From Mariprofundus ferrooxydans PV-1 (lineage in GTDB: Bacteria > Pseudomonadota > Zetaproteobacteria > Mariprofundales > Mariprofundaceae): 64,000 bases of DNA. The stretch is from positions 868,836 through 932,835 of the forward strand of contig NZ_DS022294.1 in NCBI RefSeq assembly GCF_000153765.1, in the 5' to 3' direction. The position numbers and the translations under genes are program-made. The notes below the pieces were generated by a model. It was not told the origin of the DNA. It saw nothing but the letters and a program-made list of their open reading frames with translations, and ran no database searches. The number at the start of each line of letters is the position of its first letter. The first letter of the stretch is position 1. Shown here piece after piece: positions 1 to 64,000 of this stretch.

Positions 1-1421
1 ACACCGTCACGGAACGGAAAGAAGGCATCGGATGCCACGGCCGACCCCTTGATGGAATCGCCGCCATGGTGGGCTGCAATGCGCGTGGAGTTCACCCGGT
101 TCATCTGGCCTGCACCGACACCCAGCGTCGTGCCGTTTTTGGCAAAGACGATAGCATTGGATTTGACATGTTTGGCGACCGACCAGGCAAACAGCATATC
201 ATTCCACTCGGCTTCGGTCGGTGCCCGCTTTGTGACCACGGTGCAGGCAGCACGATCAAGAATGTGGGCATCGCGCTGCTGCACCAGCAGGCCGCCGTTG
301 ACGCGCTTGAATTCAAGGCCACCGGAAACCGGTGCGGCGGATGGCGCCAGCATCAGGCGCAGATTTTTGCGCTCGGCCAGCACTTTACGTGCGGCATCGG
401 TAAAGCCGGGTGCAATCACCACTTCCATAAAAGTTTCGGCGATCAGTGCTGCGGTGTCCGCTTCCAGCGGACGATTGAACGCGGCAATGCCGCCGAATGC
501 CGAAACGGCATCTGCTGCGCGCGCACGCTCGTAAATCTCGGCCTGTGAGCCGGCACCCATCGCCACACCACAAGGGTTGGCATGCTTGACAATCACCACT
601 GCTTCATCACCCAGATCACGTACCAGCGCAAACGCAGCATCGGCATCGGCAATATTATTGTAGGAAATAGCCTTGCCCTGCAGTACCGGGCAGTCGGCCA
701 TGGAGAGGCCATCATCTTCCGGGTCGGCATAGAAGGCGCCGGCCTGATGAGGATTCTCGCCATAACGCAACTCATCTGCGGTCTTGATGAACTGGCGGGT
801 AAAGACATCCGGAAAATCACGCTTGCTGCCATCAGTATTGAGCGCCGAGAAGTGATTGGCGATAGCGCCATCATAGGCGGCGGTGTGAGCAAACGCCTTG
901 ACGGCCAGTGCCCGGCGGCGGGACTCATCGAGTGTATCCTCATCCATCGCAGTCAGCACAGAAGCATAGTCGGCCGGATCCACAACGATGGTGACAAAAC
1001 GATGATTTTTGGCCGAAGCGCGCACCATGCAGGGGCCACCGATATCAATATTTTCAATGGCGTCATCAATCGTACAGCCCTCTTTGGCTACCGCTTCGCG
1101 AAACGGATAGAGGTTCACGCAGACCAGATCGATCTGCTCGATACCGTGTTCACGCATCGATGCCAGATCACCCTCATTATCGCGGCGGGCGAGAATGCCG
1201 CCGTGCACTTTCGGGTTCAGGGTTTTGACGCGTCCGTCCATCATTTCCGGAAAGCCGGTATAATCGGAGACATCACGGCAGGCGATGTTTTCATCGCGCA
1301 ACAGCTTGGCAGTACCGCCGGTGGAAAGGATATCGACACCGCGATCAGCCAAAGCGCGGGCGAAGTCGGCCACACCTGTTTTGTCTGATACGCTGATCAA
1401 TGCGCGCTTGATGGAAGCCAT
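1..1421 (-). CDS. purH: Bifunctional AICAR transformylase / IMP cyclohydrolase PurH, 3' end outside window
   Basis: Catalyses the last two steps of de novo purine synthesis in the cytosol: formylation of AICAR, then ring closure to IMP. The reading frame is open from an ATG at 1421 to the left edge, giving 473 codons of a protein normally near 520 residues, so only the C-terminal tail is missing. The N-terminus reads MASIKRALISVSDKTG, the MGS-like IMP cyclohydrolase start, followed by STGGTAK and GFPEMMDGRVKTLNPK. The transformylase half has the expected RYGENPHQ and VIVKHANPCG motifs. Identification is firm. The gene stands alone on this strand; a broken gene follows its start on the other strand. 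Confidence 0.96.
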   Translation of the reverse strand, partial: MASIKRALISVSDKTGVADFARALADRGVDILSTGGTAKLLRDENIACRDVSDYTGFPEMMDGRVKTLNPKVHGGILARRDNEGDLASMREHGIEQIDLVCVNLYPFREAVAKEGCTIDDAIENIDIGGPCMVRASAKNHRFVTIVVDPADYASVLTAMDEDTLDESRRRALAVKAFAHTAAYDGAIANHFSALNTDGSKRDFPDVFTRQFIKTADELRYGENPHQAGAFYADPEDDGLSMADCPVLQGKAISYNNIADADAAFALVRDLGDEAVVIVKHANPCGVAMGAGSQAEIYERARAADAVSAFGGIAAFNRPLEADTAALIAETFMEVVIAPGFTDAARKVLAERKNLRLMLAPSAAPVSGGLEFKRVNGGLLVQQRDAHILDRAACTVVTKRAPTEAEWNDMLFAWSVAKHVKSNAIVFAKNGTTLGVGAGQMNRVNSTRIAAHHGGDSIKGSAVASDAFFPFRDG

Positions 1422-1554
1422 AATGGACGCTCCGGATATAAAGATGGATTTGGAAGGCGTGGCAAGCTACGCATTGCTCGTGTCCACGCAACTGCGCATA
1501 GCAAACCGGCTATGAATGCTGGATGCATCATCAACCTCCGACTAACCTCACGAC

Positions 1555-1770
1555 ATGGTAAATCCCGAACTGTAAATCCACCATTACCTGTCCGGAGTGC
1601 GGGCACAGAGGCAGTGCGAAATCATGCCGACCGACGCCTGCCGGTAGTTCTACGAATGCAGCGCCTGTCACAGCATGCTCAAGCCAAAGCCCGGGGATTG
1701 TTGCGTATTCTGCTCCTGGGGCGATCTGCCCTGTCCGCCGGTCCGGCAGGACGATCGCTGCTGCCATTAA
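1555..1770 (+). pseudogene. Broken GDCCVxC-domain small cysteine protein
   Basis: Three pieces in different frames together resemble the small cysteine-rich GDCCVxC family of about 65-70 residues. From 1577 one frame gives STITCPECGH. From 1624 another gives MPTDACR, then a TAG stop at 1645, then FYECSACHSMLKPKPGDCC and VFCSWGDLPCPPV, ending at TAA 1768. A possible ATG at 1555 lies in a third position and meets a stop after six codons. At least two frameshifts plus one nonsense codon separate the parts, so no intact product can be made unless these are sequencing errors. The family function is not well established. Recognition of the family is from memory of its motif; the frame breaks are read directly. 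Confidence 0.75.
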
Positions 1771-1826
1771 GTACCCGTACGATAACAGCTGATGCATTTC
1801 TGCTGACAGGCTTCTAGATTGACGCC

Positions 1827-3170
1827 ATGAACAGACCCCTTACCAGTAGTGATTTTGCCGCATGGTTTGCCGTCGGATGCAAGCCGCGAAACGAGTGGCG
1901 CATCGGCACAGAGCACGAGAAAATCGGTTTCTGCATGGATACATTCCGCCCCATTCCCTATGACGGAGAACGCAGCATACGCGCTGTTCTCGAACGCTTG
2001 GCGGGTGGCGAATGGGAAATCGTCAATGAGAACGGACAGCCCATTGCCCTGAAAAACGGCATGGCGTCGGTCACACTCGAACCCGGCGGCCAACTGGAAT
2101 TGTCCGGCGCGCCGCTGGATTCCATTCACGCGACCTGCCTGGAAACGACAGGCCACTTAAAGGCACTCAAAACCATCTCGGCAGAGTTGCGTATCGGCTT
2201 CCTCGGCATGGGTTTTCAGCCCCGTTGGGGCAGGGATGATATTCCATGGATGCCGAAAGAGCGCTATGCAGTAATGCGTCGTTATATGCCCCGTGTTGGC
2301 AATGGCGGACTGGATATGATGTTACGCACGGCCACGGTACAGGCCAACCTGGATTTCTCCAGCGAAGCGGATATGGCCAGAAAGATGCGTATTTCGCTCT
2401 GCCTGCAACCGCTGGTTACCGCCCTGTTTGCCGCCAGTCCGTTCGAGGCCGGCAAACCAACCGACTACCTCTCCCGGCGCGGCGCCTGCTGGCTGGATAC
2501 CGACCCGGCTCGCACCGGCATTCCCGCCTGCGCCTTTGAAGATGGTTTCGGTTTTCAGGCTTATACCGAATGGGCGCTGGATGCGCCGATGTATTTTGTC
2601 GTGCGGGATGGCCACTATATTGATTGTGCCGGCAACAGCTTCCGTGATTTCATGCACGGGCGCCTGCCACAAATGGCCGGGCAGTATCCCACCATGGATG
2701 ACTGGGAGCTGCATATCTCCACCCTGTTCCCCGACGTCCGACTTAAACAATATCTGGAAATGCGCGGCGCTGATGCCGGCCCATGGCCATGGATATGTGC
2801 ATTACCCGCCCTGTGGAAGGGATTGCTCTATGATGCCGAAGCCGAGCAGGCCGCCTGGGATATGATCCGTGACTGGACTCATGCCGAAGTGACTGCACTG
2901 CGTCAGGCCGTTCCGGCCACAGCCATGCGCACGCCATTCCGGGACGGCGATCTCCTGCCACTGTGTGAGCAGATGGTTGATATTTCACGGGCCGGGCTGG
3001 AGAGGCTCAACATCTGCAATGATGCGGGCGAGAATGAGGCACGCTTTCTGACACCGTTAATGTATGCGGTTGTATCCGGCCAGACCCAGGCCGATCGCTG
3101 GCTGGCCGCATGGCACAATGAGTGGCATGGCGATATATCCCGCGTCTTCGCCGATGCCATGCATCCGTAG
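1827..3170 (+). CDS. gshA: Glutamate-cysteine ligase (plant/alphaproteobacterial type)
   Basis: First enzyme of glutathione synthesis: ATP-dependent coupling of glutamate to cysteine in the cytosol. The 447-residue protein is the usual length of the GCS2 / plant-type class. It has the N-terminal WRIGTEHEKIGF motif, where the glutamates bind metal and substrate, then SVTLEPGGQLELSG, GMGFQPRW, and the PSNL-like stretch near residue 170 (VQANLDFSSEADM). The distal FRDGDLLP segment is also typical. The start at 1827 leaves a complete N-terminus. The glutathione-related theme returns at 51207 with a GFA domain, but the genes are far apart. No strong Shine-Dalgarno is obvious. Confidence 0.93.
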   Translation: MNRPLTSSDFAAWFAVGCKPRNEWRIGTEHEKIGFCMDTFRPIPYDGERSIRAVLERLAGGEWEIVNENGQPIALKNGMASVTLEPGGQLELSGAPLDSIHATCLETTGHLKALKTISAELRIGFLGMGFQPRWGRDDIPWMPKERYAVMRRYMPRVGNGGLDMMLRTATVQANLDFSSEADMARKMRISLCLQPLVTALFAASPFEAGKPTDYLSRRGACWLDTDPARTGIPACAFEDGFGFQAYTEWALDAPMYFVVRDGHYIDCAGNSFRDFMHGRLPQMAGQYPTMDDWELHISTLFPDVRLKQYLEMRGADAGPWPWICALPALWKGLLYDAEAEQAAWDMIRDWTHAEVTALRQAVPATAMRTPFRDGDLLPLCEQMVDISRAGLERLNICNDAGENEARFLTPLMYAVVSGQTQADRWLAAWHNEWHGDISRVFADAMHP

Positions 3171-3202
3171 GGTATAATTTCCCCTTTATATTTTTACAGG
3201 TA

Positions 3203-3231
3203 TTGGGAATAGTTGCCAAATCTCGTGATAT
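3203..3231 (+). promoter_or_regulatory. Possible sigma70-type promoter before the Rossmann-PAS-GGDEF gene
   Basis: TTGGGA (3203-3208) and TGATAT (3226-3231) are separated by exactly 17 bases, in a short AT-rich gap 30 bases ahead of the ATG at 3263. Match to consensus is moderate; no experimental support. Confidence 0.35.
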
Positions 3232-3262
3232 AACGGTGAAATACGCGCATAAAGGATCGGCA

Positions 3263-4525
3263 ATGACACAGGCATCTTCTGCAGCACATCCGATTCTGAT
3301 TCTTGGCGGCGGTCACGGCGGCACTGCTTTTCTGGAACTCTTGCGGGATGAAACACTGGTTCAGGTCATCGGCGTTTCCGACCCGGATCCGGCCGCCCCT
3401 GCCTTAGCTACGGCAAAAGCACTGAACATCCCGGTCTATAACAACGCCGAAGCGGCCCTGCGCGCCTGCCAGCCATGCACTGCTTTTAATCTGACCGGAG
3501 ATGAGTCTGTTTCGGAGCTGGCTGCAAGCATCATTGGCCCATGCAGTATCGTTGGCGGCTCCGAAACCCACCTGATCTGGAAAATCATCAGTCAGTTAAG
3601 AGATGCACAGGATGAGCTGCAAAGCAATCGGCTGTTAACCGAATCTATCGTCACTCATGCCATGGAAGGCATCATCCTGATTAACACCCTCGGGGTCATC
3701 AAGGCATTCAACCCGGCAGCCGAACGCATATTCGGCTACAGACTCGAGGAAGTGATCGAAAAAAATATCAGCATGCTCATGCCCGAGCCGCATCGATCAG
3801 AGCATGACAACTACCTGCAACGGTACATGCAGACCAAAGAGGCCCATGTTATCGGCATTGAAAGAGAACTGATTGCCAGACACAAAAGTGGCGAACCGAT
3901 CCACATCTCACTCTCGGTCAATGAAATGACATCCGGAAACGAGCACTACTTTGTCGGCATTGTTGCCGATATCTCCGAGAGAAAACGCAATGAAGCGGCG
4001 ATCCTCAAGCTCGCCCATTTCGATGCCAACACAGGTCTGCCGAACAGAACGCTCTTTTTTGACCGATTTACACATGCGCTTGCACAGGCAAAACGTTACG
4101 ACCAGCAGGTTGCCATTCTGTTTCTGGATCTGGATGGCTTCAAGGCGGTCAATGACACGCTTGGCCACGTCGCCGGCGACACGCTATTGCAGGAGGTGGC
4201 TGCCAGGTTGGTCAAAGCCATCCGTGAAGTGGATACGGTCGCCCGTTTCGGCGGCGATGAATTCGCCTTTATTCTGTACGATGTGACCACGGATCAGCAT
4301 ATGACTCAGGTTGTTGCTGACCGGATTCTGGCAGGGCTCGCCACCCCCTTTATCATTGATGGCATACCATGCCATATCGGCGGAAGCATCGGCATCTCCC
4401 TGTTCCCGGAAAACGCAACGGATATGGATGCACTGATCCATCAGGCCGATACAGCCATGTATGCGGCGAAAAATAGCGGCAAAAACCGCTACCTCTTCTA
4501 TGAACCGGATATGGTGCCGGAGTAA
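3263..4525 (+). CDS. Diguanylate cyclase with N-terminal Rossmann-like and PAS domains
   Basis: Predicted to make cyclic di-GMP from two GTP. Residues 1-110 look like a Rossmann nucleotide-binding module (ILILGGGHGGTAFLELL, then VIGVSDPDP), 125-245 form a PAS domain (MEGIILINTLGVIKAFNPAA), and 250-415 a GGDEF domain with intact RFGGDEF and an upstream RxxD (REVD) inhibitory site five residues before it. No membrane segments or signal peptide are seen, so it should be cytosolic. The start at 3263 has AAGGA six bases upstream; a longer frame reaches 3122 but would overlap gshA. The Rossmann head may sense a nucleotide cofactor, which is inference. Transcribed after gshA with a possible own promoter. 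Confidence 0.88.
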   Translation: MTQASSAAHPILILGGGHGGTAFLELLRDETLVQVIGVSDPDPAAPALATAKALNIPVYNNAEAALRACQPCTAFNLTGDESVSELAASIIGPCSIVGGSETHLIWKIISQLRDAQDELQSNRLLTESIVTHAMEGIILINTLGVIKAFNPAAERIFGYRLEEVIEKNISMLMPEPHRSEHDNYLQRYMQTKEAHVIGIERELIARHKSGEPIHISLSVNEMTSGNEHYFVGIVADISERKRNEAAILKLAHFDANTGLPNRTLFFDRFTHALAQAKRYDQQVAILFLDLDGFKAVNDTLGHVAGDTLLQEVAARLVKAIREVDTVARFGGDEFAFILYDVTTDQHMTQVVADRILAGLATPFIIDGIPCHIGGSIGISLFPENATDMDALIHQADTAMYAAKNSGKNRYLFYEPDMVPE

Positions 4526-4599
4526 CCAACCCGGTTATTACAGCCTTGCCTCTGATGTAGTGATTTGTATGCAGGCGGGGTAGGGCGTCAGCCACACCT

Positions 4600-5478
4600 T
4601 CAGATAAACCCCTTGTGCCGGTAGCGCTCCAGCATCGTTGCATTGCCGCTCAGGCCTCCGCTGTGCACATAGAGGATAGTGCCATCGATCCTGTCGATCT
4701 GCTCAAGCAGCACATGCCACATCGCCGCACCATAGATCAGGTCGAATTCGATGCCTGCCTCCTTCAGCTCACGCCACATATCAAGAAACTCCGGGTACGG
4801 TCTGGCAAAGTTATGTTTCCTGCCGCTCTCAAGTATGCGCAAGTTGCGGGGCATGGCTCCCAACCTCTCCATCTGGGCGGAGAGGTAGCCTCTATCGCCC
4901 ACCACAGGCGTTGTCAGCACCATGAGTTCGGGCAATGCGCAGGCAAGGTAGTATGCCGTGGTTCCCGTACCGGAAGGTGTGACGATGTAGAGACTGCTTA
5001 TCCGACGGCTCCGGCGCCACGCATCAATTTCCCGTGCCAGCATATCGATGCCAAATCGGGCCATCGGATCTGCGCCCCCCTGGGGAACCAGCAACATGGC
5101 TGGATCAGACTGTGACCTGAGCTTCTCGATCGCCGCCTGATATGCGGCCGGTGCGACTTCATGCAACTGCATACCCAGTTCAAGCGCCATACGCAAGTTA
5201 CCTGAGGGGCTCGCTTTCAGATGCGCCGGGACGGTTTTGGCCGTGTAATCAAACAGCCATCCCTTTTGCCTGCATAAGGCGGCGATAGAGAGCATGGCAT
5301 TCGATTGCGTACCGCCGTAGGAGATCAGGCGGCGGTAACGTGTGGCGGGGGTATCAATCAGACTATACAGCTTGCGGTATTTGTTGCCGGAGAGCAGCGG
5401 GTCAATCAGGTCATCGCGCTTGATATAGAAATCGCGACCCTGGACGACAAGGCGGTCAACGCCGGAGGTGATGGGCAT
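4600..5478 (-). CDS. PLP-dependent ACC deaminase / D-cysteine desulfhydrase family protein
   Basis: A 292-residue fold-type II pyridoxal-phosphate enzyme of the tryptophan-synthase-beta superfamily. The PLP lysine lies in the SGNKYRKL motif near residue 30, followed by YGGTQSNAML, which holds the cofactor phosphate and ring, and a glycine-rich TPSGTGTTAY loop near residue 167. Members deaminate 1-aminocyclopropane-1-carboxylate or break D-cysteine to pyruvate, sulfide and ammonia; the sequence alone does not decide between them, and desulfhydrase is the commoner activity. It is slightly short compared with the usual 325-340 residues, mainly at the N-terminus. The ATG overlaps the stop of the cupin gene (TAATG), so the two are translationally coupled. 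Confidence 0.85.
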   Translation of the reverse strand: MPITSGVDRLVVQGRDFYIKRDDLIDPLLSGNKYRKLYSLIDTPATRYRRLISYGGTQSNAMLSIAALCRQKGWLFDYTAKTVPAHLKASPSGNLRMALELGMQLHEVAPAAYQAAIEKLRSQSDPAMLLVPQGGADPMARFGIDMLAREIDAWRRSRRISSLYIVTPSGTGTTAYYLACALPELMVLTTPVVGDRGYLSAQMERLGAMPRNLRILESGRKHNFARPYPEFLDMWRELKEAGIEFDLIYGAAMWHVLLEQIDRIDGTILYVHSGGLSGNATMLERYRHKGFI

Positions 5479-5975
5479 TATCGGGTCAGGCGTGCAATCA
5501 TGGCCTGATGTTGCGGAAAGCGGCGAGTCAGTTCATCACGACTTGGCATGTCAAAGTCGGCGAACTCAAAGCCAGGGGCGACAGTACAACCCACCAGCGC
5601 GTATGCGCCCTCCTCTACACTGGCTGCAAACCAGTCGCCTGCGTTGACCACATGCTGAAAGGATTCACCCTGTTGCGGCCTGCGACCCAGCTTCTGTTGC
5701 CTGTAGTTGCCGACAGGATCAATGACATGCACACACAACCCTTCGCCATCATAAAAGTGCCATAACTCATCCTGTTTGATGCGGTGAAAAGCGGAGAATG
5801 AGCCGCTTTCGAGCAGGAAGTAGATACTGGTGCAAAAGGAGCGCTCACCATCAAAGCGCTCCGGCAGCCCGGCCGCTGCAATCCTTTCTGTCGAGCGATA
5901 CACCTCTTTGTACCACCCCCCTTCAGGGTGTTGCTCCAGAGCCAGATGCTCAATCCACCTTGTTGCTTCACTCAT
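5478..5975 (-). CDS. Cupin family protein (DUF985)
   Basis: A 165-residue single-domain cupin of the DUF985 / Cupin_5 family (YML079w-like). Typical motifs are LEQHPEGGWYKEVYRS at the N-terminus, SIYFLLESG with SAFHRIKQDELWHFYDG, and the closing VGCTVAPGFEFADFDM. The family is a beta-barrel of unknown substrate; no enzyme function can be assigned. The start at 5975 was chosen because GGAGAG lies just upstream; a start ten codons earlier is possible. Its stop overlaps the start of the desulfhydrase-like gene, suggesting a two-gene operon. Confidence 0.88.
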   Translation of the reverse strand: MSEATRWIEHLALEQHPEGGWYKEVYRSTERIAAAGLPERFDGERSFCTSIYFLLESGSFSAFHRIKQDELWHFYDGEGLCVHVIDPVGNYRQQKLGRRPQQGESFQHVVNAGDWFAASVEEGAYALVGCTVAPGFEFADFDMPSRDELTRRFPQHQAMIARLTR

Positions 5976-6199
5976 ATACTTCTCTCCACAAGGCTGCATT
6001 TGCAACCACTGTTATAACAGAGTGCGCCGGGACATGGGCACCCTCCCCGAACCGACACTGCGGCAAGCGTACACCAGCCTGTCGGACTGGCAAATTCCGC
6101 CAAGCCATGCTATGTTAGCTTCATGCGTCAGCCCTCGGGCGTAGTGACGGATGATGAGCAGACACTGCACCGAACCTGAGTCCGGGAGGAGCCGCCGCT

Positions 6200-8359
6200 G
6201 TGAAGCAATCCAAGATTCTTATCGTTGAAGATCAACAAACAATCAGGGAAGCATACGGTGAGCTGCTGGAGCATGCAGGGTTTCTGGTCTGTACAGCAGA
6301 GGACTACGACTCGGCAATCGCACTGATAGATGACTCGATAGACCTTGCCCTGCTTGATATCCAGCTGGTTGGAAAGTCGGGCCTGGAAATCCTCAGCTAT
6401 ATCCGCGGGCAGCAGCCTGCCTGCCCTGTCATTATGATGTCCGGCTACGCCGACAAGATAAACACCATTGAAGCCTTGCGTCAGGGCGCTGTCGAGTACC
6501 TGGAAAAACCGATTAATCCACATGAGTTGGTGCACAGCGTCAAACACTGGCTGGATTTTCGCAATCTGAAGCTGGAGAACCAGCGGCTACAGGATTTTCA
6601 GGCCATGCATCAACGGCTGCAGGAAAGTGAGGCGCAAATCCGCAAGGTCAACGAGCGATTGAATTTTTTACTCACCTCAACCGCCGCAGTCATTTATGCC
6701 TCGGATATATCCGAGCATTATGCCACGACGTTCATCAGCGATAATATCGAACGCCTGAGCGGCTACCCGGCCAATACCTTCACCGCCGAGGCGGATTTCC
6801 GCCTGGAGTGTGTACATCCGGATGATCTGGCAATGGTTCGTAACGAACTCAAACTAGCCCTGGATCGAGGCAGCAGTCGTTTTGAATACCGTTTTCAGCA
6901 CAAGGACGGCCACTACTTCTGGGTAGGCGATGAGGTCAGGGTCGAGAAAAACCGGCATGGGCAGCTGGAGTTTCTGGGTTTTATGGCCGACATCAGCGAA
7001 CACAAGCAGAATGAAGAGAAGGTCATCCAGATGGCCTATACCGACCTGCTTACAGGCCTGCCCAACCGCAGCCTATACTTTGACCGCCTGAAGCAGGCGA
7101 TTGCACAATCACACCGCAATCATACAACGATGGCTGTACTGTTTATGGATCTGGACTATTTCAAGCCGATCAATGATGAGCTGGGTCACGAATGGGGCGA
7201 TCAGGCCCTGATTGAAGTTGGCAAGAGGCTCCAGGGTTGCATTCGCGAGACCGATACACTGGCAAGGATCGGAGGCGATGAGTTCAGCATCATTCTGGGC
7301 GACATTGCCTCTGAACAAGCCGCCTGCCGTATAGCCGACAAGATCATTTCCTGCATCCAGGAGCCTATGCTCCTCAACCATTCCAGCTATGTGCTCGGTA
7401 TCAGTATTGGTATCCGCATTGAATCTTCTGATTACAGCGATGCAGAAACCTTCATGCGGCTGGCTGATGATGCGATGTATCAGGCCAAGGAGGCCGGGCG
7501 CAACCGTTGTTGCGTTTACCGCGAGTCCGGCGATACGCAGCTTCAGGGTCTGCACAGTGAACTCGATATGGAAAAAGCCCTGCGTCAGGCTCTGATCAAT
7601 AATGAGCTGGTGGTTTACTATCAACCCAAGGTGGACCTGAAAGAAGGATTGATCACCGGCACCCATGCACTGCTGCGTTGGGATCGGGGCAGCGAAGGCA
7701 TGCTACAGCCCGCCCAGTTTCTGCCATTGGCCAACAAAACAGGGCTGATTGTATCGATCGGCGAATGGGTGCTGCGTCAGGCCTCTGCCCAGATCAGAGC
7801 CTGGCTGGATGCGGGGCTGCAGGTCGTACCTGTCTCGGTAAACGTAACGGCTGAGCAGTTACGACATCCTGATTTCAGCCGACTGGTAGCAAGTATTCTC
7901 GATGAGTGCGCTCTCGCGCCCAACCTGCTCGAGCTGGAGGTCAGTGAGGCTGACCTGATGCGGCATGGCTCCTTTCTCACGCAGGCGCTGCATGATCTCA
8001 GTGATGTGGGTGTGAAAATAACCATGGGTAATTTTGGTTCCGGTTTTTTCTCGCTGGAGTCGCTGAAGGCGATGCCGATACACGAGTTGAAGATGGATCG
8101 CGCACTGATCGGAAAAATCGGGCACGCCGGAGACAGCGGTCAGGTCGCCAATGCCATTATTGCCATGGGGCATATCCTGAATCACCCGGTCGTAGCTGAA
8201 GGCGTGGAGACGCATGATCAGCTCTCATTTCTGCGCCATCATAACACCGATGGTATGCTGGGCTATCTCTCCAGCCCACCGGTCACGGCCGATGAAATCA
8301 CGTCGCATCTGACAAAAAGAGCATCACTGCTGGACGGCTGGATCAACAACCTTCTCTGA
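6200..8359 (+). CDS. Response regulator with PAS, GGDEF and degenerate EAL domains
   Basis: A 719-residue cytosolic signalling protein. REC domain about 1-120 with the phosphoacceptor Asp in LALLDIQL and EKPINP at the end; PAS about 155-275; GGDEF about 280-440 with intact RIGGDEF and an RETD inhibitory site; EAL-like about 455-710. The EAL domain has lost key residues: the signature reads THALLRW (Glu to His) and the usual DDFG metal-binding pair reads GNFG, although VVAEGVET is kept. It probably acts as a phosphorylation-controlled diguanylate cyclase whose EAL part is a sensor or inactive. The start is GTG at 6200 with GGGAGGAG upstream. No partner histidine kinase lies nearby. A strong terminator follows. 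Confidence 0.92.
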   Translation: MKQSKILIVEDQQTIREAYGELLEHAGFLVCTAEDYDSAIALIDDSIDLALLDIQLVGKSGLEILSYIRGQQPACPVIMMSGYADKINTIEALRQGAVEYLEKPINPHELVHSVKHWLDFRNLKLENQRLQDFQAMHQRLQESEAQIRKVNERLNFLLTSTAAVIYASDISEHYATTFISDNIERLSGYPANTFTAEADFRLECVHPDDLAMVRNELKLALDRGSSRFEYRFQHKDGHYFWVGDEVRVEKNRHGQLEFLGFMADISEHKQNEEKVIQMAYTDLLTGLPNRSLYFDRLKQAIAQSHRNHTTMAVLFMDLDYFKPINDELGHEWGDQALIEVGKRLQGCIRETDTLARIGGDEFSIILGDIASEQAACRIADKIISCIQEPMLLNHSSYVLGISIGIRIESSDYSDAETFMRLADDAMYQAKEAGRNRCCVYRESGDTQLQGLHSELDMEKALRQALINNELVVYYQPKVDLKEGLITGTHALLRWDRGSEGMLQPAQFLPLANKTGLIVSIGEWVLRQASAQIRAWLDAGLQVVPVSVNVTAEQLRHPDFSRLVASILDECALAPNLLELEVSEADLMRHGSFLTQALHDLSDVGVKITMGNFGSGFFSLESLKAMPIHELKMDRALIGKIGHAGDSGQVANAIIAMGHILNHPVVAEGVETHDQLSFLRHHNTDGMLGYLSSPPVTADEITSHLTKRASLLDGWINNLL

Positions 8360-8501
8360 TAAAATCTCTGATAAAAGCTTCGTCAGCAGTGCCCGAGTAC
8401 CGATCTACCATGCCTATGTACAATCTATCTCGCCAAAGTCCGCTGCAAAGAAAGGCTGTCATCTTTGAACACGAGCATCGAAGGGAGAGGAACGGCGTCA
8501 A

Positions 8502-8533
8502 ACGGACAGGGCGCGGTAGCCCTGTCCGTTTTT
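8502..8533. terminator. Bidirectional rho-independent terminator
   Basis: Perfect 11-bp stem (8502-8512 with 8519-8529), six-base loop, T-run on the right and A-run on the left. It sits between the convergent response regulator and ppiC genes and can serve both. Confidence 0.9.
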
Positions 8534-8540
8534 ACACGTC

Positions 8541-8819
8541 TTAGCTGCGGCTGGTAACTTCCAGCAGGTGATAACCGAACTGGGTTTTAACCGGTCCCTG
8601 TACGGTGCCGACTTCAGCAGAAAATACGACCTTGTCGAACTCCGGAACCATCATGCCCGGACCGAATTCACCCAGATCACCGCCGTTACGGCCGGAGGGG
8701 CAGCTCGAGTGCTCTTTTGCCACTTCGGCAAAGTCTGCGCCGCCTTCGATCTCTGCTTTGAGTGCTTCGCACTGTGCTTCTGTATCCACCAGAATATGGC
8801 GTGCTGTTGCTACGGTCAT
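8541..8819 (-). CDS. ppiC: Parvulin-type peptidyl-prolyl cis-trans isomerase
   Basis: A 92-residue single-domain parvulin that catalyses cis-trans isomerisation of peptidyl-proline bonds. It shows the family landmarks in order: TARHILVDTEAQC, FAEVAKEHSSCPSG, GGDLGEFGPGMMVPEFD, VQGPVKTQFGYHLLEV. Length equals that of E. coli PpiC (93 residues) and there is no signal peptide, so it is cytosolic. It ends just before a bidirectional terminator. Identification is firm. Confidence 0.95.
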   Translation of the reverse strand: MTVATARHILVDTEAQCEALKAEIEGGADFAEVAKEHSSCPSGRNGGDLGEFGPGMMVPEFDKVVFSAEVGTVQGPVKTQFGYHLLEVTSRS

Positions 8820-8857
8820 TGTTTCACCTCGTCATAAGTTAGGCGGACCCTAACAGC

Positions 8858-9304
8858 TCAATGCTGCGCTGAAAAACCGTACTCAAAATCGAGAAGCTTC
8901 TTTTTCCACGCCAGACCGCAGCCAAAACCGCCCAAACCGTCGGCCGCAACCACCCTGTGGCACGGTATCAGAATAGGTAGCGGGTTTGCCCCCAGCGCCT
9001 GCCCCATGGCACGCGGCGCTGTGTTTAGCTGACCGGCCAACTGCCCGTAAGTACGCACCTCGCCGAAGGGGATGGCCAGCAAGCCGGCACGCATTTTCTG
9101 CTGAAAGGGTGTGGCAGGCTTTGCCAGCGGCGGCAGTTCGGTCGCCTGCCCGGTGAAATAATCGTGCAACCACTGCGCGACCGGATCATCGCTGCAGCTC
9201 AGCGCCTTGGTATCCGCCGTCAGTTCCAGGCGGACACAGAGCTCTCCGTTCCAGTCGTAAGCGATTGGGCCCAGCGGCGAGTCGAAGCGGTAAAACATGC
9301 GCAT
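8858..9304 (-). CDS. ogt: Methylated-DNA-[protein]-cysteine S-methyltransferase (Ogt type)
   Basis: DNA repair suicide enzyme that moves the methyl group of O6-methylguanine to its own cysteine. The active-site motif is present as IPCHRVV, followed by GGFGCGLAWKKKLLD; the helix-turn-helix DNA contact region reads PFGEVRTYGQLA with APRAMGQALGANP. The domain order (short RNase-H-like N-domain, then the conserved DNA-binding domain) is complete at about 148 residues. Two nearby ATGs (9304 and 9298) could start translation; a longer frame to 9523 would run through the divergent yqaA gene and is rejected. No clear Shine-Dalgarno is seen. Confidence 0.92.
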   Translation of the reverse strand: MRMFYRFDSPLGPIAYDWNGELCVRLELTADTKALSCSDDPVAQWLHDYFTGQATELPPLAKPATPFQQKMRAGLLAIPFGEVRTYGQLAGQLNTAPRAMGQALGANPLPILIPCHRVVAADGLGGFGCGLAWKKKLLDFEYGFSAQH

Positions 9305-9331
9305 AGCATAGCAGCTGGTTAGCCTGCTGGC

Positions 9332-9742
9332 ATGGACTGGCCCCTCTTCTTTTCGGCACTGATCTCTTCGACGCTGTTTCCCGGCGGCTCGGAAGCGCTG
9401 CTGCTCTACCGCCTGAATGAGGGCGGCAATGCCGTAACGCTGGTGCTGATCGCCACCGTCGGCAATGTGCTGGGCAGCCTGATTACCTACGCCATGGGAC
9501 GGCTCGGCAACGCGGCGATGCACAAAAAATGGCTGCGTATCTCGGAGGCGCAGAGCGAGCGGGCCGAGCGCTGGTTTGCAGCCTACGGCAAGCCTGCACT
9601 ACTGTTTGCCTGGCTACCGGTTGTCGGCGATCCGTTATGTCTGGTGGCAGGCCTTTTGCGCTGCGGCATCGTGCCATTCCTGATTCTGGTCACCATCGGC
9701 AAACTGGCCCGCTACGCCGTGCTGGCCCTGCCCTTCATTTGA
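9332..9742 (+). CDS. yqaA: YqaA family inner-membrane protein
   Basis: A 136-residue small membrane protein of the YqaA / SNARE-associated (DedA-related) family. The N-terminus MDWPLFFSALISSTLFPGGSEALLL and the central GNVLGSLITYAMGR are family hallmarks, with GKPALLFAWLPVVGDPLC and a final helix. About four hydrophobic segments are visible. The biochemical role is not established; DedA relatives act in lipid carrier transport, which should not be assumed here. It diverges from ogt with only 27 bases between the starts, so promoters must overlap the coding ends. Confidence 0.88.
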   Translation: MDWPLFFSALISSTLFPGGSEALLLYRLNEGGNAVTLVLIATVGNVLGSLITYAMGRLGNAAMHKKWLRISEAQSERAERWFAAYGKPALLFAWLPVVGDPLCLVAGLLRCGIVPFLILVTIGKLARYAVLALPFI

Positions 9743-9778
9743 CCTGCACTACTGCTTGCCGAACTGAAAAAACAATGG

Positions 9779-10033
9779 ATGCAGGATGCCGGGGTTCGCG
9801 AGGCCTACGATTCACATGCCTATGAATTTGAAATCGCCCGCTCCCTGATTGAAGCAAGGACCGAAGCAGGATTCACACAGGCCGAAGTCGCCAAACGTAT
9901 GGGCACCACCCAGTCAGTTGTTGCCCGCATCGAAGGCGGCGCTCAGCAGCCCAGCATGAAAAGCGTGATTCGCTATGCCACAGCCATCGGCGCGCACCCC
10001 GTCCTGCAATTGATGCGGGAGAAGCCTCAATAA
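9779..10033 (+). CDS. XRE-family helix-turn-helix protein, HigA-antitoxin-like, orphan
   Basis: An 84-residue HTH protein with the XRE motif at about residues 28-60 (AGFTQAEVAKRMGTTQSVVARIEGG), preceded by YEFEIARSLIEARTEAG as in HigA-type antitoxins. In that family the protein normally begins about ten residues earlier with a helix ending in a Leu-Lys-Trp pattern. Here the upstream codons in the same frame still read LLAELKKQW but contain no ATG, so the original start seems lost, or a CTG codon is used. No HigB/RelE toxin gene adjoins it. It may regulate itself or be decaying. The annotated ATG is the first in frame. Confidence 0.65.
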   Translation: MQDAGVREAYDSHAYEFEIARSLIEARTEAGFTQAEVAKRMGTTQSVVARIEGGAQQPSMKSVIRYATAIGAHPVLQLMREKPQ

Positions 10034-10044
10034 ACCTGCTTCAG

Positions 10045-10073
10045 ACGTAAGGTTACAGATTGTGACCTTACGT
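10045..10073. repeat. Inverted repeat after the HTH gene
   Basis: Perfect 9-bp arms (10045-10053 with 10065-10073) around 11 bases, 11 bases after the HTH stop codon. No T-run follows, so it is either a weak terminator or a protein-binding site, for example for the adjacent HTH protein. Confidence 0.55.
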
Positions 10074-10167
10074 TATCGAACGCCTCCCAACTGCGCTAAG
10101 CAGTCAAATCGATTGGGTTGCTACAATAATAGACTAGGCACCTCAGCTTACTCATGAGGCTCCTTTC

Positions 10168-10240
10168 GTATAGCGCCTCGCATCAGCGGCAAAGTGCGCG
10201 CGTAGCGAGCACTTTGTCCGACTGCATGCGTTTGTTAGCT
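10168..10240 (-). repeat. attC site of cassette 4, outer core degenerate
   Basis: Sense R'' AGCTAAC (10240-10234) opens the site; arms AAAGTGC/GCACTTT and CGCAT/ATGCG pair. The R' core reads GCTATAC (10174-10168) instead of GTTATAC: the invariant GTT is changed, which should impair recombination at this end of the array. Confidence 0.75.
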
Positions 10241-10243
10241 GCA

Positions 10244-10981
10244 TTAGTTGAATCCGTCTTTTGGGACACATGCTGTAACAAACAGCTTCCCAAAATCTGT
10301 TAACTGAATTTTTGTTTCTCTACGTGTGCCAATTTGATTTTGAGGGTTGTTGCCTGGTTCATATATGGGCGTTTGTTTCAGTACTGGCCAATTTACAAGT
10401 GACATTGATTCAAGGTGCGCATAATAAATACTTAGTGCTTCAGGATTAGCTAGATGCTCTTCAGGAACTGTGCTTGTTTCGATTTGACGATTTACAAACC
10501 TATTTTCCCTTTTATTAAGGTCCATCGTGTCAACAATTTCAAAGTCAGAACTATTGAGAGCCTGAAGCATAAATGCTTCATCTGGAGATAATTGCCCGAT
10601 AATATATCCAAATGCTGGGTGTACCTCTCCAATAGTTTCTTTATTAGATGCCTTAATTAACAATTCCTCAAACATAAGCCATAAAGGGTTGCTTACGTCT
10701 AGGTATTTCATTTTTTCTATGCAAACGGAGGAAAGTTCCGCAGGTATTTCAATAAGGTTTTCATCTGGAACAGATCGGTTTAGCTTTTCTAAAAAACTAG
10801 CAAAACGATCTTGAAACGATGCGGCGATTTGGATAGGTGCAAGGATCAAGCGAGCTGTTTTTGCTAGATCTTGACCCAGCTTCCCAAGTTCTATTGCTGC
10901 TGGACTTACACCGTCATCGTAAACCTTCTCAGCTACCTTTGAATTTATTACTTTTTCAATAACATCTATGTCGTTAGTCAT
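10244..10981 (-). CDS. Abi-alpha (DUF4393) family protein, cassette 4
   Basis: A 245-residue protein of the Abi-alpha / DUF4393 family. Recognisable family features are VAEKVYDDGVSPAAIELGK at the N-terminus, TARLILAPIQ with the following DRFASFLEKL, NPLWLMFEELLIKA in the middle, and HPAFGYIIGQLSPDEAFML. The family name comes from a weak link to abortive phage infection; a defence role is plausible but unproven. No membrane helix is obvious apart from one moderately hydrophobic stretch. The start at 10981 has GGAG seven bases upstream and lies 15 bases inside the cassette core; an extension to 11026 would cross attC3. The stop is three bases from attC4. Confidence 0.8.
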   Translation of the reverse strand: MTNDIDVIEKVINSKVAEKVYDDGVSPAAIELGKLGQDLAKTARLILAPIQIAASFQDRFASFLEKLNRSVPDENLIEIPAELSSVCIEKMKYLDVSNPLWLMFEELLIKASNKETIGEVHPAFGYIIGQLSPDEAFMLQALNSSDFEIVDTMDLNKRENRFVNRQIETSTVPEEHLANPEALSIYYAHLESMSLVNWPVLKQTPIYEPGNNPQNQIGTRRETKIQLTDFGKLFVTACVPKDGFN

Positions 10982-10995
10982 AATTTCTCCAAGGC

Positions 10996-11089
10996 AGCTA
11001 ACGTCGCAAATCACCGGCAGCCACAAGCTGCATAGCGAGGCACGAGCGACGCAGCTTTTGGCTGTCCGAGTGCATTTGCCTTGTTATAC
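10996..11089 (-). repeat. attC site of cassette 3
   Basis: Sense R'' GTATAAC (11089-11083), R' GTTAGCT (11002-10996). Long imperfect stem: GCAAAT pairs with ATTTGC, CAGCCA with TGGCTG, AAGCTGC with GCAGCTT. The longest of the four sites, 94 bp. Confidence 0.85.
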
Positions 11090-11094
11090 CTTGT

Positions 11095-11919
11095 TTAGTT
11101 TTTGTTGTAGCCAAATTTGCCTCTCGAAAGAAATACCTCTTTCCAGTAGCTTTCTCTTTCAATTATTACTTTGTCATCTGCTTTCATTGGACGATATTCA
11201 AGGAGTGATAATCTGAAATTGTCTTTCGCATAATCAAATCCTTCCGCTTTAATTAGTTTGGTAAGTTCGTCATTCCAACCATGCCCTGTACCAATATAGC
11301 AACCCCACCTCGACCAAATTCCAGAGTCACCGTAAGCAGATCCAATATACTTTTTACCATTTGATTTATCTGTTATTACGTAAACACCTTTTACATTCTT
11401 TAATGCTGCCTTCCAGTCTGCATTTTCATTTTTAAATATTGGTATCAATATATTGAAATCATGATTTATGTTTTCATATCCAGGAAACGCCTCTCCTGAA
11501 TAAGGCTGTTTCAGTATTTCTGAGACTTTCATTTTACCTAGATGATGTTCCAAGAAAAAAGCTCTTCCTCTAGATGGTTTTTCTAATTTTATTTTTAGTC
11601 TTCCAATATAATCAGAATATTCCTTTAGCTCCTTTATTTCATAGCTATGACTATCAGGAATATCGTTTCTCTTAACAACCTCATAGATACCGCCAAACAA
11701 CCACATATTATTTTCAGGGTAAAAGTCTATCAATGAGAATATATATTGGCGGGAAAATTCGTTTTTACTATTTCTCCAAGTATTCCAACCAAACCATTCC
11801 TTCTTGTCTCTCACATAAACGTCAAGGGGCTGATCACCACCATTCCAACGGGCAGCATGAAATTTGTATTTATTCGGTTCTTCAATTCTGATGATATTGG
11901 TGATTGGAATGTCGCTCAT
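11095..11919 (-). CDS. GIY-YIG nuclease family protein, cassette 3
   Basis: A 274-residue protein with a C-terminal GIY-YIG domain at about residues 175-270: KGVYVITDKSNGKKYIGSA carries the GVY and YIG elements, followed by the catalytic-type Arg in WSRW and a late Glu in the ESYWKE segment. The N-terminal 170 residues have no domain I recognise. GIY-YIG proteins cut DNA in repair, restriction or mobile introns; as a single cassette gene this could be a restriction or homing-type nuclease, which is inference. The start at 11919 has AAGGAAG upstream and is 17 bases from the 5' core. Base composition is AT-rich compared with chromosomal neighbours. Confidence 0.82.
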   Translation of the reverse strand: MSDIPITNIIRIEEPNKYKFHAARWNGGDQPLDVYVRDKKEWFGWNTWRNSKNEFSRQYIFSLIDFYPENNMWLFGGIYEVVKRNDIPDSHSYEIKELKEYSDYIGRLKIKLEKPSRGRAFFLEHHLGKMKVSEILKQPYSGEAFPGYENINHDFNILIPIFKNENADWKAALKNVKGVYVITDKSNGKKYIGSAYGDSGIWSRWGCYIGTGHGWNDELTKLIKAEGFDYAKDNFRLSLLEYRPMKADDKVIIERESYWKEVFLSRGKFGYNKN

Positions 11920-11935
11920 TCATGCTTCCTTTTGG

Positions 11936-12007
11936 GTATAACGTCCGAGCTGTGCTGCCGGAGAGAAGCGCAGCGTAACGAAGGTCAGAACAAGCGACTT
12001 GTTATAA
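11936..12007 (-). repeat. attC site of cassette 2
   Basis: Sense R'' TTATAAC (12007-12001), R' GTTATAC (11942-11936). The inner arms pair less well than in the other sites, but the cores match their partner cores exactly and the spacing (72 bp) is typical. Confidence 0.78.
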
Positions 12008-12011
12008 CTTG

Positions 12012-12539
12012 TCACTGTTCACCTTCATCTACTTTCCTTGCAACTTCAATTTGAGCACGTAATTCCTTAACCCTAAACTTTGTGGATTTGTATTCACGCC
12101 CAAGGGTATCTGATACAACGAAGCGAATTTCGTCTGAGTCCTTCAAATGACGACCAATTTGTGACTCAAAGTCGTTAAGATTGAGATCATTTTTAAATAC
12201 GCCGCCTGATTCTAGTTTGAATGGGTATTTGTTGGGATCGTTGACTTTAGCTGGATGAAATACTTGCTCACCATTAATTTTGCGAGAGATCCATATTTTA
12301 GGCTTTTCAATGAAGCGTTGAGTGGAACCTGTATTTTTAACTTTGACATAAATAATAGGTTTCGTGCCAGGTAAAAATTTATTTCCTTCACTAATTAATT
12401 CATGAGCAAAACCATGCTCAACAATTATCCTTGTTTTTGTATCGGCCAGTCGATTACGAAAAGCAAAAAGCAGCCCTAGAAAACCTATGCTAGCGCTAAA
12501 GATTATGATGTGGATTTTTTCGATTATTGGGAATTCCAT
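12012..12539 (-). CDS. Membrane-anchored protein of unknown function, cassette 2
   Basis: A 175-residue protein I do not recognise. One hydrophobic helix near residues 8-27 (IHIIIFSASIGFLGLLFAF) is followed by a basic stretch (RNRLADTKTR), suggesting an N-terminal inner-membrane anchor. The rest has an alternating pattern (PIIYVKVKNTGSTQRFIEKP) that resembles an immunoglobulin-like beta-sandwich, then a C-terminal charged helix. No catalytic motif is visible. No Shine-Dalgarno precedes the ATG at 12539, which lies 17 bases inside the core; expression may depend on read-through from cassette 1. Confidence 0.7.
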   Translation of the reverse strand: MEFPIIEKIHIIIFSASIGFLGLLFAFRNRLADTKTRIIVEHGFAHELISEGNKFLPGTKPIIYVKVKNTGSTQRFIEKPKIWISRKINGEQVFHPAKVNDPNKYPFKLESGGVFKNDLNLNDFESQIGRHLKDSDEIRFVVSDTLGREYKSTKFRVKELRAQIEVARKVDEGEQ

Positions 12540-12556
12540 AAGAGTTCAATTATGAG

Positions 12557-12604
12557 TTATAACGCCGCATTCAGCGGCTTGTCCGCTGTAATGCTTTGTT
12601 ATGT
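12557..12604 (-). repeat. attC site of cassette 1
   Basis: Shortest site, 48 bp. Sense R'' ACATAAC (12604-12598), R' GTTATAA (12563-12557). Arms GCATT/AATGC and CAGCGG/CCGCTG pair perfectly around a small loop, a textbook short attC. Confidence 0.88.
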
Positions 12605-12623
12605 GATACTTTGTAGTGGCGCA

Positions 12624-13367
12624 TTATTTCCCGTCCCTTTCGTTGATATGTTTTTTTGTTTCCTCTGGAACCACGTCGGAATAAAGCAGATCAAGTTCCT
12701 TTGGCTTTGAAATCATCTCATCGGCTATAAAATTAAGAACATGGAATAGCCTCAAGGCGATTTCTCGACCATCTTCGAGGTCGATCTGACCCGGATGCAC
12801 TGCGTTATTACCGACCACGCGAAGCAAATCCAACGCCTGTTGAATCTTTGGACTCAGTCCCTCTGCAACAAGAGCCTTAATATCATTATTGATGTTCTTT
12901 CCAGATTTGCCGAGCTGCTTAAGTAGTAACTGCAAGGCTAACCTCAATAACGCTGTAGCACCTTTAGGTGAATCAACTACGATGGTTGAGGCCTCAACGT
13001 ACAAATTCTGGATCTCTTGATCCATGTCCGCGTTAGGCGGAGCAACAGGCGTTTTCTTTGGGTATACGATTTCTTTTTCTACCCAGATTGATATATCTCC
13101 GCATGCTGAACAAGTGGCTACAGAAAAATCATCCGGGACAAACTCTGACATATGCCGATTGTTCGCTGATTCTACTTCCCCGATAAAACCCTCAATAGCC
13201 TTTTGTTGGTAACCTTGGATATGTTTTCTGTAGTCATAAAAGACATGCTTTAAAATATTATTTGCTGCTCCACTAGCATTGTCGACATCAAACCACCGTT
13301 GCTGCGATGCAACCAGACAATGTGGGCATTGAAATTTGTCACTTTTGAATTTTGGGGAAAGGTCCAA
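12624..13367 (-). CDS. DUF4145 domain protein with zinc-ribbon head, cassette 1
   Basis: A 247-residue protein. The C-terminal two thirds match the DUF4145 pattern (GATALLRLALQLLLKQLG, then LRVVGNNAVHPGQIDLEDG), a helical domain also found fused to nucleases and restriction proteins and thought to be a defence-associated module. The N-terminus has two CxxC pairs (CPHC near residue 14 and CSAC near 85) that could form a zinc ribbon. No catalytic motif is visible. The start is a TTG at 13367 with AGGAG eight bases upstream; no in-frame ATG fits. As the first cassette it lies closest to the putative promoter at 13484-13456. Confidence 0.8.
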   Translation of the reverse strand: MDLSPKFKSDKFQCPHCLVASQQRWFDVDNASGAANNILKHVFYDYRKHIQGYQQKAIEGFIGEVESANNRHMSEFVPDDFSVATCSACGDISIWVEKEIVYPKKTPVAPPNADMDQEIQNLYVEASTIVVDSPKGATALLRLALQLLLKQLGKSGKNINNDIKALVAEGLSPKIQQALDLLRVVGNNAVHPGQIDLEDGREIALRLFHVLNFIADEMISKPKELDLLYSDVVPEETKKHINERDGK

Positions 13368-13391
13368 AATCTAGCTCCTATTCATTTGTGC

Positions 13392-13398
13392 ACATAAC
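13392..13398 (-). other. 5' boundary core of the cassette array
   Basis: Sense GTTATGT, exactly complementary to the R'' core of attC1 and therefore the insertion point of cassette 1. The DNA upstream shows no fold or second core that would make it a further attC; it could be the edge of an attI. Confidence 0.7.
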
Positions 13399-13632
13399 TT
13401 ATTAATGAGTATAAGTAGCTATTTGGCCGCATAAATAACTCCCCATCCGGATTCGAGCATAGGCTGTATTAGTAAAACCGTCAAAGATCTGTTGAGGGTT
13501 ATACAATTGCCCTGAAATAACCGTGTTAAGTATAAGTATATATAATCACGATATTGAATATACGTTACTATGTATAACGATTTATATGGTGGCCGAAAGC
13601 GGCCCTGAAAGGTCGGGGTTGGTCTGAAGCGG
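13399..13632. other. Gene-free AT-rich stretch beside the cassette array
   Basis: No open frame or RNA is recognised. It holds the promoter candidate at 13456-13484, an A+T-rich run with repeated TATAAGTATATATAAT-like steps near 13526-13545, and a small GGCCG/CGGCC hairpin at 13592-13605. No trace of an integrase is visible. Confidence 0.5.
13456..13484 (-). promoter_or_regulatory. Possible promoter for the cassette array
   Basis: On the minus strand TTGACG (13484-13479) and TATGCT (13461-13456) are 17 bases apart, about 60 bases ahead of the first core and reading into the cassettes. This is where an integron Pc promoter could lie. Sequence match only. Confidence 0.5.
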
Positions 13633-13760
13633 TCAGGAAACGGCCTGTAGCCAGAGCGGCAGGGTCAGCAGTGAGAGCAGCGTGGTCAGCGTGACGGCCT
13701 CGGCATAGAGCGCGACATCGAGCTTGAAGCGATCGTAGGTCACAAGCCCCAGACCATCGT
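13633..13760 (-). pseudogene. Duplicated 3' end of the AEC transporter gene
   Basis: 128 bases match 14561-14689 with three substitutions and one single-base deletion, beginning exactly at the transporter's stop codon. The deletion breaks the frame near the inner end, and no upstream coding sequence is attached, so this is a remnant. The two copies stand in direct orientation 928 bp apart and enclose the ABM-domain gene. Confidence 0.9.
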
Positions 13761-13938
13761 TGTCCACTCGCCTCATGAAGCCCTGCCTGAATCCAGATCT
13801 TCCAGTTATCGGCGGATCAATTGCCTTTCAGTGCAAGGCGTCTCACGGAAGCTCTCAACATTATCACTGCGCTTGCATCAGGAATGCTTCGCTAACCCAT
13901 ACATGCGTTGCTTGAGCGCCTTATTGGCGCAGGCTGAC
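13761..13938. other. Non-coding spacer after the ABM gene
   Basis: No gene seen. Contains the short hairpin 13916-13930 (GCGCC, loop TTATT, GGCGC), a weak terminator candidate for the ABM gene without a T-run. Confidence 0.4.
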
Positions 13939-14517
13939 TTAGTTGAACAACCATTGCCGGATGAGCTTTGTAAAGTGAGGCATAACGACATACACCATTA
14001 AAAACACCACGATTCCTGTCACTGCGAGTGTAGTAATAAAGTTGTTGTCTGGTACGCCCATATGCCGTAATACAGGCACAATAAGCAAAGGTACTCCTAA
14101 CACCAGAGGGTAGATGGCAGACCATGTAACCAGACACTGCTTCCAGCGCACCGGCACCTTTGCCTGCGCCCCCGCAGGAGTGAACCAGAAATCCAAACCA
14201 CTACTGACGAAGAAGTCATCGCCCGTCACGAACAGTGGGCGCACCTTTTCGATTAGGCGGGCCCGAGTCGGAGAATCCATCCACCCCTTTAGATGTGCCT
14301 CGGTATCGAATCGAATAACGACCGTATAGGTTTCCGTCAGCCCGGGAATCGGGCGGATGATGTGCCAGTCCAAGTGACCCGGGAACGCTTTGCAAAGAGG
14401 CGCAATTTCTTCGAGCCACTTTTCGTATTCGGCATGTTTATCGTTACGCAGTCTATGCGTAATGACAACTGTTGCCCCTTCGAAGGACTCCGCATCAGAG
14501 GGTGAAGCTACAGTCAT
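13939..14517 (-). CDS. Antibiotic biosynthesis monooxygenase (ABM) domain membrane protein
   Basis: A 192-residue protein with an N-terminal ABM ferredoxin-like domain (residues about 17-100: VVITHRLRNDKHAEYEKWL, FPGHLDWHIIRP, YTVVIRFDTEAHLKGWMDS) followed by two transmembrane helices near 130-150 and 160-182. ABM domains act as small monooxygenases or haem-degrading enzymes, but this membrane-linked group has no defined substrate. GGAGG precedes the ATG. The gene lies between the two direct repeats of the AEC 3' end, which suggests it came in with a duplication or insertion event. A GCGCC/GGCGC hairpin at 13916-13930 follows the stop. Confidence 0.82.
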   Translation of the reverse strand: MTVASPSDAESFEGATVVITHRLRNDKHAEYEKWLEEIAPLCKAFPGHLDWHIIRPIPGLTETYTVVIRFDTEAHLKGWMDSPTRARLIEKVRPLFVTGDDFFVSSGLDFWFTPAGAQAKVPVRWKQCLVTWSAIYPLVLGVPLLIVPVLRHMGVPDNNFITTLAVTGIVVFLMVYVVMPHFTKLIRQWLFN

Positions 14518-14560
14518 AGAGCCTCCACTTTCATGATTCCCGAATTATAAATTGAACAAA

Positions 14561-14689
14561 TCAGGAAACGGCCTGTAGCCAGAGCGGCAGGGTCAGCAGT
14601 GAGAGCAGCGTGGTCAGCGTGACGGCCTCGGCATAGAGCGAGACATCGAGCTTGAAGCGATCGCAGATCACAAGCCCCAGCACCATCGT
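14561..14689 (-). repeat. Direct repeat, parent copy of the AEC 3' end
   Basis: Parent copy of the remnant at 13633-13760; it includes the stop codon and about 42 codons of the intact transporter gene. Confidence 0.9.
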
Positions 14690-15496
14690 CGGCATTGCGC
14701 CTTCGATGACCACCGGCGCCAGAAATTTATCCGGCATGCCGACGCCGATGGCGGAGCCCCATGCAATCAGCGGCATCAGCAGCAGCTGAATCACCATCAC
14801 CGGCAGCAGCACCGGAATACGCGGCAGCCAGCCGGCCTGCCAGCGCAGCGCCATGCCCACCGAAAGCAGCATCAGCGGCACAACCGCCGCGCCCAGTGTG
14901 CTGAGCGATTCGCCCAACCATGCGGGCATCGGTACGGCAAACACGCTGAGTATCAATCCTGCCGCGGCCGCCCAGATCGCGGGCACCCGCAGCAGACTGA
15001 CCAGCGGGTGCATCCCCTCACCAGCCGTACCGTAATAGCGGGCCAGGATAATGCCGACGGTAAACAGCAGCGGCGTGCTGGCCAGCAGATCGAAATGGAT
15101 GGCAACCACCTGCGCCCAGCTGCCGAAGGTCTGGCTCAGGACAGGCAGGCCGAGGTAGGAGAAGTTGCCAAAGGCGCAGGCGAGCAGCAGGGCGCCGACA
15201 GCCTTGTCGGGCGTGCCGGGCATAAAGGCGCGCACCAGCTTGCCGTTGCCATAAAGTAGAAAGGCGGCCAGCAGCGATAACAGTACGGAGAGCGCGGCAA
15301 CGATCGGTACACGCAGCGTATTTAGGCCGACGGGGAACTGCCAGAGCACATGCAGTACGAGCGCGGGTAAAAAGATATGGTAGACAGCCTGAGCCAGATG
15401 GCTGCGCATGGTTTCAGCGGATTTTCCGCCGAGCACCAGACGCCAGACGATACCGGTCAGGATAATGGCGGCCATACCGAACAGGACATTGATCAT
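14561..15496 (-). CDS. AEC family (auxin efflux carrier-like) transporter
   Basis: A 311-residue inner-membrane protein with about ten hydrophobic segments in two five-helix bundles, as in the AEC / bile-acid-arsenite fold carriers. Typical points are the N-terminal ILTGIVWRLVL, the central CAFGNFSYLGLPV with its Asn-Gly-Pro bend, PLMLLSVGMAL, and the late PTMVLGLVICDRF. Substrates in bacteria include malate, malonate and other carboxylates; none can be assigned here. The ATG at 15496 was preferred to a TTG two codons earlier. The last 129 bases of the gene are duplicated at 13633-13760. Confidence 0.88.
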   Translation of the reverse strand: MINVLFGMAAIILTGIVWRLVLGGKSAETMRSHLAQAVYHIFLPALVLHVLWQFPVGLNTLRVPIVAALSVLLSLLAAFLLYGNGKLVRAFMPGTPDKAVGALLLACAFGNFSYLGLPVLSQTFGSWAQVVAIHFDLLASTPLLFTVGIILARYYGTAGEGMHPLVSLLRVPAIWAAAAGLILSVFAVPMPAWLGESLSTLGAAVVPLMLLSVGMALRWQAGWLPRIPVLLPVMVIQLLLMPLIAWGSAIGVGMPDKFLAPVVIEGAMPTMVLGLVICDRFKLDVSLYAEAVTLTTLLSLLTLPLWLQAVS

Positions 15497-15559
15497 GGGC
15501 AAAGCCTACATGGTCGGCGACCGACTCACTATGCTATTTACCCCTGATGAAAGTACATA

Positions 15560-16000
15560 TTACACTCTGTAAGTGCGTTGCAGGTCCCGTTTGACGTCGC
15601 GCTCTTTGATGGCCGCACGTTTATCGTGCATCTTTTTACCGCGGGCCAGGCCGACCTCCAGCTTGGCATAGTTGCGCTCGTTGAAATAGAGCTTCAGCGG
15701 CACGATGGTCAGGCCGCTCTCCTTGAGCCGGCCGACCAGACGCTCGAGCTCCCGCTTATTCAGCAGCAGCTGGCGCGAGCGGGTCGGGTCCGCCGGGTTG
15801 TTCATCGCGGCAGGCTTGTAAGGGCTGATATGGCAGCCGATCAACAGCATGCGCCCGTTACGGATAATGCAATGCGCCTCGGCCAGGTTCGCCTGGCCCA
15901 GCCGGATAGATTTCACCTCCGGCCCGGTCAGCATCATGCCTGTCTCGAGGGTTTCCAGAATATGATATTCGTGCCGTGCCCGGCGATTCACAATGGCCAT
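15560..16000 (-). CDS. smpB: SsrA-binding protein SmpB
   Basis: Binds tmRNA and brings it to stalled ribosomes for trans-translation. The 146-residue protein shows the family signature ARHEYHILETLETGMMLTGPEVKSIR at the N-terminus, then NLAEAHCIIRNG, HISPYKPA, and the basic C-terminal tail (ARGKKMHDKRAAIKERD) that inserts into the decoding centre. Length is normal (about 150-160). No tmRNA gene is recognised beside it. Confidence 0.97.
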   Translation of the reverse strand: MAIVNRRARHEYHILETLETGMMLTGPEVKSIRLGQANLAEAHCIIRNGRMLLIGCHISPYKPAAMNNPADPTRSRQLLLNKRELERLVGRLKESGLTIVPLKLYFNERNYAKLEVGLARGKKMHDKRAAIKERDVKRDLQRTYRV

Positions 16001-16063
16001 GTGCGAATGCTAGCCTGAATTACCCGACTGACCAGACATATTCGTTGCTATCGAAGGCGTGGA

Positions 16064-16693
16064 TCAGTAACCGCCCCATTGCGATTTACGACGCACTTTC
16101 AGCCGGGGCAGAATCAAACCCAGCAGAATGCCAAGCAAAATCGCGCCTCCTCCGAGCATAAACCAGCGCTGCTGAGCGCCACTACGAATGTCCCGGGTCT
16201 GCTGACGCAGCGACTCCAGCTCGGTCTGGGCTGTGGCCGTGGAGGCCTTCAAAGCCTTGTTCTCTTCGGCAATCTGCACGGCATTGGCGGCTGTCTTGCG
16301 GATACGGCTCAGCTCATCCTCCAGCTTGGCTTTGACATCTTTTAGCTGATCCCGCTCGGCTTCCACCTGTTTTTTCTGTTGTATCAATTCATTGAGCTTG
16401 GTCAGTTTCAGCTCGGCCGCGGCCAGTCGGTCACGGGCGGCCGGCGTGCTCATCAGGTAGCGGCTGAGAATCCAGCCCTCCTTGCCGGTTGGTGTGCGGA
16501 TGCGCGAATATCCGGACTCCGCCTGCTCCAACACATCGACAGCCATGCCACTGGGCAGCATGCCTATGATCTTGAATGATGTGCTCTGACCTGAACGCAT
16601 AGGCAATGTTGCCTGATCCACGATATAGCGCGTGTCAGCCAAGGCTGTGGTGGCGCAGGCCAGCAAGCCGATAATCACAAATATTAATCTCAT
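16064..16693 (-). CDS. SH3-domain, coiled-coil membrane protein (TIGR04211/YgiM-like)
   Basis: A 209-residue envelope protein. A signal peptide (MRLIFVIIGLLACATTALA) leads to a bacterial SH3 domain at about 20-90 (LPMRSGQSTSFKIIGMLPSGMAVDVLE, GWILSRYLM), then a coiled coil from about 95 to 170 rich in Glu, Lys and Leu, then one C-terminal transmembrane helix and a basic tail. This architecture matches the TIGR04211 / YgiM type. The role in Gram-negatives is unclear; SH3 domains often touch peptidoglycan. The start at 16693 has GGGGAG six bases upstream. Confidence 0.85.
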   Translation of the reverse strand: MRLIFVIIGLLACATTALADTRYIVDQATLPMRSGQSTSFKIIGMLPSGMAVDVLEQAESGYSRIRTPTGKEGWILSRYLMSTPAARDRLAAAELKLTKLNELIQQKKQVEAERDQLKDVKAKLEDELSRIRKTAANAVQIAEENKALKASTATAQTELESLRQQTRDIRSGAQQRWFMLGGGAILLGILLGLILPRLKVRRKSQWGGY

Positions 16694-17004
16694 TGAAACT
16701 CCCCATTCGAACTGTTTCAAGCCAATGATACTTCGGAATAAAAAAGCGGTATCGCTCATATACAGGTTGCCTTCGCGCTAAAAACACAACTGCCAGCCCG
16801 AGCTTGTGCCTGCATAGCAGCACGCCATTATTCAAACTTGGTTCGCAATGGCAAAGCATTATTGGATTTATTTGTCATATGTTCAATGTTTCACTCCCCA
16901 TAGCCGGGTAAAAATAGCCACTGTATTGGATATACTCCTTGCTGAAACGGATATTCTCAACTAAATTGCAGCTGTCGGGGAATTTTCAGGGAGTGTTCAT
17001 AACA

Positions 17005-17646
17005 ATGTACAAATTTAGAAGTGTTCTGTTTTCTTTATTATTGATGTTGTCCTCTTGTAGCACCATTAATGCCATATTCGGTCCGTCCGAGCCTGAATCG
17101 ACAGCCGCTCCAGCCGGCGATCAACAGCTGGCCAGCGAAAATGAGCAGCTGGGAGCAGAGGTTGCCGCTCTACGGGCGGAACTGAAGCAAGTGAATCAGG
17201 ATATTGCCGATAAAAAGGCTCAGGCAACGGCGAGCCCTAAGCCTGAGCGAGTGGCCACACCGGTAGATCGCCTGTGGGTAACCGTATCTTTCCGCTCCGG
17301 TTACATGGAGCTGACGCGTGAATCACGCAAGGCCCTCAGCCGGCTGGCTAAAAAGTTCCTCTCCAAACCAAGAGAGCAGTCCATTGAGGTGCGCGGGTAC
17401 ACCGATGATGAGCCGATCGGCGGCTATCCCGGACACAGGCATAAACCCCATCATCCGTACAAAACCAATATGGCATTAAGTCATGCGCGTGCAACAAATG
17501 TGGCGCAAGCACTGATAGATGCATGCATACCTAATGATTCTGTCCGCGCGCTGGGGTTTGGCGCCAGCAATTATGTGGCAGACAATGCTACCGCAGAGGG
17601 GCGACAGAGAAACCGGCGGGCGGAAATCCATCTGGTAAGAAACTGA
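17005..17646 (+). CDS. OmpA-like outer-membrane lipoprotein
   Basis: A 213-residue lipoprotein. The signal peptide ends in LLLMLSSC, a lipobox-like site. A short coiled coil (about 40-75) precedes an OmpA C-terminal domain at about 95-210 (VEVRGYTDD-type strand, then LSHARATNVAQALI and GRQRNRRAEIHL), which binds peptidoglycan. It should tether the outer membrane to the cell wall. The ATG at 17005 gives a proper signal peptide; the longer frame from 16939 does not. AGGGAG lies about eleven bases upstream, a rather long spacing. A terminator follows directly. Confidence 0.88.
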   Translation: MYKFRSVLFSLLLMLSSCSTINAIFGPSEPESTAAPAGDQQLASENEQLGAEVAALRAELKQVNQDIADKKAQATASPKPERVATPVDRLWVTVSFRSGYMELTRESRKALSRLAKKFLSKPREQSIEVRGYTDDEPIGGYPGHRHKPHHPYKTNMALSHARATNVAQALIDACIPNDSVRALGFGASNYVADNATAEGRQRNRRAEIHLVRN

Positions 17647-17666
17647 GTTCCTCACGCATAGTTACA

Positions 17667-17696
17667 ATAGCCCGGTCGATACCGGGCTATTTTTTT
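17667..17696 (+). terminator. Rho-independent terminator after the OmpA-like gene
   Basis: Perfect 10-bp stem (17667-17676 with 17681-17690), tetraloop CGAT, followed by seven Ts. Confidence 0.92.
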
Positions 17697-17727
17697 AGCT
17701 GATTTTCACCTGCAGACCGGAGTGATT

Positions 17728-18447
17728 ATGACAGAAGAGATACACAACAAACCCTATCAGAACATTGCTGTTATCATTGCCACCACCGCACTTGTTCTCG
17801 CGCTCGTTTCCGGTGTGGTCAATTACCGGCAGAATAATCTTGCCGGACTGGAAAGCAGCCTCAGAGATACAAAAGATCAGTTACAGCTGGCAAAAAATGA
17901 TCTTACGGATATTAAGCTTAAAACCATTCAACAACTGGTGGATGCCGAGCTGGCAATCAAGGGACAGGAGCGCCTGAAAAAAGAGAACGGCAGCCTGCGC
18001 GAAAAGCTTGATGATGCACAGGCACGTATTGCCGCTCTTGAGGCTCGGATCAGAAAACTGGATAACAGGCTAACCGCACGCGCTGCCAGAAAGAGGGCGC
18101 CGGCAGCGGCTGCACACAAAGGTGCGGCAAAGACTGCCGCCAGCGCTGCAGCGACGGCTGCGTCGGCTGATCTGGATATTTATACAGCCAATATAGCGCC
18201 GGCGCTGCAGCAGTCGGTTGCTCAGGCGCTTATAGAGAAGGGGTTTAAGGGAAAGTACCCCCCGCCATCAGAAAAGATGAGCATGGCCAATATCACAACT
18301 GTATTTTACTATGATAAAAGCTACAAAGGCGTGGCCGAATCACTGCTGGCAATACTGGCCCGTGTCACCAGCGCGAAGGTCGTACTTCGCAAGGGCTCCA
18401 GCCCCTTCGCCAGGAACAAGATCATTGTACACATGATCGGCAAGTGA
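17728..18447 (+). CDS. Membrane-anchored coiled-coil protein of unknown function
   Basis: A 239-residue protein not assigned to a known family. A transmembrane helix at about 12-34 (NIAVIIATTALVLALVSGVV) is followed by a long coiled coil (about 40-118, rich in Leu, Lys, Glu and Asp), an Ala-rich low-complexity linker (about 120-150), and a C-terminal globular domain of about 85 residues (QQSVAQALIEKGFKGKYPP ... VFYYDKSYKGVAESLLAILA). The last part faintly recalls LytR-C-type domains, but this is weak. It lies among other cell-envelope genes. GGAG six bases before the ATG decides the start. Confidence 0.75.
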   Translation: MTEEIHNKPYQNIAVIIATTALVLALVSGVVNYRQNNLAGLESSLRDTKDQLQLAKNDLTDIKLKTIQQLVDAELAIKGQERLKKENGSLREKLDDAQARIAALEARIRKLDNRLTARAARKRAPAAAAHKGAAKTAASAAATAASADLDIYTANIAPALQQSVAQALIEKGFKGKYPPPSEKMSMANITTVFYYDKSYKGVAESLLAILARVTSAKVVLRKGSSPFARNKIIVHMIGK

Positions 18448-18545
18448 AGTAGACCGCCTGCCCCACGAAAACGTGATACGGGTCATGGCGGCATTCTATC
18501 ATCAGCTGCAGCCTGATGAGCCGGTAACATCATAAGGAGAGTGCT

Positions 18546-19094
18546 ATGCAATCGTTAATCATTCGAATGAGTACGCTGATTCTGCTGGGCGGTCTGTTTT
18601 TCATGCCTGCCGCACATGCCGCCAGCAAGGCTGAAATCGATGCCAAGGTCAAAGCCACCATGACTACATTTTATTCGCAGGTGAAGTCGGGTAAGGAGCT
18701 GGCACAAAAGTCCGTGGCCATCCTGGTTTTCCCTGAGGTATTCAAGGCCGGTTTCGGCGTGGGCGGCGAATTCGGTGAAGGCGCGATGCTGGAGCACGGC
18801 AAGACCACCGGTTATTACAATACCGCAGCAGCCTCGATCGGTCTGCAGATCGGCGCGCAGGTAAAGTCGCAAGTCATCATGTTCATGACCCGTGACGCGC
18901 TCAAGGGATTCAAGGCAAGCAAGGGTTGGAAGGCAGGCGTAGACGGAAGCGTGGCGCTGGTTACCGTCGGTGCCGGAGGCGATGTGGATACGGAGACGGT
19001 AAAAGACCCGATTATCGGCTTCATCTTTTCGAATAAGGGCCTGATGTACAACCTGACCTTCGAAGGCAGCAAAATCACCAGGGTCAACAAGTAA
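18546..19094 (+). CDS. SYLF/YSC84-domain lipid-binding protein, exported
   Basis: A 182-residue periplasmic protein. A signal peptide ends near AAHAAS (residue 26). The rest is a SYLF (YSC84, DUF500) domain: KAVAILVFPEVFKAGFGVGG-type motif with GEGAMLEHGKTTGYYNTAAAS, IGLQIGAQVKSQVIMF and a closing KGLMYNLTFEGSKITR. SYLF domains bind phosphoinositides in eukaryotes; the bacterial function is unknown. GGAG precedes the ATG by several bases, and a terminator follows, so it is a single-gene unit. Confidence 0.9.
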   Translation: MQSLIIRMSTLILLGGLFFMPAAHAASKAEIDAKVKATMTTFYSQVKSGKELAQKSVAILVFPEVFKAGFGVGGEFGEGAMLEHGKTTGYYNTAAASIGLQIGAQVKSQVIMFMTRDALKGFKASKGWKAGVDGSVALVTVGAGGDVDTETVKDPIIGFIFSNKGLMYNLTFEGSKITRVNK

Positions 19095-19113
19095 CCCAAA
19101 GAGCTTCAACATC

Positions 19114-19146
19114 AAGGAGGCGCCCCGAAAGGGCGCTTCCTTTTTT
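19114..19146 (+). terminator. Rho-independent terminator after the SYLF gene
   Basis: Stem of 12 bp with one G-T pair (19114-19125 with 19131-19142), loop CGAAA, T-run to 19146. Confidence 0.9.
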
Positions 19147-19306
19147 ATCTCCCTGCCCATCACACCCGATACGGTGGCGGGGCGATAGACGTCAGATCGC
19201 CATGTCGGCCGAAATAACCCTGATTTGCATATACTCTTTCACATCCTTTTGCACTATACTTGCTTGCCGAAAGATGCACGGACACCCCTGATGGGAGAGT
19301 AGCGCT

Positions 19307-20953
19307 ATGACTTCGAAAAAATATATGACAGGCAATCTGGACCTGACCAAACATGATGCCGGCACCGGCGCTCATCGCTCACGCAAACCGGTATATATGG
19401 ATTTTCTGCCCCCCTGCAATCACGCATGCCCCGCAGGTGAAGACATACAGGCCTGGCTGGCACTGGCGCAGGCCGGCGAATATGAGGCTGCCTGGCAGAA
19501 GTTACTGGAAAACAATCCATTCCCCGCGATTCACGGACGGGTCTGCTACCACCCGTGTGAAACAGCCTGTAATCGCGCCTATACAGATCAGGAGGTCAGC
19601 ATCCATGCTGTTGAACGTTTTCTCGGTGACCTGGCCATGGAGAAGGGGTGGCAGCCGCAATTTGATGCTCCGCCCGGCGGCAAGCGGGTATTGATTGTCG
19701 GGGCAGGCCCAAGCGGGCTTTCAGCCGCCTATCACCTGATCCGGCTGGGCCACACCGTAGAGATCCGGGAAGCAGGCCCCGTGGCGGGCGGTATGATTCA
19801 CTTCGGCATCCCTGCCTACCGCATGCCCCGCAAGGAGCTGAATCAGGAGGTACAACGCGTGGTCGATATGGGTGCCGTCATCACCCTGAATCACCGCGTT
19901 GACGATGTGGAGAAGGAGCGGATCGAGGGCGGCTTTGATGCGGTATTTATCGCGGTCGGCGCACACCTGAGCAAGAATATCGATATACCGAGCCGCGATG
20001 CGCGCAAGATGCTCGATGCGGTGAGCTTTCTGAAAAGCGTGGAGAATGGAGAAGACCTGCATCTGGGACGCCGGGTGGCCATTTACGGCGGCGGCAATAC
20101 AGCCATGGATGCGGCGCGTACGGCAACCCGTCTGGGTTGTGAAGCCGTGATTATCTATCGCCGTGACCGGGACAATATGCCGGCTCACGATTTCGAAGCT
20201 GAAGAGGCGCTGGAAGAGGGCGTGAAGATCAACTGGCTGCGTACAATCAAGGAGATCGACAATACAACGATGACCGTTGAGGTGATGGAGCTGGATGAAA
20301 ACGGTCGTCCGCAACCAACCGGTAAAACCGAGACACTGGAGGCCGATGCGCTGATTATGGCCGTCGGTCAGGATACCGATACCGGCTTTCTGAAGCAGGT
20401 GGAAGGCATAGAGTTCGACTGGGACGGCACGGTCATTGTCGGCCCGAATATGATGACCGGCGCCGAAGGCATTTTTGCCGGGGGCGATATGGTGCCCAGC
20501 GAGCGTTCGGTAACCATCGCCACCGGTCACGGCAAAAAAGCAGCCCGCTATATCAATGCATGGCTGCGCGGCGACAGTTACCAGCCGGCAGCAAAACACC
20601 CGATTGTCGAACACGACAAGTTGCACCTCTGGTACAGCACCGAAGCGCCAAAACGGGCACAGGGTGAGCTTTCACCCGAACAACGTCTCGGCGGTTTTGA
20701 AGAGATCCTGCAGGGGTACAGTGAAAAAGAGGCACTGTTTGAAGCCCGGCGCTGCCTCTCCTGTGGCAACTGCTTCGAGTGTGACGGCTGCTACGGCTCC
20801 TGCCCGGAGGATGCGATTATCAAGCTGGGCAAGGGCAAGCGCTATCTGTACGACTACGACAAATGCACCGGCTGCGCCTCCTGTTTCGAGCAGTGTCCGT
20901 GCCATGCCATTGAGATGGTCAGCGAAGATGCTGTCCAGGCAGACCAGGAGTAG
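19307..20953 (+). CDS. GltD-like FAD NAD(P)H oxidoreductase with C-terminal ferredoxin domain
   Basis: A 548-residue Fe-S flavoprotein related to the glutamate synthase small subunit. The N-terminal cluster domain has CNHACPAGEDIQAW and CYHPCETACNR. FAD site VGAGPSGLSAAYHL is near residue 130, NAD(P) site YGGGNTAMDAARTA near 263. A C-terminal two-cluster ferredoxin domain carries CGNCFECDGCYGSCP and CTGCASCFEQCP. No GltB large subunit lies nearby. It probably moves electrons between NAD(P)H and ferredoxin for the nifJ product encoded three bases downstream; partner and direction are inferred from context. GGAGAG lies upstream of the ATG. First gene of the redox operon. Confidence 0.88.
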   Translation: MTSKKYMTGNLDLTKHDAGTGAHRSRKPVYMDFLPPCNHACPAGEDIQAWLALAQAGEYEAAWQKLLENNPFPAIHGRVCYHPCETACNRAYTDQEVSIHAVERFLGDLAMEKGWQPQFDAPPGGKRVLIVGAGPSGLSAAYHLIRLGHTVEIREAGPVAGGMIHFGIPAYRMPRKELNQEVQRVVDMGAVITLNHRVDDVEKERIEGGFDAVFIAVGAHLSKNIDIPSRDARKMLDAVSFLKSVENGEDLHLGRRVAIYGGGNTAMDAARTATRLGCEAVIIYRRDRDNMPAHDFEAEEALEEGVKINWLRTIKEIDNTTMTVEVMELDENGRPQPTGKTETLEADALIMAVGQDTDTGFLKQVEGIEFDWDGTVIVGPNMMTGAEGIFAGGDMVPSERSVTIATGHGKKAARYINAWLRGDSYQPAAKHPIVEHDKLHLWYSTEAPKRAQGELSPEQRLGGFEEILQGYSEKEALFEARRCLSCGNCFECDGCYGSCPEDAIIKLGKGKRYLYDYDKCTGCASCFEQCPCHAIEMVSEDAVQADQE

Positions 20954-20956
20954 GGG

Positions 20957-24561
<3,605 letters not shown>

Positions 24562-24562
<1 letters not shown>

Positions 24563-25956
24563 TGGATTACGATATCCTCATTGTCGGATCCGGCCCTGCC
24601 GGACAACACGCAGCCTGGCAGGCAGCGCGCATGGGCAAACGCGCTGCCATTATCGAGCGCAAGCCGAGCATTGGCGGCGCCGGCCTGCAAACAGGCACGA
24701 TTCCGAGCAAGGCGCTGCGCGAGGCGGCCTATCTCGCCTCCCGCTCCGGAGTGCAGGGGATGCGTGAGGCATCCACAGCCGCCCGCCACGGGGTACTGGC
24801 CGAAGCGGTGCGGCGCAAGGATATGGTAATCGCCCAGCAGGAGTCTGTGATTGTCAAACGCCTGCTCAAATCCGGCGTGGCGCTGATTCCGGGAGAGGCA
24901 TCATTTATCGATGAGCATACGCTGGAAGTGGTAGATGCTAATGGTGCTTCCCGGCAGCTCTCGGCCGATGTGATTCTGCTGGCCACCGGCTCCAGGCCGC
25001 ACCGACCGTCCGATATCCCTTTCGACAAGCAGACCGTACTTGATTCCACGTCGATTCTGAAGCTGAAGCGACTGCCGAAGAGCCTGCTGGTGGTGGGCGG
25101 CGGTGTCATTGCCTGTGAGTTCGTATCGATTTTTGCAGCGCTTGGCGTGGCCGTCAGTGTGGTGGATTCGCATGCGCAGCTGCTCGCCTATCTCAGCGAA
25201 GATGTCGTGGCGGTACTGGCTGAATCATTTGATAATATGGGCGTAGAGCTGCACATGCAGCAGCGCGTGGTGGCTGTACGCAGGGAAGAGGGCCGTACGC
25301 TGACGCTGCTGGAGTCGGGGCAAAAACTCTACTCCGAGGTCGTACTCTATGCGCTGGGGCGGGTACCGAATGCGCAGAGCCTGAACACACCCAAAGCTGG
25401 CATTACACTGGACCAGGGCTGGATTACCGTGAATAAACAGTTCCAGTCGAGCGTGCCGCATATCTATGCGGTGGGAGACCTGATCGGCCGCCCGGCACTG
25501 GCATCCACCGGTATGGAGCAGGGACGTGCCGCGGTGCTGCACGCCTTTGGCGGCAGCGGTCAGGCGATGCCGGCCAACCTGCCGATGGCCATTTATGCCA
25601 TTCCGGAGATTTCATGGGTTGGCAAAACGGAAAAAGAGGCCAAAAGAGATCAAATTGATTATGTGGTCGGCCGTGGTTATTACAAGGAGAGCGCCCGCGG
25701 CCAGATTATCGGCGATGCCAATGGTCTGGTGAAGCTGATCGTCGATGCGCACTCACATCGACTCATCGGAGCCCATATTGTCGGAGAACACGCCAGCGAA
25801 CTGATCCATACCGGTCAGTTACTGATGAACTTTAATGGTACCGTACACGACCTGGTTGCCAATGCATTCAATTATCCGACACTGGCCGAGTGCTATAAGC
25901 TGGCTGCACTGGATTGCCTGAGTCATTTAAGCCCCACTCCTGAACCGCTGTTGTAA
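24562..25956 (+). CDS. sthA: Soluble pyridine nucleotide transhydrogenase
   Basis: Flavoprotein that equilibrates NADPH/NAD+ with NADP+/NADH in the cytosol. The 464-residue protein has the FAD motif ILIVGSGPAGQHAAWQAA, the TGTIPSKALREA region, the NAD(P) motif LLVVGGGVIACEFVSIF, ATGSRPHRP, and YAVGDLIGRPALAST. It lacks the redox cysteine pair of dihydrolipoamide dehydrogenases: the segment reads GGAGLQTGTIPSK, with no Cys at all, where other SthA proteins keep one. It begins inside the nifJ stop (TAATG), so the genes are coupled and it likely balances NAD(P)H pools with the ferredoxin enzymes upstream. Confidence 0.88.
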
Positions 25957-26028
25957 GCCTCGTCACAGGCAGGATGCACTCCGGCGCTAGCGTGCGCCCT
26001 GTAGATTGTATGATTGCAGGAGCGTTAC

Positions 26029-27168
26029 ATGAAAATATATCCATGGATTTACAGTATCGTAGTTGCCGGGGCCCTCAGTGCCTGCGGCAATGCCGATGAT
26101 CAACGCAGCATGTCTCCCAATGCGCTTGCAGCTCAAAAAGTAGCCGCAATACAGCAGGTGATGGCTCTGGCTGCCGAGGCAAGAGAGGCTGTTGAGGCTG
26201 CCGACAGCAGCAAGCAACAGGCTGTTGAGTATGCACAGGCAAGACAAGCGGCCGTCAGAGCAGCGATTGCCAAAGCGGCAAAAGAGACAGAACTACTGAA
26301 AAAAGATGCTGAAAGCAAAGCCCGCTGGGCGGCGCTGACTCAGGCAAGAGCTGCGGCGGCACGTACAGCATTGCTGCAGGCGGCGCTGGAGCAGTCGAAG
26401 GCAGAAGCGCTTGTAGCAGAAAAGATCAAAGCCGTGCAGACGGCACGTATCCAGGCAGATATCCATCAGGAGATTGCCCGCAAGGCCATGCAGGAAAAGA
26501 TTGAAGCCGAGATGCTCTCCGGGAAGGTAATGGCTGCGGAAAAGCTGGCGGCCCTGTCGATCGGCCTGAAACAGCAGCAGACTCAAACCCAGACCAGTTC
26601 CGCCCCGGTTTCGGCTAGCCAGCCGAATCAGCGACCGACTGAAACAGCCAGAGCCGACAGCCATCCGCGGGTCATCGCACCTTCACACAGGCCTCACATT
26701 ATCGCGAAAAACAGCATCAAGCCTGCGACAACGGCCATGCACAAAGATGCTAAACCTGTTGCCGTGACAAAGCTGGCAATGGCAAAACCCGCTCAGGCTC
26801 AGACTGGTGCAGCGAATGCAGTTCGCGGTCACGCTCTGGCCAAAAAGTGCCAATTATGCCATACGTTTGATGCGGGGAAGAAAGCCAAGTTCGGCCCCGG
26901 CCTGTTCGGTATTGTCGGCAAGCAAGCCGGTAAAACGGAAAGCTACAAATATGGCCAGGCACTGGCAGCGGCTACCTTTACCTGGGACCAATCCAATCTC
27001 GCCGACTGGGTCTGCAACTCAGGCAGTGCAATCAAACAGCTGACCGGTAAACATTCAGCCCGTACAAAAATGCCCGCTCAGCATGCCTGCGGGCAGGATG
27101 CGCAGGATATCGTCGCCTATCTGGCCAGCCTGAAAGCGCAGCCAGCCCGACTGGCGCGGGCAGATTGA
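26029..27168 (+). CDS. Ala-rich coiled-coil c-type cytochrome lipoprotein
   Basis: A 379-residue predicted lipoprotein with one haem. Lipobox AGALSAC with Cys19. Residues about 30-185 are extremely rich in Ala, Glu, Lys and Gln and should form one long helix; 190-258 is a Thr/Ala/Pro linker; the last 120 residues are a class I cytochrome c domain with CQLCH (274-278) and a Met in KMPA (about 348) as the likely sixth ligand. Two further cysteines (about 329 and 354) could form a disulfide. The long helix may project the haem domain from the membrane. AGGAG seven bases upstream sets the start. It follows the redox operon after 72 bases. Confidence 0.87.
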   Translation: MKIYPWIYSIVVAGALSACGNADDQRSMSPNALAAQKVAAIQQVMALAAEAREAVEAADSSKQQAVEYAQARQAAVRAAIAKAAKETELLKKDAESKARWAALTQARAAAARTALLQAALEQSKAEALVAEKIKAVQTARIQADIHQEIARKAMQEKIEAEMLSGKVMAAEKLAALSIGLKQQQTQTQTSSAPVSASQPNQRPTETARADSHPRVIAPSHRPHIIAKNSIKPATTAMHKDAKPVAVTKLAMAKPAQAQTGAANAVRGHALAKKCQLCHTFDAGKKAKFGPGLFGIVGKQAGKTESYKYGQALAAATFTWDQSNLADWVCNSGSAIKQLTGKHSARTKMPAQHACGQDAQDIVAYLASLKAQPARLARAD

Positions 27169-27251
27169 TCGCAACAAGGTTCTATTGAGGAGCAGCACAA
27201 GCGCATCTGATCAGCTATAATCGGGGCCAGATTAGTCAACGGGAGGCAATC

Positions 27252-27710
27252 ATGCTCAAAAATGGCAAGGTACTTGTACCAACCGATTTTTCCGAAGCAT
27301 CCAAAGAAGCGCTGAACAGGGCAGGTGAGTTGGCAGCGTTGTACTCCGCTGAGGTGCATCTGCTGCACGTGATGGAGCCTGCCGTGTTTTTCGAAACGGA
27401 CATGATTGCCATTTCACCGCTGAATGACATTACCGATGCCATAAGGGCCGGCGCAAAGAAACGCTTGCTGGCACAGGCAGAGAGCGTGGATTTTAACCTA
27501 ACGACGCACTTGATGGAATCGATGGGCGAGCCGGCCGGGGTCATCTGTGAATTTGCCGCATCACTGCCTGCCGACCTGATTGTCATCGGGCGACAGGGCG
27601 TGCAGGGCACTTTCGAACACCTGCTGATAGGCTCCACCGCCGAGCGTGTGGTGCGTCATGCCAGCTGCTCGGTGCTGGTCTCCATGCAGCATGCGACGAA
27701 AGAGAGTTGA
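27252..27710 (+). CDS. Universal stress protein (UspA family)
   Basis: A 152-residue single Usp domain. N-terminal KVLVPTDFSEASKEALNRA, then EVHLLHVMEP, and the ATP-type motif VIGRQGVQG...HLLIGSTAERVVRHASCSVLV near the C-terminus, where the G-2x-G-9x-G(S/T) pattern suggests nucleotide binding. Cytosolic; no specific stress can be inferred. GGGAGG precedes the ATG. It is followed 33 bases later by the CHAD gene. Confidence 0.92.
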   Translation: MLKNGKVLVPTDFSEASKEALNRAGELAALYSAEVHLLHVMEPAVFFETDMIAISPLNDITDAIRAGAKKRLLAQAESVDFNLTTHLMESMGEPAGVICEFAASLPADLIVIGRQGVQGTFEHLLIGSTAERVVRHASCSVLVSMQHATKES

Positions 27711-27743
27711 GACGAGCAGCACAACATCGTATCATGGCATGAT

Positions 27744-28565
27744 ATGAATCCGGATTTACTGCCGAACCTGCAGCAACCGTACCGCCAGTTTGTTACAGAC
27801 TACCTGAAGCTGTTACTGGCCAGCGCACGACGTGCGCACCGGCATATGGACATCGCTGATCGCGGGAGTATTCATGCTTTCAGAGTTGCCGTACGCCGCC
27901 TGCACACATGGCTGTCGATACCCGGTCTGCTGCCTGTAACCGACAAAAAACTGCTCACACGATTAAAGCATCATATCAAGGCAACCAATGCATTGCGCGA
28001 TGCAACGATACACAATAAGTGGTTGAAGAAACATGGCTACAGTCAACGGGTCGCTCTTAAACCGCCTTCACTGCCGCCTCGATGGAAACGCCTGTGTCGC
28101 CGCCTGGAGGCCTCCATCGAAACCGCCGCACAGATACATGAAGACAGACTGAATGAGCCCTTTTCCTGCCGCGGCGCATCTGTCGTGCAATCCCTGTTTA
28201 ATGAGTTTGCTGACGCACTGTTGGCCATTCGCGGCCCGGAGGATATCCGGGGCATCCATCACAGTCGTATTCTGGCCAAACAACTGCGTTATATGCTCGA
28301 GCCGTTTGCTGCCTCGGATAAACAGGCAGAGCGGCTGATGCAGGAAATGGTCTCGTTTCAGGACTGCACGGGCATGTTGCATGACCTGGCCACCATGCGC
28401 GATGCCCTGGCACCGGCTCCTTCCCTGCGCGCGCATATTGAGCGGGAAATGAAAAGCCTGTATCAGATCGTTGAAACCCGCCATATAAGGACACGCGAGC
28501 AACTGATCCGTGATTTCAGGGAGTGGCTAGAGAACTGTGATATCCCGCCCCCCGATTGGGTGTGA
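27744..28565 (+). CDS. CHAD domain protein
   Basis: A 273-residue helical protein of the CHAD family, which binds polyphosphate through conserved histidines and basic residues. Visible marks are IHAFRVAVRRLHTWLSI (first repeat), HIKATNALRDATIHNKWL, and IHHSRILAKQLRYMLEPFA (second repeat), with LQDCTGMLHDLATM-like FQDCTGMLHDLATM near 210. No CYTH phosphohydrolase domain is fused. The role may be in polyphosphate granules. The gene follows uspA closely and may be cotranscribed. Confidence 0.9.
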   Translation: MNPDLLPNLQQPYRQFVTDYLKLLLASARRAHRHMDIADRGSIHAFRVAVRRLHTWLSIPGLLPVTDKKLLTRLKHHIKATNALRDATIHNKWLKKHGYSQRVALKPPSLPPRWKRLCRRLEASIETAAQIHEDRLNEPFSCRGASVVQSLFNEFADALLAIRGPEDIRGIHHSRILAKQLRYMLEPFAASDKQAERLMQEMVSFQDCTGMLHDLATMRDALAPAPSLRAHIEREMKSLYQIVETRHIRTREQLIRDFREWLENCDIPPPDWV

Positions 28566-28644
28566 GGTGCATAACAGCATACAGGCCTGGCAATGTCAGC
28601 GTGTGGGGATACTCCCGGTCCGCCTCAATCTTCAAGCGAGAGGG

Positions 28645-28670
28645 ACAGGTTGCCATCATGGCCTGTTTCT
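28645..28670 (+). terminator. Weak terminator candidate after the CHAD gene
   Basis: ACAGG (28645-28649) and CCTGT (28662-28666) with inner pairing, followed by TTTCTT. Imperfect stem. Confidence 0.3.
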
Positions 28671-28716
28671 TCTGTTTATGCTGTGCTTGCGCCGGTATAG
28701 CACCTAGTATGGCGCA

Positions 28717-28899
28717 ATGCTGGTGATGCTGTTTCTGTTGTTTTCCATACCGATAGGGATATTTACCGCCTGGTTTGCCTGGCAGGCGTTCAAGGTGGGC
28801 AAACGGGGTGCGGCCTGGGGAATGTCAGGGCTATCACTCGTCTGTTTTGCCTCTGCCGCCGTGCTACTCACGTGGATCTATGCGCTTTCGCTCAGCTAA
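28717..28899 (+). CDS. Small two-helix membrane protein
   Basis: A 60-residue hydrophobic protein with two predicted transmembrane helices (about 3-24 and 35-57) joined by a short basic loop (FKVGKRGAA). Family not recognised. There is no good Shine-Dalgarno before the ATG, so the gene call rests on the clean membrane topology and on its fit between two larger genes. Confidence 0.45.
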   Translation: MLVMLFLLFSIPIGIFTAWFAWQAFKVGKRGAAWGMSGLSLVCFASAAVLLTWIYALSLS

Positions 28900-29019
28900 A
28901 CCCGGCGTCAGTCGCGCAGTTCTCACGGCAGCGAAACAGGTTATTTTTCCATCGTACATTGACCTTGTCGTGATGCGGGACATACTTACACCAAATCAGA
29001 TGCGGAGGGGATAAATACG

Positions 29020-29973
29020 ATGGGACAGCGTGTTTGCGTGATCGGTGGTAGCGGATTTGTCGGGCGGGCCATTGCAAAACAGGCGGTCACCGCCGGGCAT
29101 ACCGTGACCGTGGGCTGCCGTCACCCGGAAAGGGCGCGTGCCATGCTGGTTGACGGAGTGCGGCTGAAACGGGTGGATGTCGTTGACGGACGTGGTATCG
29201 ATGAAGCGATCAAGGGCTGTGATACTGTTATTTATCTGGTAGGGCTGTTATTTGAACGGGGGCGCTACAACTTTCAGGCTGCGCATGTCGATGGTGTGGA
29301 GCATGTCCTGGCTGCCTGCCAGCGCGCAGGTGTTGGCCAATATCTACACATGAGCGCACTCGGCGCCGGCGCAGTGCCGGGGAGCAGCTATGCGACCAGC
29401 AAGGGCGAGGCGGAGAAGCACGTGCGCGCTTCCGGCCTGAACTGGACGATATTCCGTCCATCCATTATCTATGGTGCCGGCGACTCTTTCTTCAGCAAGT
29501 TCAAAACCATCAGCAGCGCCTTGCCGGTGATGCCGGTAATCTGTGGCGAAACTCGCTTTCAACCGGTATGGGTTGAAGACGTGGCGCGTGCATTTGTGGG
29601 CACTATTGGCAATCGCCACACTGCGAACCAATGCTATGAGCTCGGCGGCCCGGCTACATACAGCTTTAAACAACTGCTGGAAATGACACTGGATGCACTC
29701 GGTCGCAAGCGCTTGCTGCTGAAGCTGCCAAATTTCGCGGCCAGACTGATGGCCACAATCAGCAGTCTGCTGCCTACCCCGCCGCTAACCAAAGACCAGC
29801 TCATGCTGTTGGGGCACGACAATGTCGTCTCCGGCGCACCTTTTCCGGCGCTGTTCGGCCCGCCTGCAAGGCTGGAGGATGTGCTGCCAACCTTTATTTT
29901 CGGCAACCAGGCCGAAGTGCTGCAGCAGCAGTGGGATCTATCCAGACAGCACTACCGCAAGGGCGGCGTTTGA
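29020..29973 (+). CDS. NDUFA9-like NAD(P)-binding SDR family protein
   Basis: A 317-residue atypical short-chain dehydrogenase of the group related to complex I subunit NDUFA9. N-terminal Rossmann motif VCVIGGSGFVGRAIAKQA, then CDTVIYLVGLLFE, the YATSKGEAEKHVRASGLNW segment and FRPSIIYGAGDSFFSKF, all typical. These proteins bind NAD(P)H and often lack a known reaction; relatives act in quinone metabolism or as assembly factors. GGAGGGG lies nine bases before the ATG. Its TGA overlaps the probable TTG start of plsY. Confidence 0.87.
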   Translation: MGQRVCVIGGSGFVGRAIAKQAVTAGHTVTVGCRHPERARAMLVDGVRLKRVDVVDGRGIDEAIKGCDTVIYLVGLLFERGRYNFQAAHVDGVEHVLAACQRAGVGQYLHMSALGAGAVPGSSYATSKGEAEKHVRASGLNWTIFRPSIIYGAGDSFFSKFKTISSALPVMPVICGETRFQPVWVEDVARAFVGTIGNRHTANQCYELGGPATYSFKQLLEMTLDALGRKRLLLKLPNFAARLMATISSLLPTPPLTKDQLMLLGHDNVVSGAPFPALFGPPARLEDVLPTFIFGNQAEVLQQQWDLSRQHYRKGGV

Positions 29974-30578
29974 GCTCCCCGCTGTTCGCTGCGGTATTTG
30001 CCGCATATTTACTCGGCGCGATACCCTTTGGTCTGCTGTTGACCAAGGCGCTGAGCAAACGTGATCCGCGGGAGCATGGCAGTGGCAATATCGGTGCAAC
30101 CAACGCGATGCGTACCGGCGGCAAACTGGTAGGTGCACTGACGCTACTGGCCGATATTCTCAAAGGGATCATCCCGGTCGCACTAGCCATTGCGGCGGAT
30201 CTGTCGGAAGCATGGATTGCAGTGATCGCTTCAGCGACGTTTATCGGTCATCTCTACCCGGTCTACTTGCGCTTCCGTGGCGGCAAGGGCGTAGCGACAA
30301 TGCTTGGTGTCATATTGCCATGGCAGCCTCTGGTTGCTGGCATCGGAATACTGCTGTGGTTTGTCCTGATGAAGTTGAGCCACTATGTCTCGCTGGCATC
30401 CATTCTGACAGCACTCTCTCTGCCCTTGCTGATTGTATTAACAGACGGCTCCATGCCGGCACTGATAGCAGGCATGATGATCGCTACACTGGTAACGCTG
30501 AAACACGCATCGAATATCAAGCGACTGTTGGACGGCTCGGAGCCGACAACCGAACAGGACCGTCAGGCGCAGCCATGA
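29970..30578 (+). CDS. plsY: Acyl-phosphate glycerol-3-phosphate acyltransferase PlsY
   Basis: Integral membrane enzyme that transfers an acyl group from acyl-phosphate to glycerol-3-phosphate, the first step of phospholipid synthesis. Motifs: AYLLGAIPFGLLL, the GSGNIGATNAMR loop near residue 40, and the LRFRGGKGVATMLGV loop near 105; five or more hydrophobic segments. The likely start is TTG at 29970, overlapping the previous stop as TTGA with AAGG about seven bases upstream; an earlier start at 29931 would overlap by 43 bases and has no ribosome site. Confidence 0.92.
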   Translation: MSSPLFAAVFAAYLLGAIPFGLLLTKALSKRDPREHGSGNIGATNAMRTGGKLVGALTLLADILKGIIPVALAIAADLSEAWIAVIASATFIGHLYPVYLRFRGGKGVATMLGVILPWQPLVAGIGILLWFVLMKLSHYVSLASILTALSLPLLIVLTDGSMPALIAGMMIATLVTLKHASNIKRLLDGSEPTTEQDRQAQP

Positions 30579-30645
30579 AAGATGCGACAAACAACAACAC
30601 AGGCGGAGCCGGAACAACTCTGCTCCAGAGATGCAGGAGGTGTTC

Positions 30646-31689
30646 ATGAAATTCAGGCATATATTGCTGGCGGGTCTGATTACCATGCTGATGATTCCGA
30701 TCGTCAGTGTGCAGGCTGCTGCCACTGCCGCCCCTGCGGGCATCGCAAACATCAAGCCCGACCTGCCGCAGCCCTACATTGTCAAAAAAGGCGATACCTT
30801 ATGGGATATTGCCAATTATTTTTTCAAGGATCCGATGCAATGGCTGCGTATCTGGGAAAAAAATCTGTACATTACCAATCCTGACCTGATCTATCCGGGC
30901 AACAAAATATGGTTTGATCCCAACCACCAGAGCGGGCTGACGACGGTCAGGCCGATGCCGCAGGTGATTATCCGCCCGGTAGAGCGCCTTGCGGCCAATA
31001 CCGACTCCGCCATGCTGTTAACGGCTTTGGAGCGGCAGGATTTTATCCTGCCTGAGCAGGAGCAGGGGGTCGGCCACATACTGGCCTCGCCCGACGAGCG
31101 TCTGAACTTTGGCGCACATGATCGTGTCTATCTGAAGTTGAATCAGCCGGCTACGCCCGGCACCCTGTTCGATGTGTTCCGCACGACCGATGCGATTAAT
31201 GACCCTCAAACCGGGGAAAAAATTGGCTTGCTGGTCGAACATATGGGGCAGGTTCGCGTAGAGTCCGAGGCCAAAAACGGCATTGAACGTGCGGTCGTCA
31301 CCAGAGCATTTGCCGAGATGTCACGTGGTGATCGCCTGAAACCGGCGCGTACCATCGACCCGCACTTACGACCAATGCCGCCTACACAGAAACTCAGCGG
31401 CGATATCATCTATATCCGCAACGGCGCTCATGAGGCAGCTCAAAATCAGGTCGTAGGTATCAGCATCGGACAGGAGCAGGGATTAAAGACCGGCACCCAA
31501 CTCTCGATTATGCGGGCAGGACGCATCATCGCTGACAAGGTTAGCGGCTCTCCTGTTCAGTTGCCCCAGGAGAAGGTCGGTGACCTGCTGGTTCTGGTGG
31601 CGCAGCCCCGCGTATCAATCGGCTTAATTACTGCATCCACCGCCCCGATCAATATCGGCGATACCGTATTTGGTGAACCTGCCCGCTAG
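30646..31689 (+). CDS. LysM peptidoglycan-binding exported protein
   Basis: A 347-residue exported protein. A signal peptide (KFRHILLAGLITMLMIPIVSVQA) is followed by a LysM domain at about 43-95 (YIVKKGDTLWDIANYFFKDP ... IYPGNKIWF) and a long C-terminal region of beta-rich character with a VYLKLNQPATPGTLF segment. Position directly ahead of dprA and topA is common in proteobacteria. It probably acts in the periplasm on or near the cell wall; no enzyme motif is seen. AGGAGG before the ATG at 30646 sets the start. Confidence 0.9.
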   Translation: MKFRHILLAGLITMLMIPIVSVQAAATAAPAGIANIKPDLPQPYIVKKGDTLWDIANYFFKDPMQWLRIWEKNLYITNPDLIYPGNKIWFDPNHQSGLTTVRPMPQVIIRPVERLAANTDSAMLLTALERQDFILPEQEQGVGHILASPDERLNFGAHDRVYLKLNQPATPGTLFDVFRTTDAINDPQTGEKIGLLVEHMGQVRVESEAKNGIERAVVTRAFAEMSRGDRLKPARTIDPHLRPMPPTQKLSGDIIYIRNGAHEAAQNQVVGISIGQEQGLKTGTQLSIMRAGRIIADKVSGSPVQLPQEKVGDLLVLVAQPRVSIGLITASTAPINIGDTVFGEPAR

Positions 31690-31717
31690 AGACTCGTGGT
31701 CTGCAATGCACTGACAG

Positions 31718-32827
31718 ATGACCTCTGAATCCGCACTGCAGTGGCTGCGCCTTTCCATGGTCCATGGTATAGGGCCGATGCTGGGGCGCAGGCTGCTTGC
31801 TGCCATCGGCGGCATCGAAGCACTGTGGTCAGCCACGGGGGATGAACTGAGAGCTGTCGATGGCATGGGGCAACAGCTGGTAGCGTCATTGAGCAGCACT
31901 CATCTCAGTCAGGCCGAACAGATCGTGAAGCAGTGCGCCGCCCAGCAAATCGGCATCCTCTGCCCGGACGATGCGCGATGGCCGGTTGCTCTGGCAAATG
32001 TGGAGGATGCCCCTCTTATCCTGTTTTACCGTGGCGATCCGGTATGCCTGTCGCATCTGCCAATGCTGGCCATGGTCGGCGCGCGACGGGCCAGTCGGGA
32101 AGGGCGCGTGTTGACCCGCCGCTGGAGTCGCTACTTCACAGCTCACGATATCGCCATTGTCAGCGGCATGGCCTTTGGCATCGATGCCGCTGCCCATGCC
32201 GGCGCGCTGGAGGAGCAGGGTATCACCATCGCCGTGCTCGGCTGCGGGTTGCTGGCTCTGACCGAAGAACAACAGCGACAGGTTGAAGCCATTGCAGAGC
32301 GAGGTTGTGTGATATCGGAATTTTTACCTGCCCAGTCGGCCAGGCCGGAACATTTTCCACGCCGCAACAGAGTGATTGCCGGCCTGGCGCAGGCGACAGT
32401 GGTCATGGAGGCGGACATCCGCTCCGGATCCCTGATTACCGCGCGTCTGGCAGGCGAGTACGGACGCGATGTGTTTGCTGTCCCGGGCTCGGTACTGGCC
32501 GACAACCATGCAGGCTGCCACCGGCTGATCCGGGACGGCGCCATACTACTGGAGCGGGCCGAAGAGCTGCTTGTACAACTGGGTCTGCATGCCGATAAAA
32601 CGACACAATTACATGCCGGAAAACAGTATCATCCGGCCGATGCCGAAGAGGCCGGAATCCTCATGGCCATGCGTGGTGAAGCCGTGCATCTGGATTTGCT
32701 GGCAGAAACTTGCGGCTTGACCCTACCTGAGCTTTCGCCCATCTTGCTGCGCCTTGAGCTGCAGGGCGTGATAGAACGCCTGCCGGGCAGCCGCTATTTA
32801 CTAGCGACGGAGTTGAGTGATACATGA
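31718..32827 (+). CDS. dprA: DNA-processing protein DprA
   Basis: Binds single-stranded DNA during natural transformation and loads RecA. The 369-residue protein has an N-terminal helix-hairpin region (GPMLGRRLLAAIGG), the Rossmann DprA/Smf domain with MVGARRASREG, VSGMAFGIDAAAHAGAL, AVLGCGL, EFLPAQSARPEHFPRRNRVIAGLA and EYGRDVFAVPGS, and a C-terminal winged-helix. All conserved elements are intact. Its TGA overlaps the topA ATG by four bases. Confidence 0.96.
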   Translation: MTSESALQWLRLSMVHGIGPMLGRRLLAAIGGIEALWSATGDELRAVDGMGQQLVASLSSTHLSQAEQIVKQCAAQQIGILCPDDARWPVALANVEDAPLILFYRGDPVCLSHLPMLAMVGARRASREGRVLTRRWSRYFTAHDIAIVSGMAFGIDAAAHAGALEEQGITIAVLGCGLLALTEEQQRQVEAIAERGCVISEFLPAQSARPEHFPRRNRVIAGLAQATVVMEADIRSGSLITARLAGEYGRDVFAVPGSVLADNHAGCHRLIRDGAILLERAEELLVQLGLHADKTTQLHAGKQYHPADAEEAGILMAMRGEAVHLDLLAETCGLTLPELSPILLRLELQGVIERLPGSRYLLATELSDT

Positions 32828-35094
32828 GTGCAGTCGTAGTGGTGGAGTCCCCCGCCAAAGCAAAAACCATCGAAAAATATCTGGGCAAAGGCTATAAAGT
32901 CCTTGCCTCCTACGGACATGTGCGCGCCTTCCCCAAAAAAGATGGTTCAGTGGATCCCGAACAGGATTTTGCCATCAAATATGAAGTTATCCCGGACAAG
33001 AAGAAGCGACTGGATGCCATCGACAAGGCCCTGAAAAGTGCCGACACACTCATTCTGGCGAGCGATCTGGATCGTGAGGGTGAGGCCATTGCCTGGCATG
33101 TTGCGGAAGTACTGCGTGAACGCGGCTCCCTCAAAGACAAGCAGATTCAACGCATCACCTTCAATGAAATTACCAAAAAGGCCATTCAGGATGCCGTAGC
33201 ACACCCCGGCGAGATGGACATGCAGCTGGTAGATGCCCAGCAGGCACGCAGTGCCCTGGATTATCTGGTGGGGTTTACACTCTCGCCGCTACTCTGGCGC
33301 AAGGTTCGCAGCGGCCTCTCTGCCGGGCGCGTGCAATCGGTAGCACTCAGGCTGATTTGCGAGCGCGAACAGCATATTCGCGAGTTCAAACCGAAAGAGT
33401 TCTGGACCATCGATACAACCTGTCAGGTTGCGGCGACGAATGATGGAGTCGATTTCGCTGCCCAGCTGTTTGCCGTAGATGGCGAGAAGCTCGGCAAATT
33501 TGCTATCACCGATGGCGTGTCGGCCAAAACCATGGCGCGCAAGGTTGAGAAAGCCACCTTTCATGTCGACGCCGTCAACAAGAAGCAGGCACATCAGCAG
33601 CCAGCCCCTCCCTTCATCACCACAACACTGCAGATGGATGCCTCCCGCAAACTGGGCTTTACCGCTCGCAAAACCATGCAGGTGGCACAGAAGCTGTACG
33701 AAGGTATTGAGGTGGATGGGGAGCCCGTCGGTCTGATTACCTACATGCGTACCGACTCGCTGACGCTCTCCGAAGATGCGCTGGCCGAGATGCGCAGCCA
33801 CATTGAGCAGGTCTACGGCGATGCCTATTTGCCGGCCGCTCCGCGTCGGTTCAAGACCAAGAGCAAGAATGCGCAGGAGGCCCATGAGGCGATCCGCCCG
33901 ACGGCCATTGCCCGTACGCCCGACGGTCTGCGCTCGGTTCTGGATCCGGATGAGTGGAAGCTTTACCAGCTGATCTGGAAACGAACGCTGGCATCGCAAA
34001 TGGCGGCAGCCGTACTCGATCAGGTCAGCGCCGATCTGGTATCCGACGGCCTGACACTGCGTGCGACCGGCTCCACCCTCGCCTTTGCCGGTTTCCGCAA
34101 GCTATACATCAAAGGTACCGATGAACCGACAGCACAGGATAGCGAGCGACTGTTGCCGCCACTGACCGAAGGTGATGCGATCACCATCAAGCAGGCGGAT
34201 GCCAAGCAGCACTTCACCGAACCCAAACCACGTTTTTCCGAGGCCACACTGGTCAAGGCGCTGGAGGCCGATGGCATCGGGCGTCCATCCACCTATGCCA
34301 ACATCCTGAACGTGCTGCGCGTACGCAAGTATGTGGAGATGGAAAAGAAGCGTTTTGTGCCAACCGATGTCGGCGAATGGGTAACCAAATTCCTGGTGGC
34401 GTCGTTCAGCGATATTATCGCACCGAAATTCACGGCCGCCATCGAAGACAGGCTGGATGCCGTGGCCCGTGGTGAAGAGGGCTGGAAGCCGCTGCTGCGC
34501 GAGTTCTGGTCTCCGTTCAAGATCGCTGTAGATCAGGCGCTGGAAGCCGAGCGACCGGCAGAGGAGACCGATGAGATCTGTCCTGAATGCGGAAAGCCGA
34601 TGGCTATTAAACTCGGTCGCTACGGCAAATTCATGGCTTGTACAGGCTATCCGAAGTGCAAACATGCCAGCCCGATCGGCGGCAGCAAGGAGCCTGAGGA
34701 GCCTGAGATCTCCGATCAGGTGTGCGATCAGTGCGGCGCAGCAATGGTCGTCAAACATGGCCGATTCGGCAAGTTTCTCGGCTGCTCCGCCTACCCGACC
34801 TGCAAGAATATTCAGCCGCTGGAAAAGCCTGTGGATACCGGCATTCGCTGTCCGGAGTGCGGCAAGGGCACCTTTCTGGAAAAAAAATCCAGGCGTGGCA
34901 AGCTGTTCTACTCCTGTTCCACCTACCCCAAGTGCAAGAATGCCTTGTGGAACAAGCCTGTGGATCGTCCCTGCCCTGCATGCGGCGCCCCGTTCGTGAC
35001 GGAAAAAACAACCAAGCGCAACGGCACCGAACTTGTCTGCGCCCGCGAAGGTTGCGGCTGGAAAGAACAGGTTGGCGAACCTGAGGCAACCTGA
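32824..35094 (+). CDS. topA: DNA topoisomerase I
   Basis: Type IA topoisomerase that relaxes negative supercoils. The 756-residue protein has the TOPRIM domain (VVVESPAKAKTIEKYLG; SDLDREGEAIAWH), the catalytic tyrosine in ITYMRTDSLTLS near residue 305, GIGRPSTYANIL, and at least four C-terminal CxxC zinc modules (CPECGKP, CDQCGAA, CPECGKG, CPACGAP). Somewhat shorter than E. coli TopA (865 residues), mainly in the C-terminal tail. Translationally coupled to dprA. Confidence 0.97.
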   Translation: MSAVVVVESPAKAKTIEKYLGKGYKVLASYGHVRAFPKKDGSVDPEQDFAIKYEVIPDKKKRLDAIDKALKSADTLILASDLDREGEAIAWHVAEVLRERGSLKDKQIQRITFNEITKKAIQDAVAHPGEMDMQLVDAQQARSALDYLVGFTLSPLLWRKVRSGLSAGRVQSVALRLICEREQHIREFKPKEFWTIDTTCQVAATNDGVDFAAQLFAVDGEKLGKFAITDGVSAKTMARKVEKATFHVDAVNKKQAHQQPAPPFITTTLQMDASRKLGFTARKTMQVAQKLYEGIEVDGEPVGLITYMRTDSLTLSEDALAEMRSHIEQVYGDAYLPAAPRRFKTKSKNAQEAHEAIRPTAIARTPDGLRSVLDPDEWKLYQLIWKRTLASQMAAAVLDQVSADLVSDGLTLRATGSTLAFAGFRKLYIKGTDEPTAQDSERLLPPLTEGDAITIKQADAKQHFTEPKPRFSEATLVKALEADGIGRPSTYANILNVLRVRKYVEMEKKRFVPTDVGEWVTKFLVASFSDIIAPKFTAAIEDRLDAVARGEEGWKPLLREFWSPFKIAVDQALEAERPAEETDEICPECGKPMAIKLGRYGKFMACTGYPKCKHASPIGGSKEPEEPEISDQVCDQCGAAMVVKHGRFGKFLGCSAYPTCKNIQPLEKPVDTGIRCPECGKGTFLEKKSRRGKLFYSCSTYPKCKNALWNKPVDRPCPACGAPFVTEKTTKRNGTELVCAREGCGWKEQVGEPEAT

Positions 35095-35100
35095 GAACGG

Positions 35101-35574
35101 ATGCCCCACACAGGCTTGAGTCATTCAACCCACCTGCGTAAAGGTACGACTGAAGACCTGAGTGCGGTTTACAACCTGAGCCGACTTTGTTTTGATGAGC
35201 CTTGGTCACTACAATCGCTCTACTCTTCACTGGAGAGCGGTTACGACCTGTTGCTGTGTGAACAGAACGGCATGCTTGCCGGCTATATTCTCAGCCTGAC
35301 TGTACTCGATGAGATCCAGATCATGCAGGTGGCCGTGGCCCCTGCCAGCCGGCGTCAGGGAGTGGCAGGAGAGATGAGCCGATACCTGATTGACCATGCC
35401 AGAGGCATCAACTCCATTTCTCTGGAACTGCGCTGCTCCAACAAAGCGGCTTACAACCTCTATACAAGCCTTGGATTCACCAAAACCGGTTACCGCAAGC
35501 AATACTACGCGGCCAATGCCGCCGGGATCAGCGAGGATGCCGTGCTGATGGAAATATGTCCGGCGGCAGAATAA
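35101..35574 (+). CDS. rimI: Ribosomal protein S18-alanine N-acetyltransferase (RimI)
   Basis: A 157-residue GNAT-fold acetyltransferase. The acetyl-CoA site appears as VAPASRRQGVAGEMSRYLI, preceded by EIQIMQVAV, followed by LELRCSNKAAYNLYTSLGFTKTGYRKQYY, the RimI-type ending. It should acetylate the N-terminal alanine of bS18. Often linked to tsaB, which lies 4 kb downstream here. The ATG is six bases after topA, so it belongs to that operon. Assignment to RimI rather than another GNAT rests on length and C-terminal motif. Confidence 0.88.
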   Translation: MPHTGLSHSTHLRKGTTEDLSAVYNLSRLCFDEPWSLQSLYSSLESGYDLLLCEQNGMLAGYILSLTVLDEIQIMQVAVAPASRRQGVAGEMSRYLIDHARGINSISLELRCSNKAAYNLYTSLGFTKTGYRKQYYAANAAGISEDAVLMEICPAAE

Positions 35575-35684
35575 CCTGCTGAACCCTTTATTTTATAGGT
35601 GTTTTTCGCCCCCGTATTCTTGACCATGCCGGTTGCCCGGTGCAGCGTTGGCACAATATTTTACGGGTACAGGTATGCACGACG

Positions 35685-37388
35685 ATGAAATTGTCCGGCG
35701 CTGAAATAGTAGTTGAATGTCTGAAACGTGAAGGCGTGGATACCATCTTCGGTTATCCTGGCGGTGCCGTACTGCAAATTTACGATGCCATCTTCCAGCA
35801 GAGTCACTTCAAACATTACCTGGTACGCCATGAGCAGGCTGCACTGCATGCCGCCAGCGGATATGCGCGTGTATCCGGCAAATGTGGCGTAGCGCTGGTC
35901 ACCTCCGGCCCCGGCGCGACCAATGCCGTCACCGGCCTTGCCGATGCGCTGGCGGATTCAACTCCGCTGGTATGCTTTTCCGGGCAGGTTACTTCTGCGC
36001 TGATCGGCAATGATGCCTTTCAGGAGGCGGATGTCGTCGGTATTACCCGCTCGGCCACCAAGCACAACTTTCTGGTCAAGCGCGCTGAAGATCTGGCGCT
36101 GATTATCCGGCAGGCATTTCATATCGCCACAACAGGGCGACCGGGACCGGTATTGATCGATATTCCCAAGGATGTCAGCATCAATATATGTGAATTCGTA
36201 TGGCCGGAAGCAGTCAACATGCGCTCCTATCAACCGGTGACACAGGGCCACCCCGGCCAGATCAAAAAGGCAGTCAAGGCCATGCTTGCCTGTCAGCGAC
36301 CGGTCATCTACTCAGGCGGCGGCATTATGAATTCCGTCGGTAGCGCAGCCCTGCTGCGAGAGCTGTCACACTCGCTGAATGCACCGGTAACCAATACCCT
36401 GATGGGATTGGGCGGCATTCCTTATGACGACCCTCACTTCCTCGGCATGCTCGGTATGCACGGCACCTATGAAGCAAATATGGCCGTCTCACACTGCGAC
36501 CTGCTGGTTGCTGTCGGCTCCCGCTTTGATGACCGCGTCACCGGTAAGCTCGAAGCCTTCGCGCCGGATGCGAAGATTATCCATATCGATATCGACCCCT
36601 CATCGATCTCGAAGAATATCCATGCCCACCTGCCTATCGTCGGTGATGTCGGCGTCGTGCTCAAGCAGATACTCGAAGAGATCGCCCGCAAGAACGGTGC
36701 GCCGAATGCCGACGCACTGGCTTTGTGGTGGGAGCAGATTGCCGAGTGGCGTGCTGTCGATTCGTTGCATTTTGAGCAATTGCCCGATGCCCCGATCAAA
36801 CCCCAGCGTGTCATTCAGGCTGTGCATGAAATCACCCATGGCAATGCCGTTGTTGCGACCGATGTCGGCCAGCATCAGATGTGGGCGGCCCAGCACTACG
36901 GCTTCCGCAAGCCTCACCGTTGGGTGACGTCCGGTGGACTGGGCACCATGGGTTATGGACTGCCGGCCGGCATGGGCGCACAGATTGCCGTTCCCGATGA
37001 GCGGGTGGTTGTCTTTACCGGCGACGCCTCCATCCAGATGTGCATACAGGAGCTGGCCACGATGTATCAGTACCGGCTTCCGATTATCATTATTATTCTG
37101 AACAACGCCTATATGGGCATGGTACGCCAGTGGCAGGAGATGTTTTACGAGTCCCGCTACTCCCAGTCCTATTTCGATTCGTTGCCCGATTTCGTCAAGC
37201 TGGCGGAAGCGTATCGCGGCACCGGCCTGAAAGTGGATCACATTGAGCAGCTTGACAGCGTTCTGGAGCAGGCTTTTGCCATCAAGAACGAACGCTTTGT
37301 GCTGGTGGATGTGGCTGTATCAAAAGAAGAGAATGTATATCCGATGGTGCCTGCCGGTGCGGCGCTGAATGAGATGGTGCTGTCATGA
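35685..37388 (+). CDS. ilvB: Acetolactate synthase large subunit
   Basis: Catalytic TPP-dependent subunit that makes acetolactate or acetohydroxybutyrate for branched-chain amino acids. The 567-residue protein shows DTIFGYPGGAVL near the start, the glutamate in VRHEQAALHAA, the central FAD-domain SRFDDRVTGK, and the TPP motif GDASIQMCIQELAT ... NNAYMGMVRQWQ. Length is normal. Start at 35685 gives the usual MKLSGAEIVVECL opening; the ribosome site is weak. It overlaps ilvN by ATGA. Confidence 0.96.
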   Translation: MKLSGAEIVVECLKREGVDTIFGYPGGAVLQIYDAIFQQSHFKHYLVRHEQAALHAASGYARVSGKCGVALVTSGPGATNAVTGLADALADSTPLVCFSGQVTSALIGNDAFQEADVVGITRSATKHNFLVKRAEDLALIIRQAFHIATTGRPGPVLIDIPKDVSINICEFVWPEAVNMRSYQPVTQGHPGQIKKAVKAMLACQRPVIYSGGGIMNSVGSAALLRELSHSLNAPVTNTLMGLGGIPYDDPHFLGMLGMHGTYEANMAVSHCDLLVAVGSRFDDRVTGKLEAFAPDAKIIHIDIDPSSISKNIHAHLPIVGDVGVVLKQILEEIARKNGAPNADALALWWEQIAEWRAVDSLHFEQLPDAPIKPQRVIQAVHEITHGNAVVATDVGQHQMWAAQHYGFRKPHRWVTSGGLGTMGYGLPAGMGAQIAVPDERVVVFTGDASIQMCIQELATMYQYRLPIIIIILNNAYMGMVRQWQEMFYESRYSQSYFDSLPDFVKLAEAYRGTGLKVDHIEQLDSVLEQAFAIKNERFVLVDVAVSKEENVYPMVPAGAALNEMVLS

Positions 37389-37882
37389 GGCATACAATTA
37401 CCGTTCTGGTAGAAAATGAATTCGGCGTACTGACGCGGGTAGCCGGGCTATTCTCCGCGCGCGGCTATAATATCGAGAGCCTGAATGTAGCCCCGATTCA
37501 GGATAAAACCGTCAGTCGCATGACGATTGTGACGCGTGGTGATGAGCGGGCGATTGAGCAGATCAAAAAACAGCTGAATAAACTGATTCCGGTGATCAAG
37601 GTTGATGATATCTCCCATACGGTCCACCTGGAGCGGGAAATGTTACTGGTCAAGGTTGCGGCATCACCAGAGAGCTATAATGCGCTGCTGGAGCTGGCTG
37701 ACAGCTTTGGCGCCAAGGTCGTCGACGATCATATCGACAGTCATATGATCCTGGAGCTGACAGGCAAGGCGCAGCAACTCGATGAGTTTCTGTCGCGCCT
37801 GTCAGACTTTGATGTCACGGCCATGACTCGCACAGGTCCGGTCGGCATGCGGCGTGATGCAAAAGGTTTCAACCTGGACTGA
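37385..37882 (+). CDS. ilvN: Acetolactate synthase regulatory subunit
   Basis: A 165-residue ACT-domain subunit that activates IlvB and confers valine inhibition. The N-terminus RHTITVLVENEFGVLTRVAGLFSARGYNIESL is the family signature, followed by TVHLEREMLLVKV and a second ACT-like half. Length fits the long IlvH type. Coupled to ilvB by overlapping ATGA. No ilvC follows in this window, unlike many operons. Confidence 0.96.
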   Translation: MRHTITVLVENEFGVLTRVAGLFSARGYNIESLNVAPIQDKTVSRMTIVTRGDERAIEQIKKQLNKLIPVIKVDDISHTVHLEREMLLVKVAASPESYNALLELADSFGAKVVDDHIDSHMILELTGKAQQLDEFLSRLSDFDVTAMTRTGPVGMRRDAKGFNLD

Positions 37883-37923
37883 TATCTGCACCATAGCCGC
37901 GCTAAAATCATGGCCGGAGTCAG

Positions 37924-38271
37924 TCAGGCTTGCGGATAATAGAGTTGCACCATATGCAACAGCTGCTGCGGCGGGAACGGTTTTTGCAGGAATGGCAGGC
38001 TGCCGACTTCATGCAGAACATTGCGCCCCGAGATAATAATCGTTTTGATCTGCGGCACATATTTCAGCATCGCCCGATGCAGCTCAACACCATTCATCTT
38101 CGGCAGGTTGAAGTCGCTGATCAGCAGCTGCGGGGGCGCTTCTTTACTGTGCATATGTTCCAGCACATGTTCAGGATGGGCGAAAGCGTGAACCATGTAT
38201 CCCTGACTGCTCAACAGGCAGGCCAGAAACTCGCAAAGGTGACTATTATCATCGACAACATAAATACTCAT
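37924..38271 (-). CDS. Single-domain response regulator (receiver only)
   Basis: A 115-residue CheY-like receiver. Acidic pocket VVDDN near the start, phosphoacceptor Asp in LLISDFNLPKMNG, conserved Ser/Thr region IIISGRN, and the switch lysine in FLQKPFPP. No output domain follows, so it must act by protein contact. The start at 38271 has AGGGG upstream; longer frames into 38331 lack support. No partner kinase is adjacent. It converges with ilvN. Confidence 0.88.
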   Translation of the reverse strand: MSIYVVDDNSHLCEFLACLLSSQGYMVHAFAHPEHVLEHMHSKEAPPQLLISDFNLPKMNGVELHRAMLKYVPQIKTIIISGRNVLHEVGSLPFLQKPFPPQQLLHMVQLYYPQA

Positions 38272-38349
38272 CCAAGCCCCTTCCCGCCCACCATTGCTGA
38301 TTTTTATAGATGTAAAAGCAGTTATAGTCAAGTTGAGAGCTTTTCCGTA

Positions 38350-38396
38350 TTGCCATCGAAAGCAGGGCGTAGCTGATATGCGGGCTTCGATGGCAA
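38350..38396. repeat. Inverted repeat upstream of galU
   Basis: TTGCCATCGAAAGC (38350-38363) and GCTTCGATGGCAA (38384-38396) pair with one bulged A, around 20 bases. It lies between the divergent receiver and galU genes, about 60 bases before the galU start, and could be an operator or an RNA hairpin. Confidence 0.6.
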
Positions 38397-38457
38397 CCTG
38401 CTTCTATGCTAAGCTAGGGCCATCCATTGATTTGTTTTGCCAAGAGAGGATTTCATC

Positions 38458-39321
38458 ATGAGACCATTGCGCAAGATCATTTTTCCCGCTGCGGGTATGG
38501 GGACGCGCTTTCTGCCGGCCACCAAGGCCAGCCCGAAAGAGATGCTGACCATCGTCGACAAACCATTGATTCAATATGGGGTCGAGGAGGCCCTTGCTGC
38601 GGGCATGGATCACATCATTATGGTTACCGGTCGCGGCAAACGCGCCATTGAAGACCATTTCGATATCTCGGCTGAGCTGGAGGCCAATCTAAAAAGCGCT
38701 GGCAAAAGCAAGTTGTACAAGGCCGTCTCTCGCGTATCGCGCATGGCCGAGGTGGTTTATGTGCGGCAAAAGCAGGCTCTGGGGCTGGGTCATGCCGTGC
38801 TCTGTGCCGAGCACTGGCTTAATGATGAGCCGTTCGGCGTGTCGCTGGCAGATGAGCTTATTGTCGGCAACATACCGGCCATGCAACAACTGCGCGAAGT
38901 ATATGAGGCAACAGGCTGTTCGGTACTCGGGCTGATGCAGGTACCGGAAGACCAGGTCTCCCGTTACGGCATCGTCGATTATATCGCCGAAGAGAGCGGG
39001 CTGTTGCGCCTGACCGATATGGTGGAGAAGCCGGCACCGGAGGACGCACCATCGCATCTGGCCATCGTCGGCCGTTATATCTTTACCCCTGCTTTGATGG
39101 CGCTGCTCAAAGATGTGCAGCCGGGCAAGGGTGGCGAGATCCAGTTAACCGATGCGATTGCCACACTGGCCAAACAGGAGCCGATTTACGGCGTACTGCT
39201 GGACGGCCAGCGCTTCGATGCCGGCACCCCGGAGGGGTTCCTGAAAGCCAATGCCGTGCTCGGCCTGCAGCATGCCGTTTACGGTGATGCCTTCCGACAG
39301 GCTCTGAAAGAGTATTTATGA
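38458..39321 (+). CDS. galU: UTP-glucose-1-phosphate uridylyltransferase
   Basis: Makes UDP-glucose for polysaccharide and lipopolysaccharide synthesis. The 287-residue protein has KIIFPAAGMGTRFLPATKASPKEML at the N-terminus, DKPLIQYGVEEALAAG, VYVRQKQALGLGHAVLCA and FDAGTPEGFLKAN, all typical of bacterial GalU. GAGGA seven bases before the ATG at 38458 sets the start. Its TGA overlaps the tsaB ATG. An inverted repeat lies upstream. Confidence 0.96.
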   Translation: MRPLRKIIFPAAGMGTRFLPATKASPKEMLTIVDKPLIQYGVEEALAAGMDHIIMVTGRGKRAIEDHFDISAELEANLKSAGKSKLYKAVSRVSRMAEVVYVRQKQALGLGHAVLCAEHWLNDEPFGVSLADELIVGNIPAMQQLREVYEATGCSVLGLMQVPEDQVSRYGIVDYIAEESGLLRLTDMVEKPAPEDAPSHLAIVGRYIFTPALMALLKDVQPGKGGEIQLTDAIATLAKQEPIYGVLLDGQRFDAGTPEGFLKANAVLGLQHAVYGDAFRQALKEYL

Positions 39322-39977
39322 AACAGTCGATGAATATACTGGCTCTGGATACAGCAACGGATATCACCTGTGCCTGCCTGCACGTAAACGGGCATGACTA
39401 CCCGGCCGCACTCGATGGCGGCCAGCGTATACGCTCCACCGGCATTATGCCGCTGCTCACCGGGCTGCTGGAACAGGCGGGCCTTGAGTGGAAGCAGCTG
39501 CAACTGCTGGCCTTCAGCCAGGGCCCCGGTTCATTTACCGGCCTGCGTATTGGTGCGGCGACACTTGCCGGCATCAATGCAGGCCTGCATCTGCCCGTAC
39601 TGCACCTCTCATCGCTGGCTGTCACTGCGCGTCAGGCGGCAGTAACCGACCAGCTATGGGTCGTGGAAGATGCACGTGCCGGCGAAGCCTTTGTCGGTTG
39701 TTATCAGGATGATGCAGCCGTAATGCCGGAACGCTGCATGCAGTGGCAGGATATCGTTTCACAGCTACCGCCGGGCAGGTTTGTCTGTCATGCTGAACCG
39801 CCTGTTGCGATGCCTGGCTGGCAGCGGCAGCCGCTGCTGCTTGATCGTGCTACAGCACTCGGGCAGCAGGTCCAGGCAGTGCTCCCTGCACAGGATAAAC
39901 AGTGTGCATTGCCGGTCTACCCCGCACCCGCCTATATGCAGTTATCACAAGCGGAAAGGAGTGCTCATGCCCGCTAA
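39318..39977 (+). CDS. tsaB: tRNA threonylcarbamoyladenosine biosynthesis protein TsaB
   Basis: A 219-residue ASKHA-fold partner of TsaD in t6A37 tRNA modification. Family motifs: ILALDTATDITCACLHV, the FSQGPGSFTGLRIGAATLAGIN stretch near residue 66, and PVLHLSSLAVTA. TsaB is a structural partner, not the catalytic subunit. The gene is coupled to galU (ATGA) and overlaps the phosphatase gene by 11 bases. Usual length is 220-230 residues. Confidence 0.93.
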   Translation: MKQSMNILALDTATDITCACLHVNGHDYPAALDGGQRIRSTGIMPLLTGLLEQAGLEWKQLQLLAFSQGPGSFTGLRIGAATLAGINAGLHLPVLHLSSLAVTARQAAVTDQLWVVEDARAGEAFVGCYQDDAAVMPERCMQWQDIVSQLPPGRFVCHAEPPVAMPGWQRQPLLLDRATALGQQVQAVLPAQDKQCALPVYPAPAYMQLSQAERSAHAR

Positions 39978-40440
39978 TCAGATCCGTGTCCTGTTTGTCT
40001 GTCTGGGAAATATCTGTCGCTCACCACTGGCTGAAGTGGTCGTGCGCGCAGTCGCACACGAACGAGGTCTACAGCACTACCACTTTGCCTCCGCCGGTAC
40101 CGGTGACTGGCATGTTGGTGGCTCGGCCGATCCGCGCTCATCGGCTACCGCGCTGGAGCACGGTCTGGATCTGAGCTCTCATCGCGCGCAGCAGATCACC
40201 GGAGCCGGCATCGGCGGATGGGACTGGTTTGTGGCGATGGATCGCGAAAATCGGCGCGACCTGCTGCGCATGGGGGTGACAGAGGATCGGCTGCTGCTGA
40301 TGCGCCAGTTTGAGGAGGACAACCCGGAGCCGGATGTGCCGGACCCCTACTACGGCGGCCCTGACGGCTTTGAACATGCCTATCGGATGCTGACAGCCAA
40401 CGCCGAAAAACTGCTCGATTATCTGGAGTCAAACACCTGA
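39967..40440 (+). CDS. Low-molecular-weight protein-tyrosine phosphatase
   Basis: A 157-residue LMW-PTP. The P-loop VCLGNICRSP carries the catalytic Cys and Arg (CX5R), and the general acid Asp appears in DVPDPYYGG near residue 125. This class dephosphorylates tyrosine kinases of polysaccharide export or arsenate; a specific substrate cannot be named. AAGGAG six bases before ATG 39967 sets the start, inside the tsaB end. Longer in-frame extension to 39781 lies wholly within tsaB and is rejected. Confidence 0.93.
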   Translation: MPANQIRVLFVCLGNICRSPLAEVVVRAVAHERGLQHYHFASAGTGDWHVGGSADPRSSATALEHGLDLSSHRAQQITGAGIGGWDWFVAMDRENRRDLLRMGVTEDRLLLMRQFEEDNPEPDVPDPYYGGPDGFEHAYRMLTANAEKLLDYLESNT

Positions 40441-40555
40441 CAAAGGTATCAATCAACGTCAACGGCGATGGCGCGCCCGGCCTTGAAGGCTCTATCGTCG
40501 GCAAACAGCCATCTCACCATTTGCCCTGAGTCCGACACCCTTCTAGGTTAGGCAG

Positions 40556-43500
40556 ATGCGTTTTGCCCCCTTTGCCCATCTGCATGTGCACTCCGACTTT
40601 TCTCTGCTCGGTTCCACCCTGAAAATAGGAGATCTGCTGCATAAAGTCGCCGAGCTGCGTCAGCCGGCCGTAGCCCTGACCGATTATGGCAACCTGTTCG
40701 GCGCTATCGAGTTTTACAGCAAGGCCATGCGTATGGGCATCAAGCCGATCATGGGCTGCGAGGTGTTTATCTGTGAAGATCACACCAAACGCATCTCCGA
40801 GGGACCGCGCGGACCGCGGTTTCCGCAACTGGTACTGCTGGCGCGCAATAACCACGGCTGGAAAAACCTGCTCAAGCTGGTCTCTATCTCCTATCTTGAC
40901 GGCTTTTACTACAAACCGCGCGTCGGCAAACCGCTGCTTAGCGAGCATGCGGACGGCCTGATTGCCATCTCCTCCGGCTGGAACGGCGAGATCGAGCAGC
41001 ACCTGCAGCGCGGTGATATCGAGGGCGCGCGTAAGGTGGCCATCGCCTACCGTGACATGTTCCATGAGGGCTGCTTTTTTATCGAGATTCAGCGCCAGAA
41101 CGGCTCCGGTCAGGAACAGATCAACGAGCTGTTGATTGAGCTGGCTCACGAGCTGGATATCCCGCTGGTGGCCAGCAATAACGCACACTTTCTCGAGCGC
41201 GAGGATTTTGAGGCGTTTCAGGCGATGCAGGCGCTGCAACAGAACCGCACACTCAATGATGATGTCTCCGGCCACTTTACGCCCGAATATTACCTGAAGT
41301 CCTATGAGGAGATGCAGGAGCTGTTTGAGGATATACCCGAGGCTCTGGAGAATACGGTACATATTGCCAACCGCTGCAATGTGGACCTGCAGTTCGGCAA
41401 TTATCAGCTGCCCGACTTTCAGCCGCCGGAGGATATGGAACTCTCTGCCTATATGCGTCAGCAATCGATGGAGGGACTGGATGATCGCTGGCCGGCCATT
41501 CTGGCCGGTGATCCGGATGCGGTGCGCGAAACCTACGATGCACGGCTGGCCTTCGAGCTCGACGTCATCGAGAACATGGGCTTTCCCGGTTATTTTCTCA
41601 TCGTATCCGACTTTATCACCTGGGCGAAACATCAGGGGATCCCGGTCGGCCCCGGTCGCGGTTCCGGCGCAGGCTCCCTGGTAGCCTACTGTCTGAAGAT
41701 TACCGACCTCGACCCGATCAAATACGGTCTGCTCTTCGAGCGATTCCTCAACCCTGAGCGCGTATCGATGCCCGATTTCGACATCGATTTCTGTATGAGC
41801 CGGCGTGAAGAGGCGATCCGCTACGTCACCCATAAATACGGCGAGGACAAGGTGGCTCAGATCATCACCTTCGGCTCTATGAAAGCCAAGGCAGTGATCC
41901 GTGATGTCGGTCGTGTACTGCCGATGGAACTGGCCAAGGTCAATATGATTGCCAAGCTGGTACCCAATGACCTGAAGATGACGCTGGAAAAGGCCCTGGT
42001 GGATGAACCGAAGCTGGCCAAAATGGTCAAGGAGGATGTCGAGGTAGCGCGGCTGTTTGCGCTGGCCAAACGACTGGAGGGTAGCCACCGCAATGCCGGC
42101 AAGCATGCCGCCGGCGTGATTATCGGCCGACGCGAGCTGGTGGATACAGCGCCGCTGTTCAAGGTGGCGGGTGAAGAGGGCAAGGTTGTACAGTGGGACA
42201 TGGCCAATGTTGAAAAGGTCGGCCTGATCAAGTTCGATTTCCTCGGTTTAAAGACGCTGACGGTAATCGATATTGCCGTAAAACTGGTGCGCCAGTACGA
42301 ATCGGGTGATGCCGCGAAACACTTTGATATCACGACGATTCCGATGCATGACGAAGCGACATTCCAGCTCATGCAGCGCGGCCAGACGGGCGCTGTATTC
42401 CAGGTGGAGTCATCGGGCATGCGCGACCTGCTCACACGCCTTAAGCCCGACTGCTTTGAGGATATTATTGCGCTGGTGGCACTCTATCGCCCGGGCCCGC
42501 TGGAATCGGGCATGGTCGACACCTTTATTGAGTGCAAACATGGCAGACAGGCCATCGAATACCCGCTGCCACAGTTGAAAACGATCCTGCAGGAGACCAA
42601 CGGCGTGATTCTGTATCAGGAACAGGTGATGCAGATCGCCCAGCTGCTGGCCGGTTTTTCGCTCGGACAGGCGGATATGCTGCGTCGCGCCATGGGCAAG
42701 AAAAAAGCCGAAGAGATGGCCGAGCAGCGCAAGATTTTCATGGCAGGCGCGGAAAAGCAGAAGGTGGATCTGGACAAGGCCGAGCACATGTTCGACCTGA
42801 TGGAGAAATTTGCCGGCTACGGCTTTAACAAATCCCATTCCGCCGCCTATGCACTGATCTCCTACCAGACCGCCTTTCTGAAGGCCCACTATCCCAGAGC
42901 GTTTATGGCCGCAACGATGAGCTGTGATATGGGCAATACCGATAAACTGGCGCTGCTGGTAACCGACTGCCGCAATATGGGCATTGATGTGCTGCAACCG
43001 CATATCAATGAGTCGGACTGGGAGTTCCGCCCGGAAGGGGATTGCATCCGCTACGGGCTGGGTGGTATCAAGGGCGTCGGCGAAGCCGCACTGCGCGCGG
43101 TGATCGACGAGCGCAAAACCAACGGTGAGTTCACATCGTTTGAAGATATGATCATGCGGGCACCGGCGCGCACGCTGAACAAACGCATTCTCGAAGCCAT
43201 GATCAGGGCCGGGGCACTGCAAGGGCTGATTCCGCATCAGCGAGCGGCACTGGAAGGGTTGGGAGAAGTGCTGGAAAATCTCTCCCGTAAACGTAAGGAG
43301 TTTGCCTCCAACCAGTCCTTTTTGTTTACGGTAGCGGAGCCTGAGAGTGCCGATGGCGGTTTCCCGACACTGCCGGCATGGAGTCCCGGTGAAAGCCTGC
43401 AGGCAGAGCGCGAGGTGCTCGGCTTTTATCTGACTGGTCATCCGCTGGAGGCATGGCTGAAACGCACAACCGGCTTGGGTGATTGCAACTTGAGCGAGCT

Positions 43501-44065
43501 CAAGGAGCGAGAGGAGGGGGCTGAAATTGTCGTACCGGTCGGCATATCCTCCATACGCCAGTACCAGGGTGGACGCGGCACGATGGCTTTTGTGCAGCTG
43601 GAAGATTTGCACGGTCAGGCTGAAATGGTCTGTTTTTCAACCATCTACGCCGACATAGCGGAGCTGCTGCAGGCTGACATACCGCTGCTGATTGCCGCCC
43701 GGGTAGACAAGAGCAAGGATGAACCGGTACTGATTGCGGAAGCGGCTGCCTCGCTTGCGGAGCTGGTGCCGGAGCTGGTCACGGAAGTCCGCATTACCAC
43801 AGCCAGTCTTGCCTGGGATGAAATAACCCTGGCACGACTGAAATCCCTTGCTCAGGGCGGCCCTGCACGTCTGTCATTCCATGTCAGACTGCCAGACGCT
43901 AGTCTTGCCATTCTGCAGACTGGTCCATGTCTGCGCTGGGATGAGGATGTCAAAACGCAGCTGGATGCGCGTTTCGGCCCTGAATCGATTCATTTACAGT
44001 GCAAACCATGGCAGCCGCAGCGTCCGGCGCGCCGGGCATATGAACGGAACGACAAGAGAGGATAA
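40556..44065 (+). CDS. dnaE: DNA polymerase III alpha subunit
   Basis: Catalytic replicative polymerase of 1169 residues. The N-terminal PHP domain begins [15 protein letters not shown]; the palm shows [12 protein letters not shown] with the catalytic aspartates and [16 protein letters not shown]; fingers [20 protein letters not shown]; then helix-hairpin-helix and OB domains. Length matches E. coli DnaE (1160). Its TAA is separated from the accA GTG by a single base, so they are cotranscribed, a pair common in proteobacteria. Confidence 0.98.
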
Positions 44066-44066
44066 A

Positions 44067-45026
44067 GTGGCATTTAGTTATCTCGAATTTGAACGTCCGA
44101 TCGCGGAGCTGACCTCCAAAATCGCAGAGCTGTCCAGTATGGGCAGCGGTTCCGGCGTGAATATCGCCGAGGAAGTGGAGCGCCTGAACGTCAAGCGCGA
44201 CAAACTGGTCGAGCAGATCTACAGCAAGGCAACCCGTGCCCAGATCTGTCAGCTCTCCCGACATCCGGACCGTCCCTATATTCTGGATTATATCCCGCTG
44301 ATCTTTGATGATTTTCAGGAGCTGCACGGCGAGCGCACCTTTTCCAACGATGGAGCCATTGTCGGCGGTCTGGCCAGTTTCCGTGGGCAGAGTGTGATGC
44401 TGATCGGGCATCAGAAGGGACGCGATACCAAAGAGAAATTAAAGCGTAATTTCGGCATGCCCAGACCGGAAGGCTATCGCAAAGCCCTGCGCCTGTTCCG
44501 TCTGGCGGAACGCTTTGATGTGCCGATACTTACCTTTATCGATACCGCCGGCGCCTGGCCGGGTATCGATGCCGAAGAGCACGGACAGAGTGAGGCGATT
44601 GCCCGTAACCTGCAGGAGCTGGCCGGACTGAAAGTACCGGTGATCTGTACGGTGATCGGCGAGGGTGGTTCCGGCGGCGCACTGGCTATCGGCGTCGGTG
44701 ACCGGATGTATATGCAGCAGTTCTCCACCTATTCGGTCATCTCACCCGAGGGGTGTGCCGCCATTTTGTGGCGCGACCGTGCTCACGCCGAGGAAGCGGC
44801 AGAGGCACTTAAACCCACTGCCAAAGATCTACAGGGTCTGGGCCTGATCGACGGTATTATTGCCGAGCCGAAAGACGGTGCGCACCGAAACATCAACGAA
44901 GCAGCCGACCTGATTGCCGAGGTGCTGGACAGTGCGCTCAAGGAGCTGCTGGCAACACCGGTCAACAAACTGTTGGCCGCCCGCGCAGCACGACTGCGCA
45001 AGATAGGTTCATTCAGCGAATCCTGA
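44067..45026 (+). CDS. accA: Acetyl-CoA carboxylase carboxyltransferase subunit alpha
   Basis: Transfers CO2 from carboxybiotin to acetyl-CoA, giving malonyl-CoA for fatty acids. The 319-residue protein starts at a GTG ([19 protein letters not shown]) with AGAGAGGA upstream, one base after dnaE. Signature regions: [51 protein letters not shown], and [16 protein letters not shown]. Length equals E. coli AccA. Longer frames into dnaE are not credible. Confidence 0.97.
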
Positions 45027-45059
45027 TTGTCGCCACCGGTCTGTGTTACGACGGCCCGC

Positions 45060-45087
45060 TTTACACCGGGCCCGGTGCCCCTATGCT
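45060..45087 (+). promoter_or_regulatory. Promoter for tRNA-Ser
   Basis: TTTACA (45060-45065) and TATGCT (45082-45087), 16-base spacer, GC-rich discriminator, about 28 bases before the tRNA. The spacer holds a perfect 12-bp palindrome (45065-45076). Confidence 0.55.
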
Positions 45088-45115
45088 TCGCGCACTTGAT
45101 CAGACCTGCCTTCAT

Positions 45116-45207
45116 GGAGAGGTATTCGAAGTGGTCATAACGGCACCGACTCGAAATCGGTTGGGGGCGAGAGTCCCACGTGGGTTCGAATCCCACCCTC
45201 TCCGCCA
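45116..45207 (+). tRNA. tRNA-Ser (anticodon CGA)
   Basis: 92 bases including encoded CCA. Acceptor GGAGAGG/CCTCTCC, anticodon arm CCGA-CTCGAAA-TCGG giving CGA, a long variable arm as expected for class II tRNA-Ser, and T-arm GTGGG-TTCGAAT-CCCAC. Reads UCG codons. Confidence 0.96.
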
Positions 45208-45210
45208 TAT

Positions 45211-45243
45211 AAAAAAAGCGCGCCTTTACGGTGCGCTTTTTTT
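45211..45243. terminator. Terminator after tRNA-Ser
   Basis: Perfect 11-bp stem (45211-45221 with 45233-45243), A-run then T-run, works on both strands. A second, shorter version stands at 45393-45418. Confidence 0.88.
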
Positions 45244-45390
45244 ATATGTACCGAGAGGTGACGATTAGAAACCAATCGGGTTCGACCGATCAGCAGGATC
45301 GCTGACCGGAACGCCGCATCAGCGGCGGCCCGCAAGGGTGGAGGGCAGGAGCCCGACATAATCCCGTCCGCCCATATCCATACGCTGAAA
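45211..45390. repeat. Tandem repeat copy 1 downstream of tRNA-Ser
   Basis: About 180 bases: terminator hairpin, then a GC-rich part containing AACCAATCGGGTTCGACCG and a GGTGGAGGGCAGGAGCCCG stretch, ending near a CCCGTCCGCCCA. Copy 2 follows directly at 45391-45572. No open frame is credible. Confidence 0.85.
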
Positions 45391-45572
45391 ATAAAGCGCG
45401 CCCTTTACGGTGCGCTTTTTTAATATGTGCCGAGCGGTGACGCTTAGAAACCAATCGGGTTCGACCGGTCAGCAGGATCGCTGGCCGGAACGCCGCATCA
45501 AGCGGCGGCCCGAAGGGTGGAGGGCAGGAGCCCGACATAATCCCGTCCACCCACCCATATCTACGCCAAAAA
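45391..45572. repeat. Tandem repeat copy 2
   Basis: Matches copy 1 over nearly its whole length with scattered substitutions and small indels (roughly 90% by eye). Begins with the second terminator-like hairpin. The bases 45573-45668 hold nothing recognised. Confidence 0.85.
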
Positions 45573-45668
45573 CAAAGCACTTCACCAGTTTGCAACGCGC
45601 TGTTTTTATAGGGAGAATGTGAGGTCACACGCCGGGTTTTAATCGAGCGAAAACACTACAACCGCAAA

Positions 45669-48600
45669 TCAGTGGTGATGATCGACAATCGCTTCCAGCC
45701 GTGTCAGCCCCAGCATCAGTCGCATGCGGCGAGACTCCGGTGAAGCGGTCGGATCATTGATCTGCGGCTCCAGGCTCTCAATATCCGACCAGTAGGGATG
45801 CTGCTGCCAGAGAGTGGCGGCAAGGCTATCAAAGTCGTGGCCGGGCTTGCTCAGCAGCTGGGCAATGGCACGGTTTTGCAACAATGTCAGCCGGTGCAAC
45901 CACTCCCGGCGCAGGTTATGTGCATCATCGTCAGCCCACTCCGGCGAGCGTAACGAACGCTCCATCTCATCAATAGGCAGCAGGGCAAGACATGCGCGAC
46001 TGGCACTGAGACAGCGGTTCAGGCTGATGTGCATGGATGAGGCCAGATGTACAGCACAGGCGGACTGTGCCAGCAACGGCATGATCGCCAGATGCCGACA
46101 GTGCTCCTCCGCAAGCCCCGATGCAATCAGGGCTTCATCCGGATCTACATCAGCAGCCATTTTCTTGCGGAACCGGCGCAAGCCACGTAGCTGAGTAGCG
46201 ATCCATGCCTGATCGAGCTGCTCGACCGGACACAGTCGCAACAGGTTTTCGGCAAACAGCATCTGTGATGCCTGTAACGCATGCTGCAGAGCCACCGCCA
46301 GATTCATGTCAGCAATATCATCCCAGATGGCTGTCCGTAGCGACTCTGTATCAAGCAGTACCTCGGCAATCAGCAGTGCTTCAACAATGTCGGCCGTTGA
46401 GGCATCCACCAGCGTTTCCATATGGTGAATGGTGCACAGTCCCATATGGTTGACCACATGATTGGTCACCTGCGTATTGATAATTTCGCTGGCTAGCGGG
46501 TGCGCCGAATAAGCGGATGCATATTTTCGCTTCAGGGCCGGCGGAAAATAGTCCTGTAGCAGCTGCTGACTGAATACGCTGCTCGTATCGAAGTCTGTGC
46601 CGGAAAGCCGCGCATGAATCCGATTCTTCTCCTGCCCCAGCAGTATCGACAGCTGAGGGCGCAGATGCAGCAGTTCATTATCATCGATTTGTGGTGCAAC
46701 AGATGCATCCAGCCAGCCCTGATTGGCCAGCCCGTCGCGCAAACGCTGCATTCGCGGCGGATAGTGTCCTGCATCAAACTCCGCCAGTGTCAGCGCGCGA
46801 GATTGCAACAGGTTATCCATCAAACACTGTTCGGTCACTGCATCGGTAAGCTTCACCAGCAGGCTGTTTCGTCTGGCCAGCGGTGCTCTTACCGTCGGCA
46901 CATTGAACAGAATCTTCAGGTTCACCTCATGGTCTGACATATCGACACCAGCGGAGTTATCCATGGCATCTGTATTGATCAGGCCGCCAGCCCGCGCATA
47001 TTCAATGCGCGCTTTCTGAGTAAAGCCGAGATTGCCGCCTTCGCAGACCACCTTGCAACGCAACTCCGCAGCATTAACCCGCACAGCATTATTGGCCGGA
47101 TCACGGGCTTCGGCATGGGCCTCTGTTGTCGATTTAACGTAGGTGCCGATACCACCGTTGTAGAGCAGGTCGACCGGGGCGGAGAGAATCGCACGTATCA
47201 GCGCCTCCCCGTCCAGCTCTGCCGCTTCGATACCAAGCACCATGCGCACATGAGCCGAGAGTTTGATCTGTTTGGCACTGCGTTCGAATACGCCGCCACC
47301 CCGACTGATGACTGATGTATGATAACCATCCCAGCCACTGCCTGCGGCAAACAGCCGGCGGCGCTCGGCGAAGGCCTTTGCGGCATCCGGTTCCGGGTCG
47401 AGGAAGATATGGCGATGATTGAAAGCCGCTACCAGGCGTATGGCCGGGTTGAGCAACATACCGTTACCAAATACATCGCCGCCCATATCGCCAATACCGA
47501 CACAGGAGATCGGATCCGCACAGGCATCCACACCCAGCTTGGCGAACAGGTGTGTGGCGCAAATCCATGCCCCGCGTGCAGTAATGCCCACAACCTTGTG
47601 GTCGTAGCCGAAACGACCGCCACTGGCAAAAGCATCATCCAGCCAGAAACCATTCGCCTGCGATTCGTCGTTGGCATCATTGGAGAAACTGGCTGTGCCT
47701 TTATCGGCGGCAACGACCAGATAGGCATCATTGGCATCGACTTCCGGAATACGGATACCTTCGGGCGGTCGCAATGCGCCATCCACCAAATTGTCGGTCA
47801 ACGCCAGCAGCGTTCGAATAAATGATCGGTACTGTTGCAACACAAAGGCTGGACCCTGGCCGCCGCGAATGACAAAACCGCCCTTGGAGCCGGTTGGCAC
47901 AATCTGTCCGTTTTTGATCGTCTGCGTACTCATTAACTCCAGAATTTCAGTGCGGAAGTCCGCCGGGCGATCGGAGTAGCGGATACCGCCGCGGGCAATG
48001 GGGCCGGCGCGCAGGTGTGCGCCCTCCACATGTACGCCATGCACGAATATTTCACGCCACGGCAGCGGGTGAAGGGCAAAACCGAGTTGTGCTGTGTCAA
48101 TTTTAATGCCGATTGGGGCGCCCCGGCTGCGTACAAATGCATTGGTGCGCACGCCGGCCTCAACCAGTTCGGCCAGAGCCCTGAACCAGCGGTCATCGGT
48201 CAGGCTGCCGACACTCTGCATGGCATGATCAAAAGCGTTACGCGCTTCAGCCAGAACACTGTCGGGCATACCAGAGAGGTGTCGGGCGGCGAACAGACGC
48301 TGCAGGCAGGCACTGACTTTGGCATGGCGCAGCATCATGTCCGTTAACGGCAGCCGGGCAGCATCAGGTAGCAGTTGTACCAGATGATTACGCAACGTGA
48401 TCAGGATAGCCAGTTCATCAATATCCAGCGAAGCGGCTATCATAAGACCATTGACTGCATCATGGTCCGCCTCACCGTTGAGTACCAGTGTCAGGCCACG
48501 CTGCAACCGCTGAATATCGCCGTGATCCAGGTGGTGAGGTGCCCGGCAGGTCAAGGCAGAGATATAAATACGACCGCGACCGGGATCACCACTACCGTCG

Positions 48601-50222
48601 GGGGAGAGCCCGAAAGGCACCAGCGACTCCTGTATCGGATCCAGTGCAAACAGGCGCAGGATGTCGACCAGCTGCCCCAGCGACGGCTGCTCAAGCGAAT
48701 AGATATGCAGCTGGGCAATCTCCCCGACAGAAGCCTTCTGGCTGACATGCACGCAGGTGCGGCCATTGGCCAGCAGGTGCTGACGCATTTTAACATCGCG
48801 AGTGTACTGGACAGGCGGAAACAGATCCTGATACAGTGACGGTACGCTCTCCAGCTCCTGCAGCGTATCGGGTATATTAAGGGTTGCGGCATGACGCAGC
48901 ACTTCCGCCTTAGCCAGATCTTTCCAGAATATGATACAGCGACGGATCAGGGCGCTGAGTTTTGCCGGCGCGATCTCTGCCCGTTCGCGTGCAATGCTAA
49001 TCAGAATAATGCGGTGAGGACCGATGCCGAATGAGTCATAGCCATGTACAGGTATGCCCGCATCGGCCAGCGAATCCATAACTCGCTGCATGACGACCGG
49101 CCCGAAACGTTTGGCCGCAATAGCCACCAGCAGGGTATCCAGATTACCACGCACAGACGGCAGGGTGTTGACGACCAGTTGCAGTGGATCCGCCAAGTCA
49201 ATAATCCCCTTTAACGGTTCCAACCAGTCTTCCGGCCGGGTAGCCAGCAGAATACGTTTTGGCATGCGGTCAAATAGCGTACGCACTTCACGTCGATAAA
49301 AGGCGGAGTGCTGCAACAGTGGATCGGTAGACAGTGCACGCCAGCGTGCCGCCAGCATGGGCAGGTAGCTGGCATTAGCGAAACGGGCGCTGCGGGAGAA
49401 GTGACCGATAATCAGCGCCTCTTCCAGTTGTCCGCCGGGAGCTGTCCAGCATATACGGACGACTTCGACACTGGCTGCGCTGTAGAGATAATGCTGACAG
49501 GCAGCCAGATTCAGCCATTCGAGGCCCGGCTCTTCTGCCGCTCCACATGCCTCAACCTCATCCGGCAGTCCGGGCATCACGCGTGCAAGTACATTTTTGT
49601 TGCATAGCAATCCCAGTCTCTTGTCATGCTGGGTAATACCGAAATAGAGATAATGATTGTCGTTTATCCAGTCCAGCATGGCGGCAGCGTCGGGGTTCTC
49701 CGGCATCAGGCGTGCCACATGGTGGCCGACATGCATACGCATGTCGGAAAAATCCTGCACAGAAAGGTCAACAGCCTTCAGAATCGCCTTGATATCGAGC
49801 CTGAGAGGTTCGGCGTCAGGCGTCAGTGTGGCGGAAATATGTATGGCGATAAACATGAAGTTGTCTTCGTCATGAATATCCGGTTTGTACAGCTCCAGCG
49901 CGCAACCGTCAGGACCGCAGGGCATGCGTGCGACCATGGTCTGCTGACCTATCGGCTGGATGCCCAGACGAAGCAGATAGCCCTTGATTGCATCCAGATA
50001 AAAGGCCTGATCAGGGCAACGGATGGTGAAAATATGGCGGTGCAGGTCACCATGGGTGAGCGTGCGGGCGCCCATCGCGATACGTTTCGTCTTGCCCTTT
50101 GGCAGCAGGGCATAGAAGTCCTGCACCAGTGCCGCCATCAATCTGGGCTGAACGCGACCCATAGCGTGCTGCAGGCGTGCCTGATCCAGTAGATCAATGA
50201 GCTGACGGCGTAGGTGGCGCAT
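45669..50222 (-). CDS. gdhB: NAD-specific glutamate dehydrogenase, large type
   Basis: Oxidatively deaminates glutamate to 2-oxoglutarate. The 1517-residue protein belongs to the 160-180 kDa bacterial NAD-GDH family: an N-terminal region with ACT-like parts, a central catalytic domain with [39 protein letters not shown]-type motifs (near 760-800), [14 protein letters not shown], and [16 protein letters not shown] with the nucleotide fold. Length is at the short end of the family. The ATG at 50222 lacks a good ribosome site, and the start overlaps that of the divergent radC frame, so the exact N-terminus is uncertain. The gene symbol follows common usage. Confidence 0.93.
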   Translation of the reverse strand: [1517 protein letters not shown]

Positions 50223-51006
50223 GGCTGTAGTCAACCATGTCCATGGCCCGATGTCGACTGATCTTAAGCCGGACGCTGCTACCAATGACGTCCTGTTTGA
50301 CGCAGAAACCTGTTTTCGCTTGCATGAGCTGATGGACGCGAGCATCAAGGGCCATCGGCAACGACTCCGGCAACGTTTTTCACAACGCGGTTTTGACGGC
50401 TTCCATGACTATGAGGTGCTGGAGCTACTGCTCACGTATGCCATTGCGCGCACCGATGTGAAGCCGCTGGCCAAGTCCCTGCTCACCCGATTCGGCACGC
50501 TGGCAGGCGTATTCGATGCGCCGTTGGCTGAGTTGAAAGAGGTTCATGGTATCGGTGAGGGCGGCGCGCTGTTTCTGACGTTGATACGTCAGGTTGAGGT
50601 GCGTTATCTGGCCTCTGATTTACCCGGCAGGCAGCTGCTTTATCGCCCCGAACGGGTCAGGGCATATCTGCGCCTGTTGGTTCAGGGCAGAGGCATGGAG
50701 TGTTTTGGCGCCATGTTTACCGACCAGCAGCACCGCTTGCTGACGACACAGATCCTGTTCGAAGGTACGGTGGACCGCACAGCCGTCTATCCGCGCAATC
50801 TGATGAAGCGGGCGCTGGAACTGGATGCCAGAGGTATGATTCTGTTTCACAATCATCCGGGCGGCACCCCGCATGCCAGTAACGAGGATATCGAGCTAAC
50901 CCGGCGTATGGCCGAGGCCTGTGCACCGCTTGAGCTTAAAATCCTCGATCATTTCCTCATTGCCGACAAGGAGGTCCTCTCATTCAGGGAGCATGGCTGG
51001 TTTTAA
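50221..51006 (+). CDS. radC: RadC family JAB/MPN-domain protein
   Basis: A protein of up to 261 residues with a helix-hairpin-helix region (DYEVLELLLTYAIARTDVKPLAKSLL, then VHGIGEGGALFL) and a C-terminal JAMM-type domain with the metal motif LFHNHPGGTPHASNEDI. RadC was once linked to DNA repair; its true activity is unknown. Three starts are possible: 50221 (AGGTGG close upstream, overlapping the divergent gdh ATG), 50251, and 50332; the conserved domain begins near GHRQRLRQRF after the last. Reading frame and family are certain, N-terminus is not. Confidence 0.92.
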   Translation: MAVVNHVHGPMSTDLKPDAATNDVLFDAETCFRLHELMDASIKGHRQRLRQRFSQRGFDGFHDYEVLELLLTYAIARTDVKPLAKSLLTRFGTLAGVFDAPLAELKEVHGIGEGGALFLTLIRQVEVRYLASDLPGRQLLYRPERVRAYLRLLVQGRGMECFGAMFTDQQHRLLTTQILFEGTVDRTAVYPRNLMKRALELDARGMILFHNHPGGTPHASNEDIELTRRMAEACAPLELKILDHFLIADKEVLSFREHGWF

Positions 51007-51084
51007 TAAACCGCTTCGGTAAACGCCTGCACCTGAGTCGAATCGAACACTCCGACCTCCGGTGCTGGCTGAGAGCACAAAAAT

Positions 51085-51107
51085 GTGACAGTTTCTTCAC
51101 GTATAAT
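51085..51107 (+). promoter_or_regulatory. Possible promoter and operator before the GFA-GGDEF gene
   Basis: A consensus TATAAT at 51102-51107 with a GTGA-N8-TCAC inverted repeat immediately upstream (51085-51100). The -35 is poor, so an activator may be needed. Confidence 0.35.
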
Positions 51108-51206
51108 GGCGCAAGAAGTCAGAAGGCGGGGGCTCATGCGCCCGGGTAAGTGCAAATATAAGGCAGTCCCGGTCACCCGACCGAATCTGTCCGAATAGAG
51201 GTATCC

Positions 51207-52097
51207 ATGTTTACAGGCAGCTGCATGTGCGGACAGGTCAGGTATGAAGTACGCGGTGAAGCAGGGCCGATCACCCATTGTCACTGTCCGACCTGCCGCA
51301 AGGCACATGCCTCAGCCTTCTCTTCGGTGACCGCGGTAGAGGCCGGCGGCCTCATATTTACTGCCGGTGAAGCACTGCTGAAATTTTATGAGTCCTCACC
51401 GGGCAAACGACGCTACTTCTGTTCCAACTGCGGTTCACAAATTTATGCCAAACGCGATGAGCAGAGCCACTATATTCTCCGCATGGGTACGGTTGACGGC
51501 GACCCGGGCATACGACCGGCATGTCACATATTCACGCGCTACATGGCACCATGGTACGATATACACCACCACCTGCCCGAGCACCTCGAGTGGCCACCGA
51601 AGCAAGAGGAGGGCAGCCCTGCCATACCTGCCGAGTACGAAGAGCTCCATACGACCATGCAGGATGTTTTTCATCTGGCGACCAGAAAAGAGGCCTCCAC
51701 ATCGCTGCTGCTGATCATGATTAATATCGGTGAAGAGCGAACGGATACCCCACCGTACATTACAGATCTGATCTGTCGCAAGATTCAACTGAACGTACGT
51801 GATTCGGACACGGTCGTCACCATTGGCAATCACCGATTTGCCGTTCTTCTCCCCTATACCGATGCCAAAGCCTCACTCATTCTGGCCGAGCGCATTCGTA
51901 ATGCCATCAAGGGTACAGGGCAGCAGGCCATATCCGCCTGCATTGGTGCGGCCACACTTTCAGCCGATCAACTGGATCCGGCTGCCATGGTGGAGAGCAT
52001 GCATACGATTATTGCCAGAGCCGAACATGCATGCCGGGCATCGCAGCAGAAAGGCGGCGATAAAGTCACCCATTGTGATGCCCTGACGCCCCTTTGA
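51207..52097 (+). CDS. GFA-like zinc domain fused to a degenerate GGDEF domain
   Basis: A 296-residue cytosolic fusion. Residues 1-125 are a GFA (glutathione-dependent formaldehyde-activating / CENP-V) domain with zinc cysteines at 6, 8, 25, 27, 30, 72 and 75 (GSCMCG, THCHCPTC, FCSNCGS). Residues about 160-275 follow the GGDEF fold (IMINIGEERTD, LLPYTDAKASLILAERIRNAI, SACIGAATL). The active-site signature reads GNHRF at 207-211 instead of GGDEF, but the inhibitory RxxD motif is kept as RDSD at 198-201 with the normal five-residue spacing. It is unlikely to make c-di-GMP and could bind it. The GFA reaction is not certain in these proteins. AGAGG six bases upstream. Confidence 0.85.
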   Translation: MFTGSCMCGQVRYEVRGEAGPITHCHCPTCRKAHASAFSSVTAVEAGGLIFTAGEALLKFYESSPGKRRYFCSNCGSQIYAKRDEQSHYILRMGTVDGDPGIRPACHIFTRYMAPWYDIHHHLPEHLEWPPKQEEGSPAIPAEYEELHTTMQDVFHLATRKEASTSLLLIMINIGEERTDTPPYITDLICRKIQLNVRDSDTVVTIGNHRFAVLLPYTDAKASLILAERIRNAIKGTGQQAISACIGAATLSADQLDPAAMVESMHTIIARAEHACRASQQKGGDKVTHCDALTPL

Positions 52098-52215
52098 ATC
52101 AGGCGCTGCGCAAACAACGAAGCTGTTGTCCGGATCACGGCTTCCTCTCAGTCTGACTGTTTAACAGATCAGTCCAACCTTATAGTAGCATAAGAAATAT
52201 AATTTCCGAAAAAGC

Positions 52216-52242
52216 TAAAGTCAGGAAATTCTCAACCGATGA
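52216..52242 (+). promoter_or_regulatory. Sigma28 (FliA)-type flagellar promoter
   Basis: TAAAGTCA (52216-52223), 11 bases, ACCGATGA (52235-52242): close to the TAAAGTTT-N11-GCCGATAA consensus. It lies about 64 bases before the small gene at 52306, which has a strong ribosome site. Suggests expression with late flagellar genes. Confidence 0.7.
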
Positions 52243-52305
52243 ATAGGAGTGTGAGGCTCTGTATACACAGATTTCACCCAATATCAGTTTAAGGAGGAGT
52301 TGACT

Positions 52306-52533
52306 GTGGCAATGACTATTTCGCCAGCTGATGGTTTTATTTCGCGTCTGTTACAACAGACACGGCAGACTGCGCCCGCAAAAGCGCCCACAACAGCTAC
52401 TTCGCAAGGCTTCAAACCGGATCAGACCTCGATCTCCCCGGAAGCCCGCCAGGCCATTCAGGGTTCAAATCACCAGAGTATGGAGTCAAAACTGCTGGAT
52501 TTGTATAATCAGAAAGGCAATCGCAACGCTTAG
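52306..52533 (+). CDS. Small protein of unknown function under a flagellar-type promoter
   Basis: A 75-residue hydrophilic protein with no recognised domain. An N-terminal MTISPADGFISRLLQQTR helix, a Thr/Ala/Pro linker, and a PDQTSISPEARQAIQG segment resembling the short motifs seen in flagellar and FlgM-type small proteins. The start is probably GTG 52306, six bases after AAGGAGGAG; ATG 52312 is also possible. A sigma28-like promoter precedes it. Its end overlaps the convergent GAF-PAS-GGDEF gene by a few bases. Function unknown; a motility or signalling link is inferred only from the promoter and neighbours. Confidence 0.7.
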   Translation: MAMTISPADGFISRLLQQTRQTAPAKAPTTATSQGFKPDQTSISPEARQAIQGSNHQSMESKLLDLYNQKGNRNA

Positions 52534-53969
52534 TCGCTGTTTTTCGACTGGTGAAAGCAGTAGCAGTTTCTGCCACCATGTTTGGCTCTGTACATGGCAT
52601 TATCCGCCGCAGTAATTAACAGGTCGCAACTCGTACTATCCTCAGGATAAATCGCAATGCCCATACTCATCGTCACCTGGTGACCCGCTCCCACATCCTC
52701 ATACGGGGCCGAGATGGCTTCGATCAGTTTCCATGCTACCAGTTCAACCGTATCCCGCGTATGTACATCATCCAGAATAATCGCGAACTCGTCACCGCCC
52801 ATGCGTGCCACAGTATCCACTTCGCGTACGTTCGCTCGCAGGCGGTGTGCCGTTTGCACCAGCAGGTTATCACCCGCCTGATGGCCCAGGTGATCGTTCA
52901 CAGCCTTGAATCCATCCAGATCAAGATACATGACGGCAAACTGTTTCTGATGACGCTTTGAGTACGCCAAGGTCTGACTCAGCCGGTCATGAAACAGAGC
53001 TCGATTGGCAAGCCCTGTCAGCGCGTCGAAATGCGCCATCATCATCAGCCTCTCTTCGTAAGCCTTGCGTTCGCTGATGTCGTAAACAACCCCCTGCAAA
53101 TAGAGGTCCTGATCATGATCCCGAACCGTAGCGGCAGCATCCTTCACCCAGAGATAGCTGCCATCTTTTGCATATATCCTGTATTCGGCATGAAAGGGGA
53201 TCTTCGCATTCAGGCTCTGGTGCACCTCAGAGAGTACCCGCTCACGATCCTCCGGATGAATTTGTTGTGACCATATTTCCTGATTAGCCAGAAAATCATC
53301 CTGTCTATAACCCAGTATATCCTCGACCTGCGGGCTGACAAACAGGATTCGACTGCGATCGAGCGTGGCGATATAAGTGATGGCGGGAATCTGCTCTACC
53401 AACGTGCGGTAGGTGGCTACCGATTTTTCCAGATCAGCCTCGACTCTTCTCTTTTCTGACTGCTGGATGGCATTTTCAATGGCAACCGTCATCATGGTTG
53501 CCAGCTTTTCCAGCAGGACGACCTCACTGGCGGCAAGCCGGCTTGCCGCGTCGGCAAACAGCAGCAAACAGCCGAGAAGATCATGCTCTTTGCCGATGAC
53601 CGGCACCACAGCCAGCTGCTCTGTTGCCGGAAAACAGTGGCCTGTTTGCTCGGCAAATGCATCCATCTCATCAGATTCGCGAATCACGAACGAGCGTTGG
53701 TTTGCCATCAGCTCGCGCACCCAGCCGGCTTCATCACCAAACCTGCATGGCAGCGGCTGCCGCCGATCACCCTTGACGTATTCGGTGAAAGCCAGACAGC
53801 CATCCATCATCAGGGCCGCGGCACCAGCATTGGCATCAACCAGTTGCACGGCTGTCAGCATGCCAACCTGCAAAATAGCAGGAATATCAATCGAGCCATG
53901 CATACGGTTGCTGGCGTCAGCAATCAGCGATAACAATGCTGTATGGCTTTGTTGCGCCTGGCTGGACAT
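52530..53969 (-). CDS. GAF-PAS-GGDEF diguanylate cyclase
   Basis: A 479-residue cytosolic sensor. GAF domain about 15-165 (ILQVGMLTAVQLVDANAGA), coiled linker, PAS/PAC domain about 185-310 (IPAITYIATLDRSRILFVSPQV ... GVVYDISERK), GGDEF about 315-475 with intact RMGGDEF and an REVD inhibitory site five residues before. Predicted to make c-di-GMP under control of a small ligand or redox signal. GGAGG before the ATG at 53969 sets the start. The fourth GGDEF-fold gene in the window, next to the inactive GFA-GGDEF fusion. Confidence 0.93.
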   Translation of the reverse strand: MSSQAQQSHTALLSLIADASNRMHGSIDIPAILQVGMLTAVQLVDANAGAAALMMDGCLAFTEYVKGDRRQPLPCRFGDEAGWVRELMANQRSFVIRESDEMDAFAEQTGHCFPATEQLAVVPVIGKEHDLLGCLLLFADAASRLAASEVVLLEKLATMMTVAIENAIQQSEKRRVEADLEKSVATYRTLVEQIPAITYIATLDRSRILFVSPQVEDILGYRQDDFLANQEIWSQQIHPEDRERVLSEVHQSLNAKIPFHAEYRIYAKDGSYLWVKDAAATVRDHDQDLYLQGVVYDISERKAYEERLMMMAHFDALTGLANRALFHDRLSQTLAYSKRHQKQFAVMYLDLDGFKAVNDHLGHQAGDNLLVQTAHRLRANVREVDTVARMGGDEFAIILDDVHTRDTVELVAWKLIEAISAPYEDVGAGHQVTMSMGIAIYPEDSTSCDLLITAADNAMYRAKHGGRNCYCFHQSKNSD

Positions 53970-54078
53970 ATGCACCCTCCTTCCCCCGCCGAAATCATCA
54001 GCATAAACAGAGTAAAGCAATTATCATTCCAAAAAAGGAAACAGGACCAATATCGCCCCTGTATATACGACTATATGG

Positions 54079-55302
54079 TCACCCCTGATAACGCAGGGCA
54101 TCAATGGGCCGCATCATGGAGGCCTTGCGCGCCGGGTAGAGGCCGAAAAAGATGCCGACAGCCACTGAAACCCCGAAGGCGAGCAGCACAGGCATGGCGG
54201 TGATGGCTGTCCAGACATCGAACATCCGCGTGGCGACAAGCGCCAGACCGATGCCGGTCGCAATCCCGGCCACGCCGCCGGCCATCGTGATAATGACCGA
54301 TTCAAGCAAAAACTGGGTCAGAATATCCCTGCGGCTGGCTCCGATAGCCATGCGGATGCCGATTTCGCGGGTGCGCTCGGTTACCGATACCATCATGATA
54401 TTCATGATACCGATGCCACCGACAAACAGGGAGATCGAAGCAATCGCACCGAGCAGGATGGAGAGCATCCCGGTCACCTCCGAGGCCGTTTCGCTCACCT
54501 CCGTCATATTGGTAATGCGAAAATCATCCTCGGCGCGGGCATTGAGATGGTGACGCTGACGCAGCAGGTCATGAATGCTTTGCTCCAGCGGCGTCATATC
54601 AGCAGGCGATCTGGCCTGTACCATCACCATCGACACCGTACCCTGAAACTGCGTGCCGAAGAGCTGTCGTTGTGCAGTAACCAGCGGCACAATGATCATA
54701 TCATCCTGATTTTGCCCGCCCATGCTCTGGCCCTTGGCATCAAGCAGGCCGATCACCAGAAAAGGTGAACGTTGCACGCGAATTGATTTGCCTACCGGAT
54801 CCTCATCACCGAAGAGCTGACGCGCCACCTCCTGCCCGAGCAACGCCACGCGCACGCCGCTCATCGCCTCCGAATCCGAAAAGTCACGCCCGGCAACGAC
54901 CCGCCAGTCGCGGATGCCCAGGTAATCGGCATTGGTACCTGCAGCCGTGGTATTCCAGTTATTGGGGCCGTATATGATTTGTACCGAACCCATGACGGTC
55001 GGCGCAACCAGTGCAGCGCGCGCAAGCTGACTGATAGCCACGGCATCCATGGTTGTCAGTGTGGGCATATTGCCTGCTCCGCCGTGCACGCCCCCCTTTC
55101 TTGGTGCGCCGGAACGAATGATCAGCAGGTTTGAGCCCATGGAGGCGATCGAGTCAGACACCTGCTTCTGCGTGCCCTGACCGATGGCAACCATCAACAC
55201 GACGGCGGCCACGCCGATCAGAATACCCAGTGCGGTAAGAAATGTACGCAGCCGGTTGGCAGCCATGGCAGCCAGCGCTTCACCAAGCAGGGAAAGAATC
55301 AT
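54079..55302 (-). CDS. MacB-type ABC transporter permease
   Basis: A 407-residue FtsX-like permease: a first transmembrane helix (RLRTFLTALGILIGVAAVVLMVAIG), a large periplasmic MacB core domain (about 45-270), then three C-terminal helices (SLFVGGIGIMNIMMVSVTERTREIGIRMAIGA, and two more). This is the MacB architecture without its ATPase, which is a separate overlapping gene upstream. With MacA and TolC it should form a tripartite exporter driven from the periplasm; substrates in relatives include macrolides, peptides, siderophores or lipoproteins, and none can be chosen here. Coupled to the ATPase by ATGA. Confidence 0.92.
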   Translation of the reverse strand: MILSLLGEALAAMAANRLRTFLTALGILIGVAAVVLMVAIGQGTQKQVSDSIASMGSNLLIIRSGAPRKGGVHGGAGNMPTLTTMDAVAISQLARAALVAPTVMGSVQIIYGPNNWNTTAAGTNADYLGIRDWRVVAGRDFSDSEAMSGVRVALLGQEVARQLFGDEDPVGKSIRVQRSPFLVIGLLDAKGQSMGGQNQDDMIIVPLVTAQRQLFGTQFQGTVSMVMVQARSPADMTPLEQSIHDLLRQRHHLNARAEDDFRITNMTEVSETASEVTGMLSILLGAIASISLFVGGIGIMNIMMVSVTERTREIGIRMAIGASRRDILTQFLLESVIITMAGGVAGIATGIGLALVATRMFDVWTAITAMPVLLAFGVSVAVGIFFGLYPARKASMMRPIDALRYQG

Positions 55303-56012
55303 GCCACCTCCTCTTCGCGAAAGGCGTCCACAGGTCCATCATAGTGAATGCGTCCATCCAGCAGATAGACCAGCCGTGAGGCGTAACTGGCCACATTACG
55401 GTCGTGGGTGACCAGAACCAGCGTCATGCCGCTGTCGCGGTTGATCTGCTGAAACAGCGTCATGATCTCACGACCGGTGCGGGTATCAAGGTTGCCTGTC
55501 GGCTCATCGGCCAGAATCAACCGGGGTTCGGTGACCAGCGCCCGGGCGATAGCGACGCGTTGTTGCTGGCCGCCGGAGATACGCGGCGGCAGGGAGTTTA
55601 GCCATTCACCTAGCCCTACACGCTCAAGCATGGATGTCGCACGCGCATTGCGGATACCTCGCCCGATGCGCTGGTAGACGAGTGGCAGCGCAACATTGGC
55701 CACGAGCGAGGCGCGAGGCAGGAGATTGAAACCCTGAAACACGAAGCCGATAACCTGACTGCGCACTCTGGCCAGCTCGTTATCAGGCAGGCTGCCTACA
55801 TCGTGTCCGTCAAGCAGGTATTGACCGCTGGTTGGCACATCCAGGCAGCCGAGGATATTCATCAGCGTCGACTTGCCGGAACCCGATGGTCCCATAATGG
55901 CGACGAACTCACCCTCCTGAATTTGCAACGACAAAGATTTAAGTACCGGTACCGGGCCGGCATCTGTCTCATAATCCTTGCCCAGATCACGCAGGGTCAG
56001 CAGCTCACTCAT
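55299..56012 (-). CDS. ABC transporter ATP-binding protein (MacB/LolD type)
   Basis: A 237-residue ATPase of the MacB/LolD subfamily. Walker [16 protein letters not shown], the subfamily motif [12 protein letters not shown], signature [16 protein letters not shown] and Walker [13 protein letters not shown] are all intact, with the H-loop in [10 protein letters not shown]. It energises the FtsX-type permease encoded just downstream and overlapping by four bases. Fourteen bases separate its start from the end of the macA-like gene. Confidence 0.95.
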
Positions 56013-56026
56013 ATCAATATCCTGCG

Positions 56027-57196
56027 CTAGCGGATACGTACACGAGCCCGGCGCTTGGCGTCGGCAGGGGTCGCGACATCAATGACCACCCTGTCACCGC
56101 TTTTCAGTGCCCCGGCCAGCACTTCCGTGTCGGTATTATCCGAAGCGCCCAGCTCCAGCCTTACCGGCCTCAGCCCCTTGTCCCCGGTCAGATAGACTGT
56201 GCCGCGTATGCCCTCTGATTTTCCACCGGGTTCGGGCACATGCTCATTTTCAATCACCGTATCGGCCGCAGGCCGGAAGCGGAGCGCCGCATTGGGCACC
56301 TTGAGCACCTTTTTCAGGCGAGCGGTGATGACGCTGACGTAAGCGGTCATGCCGGGCAGCAGCACACCATCATCGTTGTTAACGTCGATGACAACGTTAT
56401 AAGTGACCACATTCTGTTGCGTGGTCGGGTTCAGGCGCAATTGGCGGACCGTGCCTGTGAACTCCCGGCCCGGAAAGGCATCGACAGTGAATGTCGCCTG
56501 CTGTCCCGCCCGTATGCCGCCGATATCGGCCTCGGCAAAACTGGAATCAATCTGCATGCTGGTCAGGCTCTGGGCAATCTTGAACAGGGTTGGCGTCTGA
56601 AACGACGCTGCCACGGTTTGTCCCACATCCACCTCGCGCGACACGACCACGCCGGAAACCGGAGAGCGGATCACCGTATAACCGAGGTTGATGCGGTCAC
56701 GCTTTACCTGTGCCATGGCCAGAGCAAGCTGCGCTTGAGCGGCCTTCAGAGCCTGCGTAGCCGTATCGACATCCTGAGCAGTAACATACTCCTTTTTGAA
56801 CAGTGCGCGGCTACGTTTCATGTTCGCACGGGCCAGATCAAGGGAGGCCCTGGCCGAGGCAGCATTGGCTTCCGATTGTGCCAGCGCCGCTTTCGTCAGC
56901 GACTGGTCGAGCTCAAGCAGAACCTGTCCCTCCTTCACCTTGTCATTGAAATCGGCGTGAATCTTCTGCACTACGCCGGACACCTGAGTACCGACATTGA
57001 CCAGCGTTACCGGATTAAGCGTGCCATTGGCAGACACGGTTTCAACAAGCCCACCATCCTGCACAGCCGTTGTTGTATAGCGCTGACTCAGTGGCAACGC
57101 TTTCGGCCAGAACATGCTATATGCGCCGGCAGCAAGGAGTATGGCTGCGATGCTGCCAATGACCAGCTTGCGCCTGAAAAAGTGCATCACACTCAT
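56027..57196 (-). CDS. MacA-type periplasmic adaptor (HlyD family)
   Basis: A 389-residue membrane fusion protein. One N-terminal membrane anchor (VIGSIAAILLAAGAYSMF), a barrel-lipoyl region (NGTLNPVTLVNVGTQVSGVVQKI), a long alpha-hairpin (about 85-165, AQSEANAASARASLDLARANMKRSRALF), then YTVIRSPVSGVVVSREVDVGQTV and a beta-barrel domain. This is the MacA plan. It bridges the ABC permease to the TolC-type channel; stop and start of neighbours are within two to fourteen bases. Confidence 0.94.
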   Translation of the reverse strand: MSVMHFFRRKLVIGSIAAILLAAGAYSMFWPKALPLSQRYTTTAVQDGGLVETVSANGTLNPVTLVNVGTQVSGVVQKIHADFNDKVKEGQVLLELDQSLTKAALAQSEANAASARASLDLARANMKRSRALFKKEYVTAQDVDTATQALKAAQAQLALAMAQVKRDRINLGYTVIRSPVSGVVVSREVDVGQTVAASFQTPTLFKIAQSLTSMQIDSSFAEADIGGIRAGQQATFTVDAFPGREFTGTVRQLRLNPTTQQNVVTYNVVIDVNNDDGVLLPGMTAYVSVITARLKKVLKVPNAALRFRPAADTVIENEHVPEPGGKSEGIRGTVYLTGDKGLRPVRLELGASDNTDTEVLAGALKSGDRVVIDVATPADAKRRARVRIR

Positions 57197-57198
57197 AA

Positions 57199-58599
57199 TT
57201 ATTGCTCCATACGGCGAATTTTCTGCAAAGCAGTGAGATCAAGCGCACCGACTGCCTGAGCCAGGGAAAAACGCGCTGCGTGCCAGTTATAAAGTGCACT
57301 GACATGCTGTTGTCGTGCGCTGGCCATGGCGCTCTGTGCCGTCAGCAGATCAAGGATATTGCCCACGCCTTCGCGGTAACGCCCCAGACTCATGGCCTCC
57401 GATTCGGAGGCTGAGGCCAGCAGATCGTCGGATGTGCGCAGTGCCTCTCCCTGAGTCCGCAGGTTCTGATAGGCCTGCCAGACCTGTAGCGTAACCTGCT
57501 GAGCCAGCTGATCACGCGTAGCGATAGTGTTCTCCAGTTCTGCTTCTGCGGCGAGCGTCTGATAGGTTGTATTGAAGCCGGTAAAGATAGGGAAGCTGAT
57601 ATTCAGGGCAATACTGCCGCCGCCTGTATTGGCATAATTACCTCCGGCCACGGCGCTACGGGAGTCGGACAGCGAGGCGTCGACGCTCAACTGCGGCAGA
57701 CCTGCCGCACGTACTGATTCAATATTTGCGCCGGAAGCACGAATGCGCGCCTCGGCAGCCGCCAGATCAGGCCGCTGCTGCTGTGCCTCACGAATCAATT
57801 TGCCTACATTATTCTCCAGTACAACATCGGGCCGTGCCGGGGCCGGGTCGGCAAACTCCAGCTTCGCTGTCGGCGACATCCCCATCGCATTAGCCAGTGT
57901 GCCGAAGGCCTTGTTCATCGTACCTTCTGCAGTGATGCGTGTGAGCTTTGCCTGAGCCAGTGCAGTTTTGGCCTGCAATCGATCTGCCGGGGTGGCTGCG
58001 CCGACCTTATAGCGCTCCACGGCGGCCGACAGGCTGGCGCGCGCCGACGCCTCACTGGCGCGGCTTGCCTCTACGCTGGCACGTGCCGACATCAATGAGA
58101 AATAGGCCGTCGCAGCATTAAGGAACACACTTTGCAGAGTCGCATTACCGCTGGCGTTGGCGGCATCAAGCAGTGCAAGCGCATTGTCGATGCCAGCTTC
58201 GCGTCCCCCGAAGTCATAGAGCAGGTAACTGGCAGAGAGCGAGGCGCTCTGCTGATTGCTGACCGAGTGGACGCTGCCGGTGGCCGAAGCGGCGTGTGTG
58301 GCGGCTCCCGACAATGACAGCGTGGGCAGCAACGAAGACTTGCTGGCACCAAGCTGAGCCGCAGCACTTCTCGCCGCAGCCCAGGCGGCACGTGTCTGCG
58401 GGTTATTGCACAAGCTGATCTGGATGACATCGGCCAGGTTGAGTTGTTTCCCTTCGATGTGCTTCTCACAGGTTCCGGCATCCGCCGGTGATGGTACCAT
58501 GGTGTTGACAGAAAACGGATCATCCAGCCCGGCTGCTTCCGCTGACAGCGCAGTCGCAAGCATAGCCAACAGGGTAAGGGAACAGAAAAACTTCATCAT
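57199..58599 (-). CDS. TolC-family outer-membrane channel
   Basis: A 466-residue outer-membrane efflux protein. A signal peptide (FFCSLTLLAMLATALSAEA) leads to the tandem TolC repeats: LNLADVIQISLCNNPQTRAAWA opens the first, and a mirror set of long helices follows (QRPDLAAAEARIRASG, YREGVGNILDLLTAQSAMASARQ). The channel serves the MacA/MacB partners encoded two bases downstream. The start is set at the first of two adjacent Met codons before the signal peptide; a longer frame to 58668 would add an unlikely Cys-rich leader. No strong ribosome site is seen. Confidence 0.92.
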   Translation of the reverse strand: MMKFFCSLTLLAMLATALSAEAAGLDDPFSVNTMVPSPADAGTCEKHIEGKQLNLADVIQISLCNNPQTRAAWAAARSAAAQLGASKSSLLPTLSLSGAATHAASATGSVHSVSNQQSASLSASYLLYDFGGREAGIDNALALLDAANASGNATLQSVFLNAATAYFSLMSARASVEASRASEASARASLSAAVERYKVGAATPADRLQAKTALAQAKLTRITAEGTMNKAFGTLANAMGMSPTAKLEFADPAPARPDVVLENNVGKLIREAQQQRPDLAAAEARIRASGANIESVRAAGLPQLSVDASLSDSRSAVAGGNYANTGGGSIALNISFPIFTGFNTTYQTLAAEAELENTIATRDQLAQQVTLQVWQAYQNLRTQGEALRTSDDLLASASESEAMSLGRYREGVGNILDLLTAQSAMASARQQHVSALYNWHAARFSLAQAVGALDLTALQKIRRMEQ

Positions 58600-58719
58600 C
58601 GTCGCGATACGATAACGCAAGCACTTTGCACAGGACACCACCTTTACGTTTCGTTTACATATGCCCATGCGCGCTGGGTCATGGCAACACCGATTTCCGC
58701 CTGATTACACTGCTATTTA

Positions 58720-58950
58720 TTAGTTGTGCGACTCATCGACATCGTTGCGGGTATCCCTCTTGCGCAACATATGCCCGCGCAGGAACCAGCCCGTGCCGGT
58801 ACCCACCAACATAAGGAAGAGGAACATCAGTGAACGCGACATATCTATTTTCCAGAATAAAAAGCGCAACTCAACCACATCGGTATTCTGAATGATAAAT
58901 ATTGTTGCCAGCACAAACAGTGTAAGGATGGTCAATAGCTTCGGACTCAT
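58720..58950 (-). CDS. LapA-domain small membrane protein
   Basis: A 76-residue protein with two transmembrane helices (about 5-23 and 40-58). The pattern ILTLFVLATIFIIQNTDVVELRFLFWKI is typical of the LapA (DUF1049) family, in which the FIxQN motif links the helices to a short amphipathic strand. In E. coli the family (LapA/YciS) works with LapB in lipopolysaccharide assembly, but this stand-alone member has no LapB neighbour. It lies upstream of the exporter operon and may be separate from it. Confidence 0.88.
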   Translation of the reverse strand: MSPKLLTILTLFVLATIFIIQNTDVVELRFLFWKIDMSRSLMFLFLMLVGTGTGWFLRGHMLRKRDTRNDVDESHN

Positions 58951-59169
58951 GGCTGCCTCACGTTAGGTGGCGCTCTTGTACGCCCTCATTTGTCGCTTGT
59001 TTCTAGCATAGTAGCGGCAAAATAGCCACACTGACAGGGGCAAATCGATCGCATCAGGCATAAGCCCGTTAATCATTTCTGCCGGTTGCGTTTGCAGTGA
59101 TTGGACGCCAAGCTTGGCAAGCGGCATGATACGGAGACTATCTAGCCCGGATTACCTGGATGAGGTGCC

Positions 59170-59667
59170 ATGACAGCCAAGCCTTGTGTGCAGGATGTAG
59201 CGTTTCCTGAATGTGAAAGCAGCCATGTAGGCAGACTGCGTCTGCAGCTCAACTGCAACAGCGACTGTGTACATGTATTGCGCTCTATCGTCGCTGTGAT
59301 GAGCGCCCGTGCCGGCATGGATGAGTTGCGCAGCAATCGGGTGGCCATTGCCGTGGATGAACTGTTCGCCAATATCGCCCGTCATGCCTATGGCGGCAAG
59401 CCGGGCCGGGTAGAGTTCGAGAGCCGTATTGTTGACAGAAGTGACGGCTCAGCACTCGTGTTTGATTTCCGCGATTACGCATCAGTCGGCTGGAATGGTT
59501 GCATGCAGGAGGTGGCCGAACGCCACATTGATCACCAGGACCCGTGCCCGGGCGGGCTGGGTCTGCAGCTGATCTGTTCGGTTGCGGATCATTGTGAACA
59601 CGTAGTGCTCGATGATGGGAACCACTGGCTGCTGATTTTCAACCTCGGAGAGAAAGATGAACGTTAA
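59170..59667 (+). CDS. Anti-sigma-factor-like serine kinase (RsbW/HATPase_c_2)
   Basis: A 165-residue protein with a GHKL ATP-binding fold. The N-box appears as AVDELFANIARHAY near residue 70, the G1-type region as VFDFRDYA, and the G2 box as PGGLGLQLI near 128. In the RsbW/SpoIIAB group the protein binds a sigma factor or phosphorylates a STAS partner. The next gene, overlapping by 11 bases, is a STAS protein, which fits this partner-switching pair. GAGG precedes the ATG. No PP2C phosphatase or sigma gene is nearby. Confidence 0.9.
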   Translation: MTAKPCVQDVAFPECESSHVGRLRLQLNCNSDCVHVLRSIVAVMSARAGMDELRSNRVAIAVDELFANIARHAYGGKPGRVEFESRIVDRSDGSALVFDFRDYASVGWNGCMQEVAERHIDHQDPCPGGLGLQLICSVADHCEHVVLDDGNHWLLIFNLGEKDER

Positions 59668-59986
59668 ACTCACATTCAAACGTGAAGACCGTGACAATCA
59701 GGCTGTGCTGCTGCGCGTAAAGGGTGATGTAACGATTCATACCTCGCCGCGCCTGCGTGAAGAGCTAAAGCCACTGTTTTCCGCCAGCATGAAAGAGGTT
59801 CACGTGGCTCTGGATGACGTGGGCTTCATGGACTCATCCGGTATCGCCACGCTGGTTGAAGGATTGCAGTGGGCACGTATGACCGGCGGCCACTTTGTCC
59901 TCTCCGGACTGAGTGAAAATGTACGCGATGTGTTCGAGCTGGCCAAACTGGATACCGTCTTCGACATAGAGGACAGCACTGCATGA
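59657..59986 (+). CDS. STAS-domain anti-sigma factor antagonist
   Basis: A 109-residue STAS protein. The phosphorylation site is in [14 protein letters not shown] near residue 57, where the first Ser is the usual target of the RsbW kinase, and [16 protein letters not shown] opens the domain. Works with the kinase gene just upstream in a partner-switching module that reacts to stress or surface signals. Its TGA overlaps the ubiD ATG by four bases, an unusual link. Confidence 0.93.
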
Positions 59987-61443
59987 GCTATCGCGATATG
60001 CGAGCCTTTATTGATGATCTGGAAACACGCGGGCTGCTCAGGCGCATTACGACTGAAATCAGCACAGAACTCGAAATCACCGAAATTTCTGATCGGGTGC
60101 TGCGAGCTGGCGGACCGGCCCTGTTGTTTGAACGGGTAAAGAACCATGACATGCCGGTGCTGACCAACCTGTTCGGCACCGCAGAACGCATTGCGCTTGG
60201 CATGGGACGTGAGTCTGCCGGAGAACTGCGGGAAATCGGCGAGCTGCTGGCCTACCTGAAAGAGCCGGAGCCGCCTAAAGGGCTGAAAGATGCCTGGGAT
60301 AAATTTCCGGTGCTGAAAAAAGTCATGGACATGCAGCCTAAAACGGTGAAAAAAGCACCCTGGCAGGAGGTTGTGTTCAGCGGCGATGAGGTGGATCTGG
60401 ATCGCCTGCCCATCCAGACCTGCTGGCCTGAAGATGTCGGGCCGCTGTTGACATGGGGGCTGGTAGTCACCAAGGGGCCGAATAAATCCCGCCAGAATCT
60501 CGGCATCTACCGACAGCAACAGATCGGCAAGAACAAACTGATTATGCGCTGGCTGAAACACCGTGGTGGCGCTCAGGATCATCTGGAAGCAAAAAAATCG
60601 GGCGCCGACTCGTTCCCCTGTGCTGTCGTGATCGGTGCCGACCCGGCCACGATTCTGGCTGCAGTCACACCCATTCCCGATACCCTATCCGAATACCAGT
60701 TTGCCGGGCTGCTGCGCGGCGAAAAGACGGTGTTGACCGATTGTGCCACCGTACCGCTGCAGGTACCGACATCCAGCGAAATCGTGCTCGAAGGGCATGT
60801 CTCCCTCGGTGAATATGCCGAGGAGGGGCCGTTTGGCGATCATACCGGCTATTACAATGAGACCGAGATGTTTCCGGTCTTCACTGTGGAGCGGGTAAGC
60901 ATGCGCCGTGATGCCATCTACCACTCCACCCATACCGGTAAGCCGCCGGATGAACCGGCCGTGCTGGGACTGGCTTTCAATGAGGTATTTGTTCCAATCC
61001 TGAGAAAGCAGTTTCCGGAGATCGTTGATTTTTATCTGCCGATGGAGGGCTGCTCCTATCGTGTGGCCATTGTCTCTATTCGCAAGGGTTATGCGGGACA
61101 CGCCAAGCGTGTGATGTTCGGCATCTGGTCCTATCTGCGTCAGTTCATGTACACCAAATTTATTATCGTCGTCGATGAGGATATTGACTGCCGGGACTGG
61201 AAAGAGGTCATCTGGGCCATCTCCACCCGATGTGACCCGGCCCGTGATTTTACCATGGCTGAGCGTACACCGATCGACTATCTGGATTTTGCCTCTCCCG
61301 TCGCAGGTCTTGGCTCAAAGGTGGGGATTGATGCCACTAACAAGTGGGCGGGTGAAACCGACCGCGAATGGGGCCGTACGATCACGATGCGTGCGGATGT
61401 AAAAGCCCGTGTCGATGAGATCTGGCATGAGCTGGATCTATGA
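59983..61443 (+). CDS. ubiD: UbiD family decarboxylase
   Basis: A 486-residue prenyl-FMN-dependent decarboxylase. In ubiquinone synthesis it removes the carboxylate of 3-polyprenyl-4-hydroxybenzoate. Motifs: [40 protein letters not shown] (cofactor contacts), [32 protein letters not shown] (catalytic Glu-Arg-Glu region) and [19 protein letters not shown]. Length is standard. No ubiX gene, which supplies prenyl-FMN, lies in the window. Coupled by ATGA to the STAS gene. Confidence 0.96.
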
Positions 61444-61461
61444 TCAGGGCCGGGTGCTGAC

Positions 61462-63363
61462 ATGAGCCTCCGTTCGTCTCTGTTTCTGGTAGCCGCACTG
61501 CTGTTTGCCGGCATGCTCTATCTGTTTCTTTCTACTCCGAATTACGGTGATGCGAATGTTGATCCGATAACCAAAGGCAAAGAGGCCTTTCAGCAGGGCG
61601 ATTTCGATACGGCTGCGGAATGGTTCAAGGTGGCAGCCAAAGGGGGTAAGGCGCAGGCACAATATCGCTTTGCCATGCTCTATCGGGATGGCAAGGGTGT
61701 TAAGCAGGATGACAGCCAGGCTGTGCGCTGGCTGCAACTGGCGGCAGCGCAGGGGCACACAGAGGCACAGTACCAGCTTGGTGTCTTGCTCGAGAATGGA
61801 CGTGGCGTTGAACAACGGGACCCCGCAGGCGCGCTGACATGGTTTCGCAAAGCGGCTGCCAAAGGGCATGCAGGCGCTGAACTGCATCTGGCTGTGATGT
61901 ACGCTGAAGGCCGGGGTGCCCGTAAAAATGATGCCGAGGCTCTGGCCTGGGCAATCAAGGCTGCCGCTGGCGGGAATACGGAAGCACGCTCATTTAAGCA
62001 ACAGTTGCTTAACCGCGTGACTGCACAGGCCTCCGCGGGCGATGCAACTGCGCAGTTTGTGCTGGCCATGTTGTATCAGCAGGGGCAGGGGCTCACTGCC
62101 GACATGCAACAGGCTGAAAGCTGGCTGCGGCAGAGTGCGGTTCAGGGCAATGTTGAAGCGCAGTTTCACCTGGCCGAGCTACTGATCAGCCGTGAAGGTG
62201 ATGCCAACGCACAGGAAGCGGCAGCGTGGTATCTGAAAGCTGCAAACCAGAAACATGTGAAAGCGGCCGCCGCTATCGGGGTGTTATACGCAACAGGTCG
62301 TGGCATCAAGCAGGATAACCAGAAAGCTCTGCACTGGCTGAATATTGCAGCAACCGCCGGCGATGTGCGCGCGCAGGCCAACCTGGGAATCATGTATGCC
62401 GAGAGCGGCGAAGATGCACAGGCGATACACTGGCTGACTGAGGCGGCAAAGGCAGGCTTAACCGATGCCGAAAATAATCTTGCCGTATTCTCTGCGCTCG
62501 GGCGCGGTGGCAAGCCGGATATGCGCGCGGCGCTCGGTTGGCTGAAGAAAGCTGCGGTGACAGATCATACCGCTCAATACAACCTGGCGCTGATGTACCT
62601 GCGCGGGATCGGTACGATTCAGAATGATGAGGCTGCTGCAGAGTTGCTAAAGCAGTCGCTGCAAGACGGCAATCCACGCGCCAGCCTGTTACTCGGGCTG
62701 CTGTATGATTTAGGCCGTGGTGTCGTCACCAATAGCGAGGATGCAATCACCTGGTATCAAAAGGCAGCCGAGCAGGGCAATGCCGATGCCATGTATAATC
62801 TGGCCGTTCTCTATTACCGCAAAGAGGATGCAGCCCGCGCCTTCGAACTGTTCGAACGCGCGGCCAAAGCCGGTGACAGCGAGGCACAGAACATTATCGC
62901 ATCGATGTATCAGCGTGCACAGGGCACCGCATTCAATATGCCTCAGGCTATTGCCTGGTATGAAAAGGCGGCGCAGAGCGGCTATGCACCTGCCCAGTTT
63001 AATCTGGGCAACCTCTACCGCAAAGGTGACGGCGTAGAACAAAAGGATAGCAAGGCACTCTACTGGTACAAAAAGGCGGCGGAGAGCGGTTTTGCGCCGG
63101 CACAGAATACGCTGGCCTATATGTATGCACTGGGCAGGGGCGTTGCTGTTGATAAACAACAGGCCCGCCAATGGTTTGAAAAAGCTGCGAATCAGGGATT
63201 GTCTATTGCCAGTCAGAACCTCGGCCTGTTAGCACAAAAGCAGAGTAGTTTTACACTGGCCAGCCATATCGTAGAGGTCACGCCACGCACGCAGATTCTG
63301 ACTCAAGAGCCATTTAATATAGCTCACTATCTGCAACTGTATCGCACTCCCAGCCTGAAGTAG
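61462..63363 (+). CDS. Sel1-repeat (SLR) membrane-anchored protein
   Basis: A 633-residue protein with an N-terminal hydrophobic anchor (LFLVAALLFAGMLYLFLS) and about fifteen tandem Sel1-like repeats of 36 residues (AQYRFAMLYRDGKGVKQDDSQAVRWLQLAA pattern) filling residues 35-590. The repeats stack into a helical solenoid for protein contacts. The anchor may be uncleaved or a signal peptide, placing the solenoid in the periplasm. Partners cannot be inferred. It starts 18 bases after ubiD and may share its transcript. Confidence 0.93.
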   Translation: MSLRSSLFLVAALLFAGMLYLFLSTPNYGDANVDPITKGKEAFQQGDFDTAAEWFKVAAKGGKAQAQYRFAMLYRDGKGVKQDDSQAVRWLQLAAAQGHTEAQYQLGVLLENGRGVEQRDPAGALTWFRKAAAKGHAGAELHLAVMYAEGRGARKNDAEALAWAIKAAAGGNTEARSFKQQLLNRVTAQASAGDATAQFVLAMLYQQGQGLTADMQQAESWLRQSAVQGNVEAQFHLAELLISREGDANAQEAAAWYLKAANQKHVKAAAAIGVLYATGRGIKQDNQKALHWLNIAATAGDVRAQANLGIMYAESGEDAQAIHWLTEAAKAGLTDAENNLAVFSALGRGGKPDMRAALGWLKKAAVTDHTAQYNLALMYLRGIGTIQNDEAAAELLKQSLQDGNPRASLLLGLLYDLGRGVVTNSEDAITWYQKAAEQGNADAMYNLAVLYYRKEDAARAFELFERAAKAGDSEAQNIIASMYQRAQGTAFNMPQAIAWYEKAAQSGYAPAQFNLGNLYRKGDGVEQKDSKALYWYKKAAESGFAPAQNTLAYMYALGRGVAVDKQQARQWFEKAANQGLSIASQNLGLLAQKQSSFTLASHIVEVTPRTQILTQEPFNIAHYLQLYRTPSLK

Positions 63364-63396
63364 CCCGCCGGGCTCTCGGAGCTTAGTCAGGCGTAG

Positions 63397-63561
63397 TTAA
63401 CTTGAGAGCCAGTCATCGACGCTGGGCTCTTTGGGCGAATTCTCGCCGGAAGCGTCGTCATCTATTTCAATACCCTGCTTGCGCAGGCGTTTTTCTTCAG
63501 CTTTTTTCTGTTTGGCGATTTCTTTCTGACGTTTCTCAAATTTAAAGTTCTGTCTGGCCAA
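63397..63561 (-). CDS. Small basic conserved protein, TTG start
   Basis: A 54-residue highly charged protein with the start region LARQNFKFEKRQKEIAKQKK, a pattern I recall from small conserved hypothetical proteins of proteobacteria that normally open with Met-Ala-Arg-Gln. Here the first codon would be TTG at 63561, with GGAGG about nine bases upstream; extension to 63594 would place the ribosome site inside the gene. The C-terminal part is acidic (DDDASGENSPKEPSVDDW). Function unknown. Confidence 0.75.
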   Translation of the reverse strand: MARQNFKFEKRQKEIAKQKKAEEKRLRKQGIEIDDDASGENSPKEPSVDDWLSS

Positions 63562-63689
63562 TGGGGGGGACCTCCGCTGCAAGTATCCGGTCAATGCAAG
63601 CTGTCGCTCTGCTTATGTCATTGAAGCGGAAGGCGCGAACTATGCCCATTTTTTTCTGAATCGTCTTGCAAAATTGTTGGCATGACCAC

Positions 63690-64000
63690 TCAGGCAACCG
63701 CCCAGCGGGCCAGCGATGCGCGTGCATTGCCGCCGCTGATGTCCGGAATGATCTGCAATTCCAGTGCCGTGACGCCGTCGAAATCAACGCGGAACGTCTC
63801 CAACTCCTGCGTTGCATCAGGGGCGCTGAAATTATACTGCTGGCGGGCGATTTCATGATAAGTCGCGCCTCCATCCGGAGACCAGCGCAAGGTAAACTGT
63901 TGCGTCCGCTCCTGATCATCAACCTGAAACAGCAGACGAATCAGTTCAATACGCTGTGGCTGGTCAAAAAGCAGACGCAGTGTCTGCTCTCCGGCTTCGG
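63690..64000 (-). CDS. Discoidin-like carbohydrate-binding-type protein, 5' end outside window
   Basis: The frame is open from a TGA at 63690 to the right edge, giving 103 codons. The visible part reads like the C-terminal two thirds of a single beta-sandwich: LRLLFDQPQRIELIRLLFQVDD, LRWSPDGGATYHEIARQQYNF, FRVDFDGVTALELQIIPDISGG. It resembles a widespread family of short proteins with a F5/8-type (discoidin) fold. No catalytic motif is visible. Ligand and localisation cannot be judged without the N-terminus. Confidence 0.75.
   Translation of the reverse strand, partial: EAGEQTLRLLFDQPQRIELIRLLFQVDDQERTQQFTLRWSPDGGATYHEIARQQYNFSAPDATQELETFRVDFDGVTALELQIIPDISGGNARASLARWAVA

Follow-up and report, generated by a model that had tools for sequence, protein, structure and literature searches.

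An integrase-less cassette array with defence-like genes behind a recurring leader in Mariprofundus ferrooxydans PV-1

Genes and sites at the locus

Zetaproteobacteria are deep-branching marine iron oxidisers. The window, that is, the whole stretch of DNA analysed here, is 64 kb long (G000:C4:868836-932835) and belongs to a genome of 2.99 Mb in 4 contigs that is 99.75% complete. Inspection of the block at 10168-13398 found four minus-strand units, each consisting of a single gene with a palindromic site behind it, and thus agreed with an earlier sequence-only reading that had described four same-strand single-gene units separated by attC-like folds. The spacers between the genes are short and one strand is used throughout; the array is flanked by two convergent genes, for a VTT-domain protein (9332-9742) and an AEC transporter (14561-15502). 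In the order of coordinates, the features are as follows.

10168-10240, minus strand: attC of cassette 4 (site 4), end of the array; covariance-model score 30.7 bits; R' degenerate
10244-10981, minus strand: cassette 4 gene, Abi-alpha family protein, 245 aa
10996-11089, minus strand: attC of cassette 3 (site 3); 45.6 bits, E 1.4e-8
11095-11919, minus strand: cassette 3 gene, GIY-YIG nuclease-fold protein, UzuA-like, 274 aa
11936-12007, minus strand: attC of cassette 2 (site 2); 29.0 bits, E 1.4e-4; poor fold
12012-12539, minus strand: cassette 2 gene, orphan, 175 aa
12557-12604, minus strand: attC of cassette 1 (site 1); 29.9 bits; hairpin
12624-13367, minus strand: cassette 1 gene, Zn-ribbon plus DUF4145 (HEPN-like), PD-T7-4-like protein, 247 aa
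13392 to about 13590, minus strand: putative attI leader upstream of the first cassette, about 180-200 bp, by profile match; core GTTATGT at 13398-13392

The product of cassette 1 has an N-terminal Zn-ribbon and a DUF4145 domain (Pfam, 55 bits), and it matches the PADLOC family PD-T7-4 with 247 bits over residues 72-246 of 247. DUF4145 is part of the HEPN superfamily, in which many proteins serve as defence RNases (PMC3710099); PD-T7-4 was recovered when anti-phage genes were selected by function in E. coli (PMC9519451). Similarly, the cassette 3 protein matches the PADLOC family UzuA with 171 bits (residues 12-274), and its GIY-YIG residues Y180, Y191, R204, and E256 are invariant in 16 homologs; the cassette 4 protein reaches 111.7 bits with Pfam Abi_alpha, against a gathering score of 29, and 102 bits with PADLOC PDC-S47 (residues 13-239). 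For the cassette 2 protein, the same searches found no family in Pfam or PADLOC, and no relative was found among 78 genomes of the class or in plasmids; it likely has an N-terminal membrane helix followed by a beta-rich domain, the structure model being of low confidence (pLDDT 59).

Families of known or candidate anti-phage function (PD-T7-4, UzuA, and Abi-alpha) therefore cover most of the protein length in three of the four products. The sequence-only reading had taken the cassette products as a pointer to defence, and homology bears this out for these three genes but not for the orphan, which has no family. Because ordinary genes also match PADLOC (at E<1e-5, 5 in a control set of 10 did so, one of these with 189 bits), support for defence is drawn from coverage and family rather than from a PADLOC match as such, and defence matches were counted only if they span most of the protein. 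Near full-length PADLOC matches occur in 3/4 of the window cassettes and in 2/30 cassette proteins of relatives, a comparison made post hoc. To judge from their families, phage or foreign DNA is the probable target of the three products; the expected action would be nucleic-acid degradation or abortive infection on phage attack.

attC sites and cassette boundaries

In every unit the 5' core and the R'' core had been read as exact reverse complements, and all four pairs indeed agree at 7 of 7 positions: GTTATGT (13398-13392) with ACATAAC (12604-12598) in cassette 1, GTTATAA (12563-12557) with TTATAAC (12007-12001) in cassette 2, GTTATAC (11942-11936) with GTATAAC (11089-11083) in cassette 3, and GTTAGCT (11002-10996) with AGCTAAC (10240-10234) in cassette 4. 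An Rfam scan of the window returned no attC family and a single tRNA. Of a hand-written structural scanner, the version with strict core patterns missed most of the window attC sites and a relaxed version found 2/4; a covariance model was used in its place. The model was trained on 20 sites, all outside the window, drawn partly from plasmids with class 1 integrons and partly from arrays in relatives, most of the latter adjoining intI. Applied to the 64-kb window at E<=10, it gives exactly four matches, all on the minus strand, at the four places previously proposed, so the outcome that would have spoken against attC sites, namely no model hits, did not occur. The four sites lie within 2.4 kb, each directly past a gene end and in the orientation of the gene.

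The 45.6-bit match is partly circular, since the training set includes the attC of the homologous cassette in the congener G056; the other three matches (29.0-30.7 bits) are independent of the training set. Sites 1, 3, and 4 fold into hairpins of attC type; on the gene-sense strand their bulged bases are in the 5' arm, and extra bases on this arm are the normal attC orientation. Site 2 folds poorly and is the weakest attC of the four. In the last site (10168-10240) R' reads GCTATAC in place of GTT...; the G of this motif is the last base of the cassette, so the flank starts at the crossover point.

The boundaries of one of the four cassettes could be compared with those of a relative. The cassette 3 protein is 93% identical to the product of the first cassette in G056 (Mariprofundus sp. 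OFTM252, contig JAJFLH010000040.1), a complete integron in which this cassette adjoins an intact intI. In the DNA alignment, homology between the window and G056 runs from GTTATACCC (GTTATAC) to ...GCGACGTT (...GACGTT) and the sequence on either side is unrelated, so that both limits of the homology coincide exactly with the predicted crossover points, with GTT cores at both ends. It follows that the same unit was inserted in two different contexts, which is strong evidence that the UzuA unit is an integron cassette. G056 thus shares with the window the UzuA cassette and a homologous attC, whereas it has intI, another attI type, another chromosomal place, and other following cassettes. In addition, an attC match lies directly after relatives of the UzuA gene in Neptuniibacter, Chromohalobacter, Methylococcaceae, Desulfobulbus, and a Fimbriimonadaceae bacterium that has its own intI, some of these matches being weak. 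UzuA would accordingly be a cassette gene common to several phyla, and its cassette status there is counted as new.

The leader, its copies, and the integrase

Upstream of the first cassette there is a leader and no attC. A leader profile was built from three leaders of other genomes only, two of them beside intI (G044 and G062) and one beside an intI stub (G047), and it matches the window once, at 13563-13395 on the minus strand (E 2.2e-12). In G044 the leader has the intI start codon on one side and the core of the first cassette on the other; in G062 its outer end includes the intI start and its inner end reads ...TACTTATACTCATTAATAT/GTTA, which is one base apart from the window end ...TACTTATACTCATTAATAA, also before GTTA; in G047 an intI stub of 67 codons precedes it. 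Since the stretch matches a profile of intI-adjacent leaders, it is the attI leader of an integron type, and hence the putative recombination site of the array. The attI types of G056, G021, G022, G052, and G071 were also considered as relatives and were rejected, pairwise alignment with the upstream flank not being significant; the leader's relatives are of the G044/G062 type, which was reached via the other arrays of the source genome itself. The leader contains a candidate cassette promoter, TTGACG-17-TATGCT, at 13484-13456; in a promoter pattern scan the window match is not above chance, yet the pattern TTGnnA-17-TAnGnT recurs in most leaders.

The genome, 99.75% complete, yielded no IntI: TIGR02249 scores at most 74 bits where 265 is required, and the two matching proteins are XerC and XerD, the best tyrosine recombinases of the genome. 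The earlier claim of integron cassettes without intI therefore stands, backed by the attC model, by the intact UzuA integron of the congener, and by this search. Its companion remark that cassettes are not commonly discussed in this lineage holds for the literature, as no paper on integrons of Mariprofundus or Zetaproteobacteria was found among open-licence papers, but integrons themselves are common in the class, with intI in 28 of 78 genomes and attC in 59 of 78. The leader is found in 15 of the 78 genomes, and an intI of its type stands beside only two copies, plus the one stub.

Four further attI-bearing loci lie elsewhere in the source genome. The leader precedes the first cassette at three of them, L142 (C3:992041), L143 (C3:225054), and L146 (C3:1316584), the last recovered at 186 bits by a leader profile not containing it. 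The gene before the leader differs from place to place: it is CorA at L142, an AIG2-like gene at L146, and a peptidase at L143, while the window leader follows the AEC gene. L142 and L146 have a conserved motif, TTTCGGCC...CATTC, at their left ends; looked for as a general repeat in the window, it gave one match at chance level only. The remaining locus, L145, lies downstream of a dihydroxy-acid-dehydratase-like gene and has an attI like that of G008 and G070. A single orphan cassette is present there, as is a gene for Shedu SduA (572 bits) with no attC match behind it. Together with the window, the genome has five loci, four with the shared leader and cassettes and one with another attI type, and all are without intI. 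No intI remnant lies beside any of the four leaders, so the argument for loss of intI here comes from the relatives.

Origin of the array and relation to known systems

The array is very probably the residue of a chromosomal integron, whose cassettes were captured at attI and whose intI was later lost. An integron integrase of the type seen in G044/G062 would have captured the four cassettes one after another at attI; with intI gone, the array would no longer change without an integrase supplied in trans. The leader promoter would drive the genes leftwards, with the PD-T7-4-like gene first, and defence roles may be expected of the HEPN-type RNase-like protein, the GIY-YIG nuclease, and the Abi-alpha protein. 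The same leader recurs at three other chromosomal places, with other cassettes and no intI, and has therefore been duplicated or moved.

This last point also feeds the best-surviving alternative, in which leader and cassettes move without intI, by a transposase or by a recombinase in trans, and the moving unit never had intI. The four leader loci lie at four different gene ends of one genome. Moreover, the leaders of L142 and L146 are 91% identical over 216 bp between unrelated flanks, with about 6% identity past the core, so that the leader itself has been copied within the chromosome; the leader of L143 is likewise about 90% identical to one of G051 despite different upstream genes. Nevertheless, neither a transposase nor a target duplication nor a terminal repeat came to light, and intI or its stub adjoins the leader in three relatives, which leaves this alternative rather unlikely.

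IntI acting in trans at secondary chromosomal sites (attG) has been proposed for many CALINs, and the cassettes may likewise never have been at attI, single cassettes or a broken-off array having been put at such a site. This agrees with a locus that has neither intI nor a remnant and with an insertion unique to the source genome: the VTT and AEC genes adjoin across the genus, with a 15 bp gap in G055 and G065 and other insertions between them elsewhere, and attC matches between them number 0 at 20 congeneric loci. The 5' flank, on the other hand, is not unrelated DNA but the conserved leader, adjacent to intI in G062 and G044 and to a stub in G047; by this homology, secondary-site insertion is strongly disfavoured and appears most improbable.

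The 20 congeneric loci without the array also rule out an operon conserved as a whole block in relatives, the other outcome that would have overturned the sequence-only reading. An ordinary operon or defence island with attC-like folds as chance palindromes, for which the one-strand genes and short spacers could speak, has next to no chance of being right: there are four exact core pairs and four model matches with no others in 64 kb, no block gene adjoins another in any of the 78 genomes, and the UzuA boundary alignment, which reproduces the cassette boundaries in G056, refutes it. The DUF4145, Abi-alpha, and orphan proteins have scattered or distant relatives at most in these genomes, and plasmid searches with the cassette proteins gave distant relatives only.

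Beyond the integron residue, a tentative and somewhat doubtful extension is that the attI leader is a dispersing element, mainly of this genus, which has been copied to many gene ends without an integrase, each copy collecting cassettes, often defensive ones, via an integrase in trans. If so, the genome would hold several parallel docking sites rather than one integron. That one genome has several attI copies, all lacking intI, prompts a testable question: by what means do such platforms spread, and how do they go on acquiring cassettes when no integrase adjoins them?

That integrons encode defence is already known; what is new is the attI leader and its intI-less repetition in the genome, as dispersed platforms in Zetaproteobacteria. 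Both cassette capture and phage-defence-like cassette genes thereby occur in this class. Current integron finders have no model for an attI of this family, which is supplied here, and attI is poorly described outside class 1 (PMC9024848). A CALIN is defined by IntegronFinder as a cluster of attC sites lacking the integron integrase (PMC9024848); Xanthomonas offers examples of dispersed CALINs (PMC12444791). The array resembles these in having at least two attC sites close together, with intI not nearby, and in being dispersed at non-random chromosomal places. It differs in keeping a recognisable attI leader that recurs at several loci; no description of attI was found in the CALIN studies. The label CALIN, as used in the earlier reading, is thus apt for four attC sites without intI and falls short in that the array is not an anonymous attC cluster.

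As summarised in PMC12409362, anti-phage cassettes have been reported from sedentary chromosomal integrons of Vibrio (Darracq et al. 2025; Getz et al. 2025) and defence cassettes from mobile integrons (Kieffer et al. 2025). The array described here is like those systems, as far as that summary describes them, in its small single-gene defence-like cassettes; it differs from them in its zetaproteobacterial host, its four cassettes, its lack of an integrase, and a genome with several small arrays in place of a single long array. Compared with PD-T7-4, Uzume (UzuA), and Abi-alpha/PDC-S47, whose family models match most of each protein, the Mariprofundus copies differ in being found as integron cassettes.

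Surroundings of the window array

The outer flank of the array carries a direct repeat of 120 bp with 98% identity (window 13633-13752 and 14561-14680), which corresponds to the 3' end of the AEC transporter gene, and its outer copy directly adjoins the attI leader. The two copies enclose a gene with an antibiotic-biosynthesis-monooxygenase domain (13939-14517), and this is a recent insertion. On the other side, one further gene lies between the VTT-domain gene and the array:

9779-10033, XRE-type HTH gene, antitoxin-like; no toxin gene is adjacent

In the congeners G048, G046, and G047, the VTT/AEC gap (L131, L132, and L133) holds an insertion of 12-16 kb, within which a histidine kinase/response regulator cluster is found (ORFs read in G046 and G048); the gap is a variable insertion spot within the genus.

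intI variants and remnants in the class

One IntI type of the Zetaproteobacteria, represented at two loci, has an N-terminal extension of about 100 residues, for which there was no Pfam match:

L048, 467-1721, minus strand, intI with N-terminal extension
L033, 768-1955, plus strand, intI with N-terminal extension

Additional long IntI frames of 434-500 aa are present in the class. In G062, two intI starts in opposite orientation stand on either side of one cassette (L033, 1-60 and 700-760); this arrangement comes either from misassembly or from a duplication in inverted orientation. At L205 of G047 (contig C11), the first ~67 codons of intI remain beside an intact leader (371671-371872) and two cassettes, and this locus is an integron caught in decay.

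Cassette gene relatives and a large integron

The UzuA-like GIY-YIG gene is a widely shared cassette gene, as attC matches, some of them weak, lie directly 3' of its relatives in several phyla (L219, L233, L235, L239, L241, and L243); intI is present at one of these six loci. PV-1 itself (G000) carries, besides cassette 1, a second gene of this kind:

G000:C4:1318503-1318991 (L181), DUF4145/PD-T7-4-like gene, 53% identity to cassette 1

The at least 45 attC matches of G010, spread across many short contigs, represent a large zetaproteobacterial integron.

Further attI loci of PV-1

Four other loci of the genome combine attI with cassettes:

L142, G000:C3:989000-999500, attI leader and cassettes, without intI
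L143, G000:C3:220500-226500, attI leader and cassettes, without intI; methyltransferase gene
L146, G000:C3:1315300-1321300, attI leader and cassettes, without intI; TIR-Mrr fusion gene
L145, G000:C3:349500-355500 (~1937-4068 of the locus), in order: ilvD-like gene, attI, orphan cassette with attC, Shedu SduA gene

The SduA gene of L145 scores 572 bits, and the attI of this locus is similar to that of two other genomes of the class (G008 and G070). Integrons of Xanthomonas are located downstream of ilvD (PMC12444791), and L145 shares with them this position, downstream of its ilvD-like gene.

Follow-up and report, generated by a model that had tools for sequence, protein, structure and literature searches.

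A GFA domain joined to a degenerate GGDEF domain in Mariprofundaceae: a candidate c-di-GMP receptor

Introduction

The function of GFA domains is unsettled, and the locus described here raises the question of what such a domain does when it is joined, in a single polypeptide, to a GGDEF fold that has lost its active site. A natural allosteric switch attached to a GFA domain would make the question of GFA function testable. An earlier, sequence-only reading of this gene had proposed precisely such a pairing, with the catalytic motif replaced and the inhibitory site (I-site) kept, and knew of no described protein of this kind; none was found in the open-licence literature searched for a published GFA-GGDEF protein. 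The proposed architecture, with its active site lost, is borne out by Pfam, fold and column comparisons, which agree. Our results suggest a family of proteins of marine iron-oxidising bacteria in which a GFA zinc-thiol domain is linked to an inactive GGDEF domain that keeps the residues for sensing c-di-GMP, i.e., a new type of target for this second messenger.

The fusion gene and its GFA half

The gene is found at 51207..52097 on the forward strand of the window (the whole stretch of 64 kb that was analysed), reads from an ATG and codes for 296 aa; by eye, a Shine-Dalgarno-like AGAGGT precedes it at 51197..51202 on the same strand, as are all the features of the protein given below. The product is made up of a GFA domain (residues 1-111, 51207..51539), a variable linker (residues ~134-141, 51606..51629) that is gapped in the alignment and forms the block of lowest pLDDT (70) in the predicted structure, and a degenerate GGDEF fold (residues 142-292, 51630..52082) recognised by Pfam, profile matches and the predicted structure.

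The GFA match (PF04828) reached 91.8 bits against a cut-off of 24.3 (E 4e-26). The fold match extends to residue 134, with residues 1-134 of the model aligning to 8ajq (Z 17.4, rmsd 2.1, 124 aligned), and Foldseek gave an E of 7.7e-7 for the GFA half against 1x6m_A. The seven zinc-type cysteines that had been read from the sequence (C6, C8, C25, C27, C30, C72 and C75, 51222..51431), spaced 2+3+2, turned out to be invariant in the alignment of all 13 fusion proteins. Their pattern is that described for the Gfa of Paracoccus, in which zinc is held by four plus three cysteines (PMC4682968). The Paracoccus protein bound glutathione with a KD of 500 uM, and adduct formation was not catalysed under standard conditions (PMC4682968). 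The score of the fusion protein with the Gfa equivalog model TIGR02820 was 35.5 bits, missing the cut-off of 234.55. The protein is thus a member of the GFA fold family that falls below the threshold for a Gfa equivalog. As for PA2722, the protein of 8ajq, the one mention found in the literature searched was in work on another protein.

A GGDEF fold in the C-terminal half

The GGDEF match (PF00990) covers residues 190-275 and just passes its threshold (24.2 bits vs a cut-off of 23.8, E 3.3e-5; 25.9 in a second run). TIGR00254 scored 28.7, below its cut-off of 37.4, and PelD_GGDEF (PF16963) 17.9, also below (27 bits), with no GAF match; by these profile and GAF tests the fusion protein is not PelD. 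Since the single-sequence GGDEF score is marginal, the assignment was tested in three further ways. First, the C-terminal halves of the fusion proteins matched PF00990 in 12 cases out of 12, with E-values of 1 or lower and a best value of 8.9e-9. Second, a profile of the 12 aligned halves matched the c-di-GMP-bound GGDEF structure of Marinobacter, 3ign, at E 2.2e-14. Third, the AlphaFold model (mean pLDDT 93.3, from a 30-row alignment) contains the GGDEF fold that the sequence-only reading had expected: residues 142-292 superimposed on 3i5c_B with Z 20.1 and rmsd 2.6 over 146 aligned residues, many other structures exceeded Z 18, and the fold matches included the c-di-GMP-bound 5euh, 3ign and 6tts. 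The pTM was 0.64, so that the mutual placement of the GFA and GGDEF halves is not confidently predicted. The C-terminal half of the query shares only 34-49% identity with those of the other fusions, and 17 positions are invariant across the 12 diverged copies. The assignment to GGDEF is well beyond chance, and the half belongs to this fold family, without being, to judge by its sequence, a diguanylate cyclase.

Distribution and origin of the fusion

Full-length, intact copies were present in 13 of the 78 genomes of the class (own genome included), all of them Mariprofundaceae, and chance or artefact was rejected on this ground. Twelve belong to the same genus (12 of its 23 genomes, own included) and the thirteenth, G066, to another genus of the family. 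The relatives that carry a title come from Mariprofundus (among them M. micogutta ET2, M. erugo P3 and the strain KV) and from Zetaproteobacteria. The fusion is missing from several genomes of the genus, including G007, G011 and the two that consist of one contig, G001 (2.5 Mb) and G003 (2.3 Mb). Pelagic dread formation has been described for M. aestuarium CP-5 and M. ferrinatatus CP-8, whose genomes were then the sole closed ones (PMC5513912). Close relatives of 124-136 residues consisting of the GFA part were found in Ghiorsea and other genera of the family. In Mariprofundus OFTM123 (G012, locus L046, 6001-6393) the GFA half is 73% identical and the protein stops directly after it; no GGDEF half could be recognised in the sequence read beyond that point. 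This is an apparent secondary loss, and it indicates that the extension is dispensable.

Among the best 80 of 227 relatives, 11 were GFA-GGDEF fusions, all from Zetaproteobacteria, 68 had 112-148 residues, and there was one other long ORF. The latter (L082:2854-4008, from a Pseudogulbenkiania MAG) carries a C-terminal extension of ~250 residues after the GFA part, nitrilase-like by eye. No fusion outside Mariprofundaceae appeared among 398 sampled genomes of the phylum, a search in which at most six candidates were scored per genome at E up to 1e-40, so that a fusion whose GFA half is only distantly related may have escaped it. Of 13 long open frames chosen by eye among the matches listed from 249 genomes, the nine that were read all ended soon after the GFA part, and none of 142 matching plasmid records covered 80% of the query. 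Across the genomes searched, and at the thresholds used, the fusion is restricted to Mariprofundaceae. Nor is the pairing a common one across the collections of genomes, loci and plasmid records covered.

In a tree of 49 GFA halves, 11 of the 12 fusions formed one set (99/98) together with the GFA-only protein of OFTM123, beside the GFA proteins of Ghiorsea. The most divergent fusion, that of M. erugo P3 (L048, 6001-6819; 42% identity), has its GFA half outside this clade, and because it sits apart on a very long branch the tree needs three label changes. A single origin of the fusion is likely from these sequences, short of proof.

Loss of the catalytic site and retention of the I-site

The position of the GGDEF motif is occupied by GNHRF (residues 207-211, 51825..51839), as the sequence-only reading had it, and the family has no conserved motif there. 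A GGDEF-like motif was seen in none of the 13 fusion proteins, and on sequence an active diguanylate cyclase was rejected. In addition, the first metal-binding aspartate column after strand 1 was kept in 0 of 12, and the ND..GH..GD region was mostly gapped or unconserved. Lacking the metal-binding aspartates, the NDxxGHxxGD region and the GGDEF motif, the domain should no longer be capable of c-di-GMP synthesis.

The I-site motif RDSD (residues 198-201, 51798..51809; RxSD in 13/13) does stand at the distance claimed for it, separated from GNHRF by five residues. An RxxD was also present in 28 of 30 other GGDEF domains of the same genome (those fetched of 34 others). Eight of these have an active-site motif other than GG(D/E)EF, and six of the eight, as read from the table, keep RxxD. 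The motif is near-universal in this genome and its presence by itself says little; after this control it was rejected as sufficient evidence.

A more discriminating comparison used the columns of the 30 control domains. A column was counted as conserved when a single residue occurred in 21 or more of the 30; there were 40 such columns, of which 20 were polar or charged. Five of the 40 were kept in all 12 fusion proteins, namely the R and D of the I-site and three core positions (L215, G247 and A272), with one further A column kept in 11 of 12. The polar columns kept in 12/12 were two of 20, exactly the I-site R and D. Those lost from the 40 include the opening D-LTGL-NR, the two aspartates that follow strand 1, the FK, ND, GH and GD positions, R-GGDEF in both its R and its motif, and a K close to the C-terminal end. 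The chance of drawing the I-site pair at random from 20 polar columns is 1 in 190; this is approximate, since the rows share ancestry and the test was settled on once the data had been seen.

A third residue, which had gone unmentioned in the sequence-only reading, reinforces its claim of a selectively kept I-site. This is R229 (51891..51893), arginine in 13/13 and within a conserved AER-I-R context, which we take to be the counterpart of PleD R390, since in PleD the residue likewise follows the first I-site arginine by 31 residues. That column holds R in all 12 fusion proteins, whereas among the 30 other domains only 8 have R there and 16 have K. In a larger alignment R198, S200, D201, E228 and R229 were invariant in 13/13 rows. 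The PleD site consists of R359, D362 and R390, joined by R313 from the other chain (PMC7288161); R390 is an extra contact, and its equivalent in DgcR is too distant to interact (PMC8041772). R160 (51684..51686; R in 10/13, K in 3/13), which aligns with the arginine of the usual A-x-R, is possibly the counterpart of PleD R313; this pairing is uncertain because the arginines contributed by the second chain lack homology between DgcR and PleD (PMC8041772). A tyrosine, Y217 (51855-51857), in an LLPYT stretch just past a strand of the GGDEF fold and beside the I-site, is invariant as well (13/13).

Taken at the level of sequence, the I-site has been selectively retained while the catalytic signatures were lost, and the fusion protein has the features of a degenerate-GGDEF I-site receptor for c-di-GMP. 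However, R and D could have been kept for packing. The alternative that survives best, and that we regard as unlikely, develops this idea: the GGDEF half would be a structural, dimerisation or docking module in which R198, D201 and R229 serve packing or a protein partner and no nucleotide is bound. The invariance of the core residues L215, G247 and A272 suits such a module, the unusual Y217 of LLPYT could mark a protein interface, and the absence of the half from one genome speaks for its dispensability. Yet packing fails to explain why the I-site R and D are kept in 12/12 while 0 of the 18 other polar columns are.

Genomic and metabolic context

Upstream of the fusion gene lies radC (50221-51006). 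Downstream there is a 75-residue ORF on the same strand (52306-52533, no Pfam match at E up to 0.01), followed on the opposite strand by a gene for a GAF-PAS-GGDEF cyclase (52530-54020); the end of the small ORF overlaps the stop of the latter. An all-against-all ORF comparison of 12 related loci and the window revealed no neighbour common to most of them, and the pathway is therefore not given by genomic context, with the caveat that the loci are cut by contig ends to differing lengths and the absence of a neighbour is weak evidence. In strain KV, a gene for a protein with four CBS domains, PAS, histidine kinase and receiver is found on the reverse strand divergently upstream of the fusion gene (L039:1855-4263), and related genes adjoin locus L040 and the locus of OFTM123. 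Elsewhere in the window (10244-13367, reverse strand), genes for an Abi_alpha protein (PF14337), a GIY-YIG protein and a DUF4145 protein are clustered in a possible phage-defence island.

The 3.0 Mb genome has 35 PF00990 matches, counting the fusion protein, which scores lowest, so c-di-GMP is very probably present. Three further GGDEF genes are located in the window, at 3122-4525, 6200-8359 and 52530-54020. A pan-genome study of the Zetaproteobacteria covers c-di-GMP and GGDEF genes, and its main text makes no reference to glutathione or formaldehyde (PMC8250860).

With so many potential GGDEF partners, signal flow might be reversed. Thiols, zinc or an aldehyde would then be sensed by the GFA half, and the dead GGDEF half would relay this by pairing with the cell's active diguanylate cyclases. 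The GGDEF half is C-terminal in the fusion, as GGDEF domains normally are with respect to sensor domains, and E. coli DgcZ is a zinc-sensory diguanylate cyclase (from a title cited in PMC7288161). However, an invariant I-site is not needed for pairing with a partner, and no cyclase gene is a conserved neighbour, which leaves this reading improbable.

The sequence-only reading had also proposed a thiol or aldehyde-related role, and here its two parts fared differently. The thiol part is plausible, as the window encodes a glutamate-cysteine ligase (1827-3170; PF04107, 257.3 bits) and a gamma-glutamyl thiol is thus probably made. The aldehyde part fared worse. In the genome the best AdhC score was 45.4 bits, not reaching the cut-off of 543.95, and FghA gave no match, so that the usual fate of the glutathione-formaldehyde adduct is missing. 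A role in formaldehyde oxidation is weakened by these absences and by the TIGR02820 score.

Selection on the C-terminal half

Two pairs of loci were close enough for dN/dS, dS being high or saturated in the others. For the C-terminal half the values were 0.08 (L009/L010) and 0.20 (L011/L013), and for the GFA half 0.13 and 0.16, respectively. In the other pairs the C-terminal half evolved faster than the GFA half. The low values in close pairs indicate that the C-terminal half is under purifying selection and is maintained, if under looser constraint. The view that it is a decaying remnant without function, to which its faster evolution, the loss of all catalytic motifs and its absence from G012 would lend themselves, is largely refuted by this test, as well as by the 13 intact copies and the 17 positions invariant in 12 diverged ones, and we consider it very improbable. 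Even less credible is a former active site that still binds a nucleotide such as GTP, as reported for the degenerate GGDEF domain of Caulobacter CC3396 (PMC7288161). The predicted persistence of the whole fold is in its favour; against it, none of the aspartate column for metal binding, the ND/GH/GD region and the GGDEF loop is conserved in the 12 proteins, where they vary or are deleted.

Proposed function

The reading that we prefer, by a little more than an even chance, is that of a catalytically dead receptor with a PelD-like I-site for c-di-GMP and the GFA half as its output. In PelD of B. cereus, the nearest experimental parallel, a degenerate GGDEF domain binds c-di-GMP with a KD of 103 nM, and changes at R363, D366 or R395 left no detectable binding (PMC7112168). 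By analogy, the C-terminal half of the fusion protein would be the c-di-GMP sensor and the GFA half the output. That the C-terminal half binds c-di-GMP is probable from its I-site residues; whether such binding regulates the GFA half we would put as evenly balanced. When c-di-GMP is high, i.e., during sessile, biofilm-like growth, a dimer of the nucleotide would occupy R198, D201 and R229 and would clamp two GGDEF halves together, or hold one half in another position. This clamping would alter either the oligomeric state or how accessible the zinc-thiol centre in the GFA half is. The GFA half, in turn, would bind a low-molecular-weight thiol, perhaps glutathione, or store or carry zinc or thiol. 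The role of the GFA half is the weakest link of the proposal; here we prefer storage or carriage of this kind to formaldehyde chemistry.

More broadly, and with slightly less assurance, the iron oxidisers of the Mariprofundus type may have evolved a class of c-di-GMP effectors whose zinc-thiol GFA domain is under the control of a dead GGDEF domain. Sessile growth with stalk building would thereby be coupled directly to the intracellular pool of thiol or zinc. Most known outputs of degenerate-GGDEF receptors concern secretion, motility or exopolysaccharides, and a soluble zinc-thiol output would extend the control by c-di-GMP to the redox or metal physiology of iron-oxidising bacteria. If the proposal holds, this would be, to our knowledge, the first protein of the GFA/CENP-V fold under second-messenger control, and would provide a handle on the function of GFA domains.

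Comparison with known systems

The N-terminal half has the fold and the seven cysteines of the Gfa of Paracoccus denitrificans and of the GFA/CENP-V family (1x6m, and 8ajq, which is PA2722). Unlike Gfa, the fusion protein falls below the TIGR02820 cut-off and its genome is without an AdhC or FghA partner above cut-offs, and unlike most GFA relatives (68 of the best 80 of 227) it does not end at the GFA part. The PelD proteins of Pseudomonas and Bacillus likewise have a GGDEF fold without the catalytic motif, and the triad R363, D366 and R395 of B. cereus (PMC7112168) corresponds to R198, D201 and R229 here. However, PelD has a GAF domain and is encoded in exopolysaccharide operons, whereas the fusion has a GFA partner and no such operon adjacent. 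An I-site of the R359/D362/R390 type is also found in the active cyclases PleD, WspR and MqR89a (3ign) (PMC7288161), but there it serves the feedback inhibition of the enzyme, while in the fusion protein no enzyme is left to be inhibited. Finally, an ammonium transporter with a GGDEF domain (8qj3, 8qj4 and 8qpf), to judge by title and alignment range, likewise carries a GGDEF-like domain on a protein that is not itself a signalling one. There the partner is a transporter, and in the proteins described here it is a GFA domain.
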